64,000 nt of DNA, from assembly GCA_013003535.1 (NCBI GenBank), contig JABDIY010000074.1, positions 1-64,000 on the forward strand, written 5' to 3'. Every line of letters starts with the position of its first letter. Within the stretch, counting starts at the first letter, position 1. Source of the stretch: Acidimicrobiales bacterium. GTDB lineage: Bacteria; Actinomycetota; Acidimicrobiia; Acidimicrobiales; SZUA-35. The notes under the pieces are model-generated. The model was not told the DNA's origin, searched no databases, and saw only the letters and a list, made by a program, of their open reading frames with translations. Below, piece after piece: positions 1-64,000 of the stretch. The translations under genes were made by a program, and so were the position numbers.

Positions 1-608
1 CCTCGTTCTGGTCTAGTGATGACAGCGCGGTAGCGGTGGCCTCGGGTCGGGCGGGAAACGTGATCGGGGGCGGTGACTGGGCACTGGACCGGATCATTCC
101 CGACTGCATTCGGGCAGTTGCCGCCGAGCGTCCCATTCCGGTACGGAACAAGACGGCAACCCGACCGTGGCAGCATGTACTGGAACCGCTGTCGGGTTAC
201 CTGTGGTTGGGGGCAGTGCTAAGCTCGCCGCAACTCGCGGGACACTCAACGAGTGAACCGTTCACCGGTGGCTTCAACTTTGGGCCGGCGCTGGCCTCAA
301 ATCGAACCGTGGCTGAACTGGTGATAGAGCTGACCCGCCACACCGGAGGGACATGGGAGGACCAGGCCGATCCCGGTGCGCTTCATGAAGCGTCGAAACT
401 GAACCTCGCCATCGACAAGGCGTTCCACCTTCTCCAGTGGTCCCCGGTCTGGGATTTCGAAAAGACGGTAGCGGCCACCGCTGGCTGGTACATGAATGCC
501 GTGGACAGTGAGGCGGCGGCGGCACTGACCCAGCAACAGATTTCTGCTTACGAGGCCGATGCGACCACGAGCCGTGTCAAGTGGGCATCCCCAATCACTG
601 GGGTCTGA
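1..608 (+). CDS. rfbG: CDP-glucose 4,6-dehydratase, C-terminal part (5' truncated by window edge)
   Basis: The reading frame is open from base 3 to the stop at 608 and has no start in the window, so this is the C-terminal half of a larger protein. The segment RAGNVIGGGDWALDRIIPD, followed by a conserved RPWQHVLEPLSGYL block, is typical of CDP-glucose 4,6-dehydratases of the extended short-chain dehydrogenase family. These make CDP-4-keto-6-deoxyglucose for 3,6-dideoxy- or other deoxyhexoses in surface polysaccharides. The nucleotide-binding Rossmann part and the YxxxK motif must lie upstream. An epimerase-like gene starts 19 bp downstream on the same strand, so the two probably form one sugar-nucleotide operon. 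The family call is confident; the exact substrate is inferred. Confidence 0.88.
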   Translation, partial: SFWSSDDSAVAVASGRAGNVIGGGDWALDRIIPDCIRAVAAERPIPVRNKTATRPWQHVLEPLSGYLWLGAVLSSPQLAGHSTSEPFTGGFNFGPALASNRTVAELVIELTRHTGGTWEDQADPGALHEASKLNLAIDKAFHLLQWSPVWDFEKTVAATAGWYMNAVDSEAAAALTQQQISAYEADATTSRVKWASPITGV

Positions 609-627
609 GCCGCTAAACACGGATCGT

Positions 628-1164
628 ATGGATTTTCAAGCCACGAGGGTGTCAGGCTGTTTCGTTGTGACCTTGGACGCCATCCTGGACGACCGCGGGT
701 ACTTCAGTCGGGCCTGGTGTGCCGAAGAATTCGCCAAAGTTGGCGCCGCCGCCACCGTGGCCCAGATCAACATGAGTCAATCTGTCGACCCCGGTCTGAT
801 TCGAGGCTTCCATTGGCAAGAAGCTCCCCATGGCGAGGAGAAATTCGTTCGATGCATTCGTGGCGCAGTCTTTGATGTTTGTGCCGATGTGCGCCCCGAT
901 TCTCCTACCTTCGGACAATGGTTCGGAATCGAATTGAACCCCCGCAATCGGCTGGCGCTTGTCATCCCCGAAGGCTGTGCCCACGCATATCAAGCGCTCG
1001 AGCCCGAAAGCGAAGTCTTGTATCTGACGAGCGCCCCGTACACAGCGAGCGCCGAACGAGGGATGCAGTGGGATGATCCATTCTTCGCCGTCGAGTGGCC
1101 GCTGCCTGGCGAGGTCGAGGTGAGTGAGAAGGATCGAAGCTGGCCTCAGTTCGGCGTTGGCTAA
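628..1164 (+). CDS. dTDP-4-dehydrorhamnose 3,5-epimerase family protein (RmlC-like)
   Basis: This 178-residue cupin-type sugar epimerase resembles RmlC/RfbC. Visible family features are IRGFHWQ (with a conserved His), the EEKFVRCIRGAVFDV strand, PEGCAHAYQAL (second conserved His) and SEVLYLTSAPY. The ATG at 628 is preferred over an upstream frame start at 559, because 559 lies inside the preceding gene and the 628 start gives a normal N-terminus. The neighbour is a CDP-glucose 4,6-dehydratase, so the substrate may be a CDP-linked 4-keto-6-deoxy sugar rather than the dTDP sugar; that is inference. The 3' end overlaps the convergent CapD-like gene by four bases. Confidence 0.85.
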   Translation: MDFQATRVSGCFVVTLDAILDDRGYFSRAWCAEEFAKVGAAATVAQINMSQSVDPGLIRGFHWQEAPHGEEKFVRCIRGAVFDVCADVRPDSPTFGQWFGIELNPRNRLALVIPEGCAHAYQALEPESEVLYLTSAPYTASAERGMQWDDPFFAVEWPLPGEVEVSEKDRSWPQFGVG

Positions 1165-2954
1165 CCGTGCTGAGAGGCCGAGGTGGTCTCCTCAGTGCTG
1201 ACCAGCCAGCGATCCGCGGCCGGATCTTCTCCTACGAGTTGGCCGATGGTGTGAAAAATGCGGGCGTGTTCACGAACGACGCCCAATTCATTCATTGCGA
1301 TCAGCGCTTCGTGCATCTTCTCGCCAGGACGCAGACCCGTGAAGACAATCTCGATTCGTTTCCCGGAATGGCGGATGAGCCGTCTTGCCATGTCCAAGAT
1401 CTTCACCGGCTCTCCCATGTCGAGGATCATGATTTCGCCGGGTGCGCCGATTGCGGAGGCCTGCAGCACCAGTCGAACGGCCTCCGGGATCGTCATGAAG
1501 TAGCGCGTGACGTCCGGATCGGTGACCGTCAAGGGTCCACCCCGCTCAATTTGGTTCAGGAACGTTGGAAGAACCGACCCGCGGCTGCCGAGGACGTTAC
1601 CGAACCGTACCGAAACAAACGTGCCGTCGGCGCGGGCAGCGGTGGTGGCGGTGAGGCGTTCCGCCATTTGTTTGGTGCGGCCCAGAACCGATGTCGGATC
1701 CGCCGCCTTGTCGGTGGAAACATTCACGAAGCGTTCAACGCCGGAGCGCTCCGCAGCATCGAGAAGATTCCGGGTGCCTTCAACGTTGGTCTTGACCCCC
1801 TCGGTGGGGTGTTGCTCTAGAAGCGTAAGGTGTTTCAACGCCGCCGTGTGGAATACCACCTCGGGCCGATTCATTTGAAATATCTCGTCAATCCGCTCCC
1901 GGTCCCTGATGTCGGCCACCACGAGGTCGGGGGTGTCGAGAAGTGCCTTTCCTTCGATGCTCAACTGCACCGCATGAAGGGCGCTTTCGTCCCGATCCAA
2001 CATGATCAATCGTGCCGGAGCCAGATTGAAGAGCTGGCGGCAGAGTTCAGATCCGATACTGCCACCAGCACCGGTGACCAACACGTGTTTTCCCGTCACC
2101 ACCTGAGCGATAGCTTCGAGATCCACTTCCACCTCCGCCCGTCCGAGCAGGTCCCGCTCTGTGAACGGGCGGATGTCCGAGACCCGGAGATTATTGATCA
2201 GTTCGGACGTAGTGGGCAGAACGAGCAGGTCGAGCCCGCACGCTTCACTGAGGTCGTCGAGCTCGCCGATGAGGGCACTGGTGGCCGATGGAATAGCCAG
2301 GAGAAGCACGCTGGCATCGGTCGACTTCGCGACCCGCTCGATGTCTCTCCGCCGTCCCAGGACCATCACCCCGTGGATCACGCGGCCCTGTTTCGTACTG
2401 GAGTCGTCGAGGATACCGACCGGTTCGAACTCACTGGTCGGATCATTCTTCATGGCTCGGATAATCTGTTCGCCGCCTTCGCCGGCACCGAATACAAGAA
2501 CTCGGCGCTGAGAGGTGGAGTTCTCTCGGAGTGATTTGTCTCTGAATCGTCGCCACAGGAGGCGAATGGCAAACATCGAGAGTAGCGCCGTTGGAATTGC
2601 GAGAGCGAGGGCCGCAAACGGTACCGGCTGCGTCGGCAGAAAGACATTTGCCAAAACGATAGGGACCGTGGCGATGGCCACGGTGACCGTGCTGGCCTCG
2701 GCGTCGCCCACACTCCCGATCCTGTATCGAGCAAAGTTTGGAACCAGGAAGAGTCCCGCCACAGAGTGGCTGACCGCCATCACGACGAGAAGGGGAACAA
2801 CTCGACCTATGTCGACCGCTGAATCGGCGAGCTCGAGTCTGACCACCGTGGCCAAGAGAAGAGCAACCGTCCAAGCGAACATGTCGATCCCAAGAAGGAG
2901 CGCCGTGCGTAAGGGGAGGAGTTTCGTAGAGAAGAGGTGGGTGACTGCCGCCAA
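1161..2954 (-). CDS. CapD/FlaA1/WbpM-type nucleotide-sugar dehydratase with N-terminal membrane domain
   Basis: The 597-residue protein has about four hydrophobic helices in its first 115 residues. A CoA-binding-like Rossmann domain follows (RRVLVFGAGEGGEQI), and then a short-chain dehydrogenase domain with VTGAGGSIGSELCRQL. VNVSTDKAADPTSVLGRTK carries the family's altered catalytic motif, in which the usual Tyr of YxxxK is replaced (Leu here). Relatives are membrane-bound UDP-GlcNAc 4,6-dehydratases or 5-epimerases that make UDP-4-keto sugars for glycans. The frame begins with TTG; no ATG or GTG lies between it and Met25, so the start is uncertain. It lies downstream of the autokinase gene on the same strand, after a 248-bp spacer. 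Confidence 0.88.
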   Translation of the reverse strand: MAAVTHLFSTKLLPLRTALLLGIDMFAWTVALLLATVVRLELADSAVDIGRVVPLLVVMAVSHSVAGLFLVPNFARYRIGSVGDAEASTVTVAIATVPIVLANVFLPTQPVPFAALALAIPTALLSMFAIRLLWRRFRDKSLRENSTSQRRVLVFGAGEGGEQIIRAMKNDPTSEFEPVGILDDSSTKQGRVIHGVMVLGRRRDIERVAKSTDASVLLLAIPSATSALIGELDDLSEACGLDLLVLPTTSELINNLRVSDIRPFTERDLLGRAEVEVDLEAIAQVVTGKHVLVTGAGGSIGSELCRQLFNLAPARLIMLDRDESALHAVQLSIEGKALLDTPDLVVADIRDRERIDEIFQMNRPEVVFHTAALKHLTLLEQHPTEGVKTNVEGTRNLLDAAERSGVERFVNVSTDKAADPTSVLGRTKQMAERLTATTAARADGTFVSVRFGNVLGSRGSVLPTFLNQIERGGPLTVTDPDVTRYFMTIPEAVRLVLQASAIGAPGEIMILDMGEPVKILDMARRLIRHSGKRIEIVFTGLRPGEKMHEALIAMNELGVVREHARIFHTIGQLVGEDPAADRWLVSTEETTSASQHG

Positions 2955-3202
2955 TTGAGTGTCCGATTCTGGGCGCTCATGACGGAACGCCGCTGGCTTT
3001 GATGGTCGCAGATCAGGAGCCGTCTTTTCCAGAGCAGTATTGCTCGCGGGACAAGCACAGAGGCCTAATTGTCCAGGTCAGAGTACCTGCTTCCACTGGC
3101 CGCGTCCGGCGGTTTGTTTGCGGCAATTCTGAGCCGCTCCGCGCTCAGAGTGCTTGGTTGGAGACTCCTCGCTGGAGTACTGATTTATCCGCGCGCTGAG
3201 TG
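2955..3202. other. Spacer between autokinase and CapD-like genes; no feature recognised
   Basis: I find no convincing reading frame, tRNA or terminator here. A weak inverted repeat (ACTCC..GGAGT near 3160) is too short to call. The spacer probably carries the 5' region of the CapD-like gene. Confidence 0.4.
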
Positions 3203-4819
3203 TTAGGTCAACTCGTTGGTGTAGTCCGACTGATACCGGGAGTACTGATCCGAATGAGCGACGCCGACCATTACGATGCCTGACAGCGGGGCGCCGACAA
3301 GCTCCAATGTTTCGATTGTCCTGCGGAGATCGTCGCGCGAGGTAGAGCCGGCTCGCACGGTAATGATCACTGCGTCCACCAGGCGGGAGAGGCTGACTGC
3401 GTCAGAGACCGGGAGAACTGGCGGAGCGTCGAACACCGCGATGTCCCCCTCCTTCTCGACGAGCCGAATCAGGTCGGCGAAGGCCGGCGTGGAAACGAGA
3501 TCACCCGGGCTCGGTGGTGCAGAGCCCGACGGGAGTACGACCAAGGAGTTGTTGGCACTGGCCACCGTGAACGCCAGCTCGTGGAGCGGTGTTCCGTCGA
3601 GAAGATGGTCGCTGAGCCCCGGGACCATCTCGGTATTGAAAACTTGGTGGAGACGCGGGCGGCGGAAGTCGACGTCGGCCAGGATCACTCGAGAGCCGAT
3701 TGCTGCGAGAGCCCCGGCGAGATTGACCGAGGTGGTGGTCTTGCCTTCCGTAGGGTTGGGAGAGGTGATCAGAACTGAATGAACGTCGCGACTGAGAAAT
3801 GAGAATTGCAGTGACGTTCGAATGCGGTGATAGGCATCGCCCACCGGACTCTCGGGTCGTTCCAGCGTCTGGAAATCCAACTCGGGCCGAACCAGACCAT
3901 CGGCCTCTGGAACCGAGCCGAGCACTGGCAGCGTTGTAAGCGCCCTGACGTCCTCAGCCGTGTTCAGTGACCGGTCCAGGTTATGGGACAAGAGAGCGGC
4001 GGCGACGGCGAGGATCGAGCCGGCCACCACGCCGAGCGCGATGGTTCGCGAGAGTGGGGTATTGGACGGAGCCGATGGCGGGACCGCCCGTTCCACAATG
4101 CGGGCGGAACCGATACCGGCGAGCTTGCCCTGGAGAGAGAGGTCGATGATTGCGTTGGCGACAGCGTTGATCTGCGCATCTATGAGATTGAGGCGGGGCC
4201 CGATTCGAGTGGTCTCCGCAGCGATTTCCCGTTCGATCGTGGCGCGGCGAGCATCGGTGCTGGCGGTGGCCAACGCTTCTTCGAGCCTGGCCAATTCGCT
4301 ACGGACCTCGACCCGTTCGGCTGACAGGGAGTCGAGTTGTGAGGTGAAGAGGGCTGTAGCTGCTTCGAGGCTCTGCGCTGACTGGTTCTGTTTCTCGGCG
4401 ACATAACTCTCCGCGTAGACATTGGCTGCTCGAGCCGCATCTTCGGGTGTTGCAGCGACCGCCCTGATTTGGAGAACGTCAGAGAATCCTTCAGCAGCTA
4501 TCGAGACGCCCGGCACGAATCCCAGTGCTTCGAATACTCTGGCCCGCACCTCGTCGCCCTGGGCGAGGCTGATTTCATTGGTGAGCGTTCGGGAGAGACT
4601 GGAGGTGTTCTGGTTTTGCCCAGTCACCGCGGACTCTGCTTCGGTCTGGGCCACGAGAACCCGGGTTTGAGCGGTGTAGGAGTCAGCTTGAAGAAGCGGC
4701 AGCGCGACGGCCGCCCCGAGGACGATGAGAAAGACGAGCGCCGCCCACTTCCAGCGCTGACGGAGGATCCGCAGGTAGTCCGAAAGATCGAGAATACTGT
4801 CGTGATTGGGCGCGGCCAC
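3203..4819 (-). CDS. Polysaccharide co-polymerase/tyrosine autokinase (Wzz + BY-kinase), first copy
   Basis: The 538-residue protein has an N-terminal Wzz-type chain-length domain (helix near residues 28-45, second helix near 260-280) joined to a bacterial tyrosine kinase. The kinase shows Walker A SPNPTEGKTTTSVN near residue 355, Walker A' LADVDFRRPR and Walker B VFDAPPVLP. The tail DQYSRYQSDYT gives a Tyr cluster for autophosphorylation. Such proteins control polymer length and export of capsule or exopolysaccharide at the membrane. The start is GTG, six bases after a TATCTT box (minus strand), which suggests a leaderless message. A second, separate copy lies at 11757-13397, and a cognate phosphatase candidate at 15696. 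Confidence 0.92.
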   Translation of the reverse strand: MAAPNHDSILDLSDYLRILRQRWKWAALVFLIVLGAAVALPLLQADSYTAQTRVLVAQTEAESAVTGQNQNTSSLSRTLTNEISLAQGDEVRARVFEALGFVPGVSIAAEGFSDVLQIRAVAATPEDAARAANVYAESYVAEKQNQSAQSLEAATALFTSQLDSLSAERVEVRSELARLEEALATASTDARRATIEREIAAETTRIGPRLNLIDAQINAVANAIIDLSLQGKLAGIGSARIVERAVPPSAPSNTPLSRTIALGVVAGSILAVAAALLSHNLDRSLNTAEDVRALTTLPVLGSVPEADGLVRPELDFQTLERPESPVGDAYHRIRTSLQFSFLSRDVHSVLITSPNPTEGKTTTSVNLAGALAAIGSRVILADVDFRRPRLHQVFNTEMVPGLSDHLLDGTPLHELAFTVASANNSLVVLPSGSAPPSPGDLVSTPAFADLIRLVEKEGDIAVFDAPPVLPVSDAVSLSRLVDAVIITVRAGSTSRDDLRRTIETLELVGAPLSGIVMVGVAHSDQYSRYQSDYTNELT

Positions 4820-4825
4820 GTGCCC

Positions 4826-4831
4826 AAGATA
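4826..4831 (-). promoter_or_regulatory. Putative -10 box of the first autokinase gene (leaderless)
   Basis: The minus strand reads TATCTT, then six bases, then the GTG start. No clear -35 is visible. The spacing places transcription initiation at or next to the start codon. Confidence 0.4.
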
Positions 4832-4893
4832 GCCGAATCAGCAGGATGGTTGGCTGGGCGAAGTGCCGATGCCTCCTTGCGGCCTGCCGGCTG

Positions 4894-5664
4894 CTATTCC
4901 GGGTCGATCAGCGTGGGCTTGTTGCGAGCGAGTTTAAATGCAAACGCGGGAAGATTGAGCACGTAGCGGCGCCAGAGTCGCCGAGGTTCCATCACCAGCC
5001 GGAAAAGCCATTCGAACCCCGACCGTTGAATGAAACGTGGGGCCTGACGAACGCGCCCAGTCAGCATGTCGTAGGCCGCGCCGATCCCGATCAATGCCGC
5101 AGCATTCAGTTCAGAACGAACGTCGTCCATCCAGAATTCCTGTTTCGGGCTGGACAGTCCAACCCACACGATGTCCGGATCTGCTTCGTTGATCAGTTTG
5201 ATTACCTCAGCCCGTTCCAAGCCGTCGAGCGGTCGAAATGGCGGGCAGAACGTGCCAACGTTTTGAACTCCGGGAGCGCGGCGTTTGATTTCGGCCGCTA
5301 GTTCTTCAGCAACTCCTTCGGTTCCTCCGTAATAGAAGAACTTCCACTGTTTCTCGCTAGCGCGTTCGGTCACTGCTTGGATGAGGTCTGGGCCATAGAC
5401 CCGGCTCATTTCCTTTTCTCCAGCCCAGCGCCCGCACCAGACCATTGGCATCCCGTCTGGCGTCGTGAGGCCTGAGTTGTTTTGGATTTGGCGGAATTTC
5501 TCGTCCTTCTGAGCGAGCATTACGCCGTGAGCGTCCCGCACACAGACATAATGGCGATCGCCGTCTTGGATCCACCGGTCGATTTCGTTCACCGCGGTCG
5601 GAAGGTCCAGCGTGTTGACGTGAACTCCGAGAATATCGACACGGCGTTTGGGATTTAAGGCCAT
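4894..5664 (-). CDS. WecG/TagA/CpsF family glycosyltransferase
   Basis: The 256-residue protein matches the WecG/TagA/CpsF family (GT26), which adds N-acetylmannosamine-type sugars to lipid-linked intermediates at the inner face of the membrane. Visible blocks are LTTPDGMPMVW (family Asp), GVQNVGTFCPPFRPL, DIVWVGLSSPKQEFWM, and the C-terminal APRFIQRSGFEWLFRLVMEPRRLWRRY. Length and motifs are normal. The gene starts at ATG 5664, ten bases after the stop of the upstream glycosyltransferase, so the two are cotranscribed. The autokinase gene follows on the same strand. Confidence 0.9.
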   Translation of the reverse strand: MALNPKRRVDILGVHVNTLDLPTAVNEIDRWIQDGDRHYVCVRDAHGVMLAQKDEKFRQIQNNSGLTTPDGMPMVWCGRWAGEKEMSRVYGPDLIQAVTERASEKQWKFFYYGGTEGVAEELAAEIKRRAPGVQNVGTFCPPFRPLDGLERAEVIKLINEADPDIVWVGLSSPKQEFWMDDVRSELNAAALIGIGAAYDMLTGRVRQAPRFIQRSGFEWLFRLVMEPRRLWRRYVLNLPAFAFKLARNKPTLIDPE

Positions 5665-5673
5665 CTGGAGAAA

Positions 5674-6849
5674 CTACTTCGGCTTTTCCGTGCCGGAGGT
5701 AATGGCTTTGACGAGATTTGACAACGGCCGAGCAGATTCGGACGTGAAGAGGTCTCGGCACGTTTCGAATGCGGTGTTCTGGAGATCGTTCAAACGGTCC
5801 AAGTCATCCAGCATTGAGGAGATCAATGGGGCCAACTCGGTCTCGGACCGGACCTCCTCAACGCTCTTACCAGGGATCAGTGGAAGGCTCATGGCAGATG
5901 TATGACCGGTGACGAGTGGGACGCGGTGAAAGATGAAGTCCAAAGTCTTCATCTTGAATCCACCCCCGACCGGTTCAAAGACAATACCAACTCGGCAGTC
6001 GGCGAGGGCCTTGTCGAAGTCGTCGACGTAGCCCTCGAACCGTACTTTGGGGTACTGACGTGATACTTCGTCGGGCGGTGGATAACCACCTGTGAAGACC
6101 ACCACCTCTGTTCCATCGTCAATAAGCGGCTTCAACCCTCGCAAGGCCATCACCATGTTGTCGATCTTGGCCCCCCAATACAGAGTGCTGATCATGGCTA
6201 CACGCCGAGGTGTCTCCTTGGTGATCGTTCGTTCGGGCCGACGGGTCCCGCGATAGCTCGGCAGGGTATGGACGATCGGGCCCTTGGGGTTCCGGGCTTG
6301 GAACGTGTCGATGTCCGCAATGGATATGGCGCTGACGCCATCGCAACGGCTCAGAAGATTGTTTTCGAACCGTTCCATCTTCTTGAGGTCCACGAATAAG
6401 GCGGCCTTCCGGATCCCTTTGGCGGCGGGGATCATTTTTTCCTTGACGTGAGTCTCGTCGTTCTGGGAGACGTAAATCGAAGGAACTGTTCCGTCGATGA
6501 CGTCCAACGCGGCGCCAACACGGAGGTGATCCAAGAGAACGATGTCGGGGTCGTAGCTGGCGAGAGCCTCCTGTACCGCATCGGCATAGTCACGGTCCCA
6601 CACCTCGGTCACCTTCACGGGCGCAGGATGAGCCATCTTCTTCCACATCGGTACGTTCCGGTGGGGAAGGATGGTCCAAGTGCCATCGTCATCGGCATTC
6701 TGGGAGTCGTCGGCGGAGCGCGCCCGCCCAATCGCTCGGACCTTATGGCCCATTTCGCGCAAGGCGTTGAGCATGTCGAGGCTGTAGCGGTACAGGCCGC
6801 TGTCAGCGGGTAACAAGTACTCGCCTGATAGCCAGAGAATCTTCGCCAT
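5674..6849 (-). CDS. Glycosyltransferase, GT-B fold (family 4-like)
   Basis: The 391-residue cytosolic protein begins with a GT-B N-terminal fold (ILWLSGEYLLPADSGLYRYS, a glycine-containing first loop). Its C-terminal half contains RVAMISTLYWGAKIDN and CRVGIVFEPVGGGFKMKTLDF, which corresponds to the nucleotide-sugar binding region. It probably transfers a hexose onto the growing repeat unit of the polysaccharide. Donor and acceptor cannot be read from the sequence. It heads a leftward group, followed by the WecG-like and autokinase genes. A divergent glycosyltransferase starts 149 bp away. Confidence 0.8.
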   Translation of the reverse strand: MAKILWLSGEYLLPADSGLYRYSLDMLNALREMGHKVRAIGRARSADDSQNADDDGTWTILPHRNVPMWKKMAHPAPVKVTEVWDRDYADAVQEALASYDPDIVLLDHLRVGAALDVIDGTVPSIYVSQNDETHVKEKMIPAAKGIRKAALFVDLKKMERFENNLLSRCDGVSAISIADIDTFQARNPKGPIVHTLPSYRGTRRPERTITKETPRRVAMISTLYWGAKIDNMVMALRGLKPLIDDGTEVVVFTGGYPPPDEVSRQYPKVRFEGYVDDFDKALADCRVGIVFEPVGGGFKMKTLDFIFHRVPLVTGHTSAMSLPLIPGKSVEEVRSETELAPLISSMLDDLDRLNDLQNTAFETCRDLFTSESARPLSNLVKAITSGTEKPK

Positions 6850-6998
6850 TATGCGATAGTTCCTTACGGGGGTTGACGGTGATCGAACTCCAAGGGAAGC
6901 GAGAGCCGGGTCTTGAAGTAGTCCAATCGGACGATACCGGCGGGCAATGAGTCACAGATTGCGCTGGGAATGATTGGCGAGGTGTCAGACTGATCACT

Positions 6999-8021
6999 AT
7001 GCATTCCCACGCGCCGGCTGGCGAAACCCGCCCGTTCACCCTGGCCGACCTCACCGTCAATATTTGCACCGTCGATCGTCCCGAGAAGCTTCGGGCGGCG
7101 TTGCAGAGCCTTCTGGACACCACCCCTCCAGGCCCGTCTCTTCAGCTGGTCCTCAACGAGGCGTCGCCGGAAACCTGGCCTGCGATAGAGGCTCTGGTGG
7201 AGGAATGGCGTGGTCCGGTCAACGTGATCCGAATCAGCAAGCGGCTGCCGGTAACCCAATCTCACCAACGGGCTTTGGATGCGATCAGCACCCGCTTGGT
7301 CAATTTCATGGGTGATGACGACCTCGTGTTCGCTGACCGTTTCACCGAAGCGATCGAAATGTTCAATTCCGTTCCAGACCTGAAGGTTGTCGGTACCTGG
7401 TGCGAACGGATCGGTGGAGACGGAGAAAACGTGGTCCGAAAAGGTCGCATGGATATCGGTCCGGTCACCCTGGATGAGTGGGCCGCCTATCGCGAGTCTT
7501 CAACACCGGTTCAGTACTGCTTTCCCGCCGTCATCCTCGACACCGCGGTCGCCCGCGAGGAGGGCGGTTTCCAGGACCGGTTTGGCTCGGCAATGGATGC
7601 CGCCCTTACCGGTTACATCGGACGGAAATGGCCGTGCCTCACCCAAACCGAACGCCGTTTCGGCTTTCGGATTCATGATGGATCGGACAGCGCGAACAAC
7701 TTTGCAGCCCAGTTCGAGAGGTACGAGTACTTTGAAGACTGTCTCCGCGCCCTGAACGCCGGACGGGACGAACCCACGCTCGAGGAATGGCGGGCAGATC
7801 GCGCCGCGCAGCCTTGGCTCAAGCGCAAATCCCATGAAAGAATGGTGCGGTCGCGTCATTTATTCCGACGGTCCGGTGCCGCCCTGGTCGATGGCCGACG
7901 AGCTGATTTCGTGAAGTATGCGGCCCTGTCGTTGGTGGCCTGGCCGCCTCAGTTCTTCTCGAAGGCGGTCGAGCAACGAGGGCGAGCAACGCCGAAGGGT
8001 CAACGAAGCACACGGTGGTAG
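6999..8021 (+). CDS. Glycosyltransferase family 2-like protein
   Basis: The 340-residue protein has a GT-A start (LADLTVNICTVDRPEKLRAAL), a conserved VNFMGDDDLVFADRF block that supplies the DXD-like metal site, and a later acceptor-side region (DRFGSAMDAALTGYIGRKW). It likely adds one sugar to an exopolysaccharide unit; specificity is unknown. The ATG at 6999 is the only good start. The 3' end overlaps the convergent glycosyltransferase gene by 22 bp, so the two transcripts run into each other. Confidence 0.75.
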   Translation: MHSHAPAGETRPFTLADLTVNICTVDRPEKLRAALQSLLDTTPPGPSLQLVLNEASPETWPAIEALVEEWRGPVNVIRISKRLPVTQSHQRALDAISTRLVNFMGDDDLVFADRFTEAIEMFNSVPDLKVVGTWCERIGGDGENVVRKGRMDIGPVTLDEWAAYRESSTPVQYCFPAVILDTAVAREEGGFQDRFGSAMDAALTGYIGRKWPCLTQTERRFGFRIHDGSDSANNFAAQFERYEYFEDCLRALNAGRDEPTLEEWRADRAAQPWLKRKSHERMVRSRHLFRRSGAALVDGRRADFVKYAALSLVAWPPQFFSKAVEQRGRATPKGQRSTRW

Positions 8022-9229
8022 AGGGCCGTCATTGCCGCAGCCCGGGTCGGCCAGGTATTCCGCCGCGCGGCCGCCAACGCTGCGGTTCCCATCTCCCGGC
8101 GGCGGGTCGGGTTTCCGGCTAGCTCCACAAGCGCGTTCGCTATGTCTTCGGTTGACTGTTGCGTTGTTGTCGGCGGCACTTGAACCGCCCAGTCAGGGCT
8201 GGTGATGATGCCCGGCCCCTGGTGGTTGATGACCACGGCGGGCATGCCGTAGGCAGAGGCCGAGTGAAGCGGAGCGCTGCCGTTGTCGCGCACGCTGTTG
8301 AACAGCAGCACATCGTGATGGGCATACGCGTCCTCCAACTCCGCTTGCGAAGACCAGCCGCGATCGGTCACCAATTTGTCGTTGATCATCCGCTCCAGTT
8401 GATCGGCCACGATCTCCCGCGGGATGCCGTCGCCCATTAGCGTGAGGTGGATCGCACAGCGGGCGGAGGCCAACTGGACCGCATCCAGTGCCATGCCAAG
8501 CGCCTTGCGTTCCATTATTCGACTGACCCACAGGACTCGCAATGGTCCGGAGGTTGATTGGACTACCGGCCGGGTCATCATTTCGTCGGGGTCAACACCG
8601 TCGTCAAGCATCAACTCCACGTGTTTTGCGCCGAGCCGCCTCAACACCGTTTCGGTCTCCGGGTTGGACGCCAGTATCAACGATGCAGAGTGCACCAGAC
8701 GGCGGCTGAACGGATTGAACCTGATCGTCCGAACGAAACCGTTCCGAAGTTGTTCATACCGCCAGCTGTTCGGAAAGCACGACTTGTACCCCGGCGATGC
8801 TGTGGTCCCGCCGCCCACGGGACCTAGGACAAATGGAGCGTCTAGCCGGTTGAGCCAGCTTCCATGATGAATGCTGGCCCAGGAAAGGTGATGGACAAGA
8901 TCGAACGGGTGGTCGTGATGGAGTGATCTAGCCGTGCGCAGCGCACGCCGTTGCCAGCCTTGGTAGTCCAACGCCGTGTACACCACCACCGGGAGGCGAC
9001 GGGAGAGAGTTGGCGGTTCGACGTCGACGAACTTGGGGCCGTTGCCTGGGGGAATCGGTTCGGGTAACGGTGCAGTTCTTGGATCGATCGGCGACGTGGG
9101 ATCGGCACGGTTCACCAGAGCTGTGACATCGATCCCTTTCATCGCAAGGTGGGTAACCCATTGCCACGACATGCGCGCTTCGGAGCCGCCGCTCGGTGAA
9201 CAGGAGTGAGCGACGAGAAGCACCCTCAT
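8000..9229 (-). CDS. Glycosyltransferase family 4 protein
   Basis: The start is placed at ATG 9229 (MRVLLVAHSCSPSGGSEAR); the frame is open a further 25 codons upstream but that part is uncharacteristic. The resulting 409-residue protein shows the GT-B N-terminal loop SPSGGSEARMSW. Its C-terminal domain has LRVLWVSRIMERKALGMALD, HHDVLLFNSVRDNGSAPLH and ASAYGMPAVV, the region that binds the donor phosphate and ribose. It probably acts in the same exopolysaccharide pathway as its neighbours. It is convergent with and overlaps the family 2 gene, and diverges from the beta-helix gene. Confidence 0.85.
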   Translation of the reverse strand: MRVLLVAHSCSPSGGSEARMSWQWVTHLAMKGIDVTALVNRADPTSPIDPRTAPLPEPIPPGNGPKFVDVEPPTLSRRLPVVVYTALDYQGWQRRALRTARSLHHDHPFDLVHHLSWASIHHGSWLNRLDAPFVLGPVGGGTTASPGYKSCFPNSWRYEQLRNGFVRTIRFNPFSRRLVHSASLILASNPETETVLRRLGAKHVELMLDDGVDPDEMMTRPVVQSTSGPLRVLWVSRIMERKALGMALDAVQLASARCAIHLTLMGDGIPREIVADQLERMINDKLVTDRGWSSQAELEDAYAHHDVLLFNSVRDNGSAPLHSASAYGMPAVVINHQGPGIITSPDWAVQVPPTTTQQSTEDIANALVELAGNPTRRREMGTAALAAARRNTWPTRAAAMTALYHRVLR

Positions 9230-9438
9230 CACTTCATCCCAAGGGTGCCAGATGCTTGGACAAGTTTTCGGTAAGGAATCGTAGGCATGGTCCGTATGAC
9301 CCATTCTTCTGTGTGGGGGAGAGCGGGGATGCTCAGGCTAGGTGCGCTGTGCAGGAGCAACGCCACCTGTCGGGGTTTGGTGGGTAGAGCTACCCAAATA
9401 TCACCTCAACCAAATTTGAACAATGCCGATGAACCCAT

Positions 9439-11679
9439 ATGCCATTGCCCGTCCGCCGTACCGGCGCGCTTATCCGACTTCTTACGCTTGTGCTTACGAT
9501 TGGGGTGGTTGGGTCCGCCTGCTCTTTCGGCACCGGGGGTAGCGGCAACGCCAATGGAGGTGCCGAAGTGCTTGGTGCGTCCTCGGCTCTTCCCGGCAAA
9601 TACGTCTCGACCACCGGCAACAACGGGAATTCTGGCAACGCTCCAGACCAGGCCTATCGCACGCTCGCTCATGCGGTGAAACAGCTCACCCCCGGAGACA
9701 CCCTCTACGTGATGGAGGGCGACTACTTCGAAAACGAGCGGCCGGACTCTGCGGTGGCGATCACCAACTCCGGCACTCCTCAAGCATGGATCACCATCAC
9801 TGCATTTCCAGGTGCCACGCCGATCATTCGTAGCAACCAGAGCAACGGGATCAAGGTGGACGGGGCCAGCTATGTGGAGATCTCCAATCTGGAGTTGATC
9901 GGCAACCCGACCGGAGGCACCTCGAGCTACTCCGGGTCAGGGATCAACGTCGATGCGATCTACAGCCCGGCGAAAAACCATCACATCCGTATTCTCAACA
10001 ACACGATTTCGGGATTCGGGGCGGGCGGTATCCCGGTTACGGGGAGCAGTCATGTTGAGATCCGCAATAACGTAATTCACGATGTTGCCGAGGTGGAATG
10101 GACTCAGCACAGCGGTATTTCCATCCTCGAGAGTTTCAACATGGGGTTCGGGAACGACAGTAATGGCTACTCCAACTACATCACCGGTAACACGATCTAC
10201 CGGGTGGAGAACAAAGTCCGAGACAGAAGTGGCCGCTTCACCGATGGAAACTGCATCATCATGGATCGCACCAAAATCAACAGCTACACCGGTCGCACGC
10301 TCATCGCCAACAACCTCTGTCTCGACAGCGGTGGTCGAGGTGTTCAGGTGTATCAGTCTCGCCACGTCGATGTCGTGAACAACACGATATTTCAGAATCT
10401 CAAGACTGGTGAGATCGCCAGCAGCGGCGGGGAGTTGGGGGCGTTCTATTCCGAGGACGTGCACTTCGCCAACAACCTCGTATTTGCAAGGAACGGTCTC
10501 ATGCCGGCTCGAACCTACGACGCCAGCAACATCCGTTTCACGAAGAATCTCTATGTAGGTGACACCGATCCCCAATACAACGGCGCGGCCAACAACGGCG
10601 ACCGGCGCGTCGGGTCCGGCACCGCTGTTGTGGCAAGTCCGAGTACGAATCCGAATCCGGCGAACTTCAAGCTCGTGAGCGGCTCGCCCGCGGTCAACGC
10701 CGGGACGAACGCCTTTGATGCTGTGGTCTCCAGGGACTATTTGGGAGCCCAACGCCCAGCGGGCGGGGCCACCGATATCGGAGCTCTGGAATCAGGAAGC
10801 TCTGCACCCGTAGCAACCACCGCACCGCCAACCACGGCAGCCCCAACCACGGCAGCCCCAACCACGGCAGCTCCGACAACTGCGAAGCCCACAACCTCGG
10901 AGCCCACTACCGTAACGACGTCGGCTCCCACCACTCAGCCCCCTAAGCCGGCTACCACCGTTCCGGAAGCCTCGACTTCGGTGGCAACAACCGAGTTGGT
11001 GCCAACGATCGTGCCGCGGCCACCTACTACAGCCAGCCCGAGCACAACTACTGCGGCCGGTGAGGATGCCTCTGCGTCCGCCGTCGACTCGAAGCCATCT
11101 ACGGCAGCCGCCGCGGCCCCCAGTTCGTCCCTGGCCGCAGCCCCGGCGGAATCAACGACGTCGGCGCCCGCTACCTCCAGTACGTCGCCCTCAAGCAACC
11201 CGGTTGAACCCAGCCAGGAGAGCGCGGTTTCACCGGCACCTGCAGCAGTCCCGCCGGGCGACGCCGGACCGACCTCAGGCCCCGCAACTACGATCGACTT
11301 CGGAGTTCCCGAAGGTCCTCGCTTCGACTTCGACGACTCGCAGTTCTCGCCACCGCGACCTCCCGAAGAGGTCAGCGTGACGAGCCTGCCCGCTTCGACG
11401 ATCGGTTCGGTCAAGCGGAGCCTCGCCCCGCCGTCCACAATCTTCGATAGCGATGGTCCCGGTCCGGCCGACGGGGAACCGGTGGTGGACTTTGGCGCCC
11501 GGGAACGCAATGCGTCGGAGCCGCTGGCATTCGACGATGTGACGGTCCCTCAGGCTCCCACTCCCGCAGAGGTGCCACTGGGAATTCTGGCCTCGGCTGG
11601 GCTCCTCCTGTCCTACTATCGGCCAACCCAGCTGGAGGCCGGGCTGGGACGACTGCTCAGCCTCGTTGGTCGCGGCTGA
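9439..11679 (+). CDS. Secreted right-handed beta-helix protein with Pro/Thr/Ala-rich stalk
   Basis: The 746-residue protein starts with a signal peptide (hydrophobic LIRLLTLVLTIGVVGSAC) that ends at a Cys, so it may be lipidated, although the lipobox is imperfect. Residues about 50-450 show the DUF1565/pectate-lyase-like start (YVSTTGNNGNSGNAPDQAYR) and repeating NN-x-I turns (IRILNNTISGFG, VEIRNNVIHDV, DVVNNTIFQN) of a parallel beta-helix. A long low-complexity stalk of Pro, Thr, Ala and Ser follows, with PTTAA repeats. The C-terminus has a short hydrophobic stretch (GILASAGLLLSYY). It may bind or cleave the polysaccharide made by neighbouring genes. No catalytic site can be assigned. Confidence 0.82.
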   Translation: MPLPVRRTGALIRLLTLVLTIGVVGSACSFGTGGSGNANGGAEVLGASSALPGKYVSTTGNNGNSGNAPDQAYRTLAHAVKQLTPGDTLYVMEGDYFENERPDSAVAITNSGTPQAWITITAFPGATPIIRSNQSNGIKVDGASYVEISNLELIGNPTGGTSSYSGSGINVDAIYSPAKNHHIRILNNTISGFGAGGIPVTGSSHVEIRNNVIHDVAEVEWTQHSGISILESFNMGFGNDSNGYSNYITGNTIYRVENKVRDRSGRFTDGNCIIMDRTKINSYTGRTLIANNLCLDSGGRGVQVYQSRHVDVVNNTIFQNLKTGEIASSGGELGAFYSEDVHFANNLVFARNGLMPARTYDASNIRFTKNLYVGDTDPQYNGAANNGDRRVGSGTAVVASPSTNPNPANFKLVSGSPAVNAGTNAFDAVVSRDYLGAQRPAGGATDIGALESGSSAPVATTAPPTTAAPTTAAPTTAAPTTAKPTTSEPTTVTTSAPTTQPPKPATTVPEASTSVATTELVPTIVPRPPTTASPSTTTAAGEDASASAVDSKPSTAAAAAPSSSLAAAPAESTTSAPATSSTSPSSNPVEPSQESAVSPAPAAVPPGDAGPTSGPATTIDFGVPEGPRFDFDDSQFSPPRPPEEVSVTSLPASTIGSVKRSLAPPSTIFDSDGPGPADGEPVVDFGARERNASEPLAFDDVTVPQAPTPAEVPLGILASAGLLLSYYRPTQLEAGLGRLLSLVGRG
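10828..10872 (+). repeat. Three 15-bp tandem repeats coding for PTTAA
   Basis: The unit ccaaccacggcagcc occurs three times in direct succession, with one change in the last base of the third copy. Diverged copies continue on both sides. In frame it encodes Pro-Thr-Thr-Ala-Ala in the stalk of the beta-helix protein. Such repeats change copy number easily and may vary stalk length between strains. Confidence 0.85.
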
Positions 11680-11756
11680 AGTACATTAAGGATGAATGAG
11701 CGGGGCTCGGTACGCTCGCGCATTGATTTCTTCGCCCAATCATCCGAAAGACAACC

Positions 11757-13397
11757 ATGGTTCCCGACAACAACTTCGTTCAGGATGACGTCACAACCCT
11801 CGAGGACTACCTTGCGGCGATCCGTAACCGGAAGTGGGTTGTCGTTGCCGTTGCGTCGTTGGTCTTCGCGCTGGCGTTCTTAGCTACATCGGGCGGTGTA
11901 GCAACCTACACGGCCGAAGGTGAAGTGGAGGTTGGCCTGAGTCCGGTCAACAGCACCAACGACTCGCCCGCACCTGGCAACCTCGATCTGGAACGGTCCA
12001 AGATGAAGGGCAACGAGATCTCTACCGCGGTTGCTGGACAGTTCCAAGCTAGCGGAATCCCGGTGACTGCGGCCCAGTTGCGGGAAGACATCGACGTCAG
12101 TTTCGTTCCGTCCAGCCAACGACTAGACCTTTCTTTCACCAGTGACGACCCCGAGTTCGCAGCGGCTGTAGTAAACGCGTTTGCCGAGACCTATGTGCAG
12201 CGTCGTAAGGCTGCGGCCGAGGAATATTACGAGACTCGAATCAATGTGCTGTTGGCCACGGAACAGGCGGAGCTAGAGAAGGCCTTGGCGGCCGAAACCG
12301 CCCGGGTGGAGTTGGTGCAGGAGGCTGCGGCAGCAAACACAACCCAGGCTCGGCGAGCTCAGATCCAGATTGAGCTGGCGGAGTTCCAGGACATCAAGAA
12401 CGACGCCAACCGGGCCATAGCAATCGCAAAGACTGAACGGAATCGGCAAGAGCTCAACCGCGCCTCGTTACAGAGTGCTGCCAGCGTGATCCTGTCTGCT
12501 GACACGCCAACGTCGGTCAACGGGGTCCCCCGTTCATACATTCTGGTGGGATCGCTCATCGCTGGCCTGCTGTTCGGTACCGCCGCCGCATTCTTGGCGG
12601 AGAGGCTCGATACCACCGCACGCGACGAGGAAGACGTGGCCCTGGCTCTCAATACGCGAGTTCTGGCCTCAATACCGGCCTTTCCGCTTGGCAATCGCAG
12701 TGGGACTTCAGCCGCCGTGATGTTGAGTGAAGATCGCAAGCCTCGCCTTGCGATCTCGCGTGAGGCCTTTCGCCGCCTCCGCTCCAGCATTCAGTTCTCC
12801 GCCGCCTCTACAGGATCCGAAGTCTTTCTATTCACCAGCGCGTTCCCGGGAGAAGGCAAGTCGGTGGCGGCGTCGAACTTGGCCCTGGCACTGGCGCAGA
12901 GCGGCAAGCACGTTGCATTGGTTTCGGCGGACATGCGCCGACCAACCCTGGAACGGATTCTCGGCGTGCCAAACAACGAGGGGCTGTCGGACTTCCTCGG
13001 AGGTCGCACCGAGATGGAACTCAAGTCGGTCGAGGGGGTGGAGAACCTGTGGTTCGTGCCTTCCGGACCAGCACCAGCCAATCCAGGCGAGTTGCTCGGC
13101 TCGGTCCAATTCGAAACGCTCATCAAGGAACTCCGAACGATGGCATCGTTTGTCATCATCGACAGTCCCCCGGTGCTCAGCACCGCTGATGCCGCGACGG
13201 CAGCAGCATTTGTAGATGGGGTCGTTGTCATCGTAGACAGCCGCCGCACCGAGACGCCCGACCTCATCCGTGTGCGGGATGAACTGGAGCGAGGCGGTGC
13301 GAAGATTGCGGGAGCTGTTCTCAACCGCACTCGTGGGCGTCGTGGGCTCTTCAGCCGCCGCGACACCTATGCATACTACGAGACCGGTCAGTCGTAG
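11757..13397 (+). CDS. Polysaccharide co-polymerase/tyrosine autokinase (Wzz + BY-kinase), second copy
   Basis: The 546-residue protein has the same architecture as the gene at 3203-4819. It has a Wzz domain with a first helix at about residues 28-46, a long coiled-coil periplasmic-side region rich in Ala, Glu and Gln, and a second helix near 262-280. The kinase has Walker A SAFPGEGKSVAASN near residue 360, Walker A' SADMRRPTLE, Walker B VIIDSPPVL and a terminal Tyr cluster (DTYAYYETG). It lies directly upstream of the O-antigen ligase-like gene, with an 8-bp gap, and so probably sets chain length for that polymerase. Sequence identity with the first copy looks modest, so this is not a recent duplication. 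Confidence 0.92.
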   Translation: MVPDNNFVQDDVTTLEDYLAAIRNRKWVVVAVASLVFALAFLATSGGVATYTAEGEVEVGLSPVNSTNDSPAPGNLDLERSKMKGNEISTAVAGQFQASGIPVTAAQLREDIDVSFVPSSQRLDLSFTSDDPEFAAAVVNAFAETYVQRRKAAAEEYYETRINVLLATEQAELEKALAAETARVELVQEAAAANTTQARRAQIQIELAEFQDIKNDANRAIAIAKTERNRQELNRASLQSAASVILSADTPTSVNGVPRSYILVGSLIAGLLFGTAAAFLAERLDTTARDEEDVALALNTRVLASIPAFPLGNRSGTSAAVMLSEDRKPRLAISREAFRRLRSSIQFSAASTGSEVFLFTSAFPGEGKSVAASNLALALAQSGKHVALVSADMRRPTLERILGVPNNEGLSDFLGGRTEMELKSVEGVENLWFVPSGPAPANPGELLGSVQFETLIKELRTMASFVIIDSPPVLSTADAATAAAFVDGVVVIVDSRRTETPDLIRVRDELERGGAKIAGAVLNRTRGRRGLFSRRDTYAYYETGQS

Positions 13398-13405
13398 AAC
13401 CGGCT

Positions 13406-14875
13406 ATGACCATCGCGGTGAGGGCGCCCGTCGACGAGCCTCATGCCGAGCATCCACGGGAGACCCTTGCTCATGCTCGAGCGCAGTGGCGGCAAAGCCC
13501 GGCCTATCGGGCCCGGCCTCGTCTGGTAGAACAGACGATCGGGATGCTGGCGCTTCTCTTTCTCACTGCTGGGCTCCCGACCGAATGGTTCGTTGTCAAC
13601 TACCTCACCGACGTCAACGCCGGTGGACCGCTGGTGATCGTTGTCTTCATGGCTTTCACCGGGACTCTGTTGACGTTCTCCATGAAACGACCGAAGGCGA
13701 TGTTTTACCTGGTCGTCTGCGAACTGGCCCTCATGGGATTCAGTTTGCTGATCTTGTTCTCACCGCTGTGGTCGGTGGATTTCGGAACGTCTCTTCGACG
13801 AGCGATCGCCCTCTCGCTCACCACCGCCCTGGGACTCTATTTCGTGTCTCGCTACAGCCTTGAACAACTCCTGGGCCGTATGTCATTGGTGTTTGTGGTC
13901 ACAACTGTTTTCAATCTTGTCTGGGTGTATGCACTACCGACGTACGGTCGGGTGGACGGCGGAGACTTCACCGGAATAACTACCAACCGGAATGCGCTCG
14001 GCAGCCAGGCCGTCCTTGCATGCCTCGTGATGGTGTTCGGATTCAAGGCACGACGCCATCGATTCCTGACTGGTCTCGGTTTCGTGGGGTCGGCCTGGTT
14101 GGTGATCGGGACAGAGTCGAAGACGTCGTTGATGTCGTTGCTCCTCCTCGGCGTTCTTCTCATCGTGTTCACCACGTTCCGCTCGCGTCGGCAATTGTTC
14201 GGGGCGGTGATCGTCAGCGAGATCACGGCGGGCCTTTTCGGTATTCTGATCGCCACCGCCAACCTGGCGTTCATCACCGACCTTCTCGGTCGAGACATCA
14301 CCCTCACTGGACGCACGATCCTCTGGAAAAACCTCATAGCTCCGATTGCCGAAAGGCCGATCCTTGGTCATGGATGGGATGCGTTTTGGGGTGGCTGGAA
14401 CTCGCCGGCTCATGAGATTTGGATCGAGAACAACTGGCTTCCACCAACGGCCCACAATGCCGCCCTGGAGTATCTCCTGTCCATAGGGATCGTCGGCCTG
14501 ACATTCTGGCTCGTGATGATGGGCCGGGGGCTATGGCGGTCTATCCACTATTTGCGTGATCGCCCGGGATTCGCCGGTCTTTTTCCGGTTGCGATGCTGT
14601 CGTATGCATTTCTTTACTCCGTCACCGAAGCCGGGGTGGTCCATCGCGGGATCGACTGGATGTTGCTCGTTGTGGCTTTGGTGGAGACCAAACGTTTCAT
14701 GGATCGAAACCGATCCACGCTCGATGGTCACCGAGTGCTTTTTCAGAAGAGACAGCTTCTCAGCAGGAAACTCGCGGCTCGCTCAGGTCCACCACCCGCA
14801 CCGTCGGACTCGCCCACAATTGGGGTAGTTCAGCCTATGACCGATGGCATGTCGGTCGCAGGACCTTATAGGTAG
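13406..14875 (+). CDS. O-antigen ligase/polymerase-like membrane protein (Wzy/WaaL family)
   Basis: The 489-residue integral membrane protein has about ten hydrophobic segments. The Wzy_C-type region contains GRTILWKNLIAPIAERPILG followed by a periplasmic loop ending HNAALEYLLSIGIVGL, in which the conserved His is the expected catalytic position. Such proteins polymerise or ligate lipid-linked sugar units on the outer side of the membrane. The gene starts just after the autokinase stop. The C-terminal 60 residues are hydrophilic and lack family features. Confidence 0.85.
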   Translation: MTIAVRAPVDEPHAEHPRETLAHARAQWRQSPAYRARPRLVEQTIGMLALLFLTAGLPTEWFVVNYLTDVNAGGPLVIVVFMAFTGTLLTFSMKRPKAMFYLVVCELALMGFSLLILFSPLWSVDFGTSLRRAIALSLTTALGLYFVSRYSLEQLLGRMSLVFVVTTVFNLVWVYALPTYGRVDGGDFTGITTNRNALGSQAVLACLVMVFGFKARRHRFLTGLGFVGSAWLVIGTESKTSLMSLLLLGVLLIVFTTFRSRRQLFGAVIVSEITAGLFGILIATANLAFITDLLGRDITLTGRTILWKNLIAPIAERPILGHGWDAFWGGWNSPAHEIWIENNWLPPTAHNAALEYLLSIGIVGLTFWLVMMGRGLWRSIHYLRDRPGFAGLFPVAMLSYAFLYSVTEAGVVHRGIDWMLLVVALVETKRFMDRNRSTLDGHRVLFQKRQLLSRKLAARSGPPPAPSDSPTIGVVQPMTDGMSVAGPYR

Positions 14876-14974
14876 AGGTTCCCAGTTCATGCCTGGTTTA
14901 TTTCCTGGGTGGCAGATAGTTGCTACCTTCGCTCCCATAAGGTTTCAATCAATTGAACCGCGGCAAAAGGCGAA

Positions 14975-15676
14975 ATGATGACGGCGCAACACCCAATTAG
15001 TCGAGAACATCTAAGAACAGCGGTAGACGGCGACCGCTTCGGGGTCTTTGAGTCCGCCCGAATCGAACGTCGGCGAGGGCCATACGAACGGCTTTTCAAG
15101 CGGGGGCTCGACATCGTCGTTGCCGGTGGTGTGCTGTTGGTGGCCTCGCCGCTGCTCTGCCTCACATGGCTTGGTCTTCGTCTCACCCTGGGACCGGGCG
15201 TGATTCTCACCCAGGACCGCGTCGGCCGCAACGGTCGACCGTTCCGAATGCTCAAGTTTCGGACCATGCGTCACGACCGCCGCTCCACCGAGTTGAACTT
15301 CGACGGCACGGACCGGCGTCAGACCCACAAAAGCGACGAAGATCCTCGCCACACCACGCTGGGCCGCTTCATCCGAAGTATCAGCGCCGATGAACTTCCA
15401 CAGCTTGTAAACGTGCTGAGGGGTGAGATGAGCCTGGTGGGACCCCGCCCGGAGTTGTATTTCGTGGCCAAGCGGAACGGCATTCTCGATCACCCCCGTC
15501 ATATCGTGCGGCCGGGTTTGACCGGCCTGTTCCAAACATCAGGTCTTCGTAGCAAAGCCGATCTGTCCGAGGGGCTTCATCTTGACATGGCGTACGTGAT
15601 CAACCTCTCCATGCTCAGCGACATCAAAATTTTGTTCCGCACCGTCGGTGCACTGGTCCGCCGCACCGGAGCCTGA
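14975..15676 (+). CDS. Monotopic undecaprenyl-phosphate sugar phosphotransferase
   Basis: The 233-residue protein is a short phosphoglycosyl transferase of the PglC/WcaJ core type. It has a membrane hairpin (FKRGLDIVVAGGVLLVASPL), then the catalytic QDRVGRNGRPFRMLKFRTM block, DELPQLVNVLRGEMSLVGPRP and the closing RPGLTGLFQTSG. It transfers a sugar-1-phosphate from a nucleotide sugar to undecaprenyl phosphate and so starts repeat-unit synthesis. The extra N-terminal membrane domain of WcaJ/WbaP is absent. Two adjacent ATG codons (14975, 14978) are possible starts. A phosphatase gene follows after 19 bp. Confidence 0.92.
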   Translation: MMTAQHPISREHLRTAVDGDRFGVFESARIERRRGPYERLFKRGLDIVVAGGVLLVASPLLCLTWLGLRLTLGPGVILTQDRVGRNGRPFRMLKFRTMRHDRRSTELNFDGTDRRQTHKSDEDPRHTTLGRFIRSISADELPQLVNVLRGEMSLVGPRPELYFVAKRNGILDHPRHIVRPGLTGLFQTSGLRSKADLSEGLHLDMAYVINLSMLSDIKILFRTVGALVRRTGA

Positions 15677-15695
15677 GTCGGCCACAATAGAGTCA

Positions 15696-16229
15696 ATGAG
15701 CCACGCTGATCAGCGCAAGAGAGTGCTGTTCGTGTGCACAGCAAACATCTGTCGCAGCCCTACCGCCGAGTACATCGCTCGATCTCGATACGGAGCCGAC
15801 AAGTTTCACTTTCGTTCCGCCGGCTTCCTGGCCGCGGATCGTTCCTGCCCAGACGATCTACAAAAGGTGCTCCAGGCTCGGGGCCTATCGGTGGCAGATC
15901 ACCGCAGCTACAAACTGGATCAAGACACAGTCACCGCGGCCGATCTCATCCTCACGATGGAGTCGCGCCATGTTCTCGATGCCACCGTGTTGGATCGACG
16001 GGCTCTCCGGAAGACGCTGCCTCTGAAAGAGGCTGCGAAAACCATTCGCAGCGGTGAGTCAATCGAGGAATTCCTGGAGCGGGTGAATGCAGATCGCGAC
16101 GCGCAGAAGTATTTGTCTGAGACCGAATTAGACGTGGCCGACCCCTACAAGAAGAGGTTGAAGGCCTACGAAAGGGCAGTAGAGGAAATCGATGCTCTGG
16201 TCACAATCGTGCTCGATGCCCTTGCCTGA
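15696..16229 (+). CDS. Low-molecular-weight protein tyrosine phosphatase
   Basis: The 177-residue protein has the CX5RS loop CTANICRS (Cys14 nucleophile) and the general-acid Asp in DVADPYKK. It is slightly longer than the usual 150 residues because of an inserted helix-rich stretch (ESIEEFLERVNADRDAQKY). In exopolysaccharide clusters such Wzb-type enzymes dephosphorylate the Tyr tail of the autokinase, and two candidate substrates are encoded nearby. The ATG at 15696 removes a poorly supported 16-residue extension. Cotranscription with the sugar phosphotransferase is likely. Confidence 0.92.
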   Translation: MSHADQRKRVLFVCTANICRSPTAEYIARSRYGADKFHFRSAGFLAADRSCPDDLQKVLQARGLSVADHRSYKLDQDTVTAADLILTMESRHVLDATVLDRRALRKTLPLKEAAKTIRSGESIEEFLERVNADRDAQKYLSETELDVADPYKKRLKAYERAVEEIDALVTIVLDALA

Positions 16230-16244
16230 CCAGCGGTAGCGGGC

Positions 16245-17438
16245 TTAGGCGGGGAGTGTCCGCCAGGTGATGGAACGATTCAGGTGGTAGTTGCCCACGG
16301 TCGCCAATAGCAGCCCGGCAGTCATCGCCACCCCACGAAGCGCCCATCCGGACTCGTCGACTCGGGCCATTATCAACGCTTCGGTGGCGCTCGCTACGAG
16401 AAGTCCGTGGGCGGCGACGCCGTGAAACTTCACTAGTCCACCTACCCAAGCGCTGCCGTGATGCCGGTAGGCGTTGAACGTGAATCGGTTGTTCCACCAA
16501 TAGTTCCAAACGACTGCCGCTTCGATCGCCAGCCACGCTGACAAGGTCGGGGCGGTTATCTGTACCAGGGCGATGTAGAAGGTTGCCCGAACCATCACGC
16601 CAGAGAGGCCAACGATTGCGTAAGCGCTGAAACGAGCCGTGACGAAACGGCCGCCGGCGAGCTCCAAGAGTGCCATGAGGTAGGCGACAACCACCGAGCC
16701 CGTGAGTTTGGTGGCCCCGTGGAGCCGTTGGCCGAAACGAAAGCCGACCTCGGTCACCACCGGTGGCGAACCTGTGGCGAGGAACTCGAGAAGAATTTTG
16801 AAGCCTTTGGGGTTGACCGCAGCTGCGACCTGTTCGTAGCGGTCCCGGCTCACGACGAAGAAGCCGCTCATTGGATCATTGACCGGAGTTCGGAGCATCA
16901 ACCGTGCAAGTTGGGCGCCGCCCCACGACACCGTGCGCCGCCATGGGCCGAATTCTCCGTAGCTGCCGCCAGGTGCTTCTCGTGATCCGACCGCGATGTC
17001 CGCCCCGTCATCAATGATCGCACTCACGAGGTCGGGGAGGATTCGCTCGTCGTGCTGGAGGTCGGCGTCGAGCACGGCCAGGGTGCGACCCCGAGCGGCA
17101 CCGAATCCGGTCATCACTGCGGAGGAGAGGCCGCGGGCGTCGGTTCGACGAATGACCGACAGGCGGGGCTGTTGGGAGCCGATGTCCTGGGCTACTTCCC
17201 AGGTTCGGTCGGGAGAATCGTCGTCAACGACGATGAGTTCGTAATCCAGATCCGCCAACGCATCCTCTAGTCGCCGGACCAAATGAGGAATGTTCTCCGC
17301 TTCGTTGAACGTCGGGATGATGACGCTCACCAGTGGTGCAGCGTTCTCCCGACGTTCAGCACTTCTGCGATCGACTCTCGGCAGCGTTCGCGCTTGACCC
17401 GGTGCGGGAAAGGTGCTTTTGGTGGCATCGGACGACAC
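16245..17438 (-). CDS. Dolichol-phosphate mannosyltransferase-like GT2 fused to a GtrA domain
   Basis: The 397-residue protein has an N-terminal DPM1-like GT2 domain (VSVIIPTFNEAENIPHLVRR, VVDDDSPDRTW, LAVLDADLQHDE, GSREAPGGSYGEF). A C-terminal GtrA domain of four helices begins near residue 265 (FSAYAIVGLSGVMVRATFY). Such fusions make polyprenyl-phosphate sugars and help flip them across the membrane for later glycan or protein glycosylation. The start is a GTG at 17438 and is uncertain. A strong minus-strand terminator-like hairpin lies about 75 bp ahead of this start, so the gene may be subject to attenuation. Confidence 0.88.
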   Translation of the reverse strand: MSSDATKSTFPAPGQARTLPRVDRRSAERRENAAPLVSVIIPTFNEAENIPHLVRRLEDALADLDYELIVVDDDSPDRTWEVAQDIGSQQPRLSVIRRTDARGLSSAVMTGFGAARGRTLAVLDADLQHDERILPDLVSAIIDDGADIAVGSREAPGGSYGEFGPWRRTVSWGGAQLARLMLRTPVNDPMSGFFVVSRDRYEQVAAAVNPKGFKILLEFLATGSPPVVTEVGFRFGQRLHGATKLTGSVVVAYLMALLELAGGRFVTARFSAYAIVGLSGVMVRATFYIALVQITAPTLSAWLAIEAAVVWNYWWNNRFTFNAYRHHGSAWVGGLVKFHGVAAHGLLVASATEALIMARVDESGWALRGVAMTAGLLLATVGNYHLNRSITWRTLPA

Positions 17439-17504
17439 GGATGATCTATCGGCAGATCGCCGGTCTCAGTGCAGTTGAATCCCCAGGAAATAATTGGGCT
17501 CGCC

Positions 17505-17551
17505 GGAAAACAAAGCTGACCCCGGGGGGCGGCGGCAGTCCCGGGGTCAGC
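17505..17551 (-). terminator. Strong intrinsic-terminator-like hairpin, minus strand
   Basis: GCTGACCCCGGG (17515-17526) and CCCGGGGTCAGC (17540-17551) form a perfect 12-bp stem with a 13-nt loop. On the minus strand it is followed by TTTGTTTTCC. It sits between two divergent genes, so it cannot end a mapped coding transcript. It is either an attenuator in the leader of the DPM-GtrA gene or the end of a short RNA. Confidence 0.7.
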
Positions 17552-17695
17552 AAGTCGCGTTACTGCGAGGTAACCACGACGCATGATGAGGCTAGCACAG
17601 CGGCTCCCATTCCTCTACAAAAACTATTCATTTTTGAATTTGTCTCTGGTGGGTCTGTCCCCCTGGCGGGTCAGACCAGCGAAGATGGCGGCGGC

Positions 17696-17701
17696 TACCG
17701 T
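17696..17701 (+). promoter_or_regulatory. Putative -10 box of menG (leaderless)
   Basis: TACCGT is followed by seven bases and then GTG 17709, in frame with menG. No -35 is obvious. Confidence 0.3.
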
Positions 17702-17708
17702 GGGGATG

Positions 17709-18407
17709 GTGAATCCCATGCCCACCGATCATCTCCCCGAAGGCGAAGCGAAGAGGAATGCGGTACGGGAGATGTTCGACACGATCGCCCCCCGGTATGA
17801 CCTTGTCAACCGGGTCATGACGTTCCGTCTCGATGTGGGCTTACGGAAAAAGACCATGAAAACATGTGCGTTCGCTCCGAATTCTTTGGTTCTGGACCTC
17901 GCTGCCGGTACGGGCGATTTCTGTAGGGAACTTCACAAGGGGGACCATCTGGCGGTCGGTGTGGACTTGTCCTATGGAATGCTGGCGGCTGCCCGAACGT
18001 CGGCTCCGTTAGTGCAGGGCGATCTTCTGACCTTGCCGATTCTGAACGAAAGTGTCGACGGTGCCGTGTGCGGTTATGCGCTCCGGAATCTGGTGGAGCT
18101 GCCGGCATTTTTCAGTGAGCTGCATCGAGTTGTCCGAACCGGAGGTCGAATTGGTTTGCTCGATGTTTCCCGCCCGGATAGTCGCTTCCTACGATCAGGC
18201 TACGACGTGTACTTCAACCGAGTTGTGCCCAAGATTGGTGCCCTCCTTTCCGACGGCTCCGCCTATAACTACCTGCCACGCTCGTTGTCTTACCTGCCTG
18301 ACCGCAGCGTGATGATGCAAATGTTGCGAGACGCCGGCTTCGTCGACGTCGTTCATGACCAGCTTCAGGGTGGCCTTTCGCAGCTTCTAACCGCTACGAG
18401 GGACTAG
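17709..18407 (+). CDS. menG: Demethylmenaquinone methyltransferase (UbiE/MenG family)
   Basis: The 232-residue S-adenosylmethionine-dependent methyltransferase performs the last step of menaquinone synthesis. Visible motifs are FDTIAPRYDLVNRVMTF, motif I VLDLAAGTGDFC, VDGAVCGYALRNL, GGRIGLLDVSRPD and YNYLPRSLSYLPD. The frame is open from 17583, but the first 40 residues do not look like the family. The start is set at GTG 17709 because of an upstream TACCGT box; ATG 17718 with a GGTGA ribosome site is the alternative. It diverges from the DPM-GtrA gene. Confidence 0.9.
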   Translation: MNPMPTDHLPEGEAKRNAVREMFDTIAPRYDLVNRVMTFRLDVGLRKKTMKTCAFAPNSLVLDLAAGTGDFCRELHKGDHLAVGVDLSYGMLAAARTSAPLVQGDLLTLPILNESVDGAVCGYALRNLVELPAFFSELHRVVRTGGRIGLLDVSRPDSRFLRSGYDVYFNRVVPKIGALLSDGSAYNYLPRSLSYLPDRSVMMQMLRDAGFVDVVHDQLQGGLSQLLTATRD

Positions 18408-18414
18408 CCGGGAG

Positions 18415-18420
18415 TAGGAT
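18415..18420 (+). promoter_or_regulatory. Putative -10 box of the small membrane protein gene (leaderless)
   Basis: TAGGAT is followed by seven bases and GTG 18428, the same arrangement as in front of polA. Confidence 0.45.
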
Positions 18421-18427
18421 GCACCCC

Positions 18428-18799
18428 GTGATCTGGTTTAATCCAAGGCATCCTCAGACCATGCAGGCGGCGGTGATACTGGGTTACATCAGTGGGGTGT
18501 TCGGCCTTCTCCGCTCCAGTGCATTGGGTGGTCCATTGGCTCCGATCATGCTGTTGGCAGCCCTCGGAGCGCTCGGCGGCGCGTTCGGTGTCGCCAACAA
18601 CAAAAGGGTCGGGTGGCTCGCTCTGGCGGCAGCATCGGTGGTCGTGGCACTGTTCTTTCTCGGTCTTGTGGTGTGGGCCACGCAACAAGGTGTCAATCGG
18701 GCCATGCAGTCGCTGATCAACACCGTTTTTCCGGTGGCTCTGGTGGCGGCCGTCCTTCACCGCCAGACCCGCGAATACATGAAAGCCTGGTTCGACTGA
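18428..18799 (+). CDS. Small membrane protein of unknown function
   Basis: The 123-residue protein has three to four hydrophobic segments (VILGYISGVFGLLRS, LAPIMLLAALGALGGAFG, WLALAAASVVVALFFLGLVV, and one near 95-112) and a short hydrophilic tail ending KAWFD. I do not recognise the family. GTG 18428 is chosen because TAGGAT lies seven bases ahead; an ATG nine bases earlier is possible but would overlap that box. It follows menG by 20 bp and faces rlmN across 7 bp. Confidence 0.6.
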   Translation: MIWFNPRHPQTMQAAVILGYISGVFGLLRSSALGGPLAPIMLLAALGALGGAFGVANNKRVGWLALAAASVVVALFFLGLVVWATQQGVNRAMQSLINTVFPVALVAAVLHRQTREYMKAWFD

Positions 18800-18806
18800 G
18801 GTTGGT

Positions 18807-19916
18807 TTAGGTGGTTGCTCCGCGGTTGGCCAATTGGCCACAGGCTGCGTCGATATCGTCACCCATGGTGGAACGGATCGTCACGTTGACACCCGCCCGC
18901 CGAAGAACTCCGGCAAAGTGCTTCACCTGCTGAGGGCTGGAGCCAGTGGTTGGATATCCGGGCGTGGAGTTCAGTGGGATCAGGTTCACGTGGGCGTCTG
19001 CCTTCCGAGCCAAACCGATCAGTTCGTTGGCGTCGCGATCGCGATCGTTGACACCACCGATCATGGCCCACTCGAACGACACCCGTCGACCGGTTTTATC
19101 GCGGACCATTTGGCAGGCTTGAATGAGCTCGTTGATGGGGTAGCGACGATTTAGAGGAACCAGTTCGGATCGCAGGTCGTCGTTGGCTGCATGAAGGGAG
19201 ACCGCCAGGCCCACCTGACCGTTGGCATCGGCGAAGCGTTCCATGGCGGGAACCAGTCCGACGGTTGAAACCGTGATCTTGCGCGACCCGATGCCGATGT
19301 CAGTAGTAATTCGCTCGATCGCGGTGAAGAGCCGTTCGAGGTTGGCCAGCGGTTCGCCCATCCCCATGAACACGATGTTTGACAGGCGCTGTGGGGAGGC
19401 GGCGTCTTTCGCTCGGTGCACCTGTTCCAGGATTTCCGCCACGGTGAGATGACGTTCGAAACCAGCTTGGCCGGTGGCGCAGAAACTGCAGGCCATCGCG
19501 CAGCCTGCCTGGCTGGACACACAAACGGTGGCCCGGTCCCGGTACCGCATGAGGACCGTCTCTACCTGTGCGCCGCCGTTGAGTTCGAATAGCCATTTGG
19601 TGGTGCGACCATCGCCGGAGCGCTGTTCGGTGACCGGGGTGAGCGCCGGCGGGAACTCCTCAGCCAGCCTGGACCGTAATCTGAGGGGAATGGATGAAAT
19701 CTGATCCGGGGATTGTCCTTTGGTATTGATCGCATTCCAAACCTGGTCGGTTCTGAAGCGAGGCTCGTCGCCAAGGAACGCTGCGAGCGCGCCTCGATCC
19801 AGGTCGAGAAGGGCTGGTCGGGCCGGCAGGGGAGCGCGAGCCGCGCCGGACAGGGCGCCGAGATCGTATTGGCGAGTCCCAGGATCGGCCGGATCGGAAG
19901 CGGTGGTGTCCATCAT
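18807..19916 (-). CDS. rlmN: 23S rRNA (adenine(2503)-C(2))-methyltransferase RlmN
   Basis: The 369-residue radical-SAM enzyme methylates C2 of A2503 in 23S rRNA. Features are the CAMACSFCATG cluster motif (CxxxCxxC), VFMGMGEPLANLERL, KITVSTVGLVPAM, LAVSLHAAND and the C-terminal STMGDDIDAACGQL with the Cys that forms the covalent intermediate. The start is placed at the first of two adjacent ATG codons (19916, 19913). They overlap the TGA stop of mshD, so translation is coupled. The open frame upstream of this point is inside mshD. Confidence 0.95.
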   Translation of the reverse strand: MMDTTASDPADPGTRQYDLGALSGAARAPLPARPALLDLDRGALAAFLGDEPRFRTDQVWNAINTKGQSPDQISSIPLRLRSRLAEEFPPALTPVTEQRSGDGRTTKWLFELNGGAQVETVLMRYRDRATVCVSSQAGCAMACSFCATGQAGFERHLTVAEILEQVHRAKDAASPQRLSNIVFMGMGEPLANLERLFTAIERITTDIGIGSRKITVSTVGLVPAMERFADANGQVGLAVSLHAANDDLRSELVPLNRRYPINELIQACQMVRDKTGRRVSFEWAMIGGVNDRDRDANELIGLARKADAHVNLIPLNSTPGYPTTGSSPQQVKHFAGVLRRAGVNVTIRSTMGDDIDAACGQLANRGATT

Positions 19917-20845
19917 GGGCCGGCTTCCGCGCCTGGGGCACCACCGGGGATCATCCATGAAACGTCGTCATGCACCGTGACGAAACCGAGTCGGTGATAG
20001 CTGCGAACAGCCGGCTCGTTATGGGCCTCGACGTACAAGATCGCTTGACGGAGGCCCTGATCATGGAGCCACCGGAGACCGGCGGCGGTCATGGGACCAC
20101 CAAGGCCGCGACCGTGCACATCGGGGTGCAGTCCTATGACCGAGATCTCACCCAAGGAGCGATCATGGTGGATTTGAGTCCAGCAGAAGCCGTTGACGAC
20201 GCCGTCGATTATGGCCAGTCGGACACCTTCGGCGCTGTGGCCGAGTTCCCTCAGCTTCTTCTGAACGGATTCCGCCGTCATTCCGGCCTGATCTGGATGC
20301 TCGGCGAAGGCGGAGTTGTTCACTCGTACCACCGCCGCAACGTCTTCGGGGTTTGAGGGGTCGAGTGCTCGTGTTGCCAGTGGCTCGGTATCCACCGGCA
20401 GTTCCGTCAGCATCAAGTGGAGGCGGCGGCAGTTGTATGCTGCTGGCCAGCGGCGCTGAATAAGGTGGATCATCTGCTGGTTCTCCGGGCGGATCCAGAG
20501 TTCGGTTCCCTCGGTGTCGACGAGGCTGGCAACGAGTTCGCCCAGGCGAGACTCGTGACCGGGCCGAAGGTACACCTGGGTCGACCGCGTCGGGAGTGCG
20601 CTGCCGGGGCGACGCAAGGCGGTGCTGACCGAGGCGACACCGAGTGGTGTACAGCGGCCATCGTCGGAGAGGATCAACGCCACGTCTCCGTCGGCGTGAT
20701 GAAATCGGTCGTCGGCTTCCCACGTTGGCACGTGTTGGCAAAGGATCCGGTCACCGAATCCCAGAGCGCTGGCGCGCCCGTCGGCGTCATCGGGGGCATA
20801 GACACAAACCGGCACCTTTACAGGATGGCGTGGTTGGACGCTCAT
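19913..20845 (-). CDS. mshD: Mycothiol synthase (GNAT acetyltransferase)
   Basis: The 310-residue protein contains tandem GNAT folds. The C-terminal one has GFCWTQIHHD, LGEISVIGLHPDVHGRGLG (acetyl-CoA binding), ILYVEAHNEPAVRSYHRLGF. MshD acetylates Cys-GlcN-Ins in the last step of mycothiol synthesis, which marks an actinobacterium. The N-terminal half is more divergent. It lies 15 bp after hisD and overlaps rlmN by ATGATG/TGA, giving a hisD-mshD-rlmN operon. The redox sigma factor of this class lies 18 kb away. Confidence 0.88.
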   Translation of the reverse strand: MSVQPRHPVKVPVCVYAPDDADGRASALGFGDRILCQHVPTWEADDRFHHADGDVALILSDDGRCTPLGVASVSTALRRPGSALPTRSTQVYLRPGHESRLGELVASLVDTEGTELWIRPENQQMIHLIQRRWPAAYNCRRLHLMLTELPVDTEPLATRALDPSNPEDVAAVVRVNNSAFAEHPDQAGMTAESVQKKLRELGHSAEGVRLAIIDGVVNGFCWTQIHHDRSLGEISVIGLHPDVHGRGLGGPMTAAGLRWLHDQGLRQAILYVEAHNEPAVRSYHRLGFVTVHDDVSWMIPGGAPGAEAGP

Positions 20846-20860
20846 GCCACGCCAGGTGAA

Positions 20861-22156
20861 TCAGCTTGCCGGCGGCTCGAGTCTGACTCGTATCGATTCG
20901 GCGTGCGCGGGTAGACCCTCCACTTCGGCGAGTGCCACCACGTGGGGACCGAACGTCTCGAGTGCCGCCTGGTCGATGGTGACGATGTGGTGATCGCGGA
21001 GAAAATCGGTGACTGTCAGCGCTGATGCGAATCGGGCCGATCCGTAGGTTGGCAGAACATGACTTGGCCCTGCGATGTAATCTCCCATGGAAGCTGGAGC
21101 CAGGTGGCCGCAGAACATCGCCCCCGCATTGGTGACCCGGCGGGCAAGGCTCACCGCATCGTCAATCTGTAGTTCCAGATGTTCTGGAGCGATGGCGTCG
21201 ATTACGGCGACGGCGGCGTCACGGTCATCAACAAGCGCCACATATCCGCCTTCGGCCAAGGTGGAGCGGACGTCTTCGGCGCGTGAGGAGGTCTCGAGGT
21301 AAGCATCGCCGGCGGCGCAGACAGCTTCGGCCACCTCTTCGTCCCAGGTGACGAGCCATGCAAGACCATCGGGACCATGCTCGGCCTGGAGGATCACGTC
21401 GATGGCAGCGAACAAAGGATTGGCGGTCTGATCTGCTACTACAACCACCTCCGAAGGACCGGCGAACGCTGCGGCTATTCCAACATGACCGGCAACCTGT
21501 TGCTTCGCCAACGCTACGTAGACATTTCCTGGTCCTGCGATCACGTCCACCGCGGGAATCGTCTCGGTCCCGTACGCCATTGCCGCGATCGCTTGCGCAC
21601 CGCCTACTGCATAGATCTCTGTGACCCCTGACAGGGCCGCAGCAGCCAGGACTTCGGGTGCCACTTTCTGGGTTGTGCGGTTGGGCGGGACGCATAACGC
21701 GATCTCGGCAACGCCAGCCACCAGGGCGGGAATGGCGGTCATGACAACCGTGCTCGGGTAGGCGGCCCGGCCCCCCGGGACGTAGAGACCGGCGCGGCGG
21801 ACCGGTTTTTGGAACGCTCGTACCGTCATGCCGGAATTTTCCACCACCGCCTCCGGTCGGAGTTGGTGCTCGTGAAACCTCCGGACGTTGGTAACCGCGA
21901 CCTCGATTGCGGCCTTCAGTTGAGGGGAGACGCCGGCGAGGGCGGAGGCGATTTCATCCGAGCTCACCCGGTAGTGAGGATTCTCCACGCCATCGAAATG
22001 TGCGGTGTAGGCACAGACAGCGTTGTCGCCTCGATGACGCACCTCGGCCAGGATCTCTGCCACCACGGCGCTGGGCTTGTCGCCGGTGAGTTCGGGCCGG
22101 GGGAGAAGTCCGGTGATCGAGGTCCCGCGGCCTCGCAGGTCAAGCATGGTGAGCAC
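20861..22156 (-). CDS. hisD: Histidinol dehydrogenase
   Basis: The 431-residue enzyme oxidises L-histidinol to L-histidine in two NAD-dependent steps. Typical blocks are GLYVPGGRAAYPSTVVMTAI, VDVIAGPGNVYVALAKQQV, AGPSEVVVVAD, ILQAEHGPDG, and the catalytic region APEHLELQIDDA. Length is normal. GTG 22156 is chosen because the minus strand reads TATCGT, seven bases, GTG; ATG 22147 in the same frame is the alternative. It is divergent from the rest of the histidine genes. Confidence 0.95.
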   Translation of the reverse strand: MLTMLDLRGRGTSITGLLPRPELTGDKPSAVVAEILAEVRHRGDNAVCAYTAHFDGVENPHYRVSSDEIASALAGVSPQLKAAIEVAVTNVRRFHEHQLRPEAVVENSGMTVRAFQKPVRRAGLYVPGGRAAYPSTVVMTAIPALVAGVAEIALCVPPNRTTQKVAPEVLAAAALSGVTEIYAVGGAQAIAAMAYGTETIPAVDVIAGPGNVYVALAKQQVAGHVGIAAAFAGPSEVVVVADQTANPLFAAIDVILQAEHGPDGLAWLVTWDEEVAEAVCAAGDAYLETSSRAEDVRSTLAEGGYVALVDDRDAAVAVIDAIAPEHLELQIDDAVSLARRVTNAGAMFCGHLAPASMGDYIAGPSHVLPTYGSARFASALTVTDFLRDHHIVTIDQAALETFGPHVVALAEVEGLPAHAESIRVRLEPPAS

Positions 22157-22163
22157 TGGCCAA

Positions 22164-22169
22164 ACGATA
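22164..22169 (-). promoter_or_regulatory. Putative -10 box of hisD (leaderless)
   Basis: The minus strand has TATCGT, seven bases, then GTG 22156. The box lies downstream of the terminator at 22223-22258, so hisD would be transcribed independently of the structured element upstream. Confidence 0.45.
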
Positions 22170-22222
22170 CCTGTTGCGTCTGAGGACCGGGACTCCTCCC
22201 TCGACGGTGATCAACCGAGGCC

Positions 22223-22258
22223 AAAAAGATCACCGGCGCCCCCCGAAGGAGACGCCGG
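22223..22258 (-). terminator. Intrinsic terminator, minus strand, between hisD and hisB
   Basis: On the minus strand CCGGCG..CGCCGG, extended by C-G and wobble pairs, closes on a TTCG tetraloop. The sequence TGATCTTTTT follows. It is upstream of hisD and ends no mapped gene. Confidence 0.7.
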
Positions 22259-22319
22259 CGGCGCAATTCGGGGCGGCGGATCCCCGATATCGCTGCTACC
22301 AGGTGGCGGGAACCTGGTA
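22223..22319 (-). ncRNA. Candidate small structured RNA (6C-like layout)
   Basis: Three hairpins follow one another on the minus strand within about 100 nt. The first is an 8-bp stem TACCAGGT/ACCTGGTA (22297-22319) with loop TCCCGCC. The second is a 6-bp stem TCGGGG/CCCCGA (22268-22287) with loop ATCCGCCG. The third is a terminator with a TTCG loop and U-tract. A TAAGTT box at 22326-22331 lies six bases ahead of the first hairpin. Two C-rich-loop hairpins plus a terminator resemble the actinobacterial 6C RNA, but neither loop has six consecutive C residues, so this is only a candidate. Confidence 0.4.
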
Positions 22320-22396
22320 CTGGGCAACTTAACCCAATTTTGGCTCATGTGGGTGGATTCCCCTAGCACCGTTTTGCGCCCCGATACTCTCAAGCC

Positions 22397-22582
22397 GTGA
22401 GCCTTGATCGAGTGGCCCTGGGAACAATTGCGATGGGGTTGGATGACCTGATCGCGCGTTTGGAGGCCCAGACGGCCATGGCGTCCGAAAGCGACGAAAT
22501 GGCGATAGCGCTCCTCGAGGTGGAACGGCAGCTTCACAGCTGCGCAAGACGCTTGAATGCAACTCTCAGGCCACGCAGCTGA
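22397..22582 (+). CDS. Small hypothetical protein upstream of hisB
   Basis: A 61-residue frame starts at GTG 22397. It is helix-rich, with a DDLIARLEAQTAMASES and LLEVERQLHSCARRLN pattern that suggests a short coiled coil. I recognise no family. A GATACT box eight bases ahead and correct strand and spacing before hisB support it, but it could be chance. Confidence 0.4.
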   Translation: MSLDRVALGTIAMGLDDLIARLEAQTAMASESDEMAIALLEVERQLHSCARRLNATLRPRS

Positions 22583-22683
22583 TCCGTTCATCAACCACCT
22601 GGCGGTAAACGGCACGCCGTCAGATCAGACGACGATGCGGCCATTTCAGCGGCAGCGTGCCGATTCACCGGCACAATGGAACG

Positions 22684-23274
22684 GTGCGTACCGCTTCTCG
22701 TTCCCGCAAAACCGCCGAGACGTCCATAGAGGTCTCGATCGACCTGGACGGGACCGGCGCGACCAACATCTCTACCGGCCTCCCCTTCTATGACCACATG
22801 TTGGATCAGCTGGGCCGTCATGGAGGTTTCGATCTAAATGTCCAGGCCGAAGGGGACCTCCACATCGACGCACACCACACCGTCGAAGACACTGCCATCG
22901 TGCTGGGCGAGGCTTTCGCCGATGCCATCGGCAACAAGGCCGGAGTCCGGCGCTTCGCCAGCGGCTTTTATCCATTGGACGAGGCGCTGGTCCGAGTTGC
23001 CTTAGATCTGTCGGGCCGACCCTTCATGGTGTGGAACGCCAAGATGCCCGAGGCAATCCCGCTTGGAACGCCGCCTTTCGATCCTTCTCTGGCTGAGCAC
23101 GTGATGCAGAGTTTTTCCATGGCCGCCGGTATCACGCTGCATGTCGAGCTGGTCTACGGAACAAACGTGCATCACATCATCGAGGCCACCTTCAAGGGTC
23201 TCGCTCGATGCCTTCGGGACGCGGTGCGAATCGAGGATGGCGCTGGCATACCCTCCACCAAGGGAACCCTGTGA
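22684..23274 (+). CDS. hisB: Imidazoleglycerol-phosphate dehydratase
   Basis: The 196-residue enzyme dehydrates imidazoleglycerol phosphate to imidazoleacetol phosphate in histidine synthesis. Motifs are GLPFYDHMLDQLGRHGGFD, IDAHHTVEDTAIVLGEA and its second-half counterpart HHIIEATFKGLARCLRDA, which supply the Mn-binding His and Glu residues. It is monofunctional, without the phosphatase domain of enterobacterial HisB. The start is GTG 22684 (CACAAT six bases ahead); the frame is open nine codons further up. The stop overlaps hisH as GTGA. Confidence 0.93.
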   Translation: MRTASRSRKTAETSIEVSIDLDGTGATNISTGLPFYDHMLDQLGRHGGFDLNVQAEGDLHIDAHHTVEDTAIVLGEAFADAIGNKAGVRRFASGFYPLDEALVRVALDLSGRPFMVWNAKMPEAIPLGTPPFDPSLAEHVMQSFSMAAGITLHVELVYGTNVHHIIEATFKGLARCLRDAVRIEDGAGIPSTKGTL

Positions 23275-23909
23275 GCAAACCTCTCGTGGCGGTTCTGGAT
23301 TATGGAATCGGGAATCTCCGTTCGGCACAGAAAGCCCTGATTCGCGTGGGATCCGACGCCCGTCTCACCTCCGACATCGGTCTCATTGCAGAAGCCGACG
23401 GCGTAGTTCTTCCCGGTGTCGGTGCCTTTGGTGCGTGTATGAAGGCACTTCACGGCGTTGGTTTAGCAGGGGCAGCCGTTTCCGCCGCCGCCAGCGGCCG
23501 ACCCTTCATCGGAATTTGTGTTGGAATGCAGTTGCTGTATGAAGGCAGCGAGGAGTCGCCTGGTATCGCTGGACTTGGCGTGCTTCCCGGGCAAATCACG
23601 CGGTTGCCGTCAACGGTGAAGCGTCCGCAGATGCAGTGGAACAGACTTGATCTCATCGAGCCCGATCACCCTTCGGTGGCCGGTCTAGGTACGCCGTGGC
23701 TCTATTTCGTGCATTCGTACCGGGCTCCGGTCGACCACACCACGGTGGCTACCGTGGACTATGGCGACGCGGTCACGGCGGTGACCGCTCGAGACAACGT
23801 CTGGGCTACCCAGTGTCATCCCGAGAAGTCGTCGGTCGCCGGGCTGGAGCTCTTGAAGAACTGGGTCAAGACCCTCGCTCCCGCTACGGCAGAAACCAGC
23901 ACCAGATGA
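23271..23909 (+). CDS. hisH: Imidazole glycerol phosphate synthase, glutaminase subunit
   Basis: The 212-residue class I glutamine amidotransferase supplies ammonia to HisF. It has LDYGIGNLRSAQKAL, the nucleophile motif GICVGMQLL (Cys83), YFVHSYRAP and the His-Glu pair in TQCHPEKS. The start is GTG 23271, overlapping the hisB stop. The stop overlaps hisA as ATGA, so subunit synthesis is likely coupled. Confidence 0.95.
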   Translation: MSKPLVAVLDYGIGNLRSAQKALIRVGSDARLTSDIGLIAEADGVVLPGVGAFGACMKALHGVGLAGAAVSAAASGRPFIGICVGMQLLYEGSEESPGIAGLGVLPGQITRLPSTVKRPQMQWNRLDLIEPDHPSVAGLGTPWLYFVHSYRAPVDHTTVATVDYGDAVTAVTARDNVWATQCHPEKSSVAGLELLKNWVKTLAPATAETSTR

Positions 23910-24652
23910 TTCTTTATCCGGCTATCGATCTTCTCGACGGGGCATGCGTTCGCCTTTTCAAAGGCGATTACTCGCAGGCCACCACCTATAACTCCGAACC
24001 CGTAGCTCAGGCGGTGCAGTTCGCTGAGGAAGGGGCGGAATGGATTCACATGGTAGACCTGAACGCAGCTCGGTCCGGGACTGCAGAGAATGGCAAGGCC
24101 ATCGCGGCGGTATGCGCCGCCGTTTCTGTCCCGGTGCAGGTGGGCGGTGGTGTTCGGTCTGTCGCTCGTGCGGCGGCACTCGCTGAAGCAGGTGTTGCCC
24201 GAGTCGTCATCGGGACAGCTGCTGTTGAAAACCCGGATCTCGTGGCCGAGGTTGCTCAGAGACAGGCGGTGGCAGTAGGCCTGGACGCCCGAGATGGGAT
24301 GATCGCCACGCACGGCTGGACCGAGACCACCGGGATTTCGGTTGCTGAAGCGGCGCAGCGGTTCGCGGATGTAGGCATCCATGCGATCGTCGCCACTGAT
24401 ATTGCCCGGGATGGAACGATGACCGGCCCAGACACGTCTGGACTCACTGAGCTGCTGGGCCAAATCGAGGTCCCGGTGATCGCCTCCGGAGGCGTGGGAT
24501 CGTTGGACGACCTCCTCACCCTTGCCGAATTGCGTTCGGAAGGCGATGGCGCCGGACGTCGCCTCGAAGGGGTCATCACCGGAAAGGCGATCTACGAGGG
24601 CGCATTCACAGTGGGTCGGGCTCTGGCAGCGCTGGCGGAGGTCAAGAGATGA
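23906..24652 (+). CDS. hisA: Phosphoribosylformimino-5-aminoimidazole carboxamide ribotide isomerase
   Basis: The 248-residue (beta/alpha)8 barrel has the catalytic aspartates in [14 protein letters not shown] and [15 protein letters not shown], and paired phosphate-binding loops VGGGVRS and ASGGVGS. Many actinobacteria use a dual HisA/TrpF enzyme called PriA. Here a separate trpF is present at 33233, so the plain HisA role is more likely. The start at ATG 23906 overlaps the hisH stop, and the stop overlaps hisF. Confidence 0.92.
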
Positions 24653-25419
24653 AGGTGGTGCGTGTCATCCCATGCCTCGACGTAGACCAGGGACGCGTAG
24701 TGAAGGGAGTCAATTTCGTTGACATCCGCGACGCTGGCGATCCGGTGGAATTGGCCGCCGCCTATGACGCTCAGGGCGCCGATGAACTCGTTTTCTTGGA
24801 CATCACCGCCTCGCATGAGAATCGGGACACCACCGTCGCCATGGCTGCGGCCGTCGCCGAGACGGTATTCATCCCGTTCACGATCGGTGGTGGGGTGCGC
24901 TCAGTTGATGATGCTCGAAAACTTCTTCGGGCCGGCGCTGACAAGGTTTCGATCATGTCGGCGGCATTGGCGCGGCCCCAATTGATCGCTGAGATCGCAG
25001 CTGAGTTCGGGTCGCAATGCTGTGTAGTGGCAATCGATGCCCGCGCTTCTACCGTCACCCCCAACGGCTACGAGGTCTACTCCCACGGTGGCCGCCGGGC
25101 CACCGGAGTTGACGCCATCGAGTGGGCAATTGAAGCAGCGGAGCGGGGAGCGGGCGAGATTCTGCTCACATCCATGGACCGCGATGGAACAAAAACCGGC
25201 TTCGACCTCCAACTCACAGCTGCCGTAGTCGATGCGGTTACGGTTCCGGTAGTTGCTTCGGGTGGAGTAGGAACCCTGGAGCATCTCACCGAAGGGGCCG
25301 CCACCGCCGGTGCCGACGCCGTTCTGGCCGCGAGCATCTTCCATTTTGGTGAGCACACGATCGCTGAGGCCAAGGCCCACCTCACTCAAGCCGGAATCAC
25401 GGTCAGGCCAGCTGGCTGA
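24649..25419 (+). CDS. hisF: Imidazole glycerol phosphate synthase, cyclase subunit
   Basis: The 256-residue barrel enzyme joins the ammonia from HisH to PRFAR to give imidazoleglycerol phosphate and AICAR. Visible are [19 protein letters not shown] (Asp11), [17 protein letters not shown] (second catalytic Asp), [16 protein letters not shown] and VASGGVG. Length is standard. The start overlaps hisA as ATGA. A 19-bp gap with its own -10-like box separates it from the cpn10-like gene. Confidence 0.96.
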
Positions 25420-25425
25420 GCACCG

Positions 25426-25431
25426 TAGACT
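25426..25431 (+). promoter_or_regulatory. Putative -10 box of the cpn10-like gene (leaderless)
   Basis: TAGACT is followed by seven bases and GTG 25439. This would give a promoter inside the histidine operon. Confidence 0.4.
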
Positions 25432-25438
25432 CACCCGG

Positions 25439-25765
25439 GTGGAAGAGAACGGACGTCTGCCGATCAAGATGCTCAACGATCGGGTTTTGGTGCAGCTGGA
25501 GGGGGCAGAAGGAGATCGTCGCAGCAGCGGTGGCATCCTCATTCCGGCGACGGCGCAAGTGGGGAAACGCCTCACATGGGCCAAGGTCGTGGCAATTGGT
25601 CCCAATGTTCGTTCCATGCAGCTGGATGACCGGGTGCTCTTCAACGCACAGGACCGATACGAGGTCGAGGTGGGCGGGACCGACTACATCATGCTCCGAG
25701 AACGAGACATCCACGCTGTAGCAGCCGAACGGCTCGACGATTCGCCAACCGGGTTGTATCTCTGA
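25439..25765 (+). CDS. GroES/Cpn10-like co-chaperonin homologue
   Basis: The 108-residue protein carries the Cpn10 core: [30 protein letters not shown] (mobile-loop end), [35 protein letters not shown]. It departs from true GroES in a shortened roof loop, a KRLTW insert and a C-terminal tail ending DDSPTGLYL. No groEL is nearby. It sits between hisF and hisI, so it may be a paralogue with a special client or a housekeeping partner expressed with biosynthetic genes. The start is GTG 25439; the open frame above it overlaps hisF and is not family-like. Its stop overlaps hisI (TGATG). Confidence 0.8.
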
Positions 25766-26106
25766 TGGGCTTCGACGTCCAGTTGGTGTTCGATGCCGAC
25801 GGGCTGATCCCGGCGATCGTTCAGGATGCTCGCAGCGGCGAAGTGCTGATGATGGCATGGATGAACGAAGAGGCCATTCGTCGTTCTCTGCAGGGAGGCG
25901 AAACCGTTTTCTGGAGCCGGTCCCGTTCAGAGATCTGGCACAAAGGCGCAACATCGGGGAATGTTCAGAAAATCGTTTCTGCTGCCGCTGACTGCGATGG
26001 CGACACGCTGCTGTTCAAGGTGGAACCCGCAGGTCCCGCATGTCATACCGGTGCCGACAGCTGTTTCTTCAATGCACTGGCCCCGGCGTTTGCAGCCGAA
26101 CCGTGA
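25765..26106 (+). CDS. hisI: Phosphoribosyl-AMP cyclohydrolase
   Basis: The 113-residue metalloenzyme opens the purine ring of PR-AMP in histidine synthesis. It has [58 protein letters not shown] and a further Cys in DSCFF, which give the Zn and Mg sites. The HisE (pyrophosphohydrolase) half is absent. The start overlaps the cpn10-like stop. The stop overlaps trpE as GTGA, linking histidine and tryptophan genes in one message. Confidence 0.95.
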
Positions 26107-27623
26107 AGCTCCAACTTGACGTTGATCGAGCCCGATTTCGGCAGCTGGCGAAGGACTTTCGGGCGATCCCCGTGCGGGCCGAGCTTTTGGCTGACATGGC
26201 TACCCCGGTCAGTGCTTTCATGCGGTGCGTTGGTGACGAAACCGGTTTCTTGTTGGAGTCCGCAGAGAATGGCGAGCGGTGGAGCAGGTATTCATTTGTA
26301 GGACGACGTCCCGCCGCCAGACTGATCGCTCGGGGTCTCACCGTTGAGGTCGATGGAACCCTGCCGGTAGCAAGTCTTCCAACCGATCGTGGCATCCTTG
26401 CCGCCGTCGACCACCTCATCACCGAATTTTCCTCCCCTACCGAGCCAGATGATCCTCCGCTGGGAGCAGGGCTGGTGGGCTTCATTGGCTACGACGTGGT
26501 GCGGGAGATCGAGCACCTTCCCAACGCACCTCGGGACGATCGCAACTACCCAGATGCTGTGATCGACGTTGTGGGAGATATCGCGGCGTATGACCATTGG
26601 CGCCAGCGGGTACTCCTTGCCTCGGTGGCGCTCCTGCCGTCGGATCCCACCACCGAACAAATCGATGCGGCCTTCGACGATGCCGTCGACCGCCTGAACA
26701 GCCTGGCTGCCGATGGCGCTCGACCCCTGGCCGAACCGATGTTGCAGCTTCCCGCACAACAGCCGGTTCCCGAGGTCTCCTCGAGCTTGGGCGGCGGGCT
26801 GTACCAACACGCTGTTCGAGCCGCCAAGGAATACATCGTCGCAGGCGACATCTTCCAAGTTGTTCTGTCCCAACGATTCGATTTCCCGCTCGAGGCCGAC
26901 GACACCGACGTGTACAGAGTGCTGCGTCAGATCAATCCCAGCCCATACATGTATCTGTTGCGCTACCCCTCGCTGAGCCTCGTGGGTTGTTCCCCTGAGC
27001 CGCTGGTTCAGGTGCAACATGGACGGGTGATCTCTCGGCCGGTGGCCGGCACCCGGTTCCGCGGTCGAGACGATGCCCACGATCGGCGACTCGCCGCTGA
27101 ACTGATCGAGGACCCCAAGGAGCGGGCGGAACACGTGATGTTGGTTGACCTGGCCCGAAATGACCTGGGCCGCGTGGTTCGGTTCGGATCTCTGGAGGTG
27201 GCTGAAATGATGACCTTGGAGCGGTACAGCCACGTCATGCACCTCACCAGCCAGGTGGAGGGTGATCTCGCCGACGGCGTTTCGGTGGTCGACGTTCTTC
27301 GGGCCACTCTGCCAGCTGGCACGGTGTCGGGTGCCCCGAAGGTGCGGGCGATGGAAATCATCGACGAACTTGAACCCTTGCGCCGTGGTCCCTATGCGGG
27401 GGTCGTTGGGTATTTCGGTTTCAACGGCTCGCTGGACAGCGCCATCACGATCCGTACGATGATCTGCGCCGACGGGCAAGCATCGGTACAGGCCGGAGCC
27501 GGCGTCGTGGCCGATTCGGATCCGGCGCTCGAAGATCTCGAGTGTCAGAACAAGGCCCGGGCATTACTGTCGTCGGTGTTGGCTGCCAACGAACTCCGAG
27601 TCGCCCGCCAGGAACCGTCCTAG
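26103..27623 (+). CDS. trpE: Anthranilate synthase component I
   Basis: The 506-residue enzyme converts chorismate to anthranilate with ammonia from TrpG, which is not in this window. The N-terminal LLESAE motif, followed by WSRYSFVG, is the tryptophan feedback site. The chorismate-binding half shows [43 protein letters not shown] and [20 protein letters not shown] 26103 overlaps the hisI stop and replaces a longer open frame that lies within hisI. The gene ends convergently against the SGNH gene with a 4-bp overlap. Confidence 0.95.
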
Positions 27624-28843
27624 CCTCCCGTTGTTGGCTCGCCGTCAGGGTCCACCAAGATTGTCGACTGGGAGGCTGTCGGTGTATCCGGTGGTGGCAT
27701 GACCGTGGGCCAAAGAGTGCTCAGCTCAGCCCAAACCCGTTCCGCCACCCATTGGCTCCCGACCTCGGTCATGTGGACGCCGTCGTTCTGGCGGGCCAAG
27801 TGCTGTCCACCCTGGGGCCCTTCCACGAACTGGGCATACCGGCCGTCGCCGTTGCTGAGCAAGTCCTGTAGTTCAATCACCGAAACCCACGGACGTAGCC
27901 CCGCTTGAGAGCGAACGACATCGTTGATCTGTTGAGTGATCGTCTCGCGGCTGGTGTCTTGCATAGGAGGAAGGAGAATCCAGATGAGCCGGGCGTCGGG
28001 GTAGGCCACAACGTCCATCAGGAGGCCCACGCGGCGTCGGTACTCCTCGCGCCACTCCGGTGTCGCCGGATCCAAGACCGCACTCTGGAGGCGCATGGCT
28101 TGGTCGTCGTTGCCACCAACCATGAAAACGAATGCCTCAGGACGCGGTTCGCCGGCGGCTAGGTCCGTGAAATGGGCCGGCCAATCGAAGTAGTCAGGGC
28201 GCGCCAGGCCCGTGGAGATGTGGTAATCGATCTTCAGGTCGGTGCGTTCTGGCGGCGCAACCCGATACGCAATGTGCCCGGCGATGAATTGGCCCAGGCT
28301 GTCGCCCCCCATCCATACTCTGAGCGGCTGGTCTTCAGTGATCTCGCGCAGTTCCGGTTCCGGCTCCGGTTCCGCCGCTGGCTCTCGCGTAGCACCATCG
28401 CCCTCACCGTCAGACCCCGCAGGCACCGAATTTTCTACCAGGTCCGGGTCGGTTTCCGCAGCCGCCATTTCCTGGGGTGCATTGGCAACGGCGAGTTCGC
28501 CGAGGATGACGGTGTCGGGTGCATCGTCGTAGCCCAGCGCGCTGCGAAGCCAATCGGCTGGACGGTCGGTGTAGAGATTGTGGCTGGCGTCGTCGACGGT
28601 CTGGGCCGCCAACAGCCACCGGTCGCGGGCGGGCCCAAATTCCATCCTTTCGGCGATGTCCACCATGGATGAGGACGCGAATAGAGCCGAGAGGATCAGA
28701 GCGAGCAAGGTCCCCAGCAACACCCGAAACGGCTCAAACCGAGCCACGGCCGGGTCGGCGTTGTTCATCGTGTCCGGGCGCAGCTGGCCTGGGTGACGGA
28801 CCGGTCCCGCGGGTGCTGCTCGATACGTCGTTCGAGATTTCAT
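27620..28843 (-). CDS. SGNH/GDSL-fold hydrolase or acetyltransferase (DUF459-like), membrane-anchored
   Basis: The 407-residue protein has one N-terminal helix (LLGTLLALILSALFASS), an acidic Glu/Pro-rich linker, and an SGNH domain. Block I is VWMGGDSLGQFIAG, block III is FVFMVGGNDDQAM, and the catalytic Asp/His pair lies in DGVHMTEVGSQW. The start is ATG 28843, overlapping the TGA of the MBOAT gene. A longer open frame runs into that gene and is rejected. As with AlgI and AlgJ/X, such pairs O-acetylate exported polysaccharide, with MBOAT moving the acyl group across the membrane and the SGNH protein transferring it. The target is unknown. Confidence 0.82.
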   Translation of the reverse strand: MKSRTTYRAAPAGPVRHPGQLRPDTMNNADPAVARFEPFRVLLGTLLALILSALFASSSMVDIAERMEFGPARDRWLLAAQTVDDASHNLYTDRPADWLRSALGYDDAPDTVILGELAVANAPQEMAAAETDPDLVENSVPAGSDGEGDGATREPAAEPEPEPELREITEDQPLRVWMGGDSLGQFIAGHIAYRVAPPERTDLKIDYHISTGLARPDYFDWPAHFTDLAAGEPRPEAFVFMVGGNDDQAMRLQSAVLDPATPEWREEYRRRVGLLMDVVAYPDARLIWILLPPMQDTSRETITQQINDVVRSQAGLRPWVSVIELQDLLSNGDGRYAQFVEGPQGGQHLARQNDGVHMTEVGSQWVAERVWAELSTLWPTVMPPPDTPTASQSTILVDPDGEPTTGG

Positions 28844-30210
28844 CAGAACTGGAAATAGATGAAGGGTTGGACGCCGGGCGGGCTTACGGCGGTGACCACA
28901 AGGATCCAGGCGGCGAAGGCGGTTCCTTGAACGAGCGGGTCGAGCCGAACGAAACGGTTGAACAGGGCCTTGGCGGTCCCCAGCGGCTGGAACTGCAACA
29001 CGATGGCGCCCACAATAAGCGAAACCGCAACGGCGTTGATGCCACTCAGGCCCCCCTCCGCGGTGAGCAGGCCAGAAAAGACATCCACTGCGTGGCCAAA
29101 GGTGGGCGCTCGGAACAGCACCCAGGCTGCCCCCACGACGTGGAAGGTGATGAGCCATTGGATCACGGCCGGGACGCGGAATCCGCCGGTTAACCGTTCC
29201 AAAGCCAGCCAGCCACCGTGGATCGCTCCCCAGGCAACGAAGGTCCACTGCGAGCCATGCCATAGGCCGCCCAACACCATGGTGAGCGCCAGGTTGCGAT
29301 AGGTCAGCAGCGTGCCTTGTCGATTACCGCCCAGCGGGATGTAGAGATAGTCCCGCAACCAGCGGGAGAGTGTCATGTGCCAGCGGCGCCAGAAATCGGT
29401 GATGGTGAGTGCTCGGTACGGCGAGTTGAAGTTCTGTGGGAAGGAGAAACCCAACAGCAGAGCAATACCGATGGCGATGTCGGTGTAACCGGAGAAATCG
29501 GCGTAGATCTGGATGGCGTAGCCATAGATCGCCATGAGAAGTTCGGTCCGGCTCGCCAGGTTGGGAGCTTCGAAAACGGGATCCACCACACTTGTGGCGA
29601 GGTAGTTCGCCACTACGACCTTCTTGAAGAGGCCCTGACCGATCAACCACGCTGCCTCCCCCGATGCAACAGACCCGGCAACCGCATGGACTTTGAGCTG
29701 AGGAAAGAACTCAGTAGCTCGTACGATCGGCCCGGCCACCAATTGGGGGAAGAACGCCAGATAGAGGGCTACGTCGACCAGATTGTGCGGCTGCAACTGC
29801 CGGCGATGAATGTCCACCAGATAGCTGATGGCCTGGAACGTGAAGAAGGAAATCCCGATCGGCAGGATGATTGCCACGGCCGGCCCGGTCCGACCGACCA
29901 TGCTGGCGAAGGAAGCCGTGAAGAAGAGGAAGTATTTGAAGAACCCCAGCAACAGCAGGTTCACCGTGACCCCGATTGCTGCAACTTCCCGGGGACGGTT
30001 TGGATTGCTGCCAATGGCGATCCCGAGCCCCCAGTTGAAGACCACGGACCCGCCGAGGAGGAGCGTGAGCCGATAGTCGAACCATCCGTAGAAGAAGAAC
30101 GATGCGGCCAGCATGAACGGCTTCCAGAGCAGCATCGACCGCCGCACAGCCGTATGGCCAAGCATCACGAAGAGAAAAAAGACGCCGAAGGTGAAGGTCG
30201 GAAAGAGCAT
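28843..30210 (-). CDS. MBOAT family O-acyltransferase (AlgI-like)
   Basis: The 455-residue protein has about ten to twelve membrane segments. MBOAT features are PIGISFFTFQAISYLVD, FFPQLVAGPIVRATEF, the motif DFWRRWHMTLSRWLRDYLYI with its invariant Trp and Arg, and GGLWHGSQWTFVAWGAIHG, which holds the catalytic His. It likely carries acetyl groups across the membrane for the SGNH partner encoded immediately downstream (ATGA overlap). The pair is divergent from ygfZ and inserted between the two halves of the rightward amino-acid block. Confidence 0.93.
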   Translation of the reverse strand: MLFPTFTFGVFFLFVMLGHTAVRRSMLLWKPFMLAASFFFYGWFDYRLTLLLGGSVVFNWGLGIAIGSNPNRPREVAAIGVTVNLLLLGFFKYFLFFTASFASMVGRTGPAVAIILPIGISFFTFQAISYLVDIHRRQLQPHNLVDVALYLAFFPQLVAGPIVRATEFFPQLKVHAVAGSVASGEAAWLIGQGLFKKVVVANYLATSVVDPVFEAPNLASRTELLMAIYGYAIQIYADFSGYTDIAIGIALLLGFSFPQNFNSPYRALTITDFWRRWHMTLSRWLRDYLYIPLGGNRQGTLLTYRNLALTMVLGGLWHGSQWTFVAWGAIHGGWLALERLTGGFRVPAVIQWLITFHVVGAAWVLFRAPTFGHAVDVFSGLLTAEGGLSGINAVAVSLIVGAIVLQFQPLGTAKALFNRFVRLDPLVQGTAFAAWILVVTAVSPPGVQPFIYFQF

Positions 30211-30261
30211 GGGTACAGGAGGGCCGAAGCAAAGCTCGGCGGCCGGAGCATACTTGAATAC

Positions 30262-31131
30262 GTGTCACTCTGGAGAAGCCTTACCCCACCAATTCAAGAA
30301 ACGTTTCTCATTCGGGGAACTCGTCTGCTCGACGTGGTAACTGTGGCCGGCCCGGACGCAGCAACGTACCTTCACGGACAGCTTTCGGCGAACATCACTG
30401 GGCTGGGCGTCGGTGATATGGCGCATTCATTGCTGCTTCAGCCACAGGGCAAGATGGTGGCGTGGTGCCGTGTGGTTCGCACGGGTGACGAGTCGTTCGC
30501 GATCGTGGTCGACCGGGGCGCAGGCTCGGCTGTAGTCGAGCGTCTTGAGCGCTTCAAACTCCGAACAAGGTGTGAGATCACAACGGAGGAGGTTGAAGCC
30601 ATCGCCGTCCGGGCGTCGGAGGATGGGGTAGAGCTCGGGGAGTCCGTCGTCGATGACGGGCGGTTGCGCTTCGTTCCGCTGGGCTGGTCAACGCTGGCAG
30701 GGGCAGACGTGCTTGACCCTACCGCCATCGAGGGGCTCTCGATCACCACGGCTGAGCACCTCATCGAACCTCTTCGAATCGCCGCTGGCATCCCTGCTCA
30801 TGGCTCTGAAATCACAGAAAGAACCATCCCCGCGGAATTGCCCGTGATCAACATGTCTACGGATTTCACCAAAGGCTGCTATGTAGGGCAGGAGCTGGTT
30901 GCTCGAATGGACTCACGCGGGAACAACGCTCCACGGCAGATCAGGGTGGTCATCGGGTCGGGGGAGAAGCCCAAGGTTGGCGCTCCAGTGGCCGAGCCAG
31001 AGGGCGAGATCGGGGTTCTCACCAGCGTGGCCGCCGTTTCCGATGGCTGGGTGGCCCTCGCCTCGATCAAACGAGCCGGCCTGGACACAACGGCCGCAGT
31101 CGTTAGTGGTCAAAAAGTAGAGATGGCGTGA
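30262..31131 (+). CDS. ygfZ: YgfZ/GcvT-like folate-binding protein (Fe-S cluster maintenance)
   Basis: The 289-residue protein has the GcvT-like fold: YLHGQLSANITGLGVGDMAH, LLLQPQGKMVAWCRV, and the YgfZ signature TKGCYVGQELVARMDSRG with its conserved Cys. E. coli YgfZ helps assemble or repair some iron-sulphur enzymes. The start is GTG 30262 (MSLWRSLTPP); a much longer open frame to 29317 is antisense to the MBOAT gene and is rejected. A CATACT box lies seven bases ahead. trpC begins one base after its stop, so it is cotranscribed with tryptophan genes. Confidence 0.9.
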   Translation: MSLWRSLTPPIQETFLIRGTRLLDVVTVAGPDAATYLHGQLSANITGLGVGDMAHSLLLQPQGKMVAWCRVVRTGDESFAIVVDRGAGSAVVERLERFKLRTRCEITTEEVEAIAVRASEDGVELGESVVDDGRLRFVPLGWSTLAGADVLDPTAIEGLSITTAEHLIEPLRIAAGIPAHGSEITERTIPAELPVINMSTDFTKGCYVGQELVARMDSRGNNAPRQIRVVIGSGEKPKVGAPVAEPEGEIGVLTSVAAVSDGWVALASIKRAGLDTTAAVVSGQKVEMA

Positions 31132-31132
31132 G

Positions 31133-31927
31133 ATGACTGTCACCTACCTCGACAAGATTCTTGATTTTCACCGGGACCGAGCTGCCGCCGATGAACGGAG
31201 CGAGGCCTGGCTCCACGAAGCCATCGCGTCACAAGCAGCGAGCACGCCCGGATCGGTTGGTCGGCGTGGTTTCGCAGCCAGGCTGGCAGATCCAGGTTTA
31301 GCGGTGATCAGCGAGATCAAGCGCCGTTCTCCCTCCAAGGGTGACCTTCTCGCCAACCTCGATCCGGTGCATCTGGCAACCGAATACCAGGCGGGTGGAG
31401 CTCGAGCTCTCTCGGTGCTGACAGACGAGGACCACTTCGGCGGGTCCACGATGGACCTGGTGCAAGCCCGAGCCGCCGTCTCGATCCCGGTGCTGCGCAA
31501 AGACTTCACCGTCGACCGGCGTGACATCTTGGACGCTCGGCTCATGGGAGCCGACTGCGTACTCCTCATCGTGGCTGCTCTGAACGATGACGAGTTGAGT
31601 GAGTTCCGCCAACTCGCCGCCGACGTTGGCCTTGATGCACTTGTGGAAACCCATGATGAGGCCGAGGTGGAGCGCGCTCTCGCTGCTGGTGCAACCCTGA
31701 TCGGCGTAAACCAACGAGACCTTCTTACCTTTGAAGTTGACACTGACCGGGCCGTCCGGGTTCGAGCCGCCATACCGGCGGAGGCCGTGGCGGTGGCCGA
31801 GAGTGGGATCAAGGGGCCAGAAGACGCGGCGATTTTGGCTGCAGCGGGGTACCACGCAATCTTGGTGGGTGAATCCCTCGTCATCAGCGGTGACCCCCGA
31901 AAAGCGGTGCAGTCGCTCCTGGTGTGA
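31133..31927 (+). CDS. trpC: Indole-3-glycerol phosphate synthase
   Basis: The 264-residue (beta/alpha)8 barrel closes the indole ring in tryptophan synthesis. It shows VISEIKRRSPSKGDL with the catalytic Lys, VLTDEDHFGGS, VLRKDFTVDRRDILDARLMG, LIGVNQRDL and VAVAESGIKGPED. Length is standard and it is not fused to TrpF. It follows ygfZ directly. A 138-bp spacer separates it from the DUF2330 gene. Confidence 0.95.
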   Translation: MTVTYLDKILDFHRDRAAADERSEAWLHEAIASQAASTPGSVGRRGFAARLADPGLAVISEIKRRSPSKGDLLANLDPVHLATEYQAGGARALSVLTDEDHFGGSTMDLVQARAAVSIPVLRKDFTVDRRDILDARLMGADCVLLIVAALNDDELSEFRQLAADVGLDALVETHDEAEVERALAAGATLIGVNQRDLLTFEVDTDRAVRVRAAIPAEAVAVAESGIKGPEDAAILAAAGYHAILVGESLVISGDPRKAVQSLLV

Positions 31928-32065
31928 GACTGAGGCGCTGCACCAATTGGGGTGTGGGTCTGGGCTTGAGGCTGCTCACGGGAACCAGGGTGGTGGTCCG
32001 ATCGTCCTAGACAACCACACCTCCGTGGCAGCGGGTCTCGGGGAGAAACATGGAAGAGATCAAAC

Positions 32066-33223
32066 ATGACTTCGCTTTGGAAAAGGCTCATGGCGGGAGC
32101 TGCCGTGCTGGCCGCCGCTGTAATGGGATTTGCACCGGCCGCATCGGCCTGTGGGTTCCTGGTATCGGCCAACGGCGGCGTTCGGCTCACCCGAACGACG
32201 ACTTTTGTGGCCTGGGATGATGGCCTCGAACACTACATAACGAGTTTTGCGTTCGAGGGAGAACTGGAATCGTTCGGCTCGCTTGTACCTCTACCGGCCG
32301 CACCCACCGATGTAGCCAAAGCAGGAAGCTGGACCCTGCAACGCTTGGTTCGAGAGGTTCGCCCGCCCGCTCCCTCCACAGATCTGGCCTTGTCTCGATC
32401 CGATGCGGCGGAAGCGGCAGGGGTCGAGATCCTTATCGAGACGAGAATCGAATCTCTGGACGTGGTGGTTCTTCGGGGCGGAAGCCAAGCTGTGCTCGAC
32501 TGGGTGAACGACAATGGCTTCAACTTGCCACCCGGCCCCGCGACTGACCACATGCTGAGCTACTACGGCAGCCGCTCGCCGTATTGGATGGCTACCAGAT
32601 TCGATGCTGAGGCTGCTCTGGAAGCGGGCTTTCAAGCAGGTGACGGGATCCCGGTCCAAGTGACCATTCCTACTGTTCGTCCGTGGGTGCCGTTGCACAT
32701 CCTTCATGGTGCGGCCGCTGATAGCGAAATCATCGAGGCTGACGTCTTCCTACTTACGCCAGAGCGCCCGGAACTACTTCATGGCGAAGGCCTTGTTCTG
32801 AACCAGTCCAAACCAGCCGACGACCTGCTGCTGTCTGACCTGGGATCAGAAGAGGGAATGGAATGGATTCCTGACAACGGCTGGTTCACGCACTTGGAGC
32901 TCAATACGGCAGCGGAAAACCTCACCTACGATCTCTCGGTCGGAGTCGGCGAAGTCAGCCCCTCACGTCTTGACGCAGGACTAGATCTGCCAATGCAAGC
33001 TCTCGAGGACATGCACGGTGAATCCAACAACAGTGTTACCAGTGGAGAACTCGCCCAGGGACAGATAGCCGATGGTCACTCCCATGATGGGATCAGCGGG
33101 CTCGATGTCATCGCCGTTTCTCTGGTTGGCTTGTTGGCAGCCGGCTTCGGAGCGTTGGCGACAGCGAACCTTTCGCTCACTCGGCGCCTGCGCTCAGACG
33201 AGAGCGGCTTCGTGGGGCAGTAG
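32066..33223 (+). CDS. DUF2330-type secreted protein with C-terminal membrane anchor
   Basis: The 385-residue protein has a signal peptide (MAGAAVLAAAVMGFAPAASA) followed by CGFLVSANGGVRLTRTTTFV, a start typical of DUF2330 proteins. The ectodomain contains FGSLVPLPAAPTDVAKAG. One membrane helix lies near residues 345-368 (LDVIAVSLVGLLAAGFGALA), with a short basic tail. Its role is unknown. It sits between trpC and trpF on the same strand, an unexpected place for an exported protein. A GAAGAGAT site precedes ATG 32066. Confidence 0.75.
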   Translation: MTSLWKRLMAGAAVLAAAVMGFAPAASACGFLVSANGGVRLTRTTTFVAWDDGLEHYITSFAFEGELESFGSLVPLPAAPTDVAKAGSWTLQRLVREVRPPAPSTDLALSRSDAAEAAGVEILIETRIESLDVVVLRGGSQAVLDWVNDNGFNLPPGPATDHMLSYYGSRSPYWMATRFDAEAALEAGFQAGDGIPVQVTIPTVRPWVPLHILHGAAADSEIIEADVFLLTPERPELLHGEGLVLNQSKPADDLLLSDLGSEEGMEWIPDNGWFTHLELNTAAENLTYDLSVGVGEVSPSRLDAGLDLPMQALEDMHGESNNSVTSGELAQGQIADGHSHDGISGLDVIAVSLVGLLAAGFGALATANLSLTRRLRSDESGFVGQ

Positions 33224-33226
33224 GCT
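33221..33226 (+). promoter_or_regulatory. Putative -10 box of trpF, overlapping the preceding stop codon
   Basis: TAGGCT (its TAG is the stop of the DUF2330 gene) is followed by six bases and GTG 33233. It may provide leaderless expression of trpF-trpB-trpA. Confidence 0.4.
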
Positions 33227-33232
33227 CTGGGG

Positions 33233-33892
33233 GTGTTTGTAAAGATCTGCGGTATGACCAGTGCGGAGGATGCGCTGATGGCCGCTGGTCTTGGGGCCGA
33301 TGCGGTGGGCTTCGTATTTGCGCCGTCGTCCCGGCAGGTCACACCGGGTCGCGTTCGTTCAATCGTGGAGCGAATGCCTACGAACATCTTGCCCGTTGGT
33401 GTTTTTCGGAACGAGGCGCGCGAGCGCGTTGTAGAGATCACCAATCGAACCGGCATACGGGCGGTGCAGCTGCACGGCAACGAGAGCCCAGAAGAGACCC
33501 ATTGGATCAGCCAGCGAGTCCCCGCAGTCATCCGGGGAGTGCCGGCTGGGTCCAGAGCAATGGTGGAACACGAGTCGTTCGGCAAGGTTCGATTCTTGAT
33601 AGATGGCCCGGCGCCGGGTTCCGGTGAGACCTTCGATTGGAACATTCTGCGGGAGACGCCCATCAACCGGCAGTTCATTCTGGCTGGTGGTCTCAACCCC
33701 GAGAATATCGTCGAGGCGATACTGGCCGTGAATCCGTGGGGAGTGGATGCCGTCACCGGCGTTGAGGAACGACCGGGCGTGAAAGACGCATCTTTGGTCC
33801 GCCAGTTCATCGTGAACGCTCGATCTGTGCCAAGGTCCCAGACTGACGTTCCACGCTCTTTGTCCGACAACTGGGAGGACACCTCGCTATGA
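33233..33892 (+). CDS. trpF: Phosphoribosylanthranilate isomerase
   Basis: The 219-residue barrel enzyme performs the Amadori rearrangement between TrpD and Trp[14 protein letters not shown] contains the catalytic Cys, [13 protein letters not shown] and VGVFRNEAR follow, and the second-half Asp is in [21 protein letters not shown] and [16 protein letters not shown] complete the phosphate site. A dedicated trpF is notable because many actinobacteria use PriA for this step. The start is GTG 33233. The stop overlaps trpB as ATGA. Confidence 0.93.
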
Positions 33893-35109
33893 CCATCACC
33901 GCTGACCACGCCGACAGTTTCATGGGGGATCCCGACGACACCGGTCGGTTTGGGCAATTCGGCGGGCGGTACGTGCCCGAAACACTCGTACCGGCCTGCG
34001 CAGAGTTAGAGGTCGCATTCAAACAAGCTTGGGCAGACCCCCAGTTCAAGGACGAATTTCACAACCTTCTCACCACCTATGGCGGGCGCCCCTCGCCCGT
34101 CACGGAGTGCTTCCGGCTCTCGGAGGAGTTGGGATTTCGAGTGCTTCTGAAACGTGAGGATCTCAATCACACCGGCTCCCACAAGATCAACAATGTGATC
34201 GGCCAGGCACTGCTGGCCAAGCGGATGGGGAAGAACCGCCTTGTCGCAGAAACGGGCGCTGGGCAGCACGGCGTGGCTACGGCAACGGCGGCAGCCCTCA
34301 TGGGAATGGAATGCATCGTTTTCATGGGCGAGGTCGATATCAAGCGACAGGCGCTGAACGTTTTCCGTATGCAGCTTCTGGGCGCCGAAGTTCGAACTGC
34401 AATGTCTGGCTCCCGCACGCTGAAGGATGCGGTGAACGAGGCCATGCGAGATTGGGTGGCCACGGTGAACACCACCCACTATTGTCTGGGCTCGGTCATG
34501 GGACCACATCCCTACCCCTGGATGGTGCGGGAGTTTCACCGGGTCATCGGCGATGAGGCCCGGAGCCAATGCGCCGAGATGATCTCAGGTGACGGGGTCC
34601 CGGACTATGTAGTGGCGTGCGTTGGTGGCGGGTCAAACGCGGCCGGGATCTTTTCCGGGTTCGCCGACACCAGGGCCAAATTGATCGGCGCCGAACCGGC
34701 TGGCGGAGCGGCGGTAGGGAGAGCGGTGCCCGGCGTTGTCCACGGCTCCAAGTCCTACCTCATGCAGGACGAGTTCGGCCAGGTCCAGGAGGCCCACTCG
34801 GTTTCCGCCGGCCTCGATTATCCGGGGGTCGGCCCCGAGCATGCCCACCTTGCCTACATCGGTCGGGCTCGTTACGAAAGTGTGACCGACTCCGAGGTGC
34901 TCGATGCATTCCAGTTGTTGGCTCGAACCGAAGGGATCATCCCGGCGCTAGAACCGGCTCACGGGTTGGCCTGGATGGTGAAAGCCAAAAGCGAACTGGC
35001 AGGAACAACCGTGCTGCTCAACATGAGCGGTCGGGGTGACAAAGACGTTGCCCAGGTGCAGGCGATCCTCGACGGTGACCCAGAGGCCCTCGCTACGATG
35101 CGTCCGTGA
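33889..35109 (+). CDS. trpB: Tryptophan synthase beta subunit
   Basis: The 406-residue PLP enzyme joins indole and serine. The PLP lysine is Lys99 in [37 protein letters not shown] (with the catalytic Glu), [12 protein letters not shown] (phosphate loop) and [11 protein letters not shown] are all present. It is the common TrpB1 type that pairs with TrpA, encoded next with a GTGA overlap. Confidence 0.97.
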
Positions 35110-35894
35110 CTGTGCGTCCGGATCTCGAAAGCCATCTCACCGAACGACGTGATGCGGGCCGCAAACTTCTTCTGCCGTATGTCACCGGCGGATATCCCGT
35201 CAAGGACTGGCCTCGTCTGATCGAAGGTTTTGCGGCGGCCGGTGCCGACGCCATAGAGATCGGCATTCCGTTCTCTGACCCGGTGATGGACGGTCCCACT
35301 ATTCAGGAGGCGTCGTCGATCGCTCTTTCCAACGGCGCCAATCCACCGGCCATCTTGGATCGGGTGGCGCAAGCTGACGTCGACATTCCGCTCATCGCCA
35401 TGACGTACTACAACGTGGCGTTTCGTATGGGGCACAAGCGTTTCGCCGATGCTCTTGTCACGGCTGGAGTTGGCGGAGCGATCCTTCCGGACCTGCCCTT
35501 GGAGGAGGCGGCCGATTGGGCCGAAGAGGCTGACCGGGCGGGCGTCGCCACCGTGATGTTGGCAGCCCCCACCGGTGATGATGCCCGGCTCGCTCGGGTG
35601 GCGGAACGGTCGCGAGGATTTGTCTACGGCGTTGGAGTGGTGGGCATTACGGGTGAACGCGCCGAACTCTCCGCCAGTGCCACCGAGATCGCAACTCGCC
35701 TCAAGGCCATCACTTCCAAGCCGGTGGTGGTCGGCCTAGGGATATCCACTCCCGCCCAGGCGGTCGAGGTGGCCCAAATCGCCGATGGTGTTGTGGTGGC
35801 CAGCGCCATCATTCGTCGAATGCTGGCCGGCGGGTCGACCGATGACGCCATCGAATTCGTAGGCGAACTACGCAAAGCGTTGGACGCCAGCTAG
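35106..35894 (+). CDS. trpA: Tryptophan synthase alpha subunit
   Basis: The 262-residue barrel subunit cleaves indole-3-glycerol phosphate and channels indole to TrpB. Features are [29 protein letters not shown] (catalytic Glu), [21 protein letters not shown] (catalytic Asp), [15 protein letters not shown] and [12 protein letters not shown]. The start is GTG 35106, overlapping trpB. It is the last gene of the rightward block and faces leuA across 42 bp. Confidence 0.96.
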
Positions 35895-35936
35895 CGCCCA
35901 TTCACGGCTCGCCGGCCCGATCAGTTCTGAACTGCT

Positions 35937-37801
<1,865 letters not shown>

Positions 37802-37808
37802 GCCCCTT

Positions 37809-37837
37809 AGGTTACTCGGCGAGATCGCCGTTGCGAA
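37809..37837 (-). promoter_or_regulatory. Putative promoter of the leuA leader
   Basis: The minus strand has TTCGCA (37832-37837), a 17-bp spacer and TAACCT (37809-37814), seven bases before ATG 37801. The TAA of the -10 box is the stop codon of the anti-sigma gene. Confidence 0.5.
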
Positions 37838-38096
37838 CTCTTTCACCGAACGCCTCGAGCCTAGCGATGACTTCGGGGTCGGTTTCAGTGGCGGAGAGGG
37901 AGATGGCCAACTTGATTTCGCGGTATATCTCAGACTCGGTTTCGCACATGGTGCACGAGTCCAAGTGTCTGGCTACCTGCCGAGCCTCCTCAGCGCTCAG
38001 CTCGCCGTCGAGATATTGTTGCAGAAGCTCTAACGTCTCCGCGCAGGTCAAACGGCCGCGGAGGCGGTTCATGAGATCACCCACGAGCGAACTCAT
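37812..38096 (-). CDS. RsrA-like zinc-binding anti-sigma factor
   Basis: The 94-residue protein carries the ZAS signature HLDSCTMC (HxxxCxxC) and an N-terminal Cys (RLTCAETLELL), as in RsrA, the mycothiol-system anti-sigma factor. In that family disulphide formation releases Zn and the sigma factor. The short helical C-terminus follows. Its start overlaps the sigma-factor stop (ATGA), so the two are coupled. The presence of mshD in the window fits a thiol-redox circuit. Confidence 0.85.
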   Translation of the reverse strand: MSSLVGDLMNRLRGRLTCAETLELLQQYLDGELSAEEARQVARHLDSCTMCETESEIYREIKLAISLSATETDPEVIARLEAFGERVRNGDLAE

Positions 38097-38677
38097 CCTT
38101 CGTCAGCCCCTCTACGTCGCTGCTCGATCGTCTCCGGGGCGAGTCGCAGGCGGATCCTGCTTCGGCCGCGGTGCAGCCGACTCATGACCGTTCCCACCGG
38201 GATATTCAACAGATCGGCAGCCTCCATGTAGCTGAGGCCGTTGACATCAACCAGATCGACGACCGCTCTGAAGGGGATGGGCAGGTCATCGAGTGCCTGT
38301 TGAACGGCCGTCTCGAATACCGGATCCACAATGATGTCTTCCGGGGTGGTTTCTTCGATGCTGTCCGCGGCGGGATCATTGGGGTCGTCGAAGAGGTAAG
38401 GCTTTTTCTTTTGCCCCCGATTGATGTTGGTATTACGGAGAATGGTGAGAAGCCATGCCTTGGGATAACGGCCGTCGAATCGGTCGATGGCTCGGAATGC
38501 CCGCAGGAGTGTGTCCTGGACAAGGTCCTCCGCATCGGTCGAGCTGCGGGTGAGAGAGTAGGCCGTGGCGAAGAGAAGGGGAATATGAGGCTGCACGTAC
38601 AGTGCGAAACGCTCCCCACTGCTGGGCGTTGGTGTGAGCCCGTCTGGTGTGAGAGCCCTATTGGCGGGGCGTGTCAT
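38093..38677 (-). CDS. ECF sigma factor of SigR/SigH type
   Basis: The 194-residue group IV sigma factor has region 2 (LLFATAYSLTRSSTDAEDLV, DTLLRAFRAIDRFDGRYPKA, WLLTILRNTNINR) and region 4 (LDDLPIPFRAVVDLVDVNGL, YMEAADLLNIPVGTVMSRLH). This matches SigR of Streptomyces and SigH of mycobacteria, which control the thiol-oxidative stress response. ATG 38677 is preferred over the open frame to 38749. GTG 38689, nine bases after the GTT box, is possible. A SigR-type promoter is directly upstream, implying autoregulation, and the anti-sigma gene overlaps the stop. Confidence 0.88.
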   Translation of the reverse strand: MTRPANRALTPDGLTPTPSSGERFALYVQPHIPLLFATAYSLTRSSTDAEDLVQDTLLRAFRAIDRFDGRYPKAWLLTILRNTNINRGQKKKPYLFDDPNDPAADSIEETTPEDIIVDPVFETAVQQALDDLPIPFRAVVDLVDVNGLSYMEAADLLNIPVGTVMSRLHRGRSRIRLRLAPETIEQRRRGADEG

Positions 38678-38698
38678 GACGGCAACCACGTGATGAAT

Positions 38699-38725
38699 AA
38701 CCGAGCGGTTCGTTGGAGCATTCCC
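38699..38725 (-). promoter_or_regulatory. SigR-type promoter of the sigma-factor gene
   Basis: On the minus strand GGGAAT (38720-38725) is followed by exactly 18 bases and then GTT (38699-38701), 21 bases before ATG 38677. This equals the known GGAAT-N18-GTT consensus of SigR/SigH promoters. It lies between the globin stop and the sigma start. Confidence 0.75.
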
Positions 38726-38735
38726 GCGCCTTCCA

Positions 38736-39146
38736 TCAGCGGGGTCCATCTGTTGGAGAGTGGGTATTGATCATGGCCGTACTGCCGGCATCGAAGTAAT
38801 CGCTCATCATTTGCGCCACCTCGGGAGGAGCGGTCCGGCTGGCCAGGGAGATCTGGAGCGCTTCCAACATGTGTTTCAACCAGTGGTCCCGCGCCTGAGG
38901 GGTTATCCGGAATGGGGCATGGCGCATGCGGAGCCGCGGGTGGCCACGCTCGTTGCTGTAGTGAGGCGGACCGCCCCAGTATTGGGCGAGAAATCCTGCG
39001 GTGGTTCGTCGAGACTCGGTGAGATCTTCGGGGTAGATCGCGGTCAGCACCGGGTCGGCGCTTACTCGGTCGTAGAACTCGTTGACGAGTTCCACGAAAA
39101 ACGCCTCGCCTCCGACCACATCGAAAACGGTTGCGGTTTCGGTCAC
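38736..39146 (-). CDS. glbO: Group II (O-type) truncated haemoglobin
   Basis: The 136-residue 2-on-2 globin matches TrHbO. VGGEAFFVELVNEFYDRVSAD, FLAQYWGGPPHYSNERGHPR and MRHAPFRITPQARDHWLKHM supply the B10/CD region, the proximal His helix and the G8 Trp typical of group II. Such globins bind oxygen and may handle peroxide or NO. The start is GTG 39146, six bases after TAGCGT. It lies directly upstream of the redox sigma gene on the same strand, and read-through from it into that operon is likely. Confidence 0.9.
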   Translation of the reverse strand: MTETATVFDVVGGEAFFVELVNEFYDRVSADPVLTAIYPEDLTESRRTTAGFLAQYWGGPPHYSNERGHPRLRMRHAPFRITPQARDHWLKHMLEALQISLASRTAPPEVAQMMSDYFDAGSTAMINTHSPTDGPR

Positions 39147-39152
39147 ACGATC

Positions 39153-39158
39153 ACGCTA
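39153..39158 (-). promoter_or_regulatory. Putative -10 box of the globin gene (leaderless)
   Basis: The minus strand reads TAGCGT, six bases, GTG 39146. Confidence 0.4.
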
Positions 39159-39218
39159 CCGGCGGTGGCATAAACGCCGTGTAAGCCATTCCGGGCTAAG
39201 AAGCTCGTGTATGCGTGT

Positions 39219-39656
39219 CTAGGACGGGGCGGGTCCTAGCACCACCATCAGTTCCACATCACACGTGGTTTCACCGTCCACCGTTGCGATCCCGTGGCCT
39301 TTGCCGCCGCGCGCCGAGAGCCGACCGAAGGTCACCTCCATGTGAAGAGTGTCGCCCGGAATGACCGGTCGCCGGAACTTCGCGCCGGACACACCCGTCA
39401 GGAACGGGATCCGGCCGGCAAACTTCTCTTCAGCCAGCACCGCACAGGCACCGGTTTGGGCAAGTGCTTCGATCTGCAACACACCGGGAACCACCGGTTC
39501 ACCGGGGAAGTGGCCGGGGAAAAACCATTCGTCTCCGGTGAGATGCCAGATGCCCCGTACCCGTTCACCGGGGGTCAGTTCGATCAATTCGTCGACGAAG
39601 AGAAATGGGTGGCGGTGGGGGAGAAGGTGGATCGGAGCGGGGAGTGCGTCCGGCAT
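39219..39656 (-). CDS. fabZ: 3-hydroxyacyl-ACP dehydratase
   Basis: The 145-residue hotdog-fold protein dehydrates 3-hydroxyacyl-ACP. LLPHRHPFLFVDELIEL and FPGHFPGEPVVPGVLQIEAL contain the catalytic His and Glu of FabZ. The ATG follows the fabF stop with no gap (TAGATG). It is the last gene of the leftward fatty-acid operon. Housekeeping FabZ is unusual in Streptomyces-type actinobacteria but is standard in a bacterial type II system. Confidence 0.93.
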   Translation of the reverse strand: MPDALPAPIHLLPHRHPFLFVDELIELTPGERVRGIWHLTGDEWFFPGHFPGEPVVPGVLQIEALAQTGACAVLAEEKFAGRIPFLTGVSGAKFRRPVIPGDTLHMEVTFGRLSARGGKGHGIATVDGETTCDVELMVVLGPAPS

Positions 39657-40829
39657 CTACGACGGTGGCCCGATGATGATGGTGCCGTTGTGACCACCGA
39701 AGCCAAAGCTGTTGGACATCGACGGCCCTGGAGTCCATGGCCGGGGCTCGCCGACTACCAGATTGATCGCTGGCAACTCAGGATCGACGATCTCAAAACC
39801 TGCCGTGGGCGGAATGAGTTTGTGCTCCATGGCTAAAAGGACCGCCACCGCTTCGAGGGCCCCCGCAGCTCCGAGAGCGTGACCTGTGATGCCCTTGGTG
39901 GAAGTCACCAGCGGGCCGGGCTCACCGAAGACCTTGGCCATGGCATGGGCCTCGGCTGAGTCGTTGAGTGGTGTGCTGGTTCCGTGGGCATTGATGTGCA
40001 CGATGTCCGAAGCGCGGAGACCGGCGTGTTCCATGGCGAGCTCCATGGACCGAACGGCGCCCGATCCGCCCGGTGCCGGTGCGGTGATGTGGTGAGCATC
40101 GGCGGTTGATGCTGCTCCCAACATTTCACCGATGATCGTGGCGCCTCGATCCAGCGCATGATTCCATTCTTCGAGAACGATGACACCGGCCCCCTCACCC
40201 ATCATGAATCCGTCCCGGCGGGCATCGAAGGGGACAGATATGCCGGCTGAGGAAAGGGCCGTCATGTTGCCGAACCCCGCCAGCGAGGTGGGGGTGAACG
40301 CGGCTTCGGAACCACCGGCAAACACCGCATCGCAGCGTCCGTCGGCAATCATCCGCATGGCGTTACCAATGCTGTGGGTCCCGGCGGCACAAGCGGTGAC
40401 CGTTGCTTCACATGGACCCTGAAACCCGTGCCGCATCGATACTGCGGCCGCTGCCGCGTTGGGCATCATCATCGGGACCAGGAACGGCGACACTCGCCTA
40501 CTGCCCTTAACGTGTTGGATGACGATCTGCTCTTCGTTGGTGCCGATGCCGCCGATCCCGGTACCGATGAGGGTTCCGATGCGACCTGGATCAATGCCCA
40601 GATCACCGGCGTTTTCAGCCGCTTCAGCAGCTGCGGCTATGGCGAACTGAGTGAAGCGGTCAGCCCGTCGTGATTCTTTCGGGTTGGCGAAGTAGGGGGA
40701 GGGGTCCCAATTGGGAACCCTCCGTTCGCCGGCTGGAGCGGGGCCGATGAGGCCCTCCCAGAAAGCTTCTTTCCCGGTGCCGCAGGGGCCGACAACCCCG
40801 AGACCGGTGATGGCGACCCGACGGGACAT
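39657..40829 (-). CDS. fabF: 3-oxoacyl-ACP synthase II
   Basis: The 390-residue thiolase-fold condensing enzyme elongates acyl-ACP with malonyl-ACP. The triad is Cys147 in TACAAGTHSI, His in NAHGTSTPLND and His in KGITGHALGAAG. The N-terminus VAITGLGVVGPCG is typical. Its ATG overlaps the acyl carrier protein stop by one base (TAATG). Confidence 0.96.
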   Translation of the reverse strand: MSRRVAITGLGVVGPCGTGKEAFWEGLIGPAPAGERRVPNWDPSPYFANPKESRRADRFTQFAIAAAAEAAENAGDLGIDPGRIGTLIGTGIGGIGTNEEQIVIQHVKGSRRVSPFLVPMMMPNAAAAAVSMRHGFQGPCEATVTACAAGTHSIGNAMRMIADGRCDAVFAGGSEAAFTPTSLAGFGNMTALSSAGISVPFDARRDGFMMGEGAGVIVLEEWNHALDRGATIIGEMLGAASTADAHHITAPAPGGSGAVRSMELAMEHAGLRASDIVHINAHGTSTPLNDSAEAHAMAKVFGEPGPLVTSTKGITGHALGAAGALEAVAVLLAMEHKLIPPTAGFEIVDPELPAINLVVGEPRPWTPGPSMSNSFGFGGHNGTIIIGPPS

Positions 40830-41068
40830 TAGAGTTTGGCGACGATCAGGTCGTACGCCCCGCCAACGGTCTGGACCCCTTCCAGTTCTTCCTCTTCAAC
40901 GGAGACGTCGAACTCTTCTTCGAGTGCCATGACGAGCTCGACGAGATCGAGGCTGTCGGCGTCGAGGTCTTCCGCGAAGCGGGCTTCTTTCTTGACAGCG
41001 TCGGCCTCAACGGAGAGGACCTCTACTGCGCAGGCGGTGAATCGCTTGAAATAATCTTGTTCGCTCAC
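40829..41068 (-). CDS. acpP: Acyl carrier protein
   Basis: The 79-residue acidic helical protein has the phosphopantetheine site [12 protein letters not shown] with Ser39. It carries the growing acyl chain for the fab enzymes encoded around it. The start is GTG 41068, with a GAAAGAG ribosome site. It lies between fabG and fabF, the usual position. Confidence 0.96.
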
Positions 41069-41161
41069 GTATTTGTCTCTTTCGTCGTGATGCTGATGGT
41101 TAGGGTAAAGACTAGTTGCTCGGGCGGGAATCCGATGTGTAGGCCGGTGGATCTGCGCACC

Positions 41162-41887
41162 CTAGACACCCCCACCCATTCCAAGTCCGCCATCCACAGC
41201 GATGGTGGTCCCGGTGATGTAGCCGGCTTGGTCGGATGCGAGGAAGACGACGGCGGCGGCTACTTCTTCTACCGTTCCCACGCGCCCCAACGGTACTGCG
41301 GTGGTGATGGATGCTTTGGCCGCATCGGAGACCGCATCGAACATGTCGGTTCCGATGGGGCCAGGAGCCACGATGTTGACGGTGATGTTTCGGGAGGCGA
41401 ATTCACGCGCCAGGGATCGCGCGAGGCCTACGAGCCCAGCCTTGCTGGCGGCGTAGTTGACCTGGCCGGTCTGGCCGATCGCCCCCACGACGGAGGAGAT
41501 GAAGATGATCCGGCCATACCGGGCCTTCATCATCGGTTTCACCGCCCGCTTGGCAACGCGCCAAGAACCGGTGAGGTTGGCGTCGACCACGCTGGTGAAG
41601 TCTTCTTCCTTCATGCGGAGCGTCAGACCGTCTCGAGTGATTCCGGCATTGGCTACCAGCACGCTTACTGGGCCAATGGCCTCTTCAACGGCGGTGAAGA
41701 GCGATTCGACGCTTTCGGGAGAGGTAATGTCTCCCTCGAACCAGCGAATGCCCGGGGGGACCTCAGCTGGTTCAGAGCGGCTGGAGATCACGACGGTATG
41801 GCCGGCGGCGACGAGCGCGCTGGCGGTGGCCCTTCCGATCCCGCGTGATCCGCCGGTCACAAGAGCGACGCTGGGCTGGTCGCTCAC
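41162..41887 (-). CDS. fabG: 3-oxoacyl-ACP reductase
   Basis: The 241-residue short-chain dehydrogenase reduces 3-oxoacyl-ACP with NADPH. ALVTGGSRGIGRATA binds the cofactor, VANAGITRDGL is the NAG motif, and VNYAASKAGLVGL contains the YxxxK pair; the catalytic Ser lies in IIFISSVVGAIG. The start is GTG 41887, overlapping the fabH stop (GTGA); the frame continues above it but inside fabH. Confidence 0.94.
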   Translation of the reverse strand: MSDQPSVALVTGGSRGIGRATASALVAAGHTVVISSRSEPAEVPPGIRWFEGDITSPESVESLFTAVEEAIGPVSVLVANAGITRDGLTLRMKEEDFTSVVDANLTGSWRVAKRAVKPMMKARYGRIIFISSVVGAIGQTGQVNYAASKAGLVGLARSLAREFASRNITVNIVAPGPIGTDMFDAVSDAAKASITTAVPLGRVGTVEEVAAAVVFLASDQAGYITGTTIAVDGGLGMGGGV

Positions 41888-42831
41888 GAGCCGTTCCATC
41901 GGACCAGAGCACTGGCCCAAGTCATGCCAGCTCCGAAGCCGATGAACATCACCAAATCGCCGTTCTGGACGCGATCTTCTCTCAACGCCTCATGAAGGGC
42001 GAGGGGGATGGTGGCGCCCGAGGTGTTTCCGGTGTTCTCCAACACCATGGCCGTCTTCTCCATGGGGATTCCTAGTTTCTTCCACGCCGATTCAACGATT
42101 CGGATATTCGCTTGGTGCGGGACGAAGAGGGCGATCTCGTCGACCGTGGTGCCCGACATGTCCAGAGTGTTCTGTACGGTTCGCTGGATTGCGGTGACCG
42201 CTTGTCGGAATACTTCCTTACCGTCCATCTTCAGCACGTCACCATGTTCGGCATACAGGATGTGGACGAACTTTCCGTCGGCACCGAGGTCCCACCCCAG
42301 TAGCTCGCCGACGCCGGACGGATCGCGTTCGATCACGGCGGCACCGCCACCGTTCCCGAAGAGAATTCCCGTGCCGCGATCGTGATAATCGGTGATCTTG
42401 TCCAGAGCCTCTGCTCCTACCAGGAGGATTCGGTTCATCCCCTGCATGAGGAAGCCGTTGGCGATCGGCAAGCCATAGACCCATCCTGAGCAGGCGGCCT
42501 GAATGTCGAGAGCGCCACAATCCAGGCCCAATTCATTGGCCACTCCTGGTGCAGTGCCAGGGCAGATGTGCTCCGGACTCGTGGTCGCCAACAGGAGAAG
42601 ATCAATGTCCTCGGGACCCACTCCTGCTGCGTCCATCGCTTCTTGGCACGCGATCGTGGCGAGTTCGGTGGTGCTGGATCCGATGTGGCGCTGACGGATA
42701 CCGGTTCGTTCATAGATCCACTCGTCTGTGGTGTCCATATAACCTTCGAGATCTACGTTGGTCAGCACCTTGTCCGGAAGCGAGGACCCGACGCCGGACA
42801 ACTTGAAGCCTGCCGGCTGATGTGTGGTCAT
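41884..42831 (-). CDS. fabH: 3-oxoacyl-ACP synthase III
   Basis: The 315-residue enzyme starts fatty-acid chains from acyl-CoA and malonyl-ACP. The triad is Cys114 in QAACSGWVYGL, His in FVPHQANIRI and Asn in ENTGNTSGAT. The N-terminal TTDEWIYERTGIRQRHI is typical. Its ATG overlaps the fabD stop (ATGA). Confidence 0.96.
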   Translation of the reverse strand: MTTHQPAGFKLSGVGSSLPDKVLTNVDLEGYMDTTDEWIYERTGIRQRHIGSSTTELATIACQEAMDAAGVGPEDIDLLLLATTSPEHICPGTAPGVANELGLDCGALDIQAACSGWVYGLPIANGFLMQGMNRILLVGAEALDKITDYHDRGTGILFGNGGGAAVIERDPSGVGELLGWDLGADGKFVHILYAEHGDVLKMDGKEVFRQAVTAIQRTVQNTLDMSGTTVDEIALFVPHQANIRIVESAWKKLGIPMEKTAMVLENTGNTSGATIPLALHEALREDRVQNGDLVMFIGFGAGMTWASALVRWNGS

Positions 42832-44015
42832 GACTGCACCCTAAGCCATGCAATGGGTTGTGAGGAAGCAACTCGTTCGCCGGGAAAGGCGAGCATGCCG
42901 TGGAGTTCGCCGGCGAAGGCGGTTCGCACCTCGATTTTTCCCACGTGACCGATCAGCTCGCCGACGCCGACCTGATGGCCTGTTTGGGTGGCGGGAAGAG
43001 GAGTGAAAACCCCGCTAGCGGGACTAACCACGAGTCGCTCGCTGGCATAGAGGAACTCTCCATCCGGCGAGCGATCATTTTTTGGGGAGTGAGCTAACTC
43101 CTCGAGAAGTCTGTCGAGTCCTTCCGGGGTGGAAACGGCAGCGTTGGCGACGGACGGGACTGTGCGTTTCGCCATTCCGGAAAGGACGCTGCCCGGCCCG
43201 AGTTCAACGAGGAGGCTGGCACCGGATTCTTCCATCGTGTGCAACGACTGGCGCCACTGGACCGGACTGATCAGCTGAGCGCTGAGAAGCTCCGGCCATT
43301 CAGCCTCACCCGAATGGAATTGGGCGTCTACGTTGGCCACCACGGGGCGTTCGGGCATGCGAAACTCTACGTCCTTCAATGCCTTGCCCAATCGTTCGCC
43401 CGCCGAGGCCATGAATGGGGTGTGAAACGCCCCGCCAACTTTGATTGGCATCACTCGCTTGGCTCCCAGACTCTTGGCCAAGTCGCCTGCGGCAGCGATA
43501 CCTTCTTCGCTGCCGGCGATCACAACCTGACCGGGAGCATTGAAATTGGCCACGAACGCATCGTGGTTGGCCTTCTCACATGCCAGCTCTACGAGTTCAT
43601 CGTCGAGGCCCAACACTGCCGCCATCGTTCCAGGGTTGGCATCGGCGGCAGCCTGCATGGCATTGCCCCGTTCGGTTACGAGTCTCACACCGTCGGCAAA
43701 CGACACCGCTCCCGACGCGACCAGCGCGGAGTACTCCCCGAGGGAGTGCCCAGCATGCATTGTGGGTTCGATTCCCAGCCGCTCCACGGCATCGAGGACC
43801 ACCATGCTCAGTACAAAGGTGGACAGTTGGGCGTTTCGGGTCTGCCGGAGCTCTTCAGCATCGGCGCTCAGCAGGAGGTTGGCAATGTCTCGCTCAGCCA
43901 CGTCGCTGGCCTCAGCGACCAACTCCCACGATGGGTGGTCGGTCCAGGATGAACCCATCCCGGGAGCCTGACTGCCCTGGCCGGGGTAGGTGAATGCGAT
44001 TTGGGTGCTTGCCAT
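42828..44015 (-). CDS. fabD: Malonyl-CoA:ACP transacylase fused to a C-terminal barrel-sandwich (biotinyl/lipoyl-like) domain
   Basis: Residues 1 to about 310 are a normal FabD: YPGQGSQAPGM, the active Ser91 in HAGHSLGEYSALV, and GGAFHTPFM with the catalytic His. The last 80 residues are extra. VVSPASGVFTPL, GHQVGVGELIGHVG, AFAGELHGML and PGERVASSQPIAWLR follow the strand and turn pattern of a biotin-carboxyl-carrier or lipoyl domain. The short stretch GKIEV replaces the EAMKM hairpin, so no attachment lysine motif is seen. ATG 44015 is chosen over a 22-residue longer frame. It is the first gene of the fab operon. Confidence 0.92.
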   Translation of the reverse strand: MASTQIAFTYPGQGSQAPGMGSSWTDHPSWELVAEASDVAERDIANLLLSADAEELRQTRNAQLSTFVLSMVVLDAVERLGIEPTMHAGHSLGEYSALVASGAVSFADGVRLVTERGNAMQAAADANPGTMAAVLGLDDELVELACEKANHDAFVANFNAPGQVVIAGSEEGIAAAGDLAKSLGAKRVMPIKVGGAFHTPFMASAGERLGKALKDVEFRMPERPVVANVDAQFHSGEAEWPELLSAQLISPVQWRQSLHTMEESGASLLVELGPGSVLSGMAKRTVPSVANAAVSTPEGLDRLLEELAHSPKNDRSPDGEFLYASERLVVSPASGVFTPLPATQTGHQVGVGELIGHVGKIEVRTAFAGELHGMLAFPGERVASSQPIAWLRVQS

Positions 44016-44152
44016 TAGTGAGATAGACCCCGCGAGTTCCCGATGGGTTACAGAGTGGTCCAGATTTGGGCCGGATTGCAACGAATCAGGTGTTGTACCC
44101 GATTCGAGCGCAACTCAGGTCAAAACCGTGCCCATCGAGCCCAGAACGTTGT

Positions 44153-44158
44153 TATTCT
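44153..44158 (+). promoter_or_regulatory. Putative -10 box of the tRNA-Leu gene
   Basis: TATTCT lies 11 bases before the tRNA 5' end, a suitable place for initiation a few bases ahead of the mature RNA. No clear -35 is seen. Confidence 0.3.
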
Positions 44159-44169
44159 CTTTCTGCTAG

Positions 44170-44252
<83 letters not shown>

Positions 44253-44302
44253 CCGACACCAGCGGGAACACCGCAGCTTTTCGAAGGAGGACCAAGCAAC
44301 CG

Positions 44303-44599
44303 ATGTTCCAATCATCGATTGAGCGGCGCCTTCGCAATGTTGGGGGAGAAATCATTGGGCTACGGAATGAGCTGCGAGTTCTCGAAGAGCAGTTGGCTCA
44401 TTTCGCCGACGAAGCCGACGACGCCCGGCTGCGGTCCCTGGTCAGTGAGACTCCGCTCGCAGGCCGAGAACATCGTGATGCTTCGCGTACCGTGGCTGCA
44501 CTTCAGCGGGATCGAGTTGTGAAAGTGGAGCGGCTCGGAAAACTCGAACAGAAACAGGACAGTCTTCTGGATGAGCTGAACACCCGGAAGAACCAGTGA
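44303..44599 (+). CDS. Small coiled-coil protein of unknown function
   Basis: The 98-residue protein is almost wholly charged helix with heptad-like patterns (LRNELRVLEEQLAHFADEAD, VVKVERLGKLEQKQDSLLDE). It has no membrane segment and I recognise no family. AGGAGG about 12 bases ahead supports ATG 44303; the longer open frame covers the tRNA and is rejected. It precedes pdtaR by 13 bp on the same strand, so the two are probably cotranscribed. Confidence 0.72.
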   Translation: MFQSSIERRLRNVGGEIIGLRNELRVLEEQLAHFADEADDARLRSLVSETPLAGREHRDASRTVAALQRDRVVKVERLGKLEQKQDSLLDELNTRKNQ

Positions 44600-44612
44600 G
44601 AGGGCCCGAAAA

Positions 44613-45185
44613 ATGACCCGGGTAGTGGTTGCTGAAGACGAGGCACTGATCCGTTTGGACCTCATTGAGACACTCACCGAGGAGGGCTATGAAGTAGTGG
44701 GGGAGGCGGCGGACGGAGACGCTGCCGTTCGGCTCGTTAGGGAGTTGCGTCCAGATGTTGCGGTGCTGGACATCAAGATGCCGGGCACCGATGGTTTGGC
44801 GGCGGCGCGGCAGATCATTTCCGCCGGTTTGTCTGCGGTGGTGATCCTCACCGCGTTCTCCCAACGAGAACTGATCGAGCAAGCGCGAGACGCTGGTGCT
44901 CTGGCGTACGTGGTCAAACCGTTCGAGCGCAATGATCTGGTCCCTGCCATCGAAATGGCGATCGCTCGCTTCACCGACCTGGCTGCGGCCGATGCCCGGG
45001 CGGTTATCGCTGAAGACAAGCTGAGTGAACGCAAACTGCTGGATCGAGCCAAGGGTGCCTTGATGGACAACCACGGTATGTCCGAGGCTGACGCTTTCAG
45101 ATTCCTGCGATCTACCGCGATGTCGGCGCGTTCGTCGTTAGGGGCCGTGGCCCAAGACGTCATCGACGGCAGCTTGACCCCGTAG
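44613..45185 (+). CDS. pdtaR: ANTAR-domain response regulator (PdtaR-like)
   Basis: The 190-residue protein has a receiver domain with phosphoacceptor Asp53 in AVLDIKMPGTDG and the conserved Lys in YVVKPFE. The C-terminal ANTAR RNA-binding domain contains SERKLLDRAKGALMDNHGMS and AFRFLRSTAMSARSSL. ANTAR regulators bind paired hairpins in nascent RNA and prevent termination. The cognate kinase (PdtaS type) is not in the window. A GAGAGG site precedes the ATG. Confidence 0.93.
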   Translation: MTRVVVAEDEALIRLDLIETLTEEGYEVVGEAADGDAAVRLVRELRPDVAVLDIKMPGTDGLAAARQIISAGLSAVVILTAFSQRELIEQARDAGALAYVVKPFERNDLVPAIEMAIARFTDLAAADARAVIAEDKLSERKLLDRAKGALMDNHGMSEADAFRFLRSTAMSARSSLGAVAQDVIDGSLTP

Positions 45186-45218
45186 ATTCCGTTACGGCGC
45201 GCCACCGTCCGTCGCTCC

Positions 45219-45224
45219 TAGGAT
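45219..45224 (+). promoter_or_regulatory. Putative -10 box of polA (leaderless)
   Basis: TAGGAT is followed by seven bases and ATG 45232. Confidence 0.5.
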
Positions 45225-45231
45225 CAAGCCA

Positions 45232-47910
45232 ATGCCAAAGCTGATGCTGATCGACGGGAACTCGCTGACCTACCGGGCATTTTTCGCTCTCCCTGACGAT
45301 CTGGCTACGGCGTCGGGGCAGATCACCAATGCCGTGCTCGGGTTCACCAGCATGTTGATAAATCTCGTTCGTGACCATGAGCCTGACGGCATCGTGGTGG
45401 CGTTCGACCGTCCCGAACCTACATTTCGGCACGAAATGGTGGACACCTACAAGGCCGGTCGGGCGGCTGCTCCGGATGTCCTGAAGCAGCAGATGGGATT
45501 GGTACGGGAAGTTCTCGAGGCCATTCGGATACCCATGATCGATCACCCGGGATTCGAGGCAGATGACATTATCGCTACCCTCGCCACCCAGGGTGCCGAG
45601 CAGGGGATCGATGTTCAGGTGGTCACTGGCGATCGTGACAGCTATCAGTTGGTGTCCGACCCCCATATCAGGGTGATCTACAACAAACGAGGCGTAAGCG
45701 ACTACGCCGATTACGACGAGGCCGGTATAAGGGAGCGCACGGGCGTGGCGCCCGCTGACTACGTTCAGTACGCCGCGCTGCGGGGTGACAAGTCGGACAA
45801 TCTCCCCGGCGTGCCCGGCGTTGGGGAGAAAACGGCGGCCAAGCTCATCAACAGCTACGGCGGGATCGACGGGATTTACCAACACTTGGATGATCTCACT
45901 CCCAAGTTGCGGGAAAATCTGGCCGCCAACGAGAAACAGGTTCGCCTCAACCTCGAGATGATGGTTCTGCTCCGTGATGTGCCGCTGGAGGTGACCGCCG
46001 CAGACTTCGCCGAACGGGCGCCTTTTGACATAGAAGAGGTCAGAAAGGTTTTCGATTTCCTCGAATTCCGGTCGATGTATGTTCGATTTCTCGACGTGTT
46101 CGCTGCAGATTCGTCCCCAACGGTGGCCGACAGCGACCGGGTAGAGATCTCGCCGAGCATCGTCACGATCACCGCAAGAAACTGCGACGCCGTGGTCGAG
46201 AGCATTGGCATCTCGGGTCCCGTAGCGATCGCCGGGGGATGGGATGCTGGCCAGCTGTCCGGTTTGGCGGTCTCGGTGGCGGGGCCCGGCGCAGCCGGGG
46301 AGGGTGCAGCCTGGTGGCTGCCGATTGCTGACACTAACTTGTTCAACGCAGTTCTGGCTGCCATCCAGCGAGCCGGGTTCGCGGCCCACGATGCAAAGCC
46401 GCTCCTTCGTGCACTGCTGTCGCGTTCTGCGATGCCGAGCATCTTTGGCTCAGCGTTGGCGCTGGACACCGCTCTGGCGGCATATCTGTTGGACCCCGCC
46501 GGCTCGTCCTATCCACTCGTGGCAGTGATCGACCAGCGCACCGCTTTCACGCTTCCCCATCTGGATTTGGTGCCGGATGGGCAGCTGGATTTCGGTGAGG
46601 GGCCACCGCCTTCCACCGTGGCCGGCCTCGAGGCCGTTGCTGTGGCCGCTTTGATCGAGCCTCTGCAGAACGCGCTGGAGGAGGAGGGCTTGACAACGCT
46701 GAACTCCGATGTGGAAGTTCCTTTGGTGGGCGTTCTCGCCCGTATGGAGCACCGCGGGATCGGAGTGGACCGCGCCGAACTCGAACGGATGAACGCTGAA
46801 CTCACGGCTGAAGTTGCGGCGCTGCGGGATGCGATCCATGAGGATGCCGGCTATGAATTCAACGTCAATTCCACCAAAGTGCTTCGAGAGGTCTTGTTCG
46901 AGGACTTGGGACTCACCCCCGGTAAGAAGACCAAAACCGGTTTCAGCACTGACCAGGCAACGTTGGAGAAGCTTGAAGGCCAGCACCCGATCATCGAGCA
47001 TCTACTCGCCTACCGAGAAGTGGAGAAACTTCGTTCAACCTACGGAGCGTCGTTGCTGGCTGAGATAAAGCCGGACGGCCGAATTCATGCCACCTTCAAT
47101 CAGATGGTGGCCCGCACCGGCCGCCTCTCCAGCGAGCACCCCAATCTTCACAACATCCCGGTGCGCTCTGAGCGTGGTCGGTCATTCCGCAAGGCGTTCG
47201 CCGCTGCCCCGGGCCATCAACTTCTGGTTGCGGATTACAACCAGATCGAATTGCGTTGCATCGCCCATCTTGCTGAAGATCCGGGTCTGATGGAGGCATT
47301 CACCTCCGGGGCTGATGTTCACAATTCAGTGGCGGCCCGGGTGTTCGACGTACCTATGGATGAGGTGACCTTCGAACAGCGCAGCAAGGCAAAGATGGTC
47401 AGTTACGGGCTGGCCTATGGCATGGAGGCATATGGCCTGGGCCAGCGCCTGGGAATCAAGACTTCAGAAGCCGCAGAAATACTCGACGCCTACTTCGAGG
47501 GGTTCCCGGCGGTCCGGGACTATATGGATTTCACGGTCACCGAGGCTCGAAACAAGGGGTATACCGAGACGCTGTTCGGGCGGCGCCGCGCTATTCCCGA
47601 GTTGCGGAGTGACAACCGCAATACCCGTCAAGCCGGTGAACGGCAGGCGATGAATGCGGGTATCCAGGGGTTGGCAGCCGACATTTTCAAGGTGGCGCTC
47701 GTTGGGTTGGACCGTGCCATCGACAACGCCGGGATCGCCTCGGCGGTGGTGCTCCAAGTCCATGACGAAGTGATCCTGGAGGTGCCCGATGAGGAAACGA
47801 CCGTTGCGGAGCAGTTGGTCCGCCACGAGCTCTCCACTGCGTTCGAGTTGGCTGTTCCGCTCGAGGTCAACCTGAGCTTCGGCGCCACCTGGGCTGATGC
47901 CAAGGGATAG
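45232..47910 (+). CDS. polA: DNA polymerase I
   Basis: The 892-residue enzyme repairs DNA and removes RNA primers. The 5'-nuclease domain (residues 1 to about 300) has LMLIDGNSLTYRAFFAL, GFEADDIIATLA and GDKSDNLPGVPGVGEKTA. The 3'-exonuclease-like domain lacks the DxE acidic residues (VAIAGGWDAGQ at that position), so proofreading is probably absent. The polymerase domain has motif A VADYNQIELR, motif B RSKAKMVSYGLAYGM and motif C LQVHDEVILEV. The O-helix residue equivalent to E. coli Phe762 is Tyr. Both traits are known from mycobacterial PolA. Confidence 0.97.
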   Translation: MPKLMLIDGNSLTYRAFFALPDDLATASGQITNAVLGFTSMLINLVRDHEPDGIVVAFDRPEPTFRHEMVDTYKAGRAAAPDVLKQQMGLVREVLEAIRIPMIDHPGFEADDIIATLATQGAEQGIDVQVVTGDRDSYQLVSDPHIRVIYNKRGVSDYADYDEAGIRERTGVAPADYVQYAALRGDKSDNLPGVPGVGEKTAAKLINSYGGIDGIYQHLDDLTPKLRENLAANEKQVRLNLEMMVLLRDVPLEVTAADFAERAPFDIEEVRKVFDFLEFRSMYVRFLDVFAADSSPTVADSDRVEISPSIVTITARNCDAVVESIGISGPVAIAGGWDAGQLSGLAVSVAGPGAAGEGAAWWLPIADTNLFNAVLAAIQRAGFAAHDAKPLLRALLSRSAMPSIFGSALALDTALAAYLLDPAGSSYPLVAVIDQRTAFTLPHLDLVPDGQLDFGEGPPPSTVAGLEAVAVAALIEPLQNALEEEGLTTLNSDVEVPLVGVLARMEHRGIGVDRAELERMNAELTAEVAALRDAIHEDAGYEFNVNSTKVLREVLFEDLGLTPGKKTKTGFSTDQATLEKLEGQHPIIEHLLAYREVEKLRSTYGASLLAEIKPDGRIHATFNQMVARTGRLSSEHPNLHNIPVRSERGRSFRKAFAAAPGHQLLVADYNQIELRCIAHLAEDPGLMEAFTSGADVHNSVAARVFDVPMDEVTFEQRSKAKMVSYGLAYGMEAYGLGQRLGIKTSEAAEILDAYFEGFPAVRDYMDFTVTEARNKGYTETLFGRRRAIPELRSDNRNTRQAGERQAMNAGIQGLAADIFKVALVGLDRAIDNAGIASAVVLQVHDEVILEVPDEETTVAEQLVRHELSTAFELAVPLEVNLSFGATWADAKG

Positions 47911-48120
47911 ATGGTGTGCATTCGCTCAAGGGAGGGTTGTTCCGCCCATGCTGTCTCAACGGAGCGGGCGTCTCTATTGGCCTTTGCGGGCCGCACCCGG
48001 GCCGGCGCAGCAACGCGTGGAAGTGCGCCGCTGATAGCCTAAGCGCTCCATGCTGAGACATCCTCGGCGGCTCACTGTTGCTCCAATAGCTGAGCTCCTC
48101 TAGAAAGTATTCCCTACTCC
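47911..48120 (+). other. polA-rpsA spacer
   Basis: A possible hairpin TGCG-GGCC/GGCC-CGCA lies near 47985-48012 but has no T-run. No reading frame is seen. The spacer presumably holds the rpsA promoter; no ribosome-binding site is visible before GTG 48121. Confidence 0.35.
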
Positions 48121-49539
48121 GTGACCGACATTTCTACCGACACCGCAGCACCAACCGAGGGCGACCAGTCCTCCAACCCCAAGCCAGAAGCCTACGTTCC
48201 TCGCCAAATCATCTTCAATGACCTCGCCGACCAACTCGACGAGGCCTACACGAAGTCAATGATTTCCATCGAAGACGGCCAACTTGTCTCCGGCACCGTT
48301 GTCCGGGTCGACAAGGACGAGGTACTTCTCGACATTGGGTTCAAGAGCGAAGGTGTCATTCCGTCTCGCGAACTCTCCATCCGCAACGACGTCGACCCCG
48401 ATCGCATCGTGTCGGTGGGCGATCAGATCGAGGCCCTGGTTCTCCAGCGCGAAGACAAAGAAGGCCGCCTTCTTCTGTCCAAGAAGCGGGCGCAGTACGA
48501 GCGAGCCTGGGGCACCATCGAAGATGTCAAAGAAGCAGACGGTGTCGTCTCCGGATTGGTGATCGAAGTCGTCAAGGGCGGCTTGATCGTCGATATCGGT
48601 CTCCGGGGCTTCCTCCCAGCCTCGCTGGTCGAATTGCGACGAGTGCGGGACCTCCAACCCTACGTTGGGCAAACCGTCCACGCCAAGATCATCGAACTCG
48701 ATAAGAACCGCAACAACGTAGTTCTGTCTCGACGCGGCTACCTCGAGGAAACGCAAAAGGAACAGCGCGAGGATTTCCTCGAAAACCTCAAGCCTGGCGA
48801 GGTCCGCAACGGTGTGATCTCTTCGGTCGTCAACTTCGGTGCGTTCGTGGATCTCGGCGGCATGGATGGCCTCATTCACGTCTCCGAGCTGTCTTGGAAG
48901 CATGTCGATCATCCCAATTCGGTTGTACAGGTCGGCGACGAGGTCACCGTCCAGGTGCTCGAGGTCGACTTCAGCCGTGAGCGCATCAGCCTTTCCTTGA
49001 AGGCCACCCAGCAGGATCCCTGGCAAGAATTTGCCACCAGCCACCGCGTTGGCGAACTGGTCTATGGGAGGGTCACCAAGCTGGTTCCGTTCGGTTCCTT
49101 CGTCCAGGTTGGCGACGGCATCGAGGGCCTGGTGCACATCTCGGAGATGTCTGCCCACCACGTGGATCTGCCGGAACAGGTGGTTACCCCGGGCGAGGAG
49201 TTGTGGGTCAAGATCATCGACATCGACCTTCAGCGTCGCCGGATCAGCCTGTCGATCAAGCAAGCCGCCGAAGGTGGCGTTGTGGCTCAGGAATACCAGG
49301 AGCATTTCGGCGAGCACGCCTTCGATGCCGACGGCAACTACATCGGGCCCACCGAGGTGGACCCCGCTACCGAGGCGGCTTGGGCGGAGTACTACGAGGA
49401 GCTCGAAGAGGACAAGGCCGAAGCGGCAACACCGTCGGTGTACACATCTGAGGCCCCCGATGAAACCACATCCGAAGAAGCTCCAGCGGCAGACGCAACC
49501 GAGGATCCCGCTCCCGAGGTCGAAGAGGACCCCGCTTAG
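48121..49539 (+). CDS. rpsA: 30S ribosomal protein S1
   Basis: The 472-residue protein has four S1 RNA-binding repeats at roughly residues 48-117, 134-199, 220-288 and 305-374 (for example [20 protein letters not shown] and [20 protein letters not shown]). An acidic, Pro/Thr/Ala-rich tail follows. Four repeats are usual in actinobacteria, against six in E. coli. S1 helps mRNA with structured leaders reach the ribosome. The start is GTG 48121 and a strong terminator follows the gene. Confidence 0.96.
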
Positions 49540-49568
49540 TCTGATTCCCCGGTACTCCAACTGATCAC

Positions 49569-49602
49569 GACCCACCGCGCCATTCCAGGACCGCGGTGGG
49601 TC
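49569..49602 (+). terminator. rpsA intrinsic terminator
   Basis: GACCCACCGCG and CGCGGTGGGTC form a perfect 11-bp stem with a 12-nt loop, followed by GAGATCGTTTT. It lies 30 bp after the rpsA stop. Confidence 0.85.
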
Positions 49603-49720
49603 GAGATCGTTTTGGGGAAAACCGAAGAATTGCTAAGCCGAGGGACCAAACAGGCCGACAGGTTCTCCTGAGCAGATAAGCGCCAGTCGTAGGGCTGGCC
49701 TGACCTTTCAGGAGAGTGTC
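49603..49720 (+). promoter_or_regulatory. Possible structured leader of the Tad operon
   Basis: The spacer between the rpsA terminator and cpaB contains CAGG-TTCT-CCTG, GCCAG..CTGGC and an AGGCC..GGCCT pairing that would compete with the latter. Alternative foldings are therefore possible. It does not match the c-di-GMP riboswitch core that I know. AGGAG precedes the cpaB GTG. Confidence 0.3.
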
Positions 49721-50710
49721 GTGAACTCACGGCGAACGATCATCCTTGTTGTAGCAATTGCGATGGCTGGCCTTGCCGCTATGGGTTTGCTGATCTATGT
49801 CAGAGGCATTGAAGACAATGTCTATGCAGGTCGGGAACTTGTAACCGTGTGGGTTGCTGAGGGAGAGATTCCCAAAGGCGCCAGCGGTAGCGATCTCGAA
49901 GAGCGCGGTCTCATCGTTGAGAAGCAGATCCCCACGGAGTTCGCTCCAGATCTGAAGATCAACGTGCCCCGTGAAGAGATCGTTGGTCTCGTCGCTGTCA
50001 ACAACATTCCCGCCAACCAGACAATCGTCAAGGGTATGTTCGCCGCACCGGCGATCGTCCAGACCGGCGTCACCGATCGCCTCGACGAGCGGGTGGACGA
50101 CGAAGAGAACGCTCGCCGCCGTGACATGACCACGTTCACCTTCAACGTCGGTCAGACCAACGGTGTGGCAGGCCTGCTGGAACCGGGTGACTTCGTCAAC
50201 ATCATGACGGCCCGTCCGCTTCCCGCCGTACCGGGAACCGCTACCGACGAGAACGGTGATCCGGTCGACCCCGCTTCGGCGCCCGTCGCCGCCACTGAAT
50301 CTGACCCTGAGCTCGTCCGGACCGGAAGCGTGTACAACACCGACGCCCGCTACGTGTACCAGAAGGCCGAGATCCTGGCGATCGACACCCGTCTCCCGGC
50401 GACCGTGGATTCGGCCGAGGACGAAGTTGTCGTCACCGGTGGCGGACTCATCACGCTGGCCGTGCCACCCGAAGTCGCTCAGATCATGTACTCCATCGAC
50501 GACTTCTACCTCACCCTGGTCTCCCCGGACTACGAGCCATGGCCGTTGCCAGCACTCGACCTCAATATTGAGGAATTCCCGGGCGAGCGTTGTGACCTGC
50601 TGACCCCCTACGGCGCTCCGACGCCCGAGACCGAAGAAGACTCGACCGTATGCGAACGCTACGAGGAGGACCTGCTCCAGCAGTCCTTGATCACTAATGC
50701 GAGGCCCTAA
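49721..50710 (+). CDS. cpaB: Flp pilus assembly protein CpaB/RcpC
   Basis: The 329-residue protein has an N-terminal helix (TIILVVAIAMAGLAAMGLLI) and then a SAF domain (VTVWVAEGEIPKGASGSDLE, VAVNNIPANQTIVKGMF), followed by the RcpC region (TFNVGQTNGVAGLLEPGDFV, LAVPPEVAQIMYSIDDFYLT). It stabilises the Tad pilus base outside the membrane. The start is GTG with CAGGAGAG ahead. It is the first gene of the Tad operon and overlaps cpaE by TAATG. Confidence 0.92.
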   Translation: MNSRRTIILVVAIAMAGLAAMGLLIYVRGIEDNVYAGRELVTVWVAEGEIPKGASGSDLEERGLIVEKQIPTEFAPDLKINVPREEIVGLVAVNNIPANQTIVKGMFAAPAIVQTGVTDRLDERVDDEENARRRDMTTFTFNVGQTNGVAGLLEPGDFVNIMTARPLPAVPGTATDENGDPVDPASAPVAATESDPELVRTGSVYNTDARYVYQKAEILAIDTRLPATVDSAEDEVVVTGGGLITLAVPPEVAQIMYSIDDFYLTLVSPDYEPWPLPALDLNIEEFPGERCDLLTPYGAPTPETEEDSTVCERYEEDLLQQSLITNARP

Positions 50711-52032
50711 TGGAAGACCTGGACCTATCGTTCGGGCTTGATGACTTCTCCGACTTCGGAGTAGAGCCCGAGCCCGAGACAACTGAAGAGCCCGACTCGT
50801 CGGTGCCGGGGCTTCGGCCCCAGATGTCCAACGGGGCTGCGGTGGCCGTCGTCGACGCCGATCAGGCGGTCCGGGACTACCTGGCAGCTCAGTTTGGTGA
50901 GGGTGCGGGAACCGCATCCAGCCTGACCGAGTTGGAGGGTCGGCTCGGCATGGGTCCAGTCGTTGTGATCCTCGGCCCGTCATGTGCCGACCCCAGCGAC
51001 CTGGCCACCATCCAGACCTGGACACGCACCCATCCCGAGGTCGGCTCCATTCTGGTGACCAGCGAAGTATCCACAGCGTTGCTTCAAAGCGCAATGCGGG
51101 CTGGTGTTCGAGATGTGCTCTCGGCGCCGATCGACCAGATGCAGCTGCAGGACACTGTGGAACGCGTGGCCGAAGGTCTCGTGGGAAGCGGATCCGGCAA
51201 GTCGATGGCTGTAGCCCCCGGCGATGGCGAGGATGTGTTGAACGAGCTCGAGGGCGACCCGGGCATGATCATCACCGTGTTCTCCACCAAGGGGGGATCC
51301 GGCAAGTCGGTTACCGCTACGAATATCGCGTGTTCTTTGGCGATGCGATCGGATCGACCGGTCGTTCTCATCGACGGTCACCTGCAGTTCGGTGACGTTG
51401 CCGTGATGCTGAAACTTCAACCCACCCACACAGTTGTGGATGCGGTGACCCAGCTCGACAAGCTCGATGCCGGTTTGATGCAACAGCTGATGACCACCCA
51501 CGAAGACACCGGACTCCGAGTGCTACCGGCACCGATGGAGCCCACGTTTGCGGATCAGATCACCGGCGAGCAGATGGTTCGTCTGTGTGAAATCATCAAG
51601 CGATTTGCTGGTCACGTGATCATCGATCTGCCGGCCTACTTCAACGATGTCGTGCTCAGCCTCATTGAGGCCAGCGACGAAGTGATCATGGTCGCCGGGC
51701 TCGATATCCCGAACATCAAGAACGTGAAGATCGGTCTCACGACCCTGGCGCTGCTGGATATTCCAAAAGAACGTCTGCACCTGGTTCTCAACCGGTCCGA
51801 TTCCAAGGTGAAGCTGGACGTGAACGAGGTGGAACGAACACTTCAAGTGCATGCCGCCGCCCGCGTGCCCAGCGACGTGGTCGTGCCGATCTCGGTGAAC
51901 AAGGGTTCACCCGTGGTCGTGTCGGCCGCAAAGTCTTCGGTAGCCCGAGCGTTCGAGGAGCTTGCGATGCGATTCCTCGATGGCGCAGCGTTGAAAGCTC
52001 AAACCTCCAGTAAGCGGCGGTTCTTCGGTTAG
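50710..52032 (+). CDS. cpaE: Tad pilus ATPase-like localisation protein CpaE/TadZ
   Basis: The 440-residue protein starts with an acidic segment and an atypical receiver-like domain (VAVVDADQAVRDYLAAQFG, VVVILGPSCADPSDL). A MinD/ParA-type ATPase follows, with deviant Walker A FSTKGGSGKSVTATNIA and the switch region VVLIDGHLQFGDVAVML. TadZ marks the pole or assembly site for the pilus machine. The downstream cpaF gene is separated by 109 bp containing an 8-bp stem hairpin. Confidence 0.92.
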   Translation: MEDLDLSFGLDDFSDFGVEPEPETTEEPDSSVPGLRPQMSNGAAVAVVDADQAVRDYLAAQFGEGAGTASSLTELEGRLGMGPVVVILGPSCADPSDLATIQTWTRTHPEVGSILVTSEVSTALLQSAMRAGVRDVLSAPIDQMQLQDTVERVAEGLVGSGSGKSMAVAPGDGEDVLNELEGDPGMIITVFSTKGGSGKSVTATNIACSLAMRSDRPVVLIDGHLQFGDVAVMLKLQPTHTVVDAVTQLDKLDAGLMQQLMTTHEDTGLRVLPAPMEPTFADQITGEQMVRLCEIIKRFAGHVIIDLPAYFNDVVLSLIEASDEVIMVAGLDIPNIKNVKIGLTTLALLDIPKERLHLVLNRSDSKVKLDVNEVERTLQVHAAARVPSDVVVPISVNKGSPVVVSAAKSSVARAFEELAMRFLDGAALKAQTSSKRRFFG

Positions 52033-52089
52033 CCGGGCTGGTCGTAACAAGTTATTTCAATTCGGTCATCTACCGGCCGATACATAAGG

Positions 52090-52110
52090 GACCGGTGGTC
52101 GTCACCGGTC
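52090..52110 (+). repeat. Perfect inverted repeat between cpaE and cpaF
   Basis: GACCGGTG, five bases, CACCGGTC. No T-run follows, so it is not a terminator. It could be an RNA processing site, a stability element or a dyad operator. Confidence 0.55.
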
Positions 52111-52141
52111 GTCAAGCCAGACAAACTCAAGGCAGGGGCAC

Positions 52142-53533
52142 ATGTCTCTTTACAAGCGACTACACGAGGCGAATACCCAGGAGGGAGCACAGGGCGGTAC
52201 AGCCCCGCAGGCTCGCGTGATGGGACGGCGGGACCCCGCCCTGGACGAACTCCGGCATCGCGTCCACAGCTCGCTTATCGAAGAGCTTGGTCCGATCCTG
52301 TATGACAAGCGCCTTACCGAGGACGAGCTACGCAAGAAGGTCCACGAGGCTCTTCACAACGCCCTCGCAATGGAGCGGACTCCGCTCTCCGCGGCCGACA
52401 AGGCCCAACTGATCCAGGACGTCTCCGACGACATCCTGGGCTACGGTCCGATCGACAAGTTGCTCCGAGACGATGACATCTCCGAGATCATGTGCAACGG
52501 TCCCAAGAACATCTATGTGGAGAAAAGCGGCAAGCTAACTCTTGCTGACGTGTCCTTCGTTGATGAACTTCACCTCCGTCGAATCATCGACAAGATCGTG
52601 GCCCAGATCGGTCGCCGTATCGATGAGTCTTCACCGCTATGTGACGCCCGCCTGCCCGACGGATCCCGGGTAAACGCGGTGATTTCGCCTTTGGCAGTTG
52701 GCGGACCGTTCCTGACGATCCGGAAGTTTGCCGCCGACCCTCTGCGAATCGACGACCTCATTCGCTTCGGCACGCTCAGCGTCCACTCAGCCCGGTTCCT
52801 TCAGGCCTGCATTGTCGGCAAGCTCAACGTTCTCGTATCGGGTGGTACCGGCACCGGGAAAACCACCACTCTCAACGTGCTCTCCTCCTTCATCCCCAGC
52901 GATGAGCGAATCATCACGGTGGAAGACGCCAAGGAACTCCAACTCCACCAGGACCATGTGCTCTCACTCGAGACCCGGCCCGCCAACGTGGAAGGCAAAG
53001 GCGAAGTCAGCATTCGGGACCTGGTCAAGAACACGCTCCGTATGCGACCCGACCGAATCGTTGTAGGGGAGTGCCGCTCCGGGGAGGCGTTGGACATGCT
53101 CCAGGCCATGAACACCGGACACGACGGCTCACTCACCACCCTTCACGCCAACAACCCCCGAGACACCCTCTCCCGACTCGAGACGCTTGTCCTCATGGCC
53201 GGCTACGACCTACCTGTGCGAGCCATTCGAGAGCAGATCGCCTCGGCTGTGGACATGATCGTGCAGCTGCAGCGTCTGCGTGACGGTTCTCGTCGTATCA
53301 CCCACATCACCGAGGTGGCAGGTATGGAAGGCGAAGTTGTCACCCTCCAGGACGTCTTCCTGTTCGACTTCGCCGCCGGCGTCGATGAGCAGGGACGGTT
53401 CAAGGGTCAGCTCAAATCCACTGGCGTGCGTCCCAAGTTCGCTCAGAAGCTCGCCGATCACGGTATTCGTCTGGGCCCAGAAATGTTCAGCCCCAACGGC
53501 GGCGAGGCCGCCCCGACGAAGGGTCGGCGATGA
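52142..53533 (+). CDS. cpaF: Tad pilus secretion ATPase CpaF/TadA
   Basis: The 463-residue type II/IV secretion ATPase powers Flp pilus extension. Features are DDILGYGPIDKLLRDDDISE, Walker A VSGGTGTGKTTTLNV, the Asp box ITVEDAKELQL, Walker B RPDRIVVGECRSGEALDM and the His box HDGSLTTLHANNPRDTLSRL. ATG 52142 has AGGCAGGGG ahead. The stop overlaps the next gene (ATGA). Confidence 0.96.
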   Translation: MSLYKRLHEANTQEGAQGGTAPQARVMGRRDPALDELRHRVHSSLIEELGPILYDKRLTEDELRKKVHEALHNALAMERTPLSAADKAQLIQDVSDDILGYGPIDKLLRDDDISEIMCNGPKNIYVEKSGKLTLADVSFVDELHLRRIIDKIVAQIGRRIDESSPLCDARLPDGSRVNAVISPLAVGGPFLTIRKFAADPLRIDDLIRFGTLSVHSARFLQACIVGKLNVLVSGGTGTGKTTTLNVLSSFIPSDERIITVEDAKELQLHQDHVLSLETRPANVEGKGEVSIRDLVKNTLRMRPDRIVVGECRSGEALDMLQAMNTGHDGSLTTLHANNPRDTLSRLETLVLMAGYDLPVRAIREQIASAVDMIVQLQRLRDGSRRITHITEVAGMEGEVVTLQDVFLFDFAAGVDEQGRFKGQLKSTGVRPKFAQKLADHGIRLGPEMFSPNGGEAAPTKGRR

Positions 53534-55485
53534 ACCTAGGATTCCGCACCCTGCGGGTGCTTTCGGCCGCAGTGCTAAGTGCCTTGATGGCGCTGACGCT
53601 GCTCGCAGGCCTGGCGCCTGCGGGAGCGCAGGACGATGCACCGGAGTTTCTGGTGGTCCACGAGGTTGATGCCACCGAGGATCCCGTTGAGCTGACCATT
53701 CTCAGCGGCTCGTATGACGTTGGCGTAAGCGATATCACGCTGATTGCAGAAGGCAATGAGAGCCAGGCGACCGCTGTGTCATCGGCTAGTGCCAAGGGCC
53801 AACCGATGGAGATCGTTTTCGTTCTCGATGCGAATAAAGATCTCAGCAAGGGCGACCTCTTCAACCAGAACAACGAACGGCTGGCCTCGCTGATCGAAGA
53901 GCTGCCCGACAACGTCTCCGTAGCGGTCGTCTCGGCGGGCGAACGTGACCAGATTCAATCCGTGCTGACCGCCGACAAGGCAGCGGTGGCGCGAGCGGTT
54001 CGCAAGATGAAGGGGTCCAACGGTTCCGCACTCCTGAACGCTATGGCTCGCGGCGCCGAGCAGTTCACCGCTGACCCCACCGTCCATCGTTCCATGATCG
54101 TCTTCTCGGCATTCACCGATGAAGTGTCGGTCGCCTCAACGGTTCAGGTCCGTTCGGAGCTGGTTCGTCAGAACGTACAGGTACTGGGCGCTCGTTACCG
54201 GGGTGCCGAAAACGGCACGATTGGTGAACGTCGACTCGGCGGACTCGCCAGCGTGACCGGCGGAGCGATGTTCGACGCCACCACCCCGGCAGAACTGGCT
54301 ACTGCGGTAGAGTTCGCCACCAAGATCGGTTCAGATCGACTTCTCGTGTCTTACGACGGTGAAACCGACCGAACCCTTCGGGGAGATCTCACCCTGACCA
54401 TCGGTCAGGCGTCGGTCTCCATTTCCTATCCCGGCGGTCGGTTCACCAATCAACCGCTAGCCCTCACCCCCATCATCGACCCTGAGCCCGGCGCACTTGG
54501 CTTCGTTCGCACCCAGATGGGCTTGTTGGCCACTGCAGTATTCGCCGGACTGGGTGTGCTTGCGGCCGTGTGGGCGCTCGGCAACATCTTCGCCTCAGGC
54601 GAGTCAACACTCGAAGGCATGCTGCGCCGGTATTCCGGTGAAGAGGATCAACCGCTCGATGAGGAGGAGACCGCAATCGTCCAGACGGCCCTCGTAAAGC
54701 GGGCCGTGGAACTCAGCGAGTCCTTCGCTGAAGACCGAGGCTTCCTCGTTCGGATCGAGGAGATTCTCGAACAGGGCCGCATCCCGTTGCGGGCCGGTGA
54801 AGCGATGGGCCTCTTCGCTTTGGGGACAATGGCCGGCTTCATCGTTGGCTTCGTGTTCACGGGCGGCATCGTGAGTGCGTTGGTCGTTGCGGTGATCGTG
54901 GCTTTCGGTCTCAGCGCCGGCGTGCAGTTCCGGGCGCGTCGCCGGGTTCGGCAGTTCGAACAACAGTTGCCCGACATGCTTCAGCTGCTGGCTGGCACGC
55001 TCCGGGCCGGTTACTCCTTACCTCAAGGGCTTGAAGCGGTTTCGCACGAGATCGCCGAGCCGATGGGCTACGAGCTCACCCGTGCTATGACCGAAGCTCG
55101 GTTGGGTCGGGATATCGAAGATGCTCTCGGCGGCGTCGCCGACCGCTTGGCCAGCCCGGACTTTGCCTGGGCCGTCATGGCGATCAGTATCCAGCGAGAG
55201 GTCGGCGGCAATCTCAACGAGCTGCTCATGACCGTTTCGGACACGATGGTGGCACGCGAACGCCTCGCCGGTGAAGTGCGAGCGCTGACTGCAGAAGGCA
55301 AGCTCTCAGCTGCCATCCTCGGTGGACTCCCCCCTGGCCTCGGCCTGGTCATGTGGATCATGAATCCCGCCTACATCGAAACACTGTTCACCAGCACGCT
55401 CGGGAACGTCTTGGTGGGACTCGGAATCCTCTCCGGCGGCATTGGCCTCGCCTGGATGAGAAAGGTAATCACGATCAATGTTTGA
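53530..55485 (+). CDS. tadB: Secreted VWA-like domain fused to TadB inner-membrane platform protein
   Basis: The 651-residue protein is about twice the usual TadB length. Residues 1-33 form a signal peptide, and about 88-270 a VWA-like domain (EIVFVLDANKDLSKGDLF, SVAVVSAGERDQIQ, SMIVFSAFTDEVSVASTVQV). Its MIDAS motif is degenerate (DANKD instead of DxSxS). A membrane helix follows near 320-340. Residues about 430-650 are a T2SSF domain (QLPDMLQLLAGTLRAGYSLP, ISIQREVGGNLNELLMTVSD) with terminal helices. The T2SSF half pairs with TadC as pilus platform. The VWA half lies outside the membrane and may contact pilin or CpaB. The overlaps with cpaF and tadC show cotranscription. Confidence 0.9.
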   Translation: MNLGFRTLRVLSAAVLSALMALTLLAGLAPAGAQDDAPEFLVVHEVDATEDPVELTILSGSYDVGVSDITLIAEGNESQATAVSSASAKGQPMEIVFVLDANKDLSKGDLFNQNNERLASLIEELPDNVSVAVVSAGERDQIQSVLTADKAAVARAVRKMKGSNGSALLNAMARGAEQFTADPTVHRSMIVFSAFTDEVSVASTVQVRSELVRQNVQVLGARYRGAENGTIGERRLGGLASVTGGAMFDATTPAELATAVEFATKIGSDRLLVSYDGETDRTLRGDLTLTIGQASVSISYPGGRFTNQPLALTPIIDPEPGALGFVRTQMGLLATAVFAGLGVLAAVWALGNIFASGESTLEGMLRRYSGEEDQPLDEEETAIVQTALVKRAVELSESFAEDRGFLVRIEEILEQGRIPLRAGEAMGLFALGTMAGFIVGFVFTGGIVSALVVAVIVAFGLSAGVQFRARRRVRQFEQQLPDMLQLLAGTLRAGYSLPQGLEAVSHEIAEPMGYELTRAMTEARLGRDIEDALGGVADRLASPDFAWAVMAISIQREVGGNLNELLMTVSDTMVARERLAGEVRALTAEGKLSAAILGGLPPGLGLVMWIMNPAYIETLFTSTLGNVLVGLGILSGGIGLAWMRKVITINV

Positions 55486-56422
55486 GATTCTTTCAACCGT
55501 GCCCTTGGAGGCCTACATCGGTGGGCTGGCCCTTTCGGTGGGTCTTGTCATATTCTCCGTGGTCGGTGGGCTTGAAGAGCGCGCCGCCGTGCGCAACACC
55601 CTCCGCCAGTTGGATGACTACGAGGTGGAGAGTATCCGGGACCAGGAACTCTTGGCCCCACTGCAGGAACGCCTGGTCGCCCCGTTCGTTGCGCTGCTGG
55701 GTAAATTCGGTGGGCGCTTCAACCCACCGGAGTATGTGGAGTCGGTTCGCCGGAAACACCTTCAGGCTGGCATCACCGACCCTGACAAGGTGGAGCGGTT
55801 CCTCGCATTGCGAGTTCTCGGGTTCGTGTTCATCCCGGTTTGGCTGATCGTCATGCTGATCTGGAATCCGTTTGCGCTCGGCGGCATGCTGCAACTCGCC
55901 GCCACCGGGCTGGGAGTCATGATCGGTGCACTCGGGCCGTCAAACTCGCTCAAGAAGAAAGTGCAGGCTCGCCAGCTCGCTATCGTGCGGCAGCTTCCGG
56001 ACACCCTGGACCTCCTCGTCATCTCGGTGGAAGCCGGTCTTGGCTTTGAACAGGCAGTCGATCGCGTGATCAAGAACGTCCCCGGCAACCTTTCAGACGA
56101 GTTCGCCCGAGTTCTGGGTGAGACCCGGGCCGGCGCCTCGCGATCCGATGCGTTGCGATCTATGGACGAGAGGGTGCAGGTACCGGAGATCCGTTCCTTC
56201 GTGATGTCCATGATCCAGGCGGACACCTTTGGTGTCAGCATCGGTCGAGTGTTGCGCAGCCAGGCCGACGAGATGCGTATCAAGCGGCGTCAACGAGCCC
56301 AGGAATCGGCCCAGAAGGCCCCCGTCAAGATGATGATCCCTATGGTGTTCTGCATCTTCCCGGCGCTCTTCGTTGTGGTAATCGGGCCCGCCATGATTTC
56401 CATCGTCGCCAACTTCACCTAA
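55478..56422 (+). CDS. tadC: Flp pilus assembly platform protein TadC
   Basis: The 314-residue T2SSF protein has an N-terminal helix, a hydrophobic pair near residues 109-150, the domain RQLPDTLDLLVISVEAGLGF with VMSMIQADTFGVSIGRVLRS, and two C-terminal helices. It forms the inner-membrane platform with TadB. The start overlaps tadB by 8 bp. Confidence 0.93.
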   Translation: MFEILSTVPLEAYIGGLALSVGLVIFSVVGGLEERAAVRNTLRQLDDYEVESIRDQELLAPLQERLVAPFVALLGKFGGRFNPPEYVESVRRKHLQAGITDPDKVERFLALRVLGFVFIPVWLIVMLIWNPFALGGMLQLAATGLGVMIGALGPSNSLKKKVQARQLAIVRQLPDTLDLLVISVEAGLGFEQAVDRVIKNVPGNLSDEFARVLGETRAGASRSDALRSMDERVQVPEIRSFVMSMIQADTFGVSIGRVLRSQADEMRIKRRQRAQESAQKAPVKMMIPMVFCIFPALFVVVIGPAMISIVANFT

Positions 56423-57895
56423 CTTCGATGTCGGCCGTTTCAGCGAAGGGGGAGCAAACACCAGCCCTGCCGCGGGCGGGCGTCCCGCTAGGAACTGCCT
56501 TCACCGTGTTCTTTGCGGCCATAGGACTCCTGATCGGGCGGCGAGCGATCGGTGATAACTCGTTCCTTACGCACTTTGCCACCGGGCAGCTCATCCTCGA
56601 GACCCGTTCCATCCCCAGTTCCGACCCCTACAGTTTCACCGCCGCCGGTGACCCGTGGGTTGTGCAGAGTTGGCTGGCAAGCGTGCTGTACGCCTCCTTT
56701 GATTCTCTGTTTGGCGGTGTTGGGATTCGTCTGCTGAACGGTGCGCTTTGCTCCGCTACTGCCGCGATCGTGTGGAAGCTCACCTCCCGCCGGTCCGAGC
56801 AGATTTTTGTTCCGCTAGGACTCACTGGCGCGGTGCTCACGATCGGTGCCACGATGTGGTCGCCGCGGCCGCTGCTCTTCGGTCTGCTCGGTTTTGCCCT
56901 GGTTCTTGCTGTCGTCGATGGGATGATCGCACCCGCGTGGCTCATCCCGGTTATGTGGATATGGGTGAACTCCCACGGGTCGTTCCCCATGGCCGGCGTC
57001 CTCGTTGGCTCTCTCGGCCTCGGAGCTTGGCTCGAAGACCGCAAGTTCCCCGATCACGAGGCCAGGATACTGGGCTGGGTCGGCGCCGGAATTCTCGTTG
57101 GTGGCATCAATCCCTTGGGACCCAAGCTGCTGTGGTTCCCGGTGCAGCTGCTGCGCCGCGGTGAGGCTCTGCAAAACGTTGTGGAATGGCGACCGTTCAC
57201 CCTCTCCGGGGTGAGCGCATGGATCTTCGTCGGGCTGGTTGTGGCCTTCGTGACCGCGCTCGTTCAGCAACCCTCGTGGCGGATGATCGTCCCCGGTTCG
57301 GTCTTCACTCTGGCAGCGCTGCTCGCGGTGCGGAATGTTGTCTTGGCCAGCGTGGTGTTGGCTGTTGTCAGCGCACCGGGCCTGGTGTTGGCCTACGGCC
57401 AGATCCGTACCAGTGACACTGGCCCAATCGTTCGGTTCACGCTGGTCGGATCGATTCTCTTTGGATGCGTCGCGGCCCTTTCTACGGCCGTGTCGAGTCC
57501 TGTGGACTTCGCCAGCTACCCCGAAGAGGAGATCCGGATGCTGGCCATTGAAGGTTTGCTGGAAGGGGACTCTCGAGTTATCCATCCCGAGATCGTTGGC
57601 AACTACCTGAGTCTCAAACAAGGTGCAGATGCCAACGTTTTCATCGACGATCGTTTTGATTTCTATCCCCAGCAGGTCATCGATGACCTGGAGGTGATGC
57701 TCTACGGCGGCGATTACTCCGCGGTGATCGACCGGTATCAACCCGATGCGATTCTCTGGAGTACCGGCGGAGGATTCGAGGCGTGGCTCGAGGAACGATC
57801 CGAGTGGGCCGTGGCCGAACCGTTGATGGTGGAGGCCGCTGTTCCGGGTGAGCCCGCCAAGGAGAGCGAGTGGTTCATCGCCCGCCGGTCTTCGG

Positions 57896-59926
<2,031 letters not shown>

Positions 59927-59971
59927 GACTCAGTTTACGCGGCAGGGTTGGGTTGTCCCTCCGGGGGCGGG

Positions 59972-60559
59972 CTAGTTGAGCCTTTGCCAGAGGGCGTCTA
60001 CTTGTTGCTTGAGGGCGGTCAAGTCGCCGTTGTTGTCGATGACGTGGGTGGCGACGGCGAGGCGTTCTTCGCGGTTTGCCTGGGCCGCTATTCGTTTGGC
60101 GGCATCGTCTTCGGAGAACCCACGAAAACGCACCAGGCGGTCCACTGCAGTTTCCGGGGCCAGATCCACCACGATGATTTCTGTGACTTCGTAGGGATTG
60201 GCCTTCTCCGTCAACAACGCCATGTCCAGGACAACGACGTTCTCGGTTGAGCGTTGTTCGGCGATCCTGCGTTCGATCTCGGTTCGCAACACCGGATGGA
60301 CGATCGATTCCAGCGCCTTGAGCTCGTCCTTATCGTTGAAAACGATTGCTGCCACAGCCGCTCGGTCCAACGTGCCGTCCTCGGCGACCACATCCCTACC
60401 CCACCGCTGGACCATCGCTGCAAAGACCGGTTCGCCCGGCCGTTGGAGTTCTCGAACGATCGCGTCCGCGTCAATGACCACAGCCCCGTTGTCCCGCAGC
60501 TGCTCAGAGACGGTTGACTTCCCAGAACCGATTCCACCGGTAAGTCCAACGAGGCGCAT
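59972..60559 (-). CDS. coaE: Dephospho-CoA kinase
   Basis: The 195-residue P-loop kinase phosphorylates dephospho-CoA in the last step of CoA synthesis. RLVGLTGGIGSGKSTVSEQL is the P-loop, VIDADAIVRELQRPGEP the substrate Asp region, and LDMALLTEKANPYEV the family block. It is a single-domain form without the UPF0157 extension of mycobacterial CoaE. ATG 60559 is six bases after TAACCT. uvrB follows after 45 bp. Confidence 0.94.
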   Translation of the reverse strand: MRLVGLTGGIGSGKSTVSEQLRDNGAVVIDADAIVRELQRPGEPVFAAMVQRWGRDVVAEDGTLDRAAVAAIVFNDKDELKALESIVHPVLRTEIERRIAEQRSTENVVVLDMALLTEKANPYEVTEIIVVDLAPETAVDRLVRFRGFSEDDAAKRIAAQANREERLAVATHVIDNNGDLTALKQQVDALWQRLN

Positions 60560-60565
60560 ATGAGC

Positions 60566-60571
60566 AGGTTA
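60566..60571 (-). promoter_or_regulatory. Putative -10 box of coaE (leaderless)
   Basis: The minus strand reads TAACCT, six bases, ATG 60559. Confidence 0.45.
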
Positions 60572-60676
60572 GGTGGTCCGTTTGGCTCATTCCTTCTTCG
60601 TTGAAGCCGACAGAAACAAAGGTGGGGCAGCCGCGTCGGCTGCGTCATCAATGACTCCCTTTCTCTCACTCAGCTG

Positions 60677-62395
60677 ATGACCGCTACCGCCATACCTAGA
60701 ACTTCCCCCTCGGCTTCGAGCACGGACCTGTCCGTCGGCACGAGTACGTTGGCGCTGTTGGGCGAGACCGACCGGCTGTTGCCGTTCAACCCTGCAGTTC
60801 TCGCGGTCCGGTGGGCAACGACGATGGTCTGCGTCACGCTCTCTGCAACGGCGTTCATCGAGCGTGACTACACCGTGATCCCATGGGTGATGGGCATGGT
60901 GGCAAACACAGTGGTGCGGACGTTCAGCCCGCTGAGTTATACGGGCACCACACGAAGCCTGCTGGATCTTCTCCTGGAGGTCGGCCTCACGGTCTTGGCT
61001 GTTTGTCTTACGGGGTTCTGGGCTTCACCGTTGGTCTTCACTCTCTTGGTTGCGGCGATCATCGCCGGGTTTGCCCGCGGCTTCGCCTTTGGGATCCGCG
61101 TTTCCTCAGCGTCCGCGATAACAGTCTCGCTCACCAATCTGTATGCGGACTCGTGGGATGAAGCGGCTCTCTTGATCTGCGCTCGGTGGAGCACCGTGCT
61201 GATACTGATTGGAATCGTGGCTGGTTACGCCCGCAGGATCTCAGGCGAGGCGAACCGTCAACATACTCTCGCACTCGATCGGCTCAGCCGCCTCGCCGAC
61301 GCCAACGCCCTTCTTTCCAACCTTCACCGGGTTGCTCAGACGCTCCCCGCCTCGTTGGATCTGAACGAGGTGTTGGACTCGACGCTCGCTCGACTGCGGG
61401 GCTTGGTGAAAACGGACTCAGCAATCATCCTTACTCGTGAAGACACCGACGGGACGTGGACCGTCGCCAGGAAACAGGCGATGGCGGTAACCGGATCGCT
61501 TCTCACCGAGCAGCTCCCACGACCCGCCCAGGCGGCGTTGACCGGTCGTCGCGTCTTGCGTCACCCTGATCTATCGACCGTCGGCCCCGGCTTCAATGCC
61601 GGTTCCCAAGCGGCGATCTATGCACCGTTGATCGCTCGAGGAAGCCTGGTTGGGCTGCTTGGAGTCGAAAGCCGCAACGCCGAGGAGTTCACCGAACGTG
61701 ACCGCGAAGTGCTGCAAGGTTTCATCGAACCAGTGTCCTTAGCGATCGACAACGCTCGTTGGTTTGCACGGATCAAGACGGTTTCGGCCGATGAAGAACG
61801 GACCCGGATCGCCAGGGACCTGCATGACAGCATCGGTCAGTCGTTGGCCTATCTCGGATTCGAGGTTGATCGCATCGTCAAACGAGAAGACGAGGGCGAA
61901 CCGATCTCAGACCAGTTGGAGGATCTGCGGCGGGATCTTCGGGGGGTGGTCGGAGAGGTACGAGACACGCTCTACGACTTGCGAACCGACGTAGGAGCCG
62001 ACAAGGACTTCGCCGAGACCATGGGTGAGTTCGCCGGCCGTGTTGCAGAACGAACCGGTATGGAGATTGCAATACACGTATCTGCGGACAACAGCACTCG
62101 TCTCCCAATCCTTCAGGAGAGGGAGATGTGGAGAATTGCCCAGGAAGCGCTCATTAACTGCGAGCGTCACGCCGATGCAGAGAGAGTGGATATCACATGG
62201 CACTGCGCCGCCATAGGTGCGCAACTCGAAGTTACCGACAACGGGAGAGGCTTCACGCCAGTCCGCGCCGGCCGAGTTGACAGCTACGGCATCCGTGGCA
62301 TGAGGGAACGGGCTTCCAGCGTTGGAGCAACGTTCGAAATCACATCAGCCCCCGGAGAAGGGACAACAGTACGGTGCATCCTCGCACGAAGCTAG
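60677..62395 (+). CDS. Membrane sensor histidine kinase (GAF, HisKA_3)
   Basis: The 572-residue kinase has about five to six hydrophobic segments in residues 30-190. A GAF domain (about 205-365) follows, then a HisKA_3 dimerisation domain with phosphoacceptor His383 in RIARDLHDSIGQSL, and a HATPase domain (REMWRIAQEALINCERHADA, VTDNGRGF, GIRGMRERA, GEGTTV). This is the NarX/LiaS/DevS-like class. The signal is unknown. The response regulator gene overlaps by 22 bp, and the flp pilin genes follow. Confidence 0.92.
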   Translation: MTATAIPRTSPSASSTDLSVGTSTLALLGETDRLLPFNPAVLAVRWATTMVCVTLSATAFIERDYTVIPWVMGMVANTVVRTFSPLSYTGTTRSLLDLLLEVGLTVLAVCLTGFWASPLVFTLLVAAIIAGFARGFAFGIRVSSASAITVSLTNLYADSWDEAALLICARWSTVLILIGIVAGYARRISGEANRQHTLALDRLSRLADANALLSNLHRVAQTLPASLDLNEVLDSTLARLRGLVKTDSAIILTREDTDGTWTVARKQAMAVTGSLLTEQLPRPAQAALTGRRVLRHPDLSTVGPGFNAGSQAAIYAPLIARGSLVGLLGVESRNAEEFTERDREVLQGFIEPVSLAIDNARWFARIKTVSADEERTRIARDLHDSIGQSLAYLGFEVDRIVKREDEGEPISDQLEDLRRDLRGVVGEVRDTLYDLRTDVGADKDFAETMGEFAGRVAERTGMEIAIHVSADNSTRLPILQEREMWRIAQEALINCERHADAERVDITWHCAAIGAQLEVTDNGRGFTPVRAGRVDSYGIRGMRERASSVGATFEITSAPGEGTTVRCILARS

Positions 62396-63081
62396 TAATC
62401 AATAGCCCACAGACAGTGGGAACCAAGGTCGAGTCCAGCGGCGCCATTCGCCTGATGTTGGCCGACGACCATCGTATGCTTCGGGAAGGTCTCCGGCGGT
62501 CGATGTCAGAGCGTGGCTTCGACGTAGTGGGCGAAGCTCGTGACGGTGCCGAAGCTGTAGACCTTGCGGCCGCCCTCCAGCCCGACGTGATCTTGATGGA
62601 CGTCACCATGCCCGAGCTGGATGGAGTGGAAGCGGCCCGGGTAATTCGGGAGCGGTACCCCAACATCAAAGTCATCATGCTCACGATGCACGCCGATCAG
62701 GATGTGCTGGCCGAAGCGATCCGTGCGGGTGCCAACGGCTACTTGGTCAAGGACTGCAGTACCGACGAGATCGCATCTGCGATCGAGAGCGTGGCTCTCG
62801 GTGAGACGGCCCTATCGCCTCGTTTGGCGGCATCCATGCTCGCAGAGGTCCGTCGAGGCGAAGCTCAGAATGAGACCGAGAAGGTAATCACCAAGCGTGA
62901 AGAGGAAGTCTTACAGCTGATCGCTGACGGATGCTCAACCCCCGAGGTTGCCGAGCAACTTTTCATCAGTCAGAAGACGGTGAAGAACCATCTCGCCTCC
63001 ATCTATCAGAAGCTGGACGCTCGCGACCGCACCCAAGCGGTGCTGCAAGCGGTTCGGATGGGCATCGTCACGCTCAAGTAG
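62374..63081 (+). CDS. NarL/LuxR-type response regulator
   Basis: The 235-residue protein has a receiver domain (LMLADDHRMLREGLRRSM, phosphoacceptor Asp76 in VILMDVTMPELDGVE, Lys in YLVKDCS) and a LuxR-type HTH (ITKREEEVLQLIADG, TPEVAEQLFISQKTVKNHLA). It pairs with the upstream kinase. GTG 62374 overlaps the kinase gene; GTG 62416 is an alternative and would remove 14 unstructured residues. The flp genes start 114 bp downstream, so pilin expression is a plausible target. Confidence 0.92.
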   Translation: MHPRTKLVINSPQTVGTKVESSGAIRLMLADDHRMLREGLRRSMSERGFDVVGEARDGAEAVDLAAALQPDVILMDVTMPELDGVEAARVIRERYPNIKVIMLTMHADQDVLAEAIRAGANGYLVKDCSTDEIASAIESVALGETALSPRLAASMLAEVRRGEAQNETEKVITKREEEVLQLIADGCSTPEVAEQLFISQKTVKNHLASIYQKLDARDRTQAVLQAVRMGIVTLK

Positions 63082-63195
63082 GCACTGGTGCTGCCACGAA
63101 TAGTGCATGTGACCCATTCAGGCAGGTGCCGCCGGATCCGATCACTTATCTGTAAGCCCAAATGGGAACAATTATTTAACCTCTAAGGAACAAAA

Positions 63196-63378
63196 ATGCT
63201 TCACTTCGAATTCATCTCCGCCTGGCTCCAGGCTCAGACCAAGAGCGAAAAGGGTGCAACCCTCGTCGAGTACGCCCTCCTCGTGGCCCTCATCGCCGTG
63301 GTCTGCATCGCCGCCGTGACCCTCCTGGGTTCGGCTGCCTCCACCAAGTTCAGCTCTGTCGCTGACACCATCAACTAA
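63196..63378 (+). CDS. flp: Flp/Fap-type pilin
   Basis: The 60-residue prepilin has a hydrophilic leader ending KSEKG and the Flp motif ATLVEYALLVALIAVVCIAA, with the conserved Glu-Tyr pair. Cleavage is expected after the Gly by a prepilin peptidase that is not in this window. It is the structural subunit for the Tad machine encoded at 49.7-56.4 kb. AAGGAAC precedes the ATG. A stable hairpin separates it from the second pilin gene. Confidence 0.95.
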   Translation: MLHFEFISAWLQAQTKSEKGATLVEYALLVALIAVVCIAAVTLLGSAASTKFSSVADTIN

Positions 63379-63390
63379 TTCAGTTCGGGT

Positions 63391-63416
63391 ACCTCGCCGG
63401 CGGTTGCCGGTGAGGT
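63391..63416 (+). repeat. Hairpin between the two pilin genes
   Basis: ACCTCGCCGGC and GCCGGTGAGGT form an 11-bp stem (one G-T pair) with a GGTT loop. No T-run follows. It could protect the flp message 3' end or lower read-through into the second pilin gene. Confidence 0.65.
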
Positions 63417-63444
63417 TCCTGGCTGTCTCGTGAAGGAGGCGCCG

Positions 63445-63633
63445 ATGCTGTATTTGCAGCTCGCAGCTCTCCGGCTTCTCGAGACTGAGCGGCAACCTAG
63501 GGAAAGGGGGGCGTCACTCGTGGAGTATGCACTCCTCGTGTCCCTGATCTTCCTAGTTTGCATCTCGGCCGTGACACTTCTGGGGTCATCTGTTTCAACG
63601 CAGTTGTCCTCGGTCAGTGGGCCGTTGCGCTGA
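63445..63633 (+). CDS. Second Flp-type pilin
   Basis: The 62-residue protein has the same core as the first pilin (GASLVEYALLVSLIFLVCIS) after a longer, basic leader (RLLETERQPRERG). It ends SSVSGPLR. ATG 63445 has a near-perfect AAGGAGG five bases ahead; an in-frame GTG at 63430 is less likely. It may be a minor pilin, since two Flp copies are common in Tad systems. A strong terminator follows. Confidence 0.92.
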   Translation: MLYLQLAALRLLETERQPRERGASLVEYALLVSLIFLVCISAVTLLGSSVSTQLSSVSGPLR

Positions 63634-63645
63634 TGAAGTAACGCC

Positions 63646-63680
63646 AAAGAACCCCGCACCACGGTGCGGGGTTCTTTGCT
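63646..63680 (+). terminator. Intrinsic terminator after the pilin genes
   Basis: AAAGAACCCCGCACC and GGTGCGGGGTTCTTT form a perfect 15-bp stem with a two-base gap, followed by GCTTTTTG. The T-rich end on both strands could make it work in both directions. Confidence 0.92.
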
Positions 63681-63748
63681 TTTTGCGGGTGCCGCACCTG
63701 CCACAACGGTCACCTTCACCGCCGGTCATTGCTGCCGATTGAATCAAT

Positions 63749-64000
63749 GTGAGTTTTCCCTCCGAATCCGGCGCCTCTGTGGGGTCGATCCCCGGTCTCC
63801 CCGTGCTGGCTCGAGGACTACATTTCTCTCGTTGGAGTGCAGCCGCCCTCCTCCTTGCCCTGTTGCTCGGGCTGAGCTTGGCACTCGACCGCGATGGGTC
63901 ACTGGGCACCGACACCGGCGGCAAGGTGGCAACAATCGACGCCATGGTTGAGCGGGGGGATTGGAGTCCAACGATCGGCTACTGGGCCGATGACGTTGAC
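63749..64000 (+). CDS. Membrane protein, N-terminal fragment (3' truncated by window edge)
   Basis: From GTG 63749 an open frame runs to the window end (84 codons). It begins with a basic N-terminus, then one membrane helix (AAALLLALLLGLSLALDRDG), then LGTDTGGKVATIDAMVERGD and PTIGYWADDVD. That pattern resembles the first extracellular loop of actinobacterial polyprenol-sugar or GT-C-type membrane proteins, but the family cannot be fixed from so short a piece. Confidence 0.65.
   Translation, partial: MSFPSESGASVGSIPGLPVLARGLHFSRWSAAALLLALLLGLSLALDRDGSLGTDTGGKVATIDAMVERGDWSPTIGYWADDVD

Follow-up and report, generated by a model that had tools for sequence, protein, structure and literature searches.

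The fabD gene of an Acidimicrobiales bacterium, located in a stretch of 64,000 nucleotides (hereafter the window), raises the question of why its product continues for some 80 residues (42831-43067) beyond the catalytic part of the enzyme, and what this tail might do. The protein up to about residue 308 is a complete FabD, matched by PF00698 and by TIGR00128 with 282.2 bits against a cut-off of 260.9. The motifs GHSLGEY and AFHTP are intact and invariant, as are S91 and H198 in 50 relatives. The solved FabD structures listed among the matches can be aligned only to around residue 307 (327 in the case of 3g87), so an earlier note on this DNA was right in describing a whole FabD followed by about 80 additional residues. 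The tail domain, here termed EXT, and the surrounding operon are set out in Table 1. The overlap between the fabD stop and the fabH start is likely to couple translation of the two genes. A tRNA-Leu(CAA) gene lies divergently upstream of fabD (44170-44254, plus strand), and a small protein which by eye resembles a truncated haemoglobin is encoded next to the operon (38736-39146, minus strand).

Table 1. Features of the fabD locus and of the FabD protein in the window.
Feature	Position	Strand	Remarks
fabD ORF	42828-44015	minus	395 residues, in frame; ATG at 44015, stop 42828-42830
FabD catalytic acyltransferase part	43092-44015	minus	residues 1-308; active-site motifs intact
Linker	43050-43091	minus	residues 309-322; 312-322 predicted disordered, pLDDT <50
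EXT, C-terminal barrel-sandwich BCCP-like domain	42831-43061	minus	residues 319-395; 77 residues
GKIEV shortened hairpin, at the position of EAMKM in BCCPs	42927-42941	minus	no conserved lysine
SQPIAWLR, last-strand family signature	42840-42863	minus	Q, P, A, W, L and R invariant within the order
ATGA overlap of fabD stop and fabH start	42828-42831	minus	
fabH, ketoacyl-ACP synthase III	41884-42831	minus	directly downstream of EXT
fabG-type short-chain reductase	41162-41899	minus	
acpP, acyl carrier protein	40829-41068	minus	start tentative; attachment serine within DADSLD
fabF	39657-40829	minus	
fabZ-type dehydratase	39219-39656	minus	

AlphaFold, run on 44 related sequences, predicts EXT confidently as an all-beta domain of six strands, with a mean pLDDT of 89.7 and values of 94-98 in the core. 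When compared with the PDB using Foldseek, the domain matched BesA together with a run of biotin carboxyl carrier proteins (5gua, 2evb, 4hr7, 1bdo and 9yx4, the last being the BCCP within the M. smegmatis acyl-CoA carboxylase). The matches to BCCPs have an E-value of 5e-5 and a probability of 1.00, with TM-scores, normalised to the small BCCP targets, of 0.75-0.83 (5gua, 0.83). The sequence of the window tail alone is uninformative: a direct phmmer search against the PDB returned noise only, and a Pfam search found no match even at E 10, PF00364 included. A profile is required. One built from 37 EXT sequences (A5) retrieved from the PDB the BCCP 2d5d (1.8e-9), E. coli BCCP (1bdo, 1.8e-8; 3bdo, 1.6e-8) and the transcarboxylase 1.3S subunit (1dcz, 7.2e-8). 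Since BCCPs are found both by fold and by sequence profile alone, EXT is homologous to the biotin carriers, beyond a mere likeness of shape. BCCPs are its closest single-domain relatives by profile and among the best by fold. With a predicted two-sheet fold of about 75 residues and this sequence homology, EXT is a descendant of the biotin-carrier superfamily and belongs to the biotinyl/lipoyl barrel-sandwich group. This bears out the carrier-type fold which the earlier note had read from the turn and strand pattern of the tail, and for which it had proposed comparing a model of residues 316-395 with BCCPs. No entry in Pfam or NCBIfam recognises the EXT family, and no phosphopantetheine carrier family of the ACP type was matched in it in either database; the operon contains an ordinary acpP of its own.

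The residue which makes a BCCP functional is the lysine of the (A/V)MKM motif, and it was found in no EXT of a fatty-acid synthase operon. When EXT-type sequences were aligned to 2d5d, the biotin-lysine column held lysine in only five rows, all of them outgroup sequences of genuine biotinyl/lipoyl proteins; in the FAS-operon rows the residue is never lysine and is mostly glycine or deleted. A few matches were set aside as genuine lipoyl/biotinyl proteins with the lysine present, namely two of 92 residues from genomes of about 1 Mb (L090, L091) and three others (L273, L275, L283). It has been considered that EXT could still be a true carrier, using another residue or accepting lipoyl or biotin in a manner that only makes it look lysine-less, as it belongs to the biotinyl/lipoyl family and the short hairpin in the window contains one lysine. 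The relatives, however, show T, D, S, E, N or G at this position, and the aligned domain has no conserved lysine at all, so that such a role is scarcely conceivable. With the biotin lysine absent from all FAS-operon members, EXT cannot carry biotin in the usual manner. The missing attachment lysine and the reduction of an EAMKM-type hairpin to GKIEV, both reported in the earlier note, were confirmed. Several arginines, meanwhile, are strongly conserved in EXT. Members from another class (L292-L320) have a conserved SLRD at the biotin site, apparently the outcome of a change from lysine to arginine that selection has maintained.

Could the tail be an artefact? Within the genus, full-length FabD is 80-82% identical, tail included, and EXT itself 75-77%. 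For EXT, dN is 0.16-0.20, far under dS, which exceeds 1 and is near saturation, in a pattern much like that of the catalytic part. EXT is under purifying selection. Conservation of the tail across families, taken with dN/dS, rules out a frameshift or a chance extension, which had been raised as a possible weakness of the original reading.

EXT is kept through most of the order. In the first 60 relatives searched, the tail is fused to FabD in those members of the bacterium's own family that have a full-length match, and in many other Acidimicrobiales families, while in more distant families the same stretch of about 77 residues is a separate ORF just 3' of fabD. Named public genomes yielded 79 matches, every one of them a fusion and 76 close to full length; where a record title states a group, it is mostly Acidimicrobiales or Microthrix. 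Three public MAGs titled Bifidobacterium breve (L181, L192, L196) encode an Acidimicrobiales-type FabD-EXT and are probably mislabelled records. Across the class of the window, matches to profile A1 at E 1e-3 occur in 210 of 295 genomes, a count which takes in genuine carriers and whose reliable part is the strong matches with E below about 1e-12. In at least one other class of the Actinomycetota, EXT has a gene of its own. In a further class, that of genome G614, EXT is matched in 91 of 296 genomes (about 30%) at E 1e-11; among 30 loci fetched from this class FabD and EXT form a single ORF in 29, the thirtieth being cut by the end of a contig. A search of viral contigs for FabD found nothing, and a phage-borne copy was rejected.

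The domain is lacking where a FAS-II FabD is lacking (family f19 and genomes G057, G062 and G091). Family f28, in which the only FabD-type matches are large PKS-like acyltransferases, has no EXT, nor has f22, where fabD and fabH lie apart. Several other orders of the same class carry fabD directly beside fabH without EXT, and because these lineages do so, FAS-II can operate in the absence of EXT. A number of genomes related to that of the window (G054, G150, G211 and G221 of f19, G117 of f28, G062 and G091) have neither a FAS-II FabD nor a normal FabH, and may rely on FAS-I or another route.

The typical EXT operon runs fabD-EXT-fabH-(fabG)-acpP-fabF, followed in 46 loci by accD, and the order with accD recurs across several classes. 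FabD precedes EXT in 66 of 86 loci (26 of them fused), and the gene 3' of EXT is fabH in 73, accD in three and fabG in two. This prevalence of fabH raises the prospect that EXT is a docking domain for ACP or FabH, keeping either close to FabD, with malonyl-ACP then produced at the site of its consumption by FabH. EXT remains with fabH where fabD has moved away (L041, L117, L120, L265-L267), and conserved arginines are frequent on ACP-binding faces. Two loci (L092, L105) nonetheless have EXT without an adjacent fabH, and in three others (L107, L116, L127) it directly adjoins only accD, the carboxyltransferase gene (PF01039). Furthermore, the homology of EXT is to BCCP and not to ACP-binding domains, and FabD and FabH elsewhere bind ACP unaided. 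We consider an ACP- or FabH-docking function unlikely, albeit credible. The occurrence of EXT with fabH in the absence of fabD, and with accD alone, marks it as a component of a combined acetyl-CoA carboxylase/FAS-II module and not a private part of FabD; its travelling with fabH without fabD makes it an independent part of that module. EXT relatives also occur elsewhere. One small lysine-less protein (L122:4873-5250, minus strand, genome G364; E about 1e-15) is encoded outside any FAS operon in an apparent glycan/sulfotransferase cluster. Two others (L093:5094-5312 and L094:5286-5495) lie antisense between nusB-like and pyrR-like genes, near efp, pepP and aroQ, the position of accB in some Firmicutes.

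The history of the fusion was read on a FabD tree of 103 rows. Fused FabD-EXT appears in four separate places (f82; f99, f114 and f123; f43; and the Acidimicrobiales block), and the tree needs six changes between the fused and unfused states, at least four of which are forced by well-supported branches. Some of these switches could represent splits of an ancestral fusion instead of new fusions. Whichever the direction, the tree indicates that FabD and EXT have been joined or parted repeatedly. The original view of the tail as an appendage of FabD did not survive: EXT is a widespread family of separate FAS-II-operon genes, repeatedly fused to FabD, and the separate genes found with fabH or accD rule out an element of FabD only. 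The same observations weigh on a purely structural role, in which EXT would stabilise FabD or drive its oligomerisation with no partner outside FabD. Barrel-sandwich domains are often structural modules and the fusion is a recurrent one; against this, many families encode EXT on its own, and it persists with fabH or accD while fabD is elsewhere, the linker is predicted to be flexible, and nothing shows EXT packing on FabD. A structural function of this sort is very doubtful.

The accD gene directly follows fabF in the 46 EXT loci noted above. Of the FAS-II loci without EXT, 18 could be judged, and none has this arrangement (L256 has a fused EXT and is not counted among them). These 18 come from few lineages and the association is clustered by lineage, so that it does not amount to independent statistical evidence. 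In the window genome accD lies outside the FAS operon, its best homologue being on another contig. The AccB equivalog TIGR00531 had no match in this genome at E 1e-15, and a dedicated AccB is missing not only from the EXT-positive genomes but also from nearly all of those without EXT. EXT as a stand-in for a missing AccB was therefore rejected as a sole explanation.

One way to connect EXT with the carboxylase is as a decoy which takes the place of the genuine BCCP on acetyl-CoA carboxylase in competition with it, and so throttles malonyl-CoA synthesis in proportion to the level of FabD. Both inhibition and assembly have been reported as functions of plant BADC proteins (PMC11926652, PMC7712654), the biotin lysine is likewise lost in EXT, and EXT shares an operon with accD. 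Yet an inhibitor co-transcribed with the synthesis genes would be odd, the shortened hairpin weakens any mimicry at the active site, and later plant work, as cited in PMC11926652, favours the assembly role. Inhibition by EXT is decidedly unlikely.

With the cargo site lost and the fold and QP.AWLR strand kept, EXT is most readily understood as a module that binds other proteins. We tentatively favour, as a possibility somewhat short of even, that it is a non-catalytic docking or assembly element between acetyl-CoA carboxylase and FabD/FAS-II, a role for which the plant BADCs set the precedent of lysine-less BCCP homologues and which would be functionally like theirs. The FabD tail belongs to a family of lysine-less biotinyl-like domains in Actinomycetota that has no name; it is attached here to FabD by the flexible linker, and other members are often small proteins encoded on their own between fabD and fabH. 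EXT would bind acetyl-CoA carboxylase, through the carboxyltransferase AccD or a biotin carboxylase/BCCP subunit, and hold FabD, the first user of malonyl-CoA, beside its producer. The repeated fusion to FabD constitutes a Rosetta-stone signal. The hairpin that enters the carboxyltransferase site in true BCCPs has been lost, which argues against a BCCP-style insertion of EXT into that active site; any docking must therefore use another face. Counting against docking are the same-class lineages which run FAS-II without EXT, the equal AccB status with or without it, and the position of accD outside the FAS operon in the window genome. The mycobacterial operon fabD-acpM-kasA-kasB-accD6, too, has accD and no EXT. 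The earlier suggestion that the tail docks with acetyl-CoA carboxylase, so that malonyl-CoA could pass directly to FabD, has thus gained support on the side of operon linkage, as accD ends the operon of many relatives and adjoins EXT in three loci; the binding partner and the local hand-over of malonyl-CoA are what we infer.

The biotin-carrier superfamily and FabD are already known, and the EXT family has no name in Pfam or NCBIfam. No description of the family or of its fusion to FabD was found in the open-access literature, which is no proof of novelty. EXT may form a link between the producer of malonyl-CoA and its consumer. A lysine-less carrier fold placed between fabD and fabH, often with accD in the operon, and repeatedly fused to FabD provides a concrete and testable link from acetyl-CoA carboxylase to fatty-acid synthase in a phylum with many industrial producers. 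It is possible, on a somewhat more speculative footing, that a BCCP-like protein without biotin, the bacterial equivalent of plant BADC, has been overlooked in the Actinomycetota. This protein would join acetyl-CoA carboxylase physically to FabD/FAS-II, allowing malonyl-CoA to be both produced and transferred to ACP in one assembly, and in many lineages it would have been permanently incorporated into FabD as its tail.

A number of parallels can be drawn with known systems. Nearly all solved FabDs stop where the tail of the window protein starts. The C-terminal region of YqeB (TIGR03309) gives a weak profile match (3.9e-6, residues 151-212; 26.5 bits against a cut-off of 220), but YqeB is a selenium-dependent molybdenum cofactor protein, unlike EXT; YqeB and locus L125 possibly contain another lysine-less barrel-sandwich domain. 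With the BCCPs (AccB, the BCCPs of acyl-CoA carboxylases and the gamma subunit of methylmalonyl-CoA decarboxylase, 2d5d/5gua) EXT shares fold, profile, length, turn and strand pattern and a genetic link to carboxyltransferase. It differs from them in having no EAMKM or biotin lysine, in its shortened or rewritten hairpin, in the additional signature QP.AWLR, and in its FAS-II location and frequent fusion to FabD. Plant BADCs are homologous to BCCPs but lack the biotinylation motif, and serve as non-catalytic assembly subunits of acetyl-CoA carboxylase or, by other reports, as inhibitors (PMC11926652, PMC7712654). Going by these descriptions, they resemble EXT in the loss of the biotin motif and in the tie to acetyl-CoA carboxylase and fatty-acid synthesis, and differ from it in being plastid proteins. 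To our knowledge, they do not occur as fusions to FabD. Closer in phylum are AccE and the noncatalytic 'glue' subunits of acyl-CoA carboxylases, the latter cited in PMC11926652: likened to EXT from their description in the literature, these are non-catalytic helpers of the same class of enzyme in actinobacteria. EXT would represent a bacterial parallel to plant BADC.
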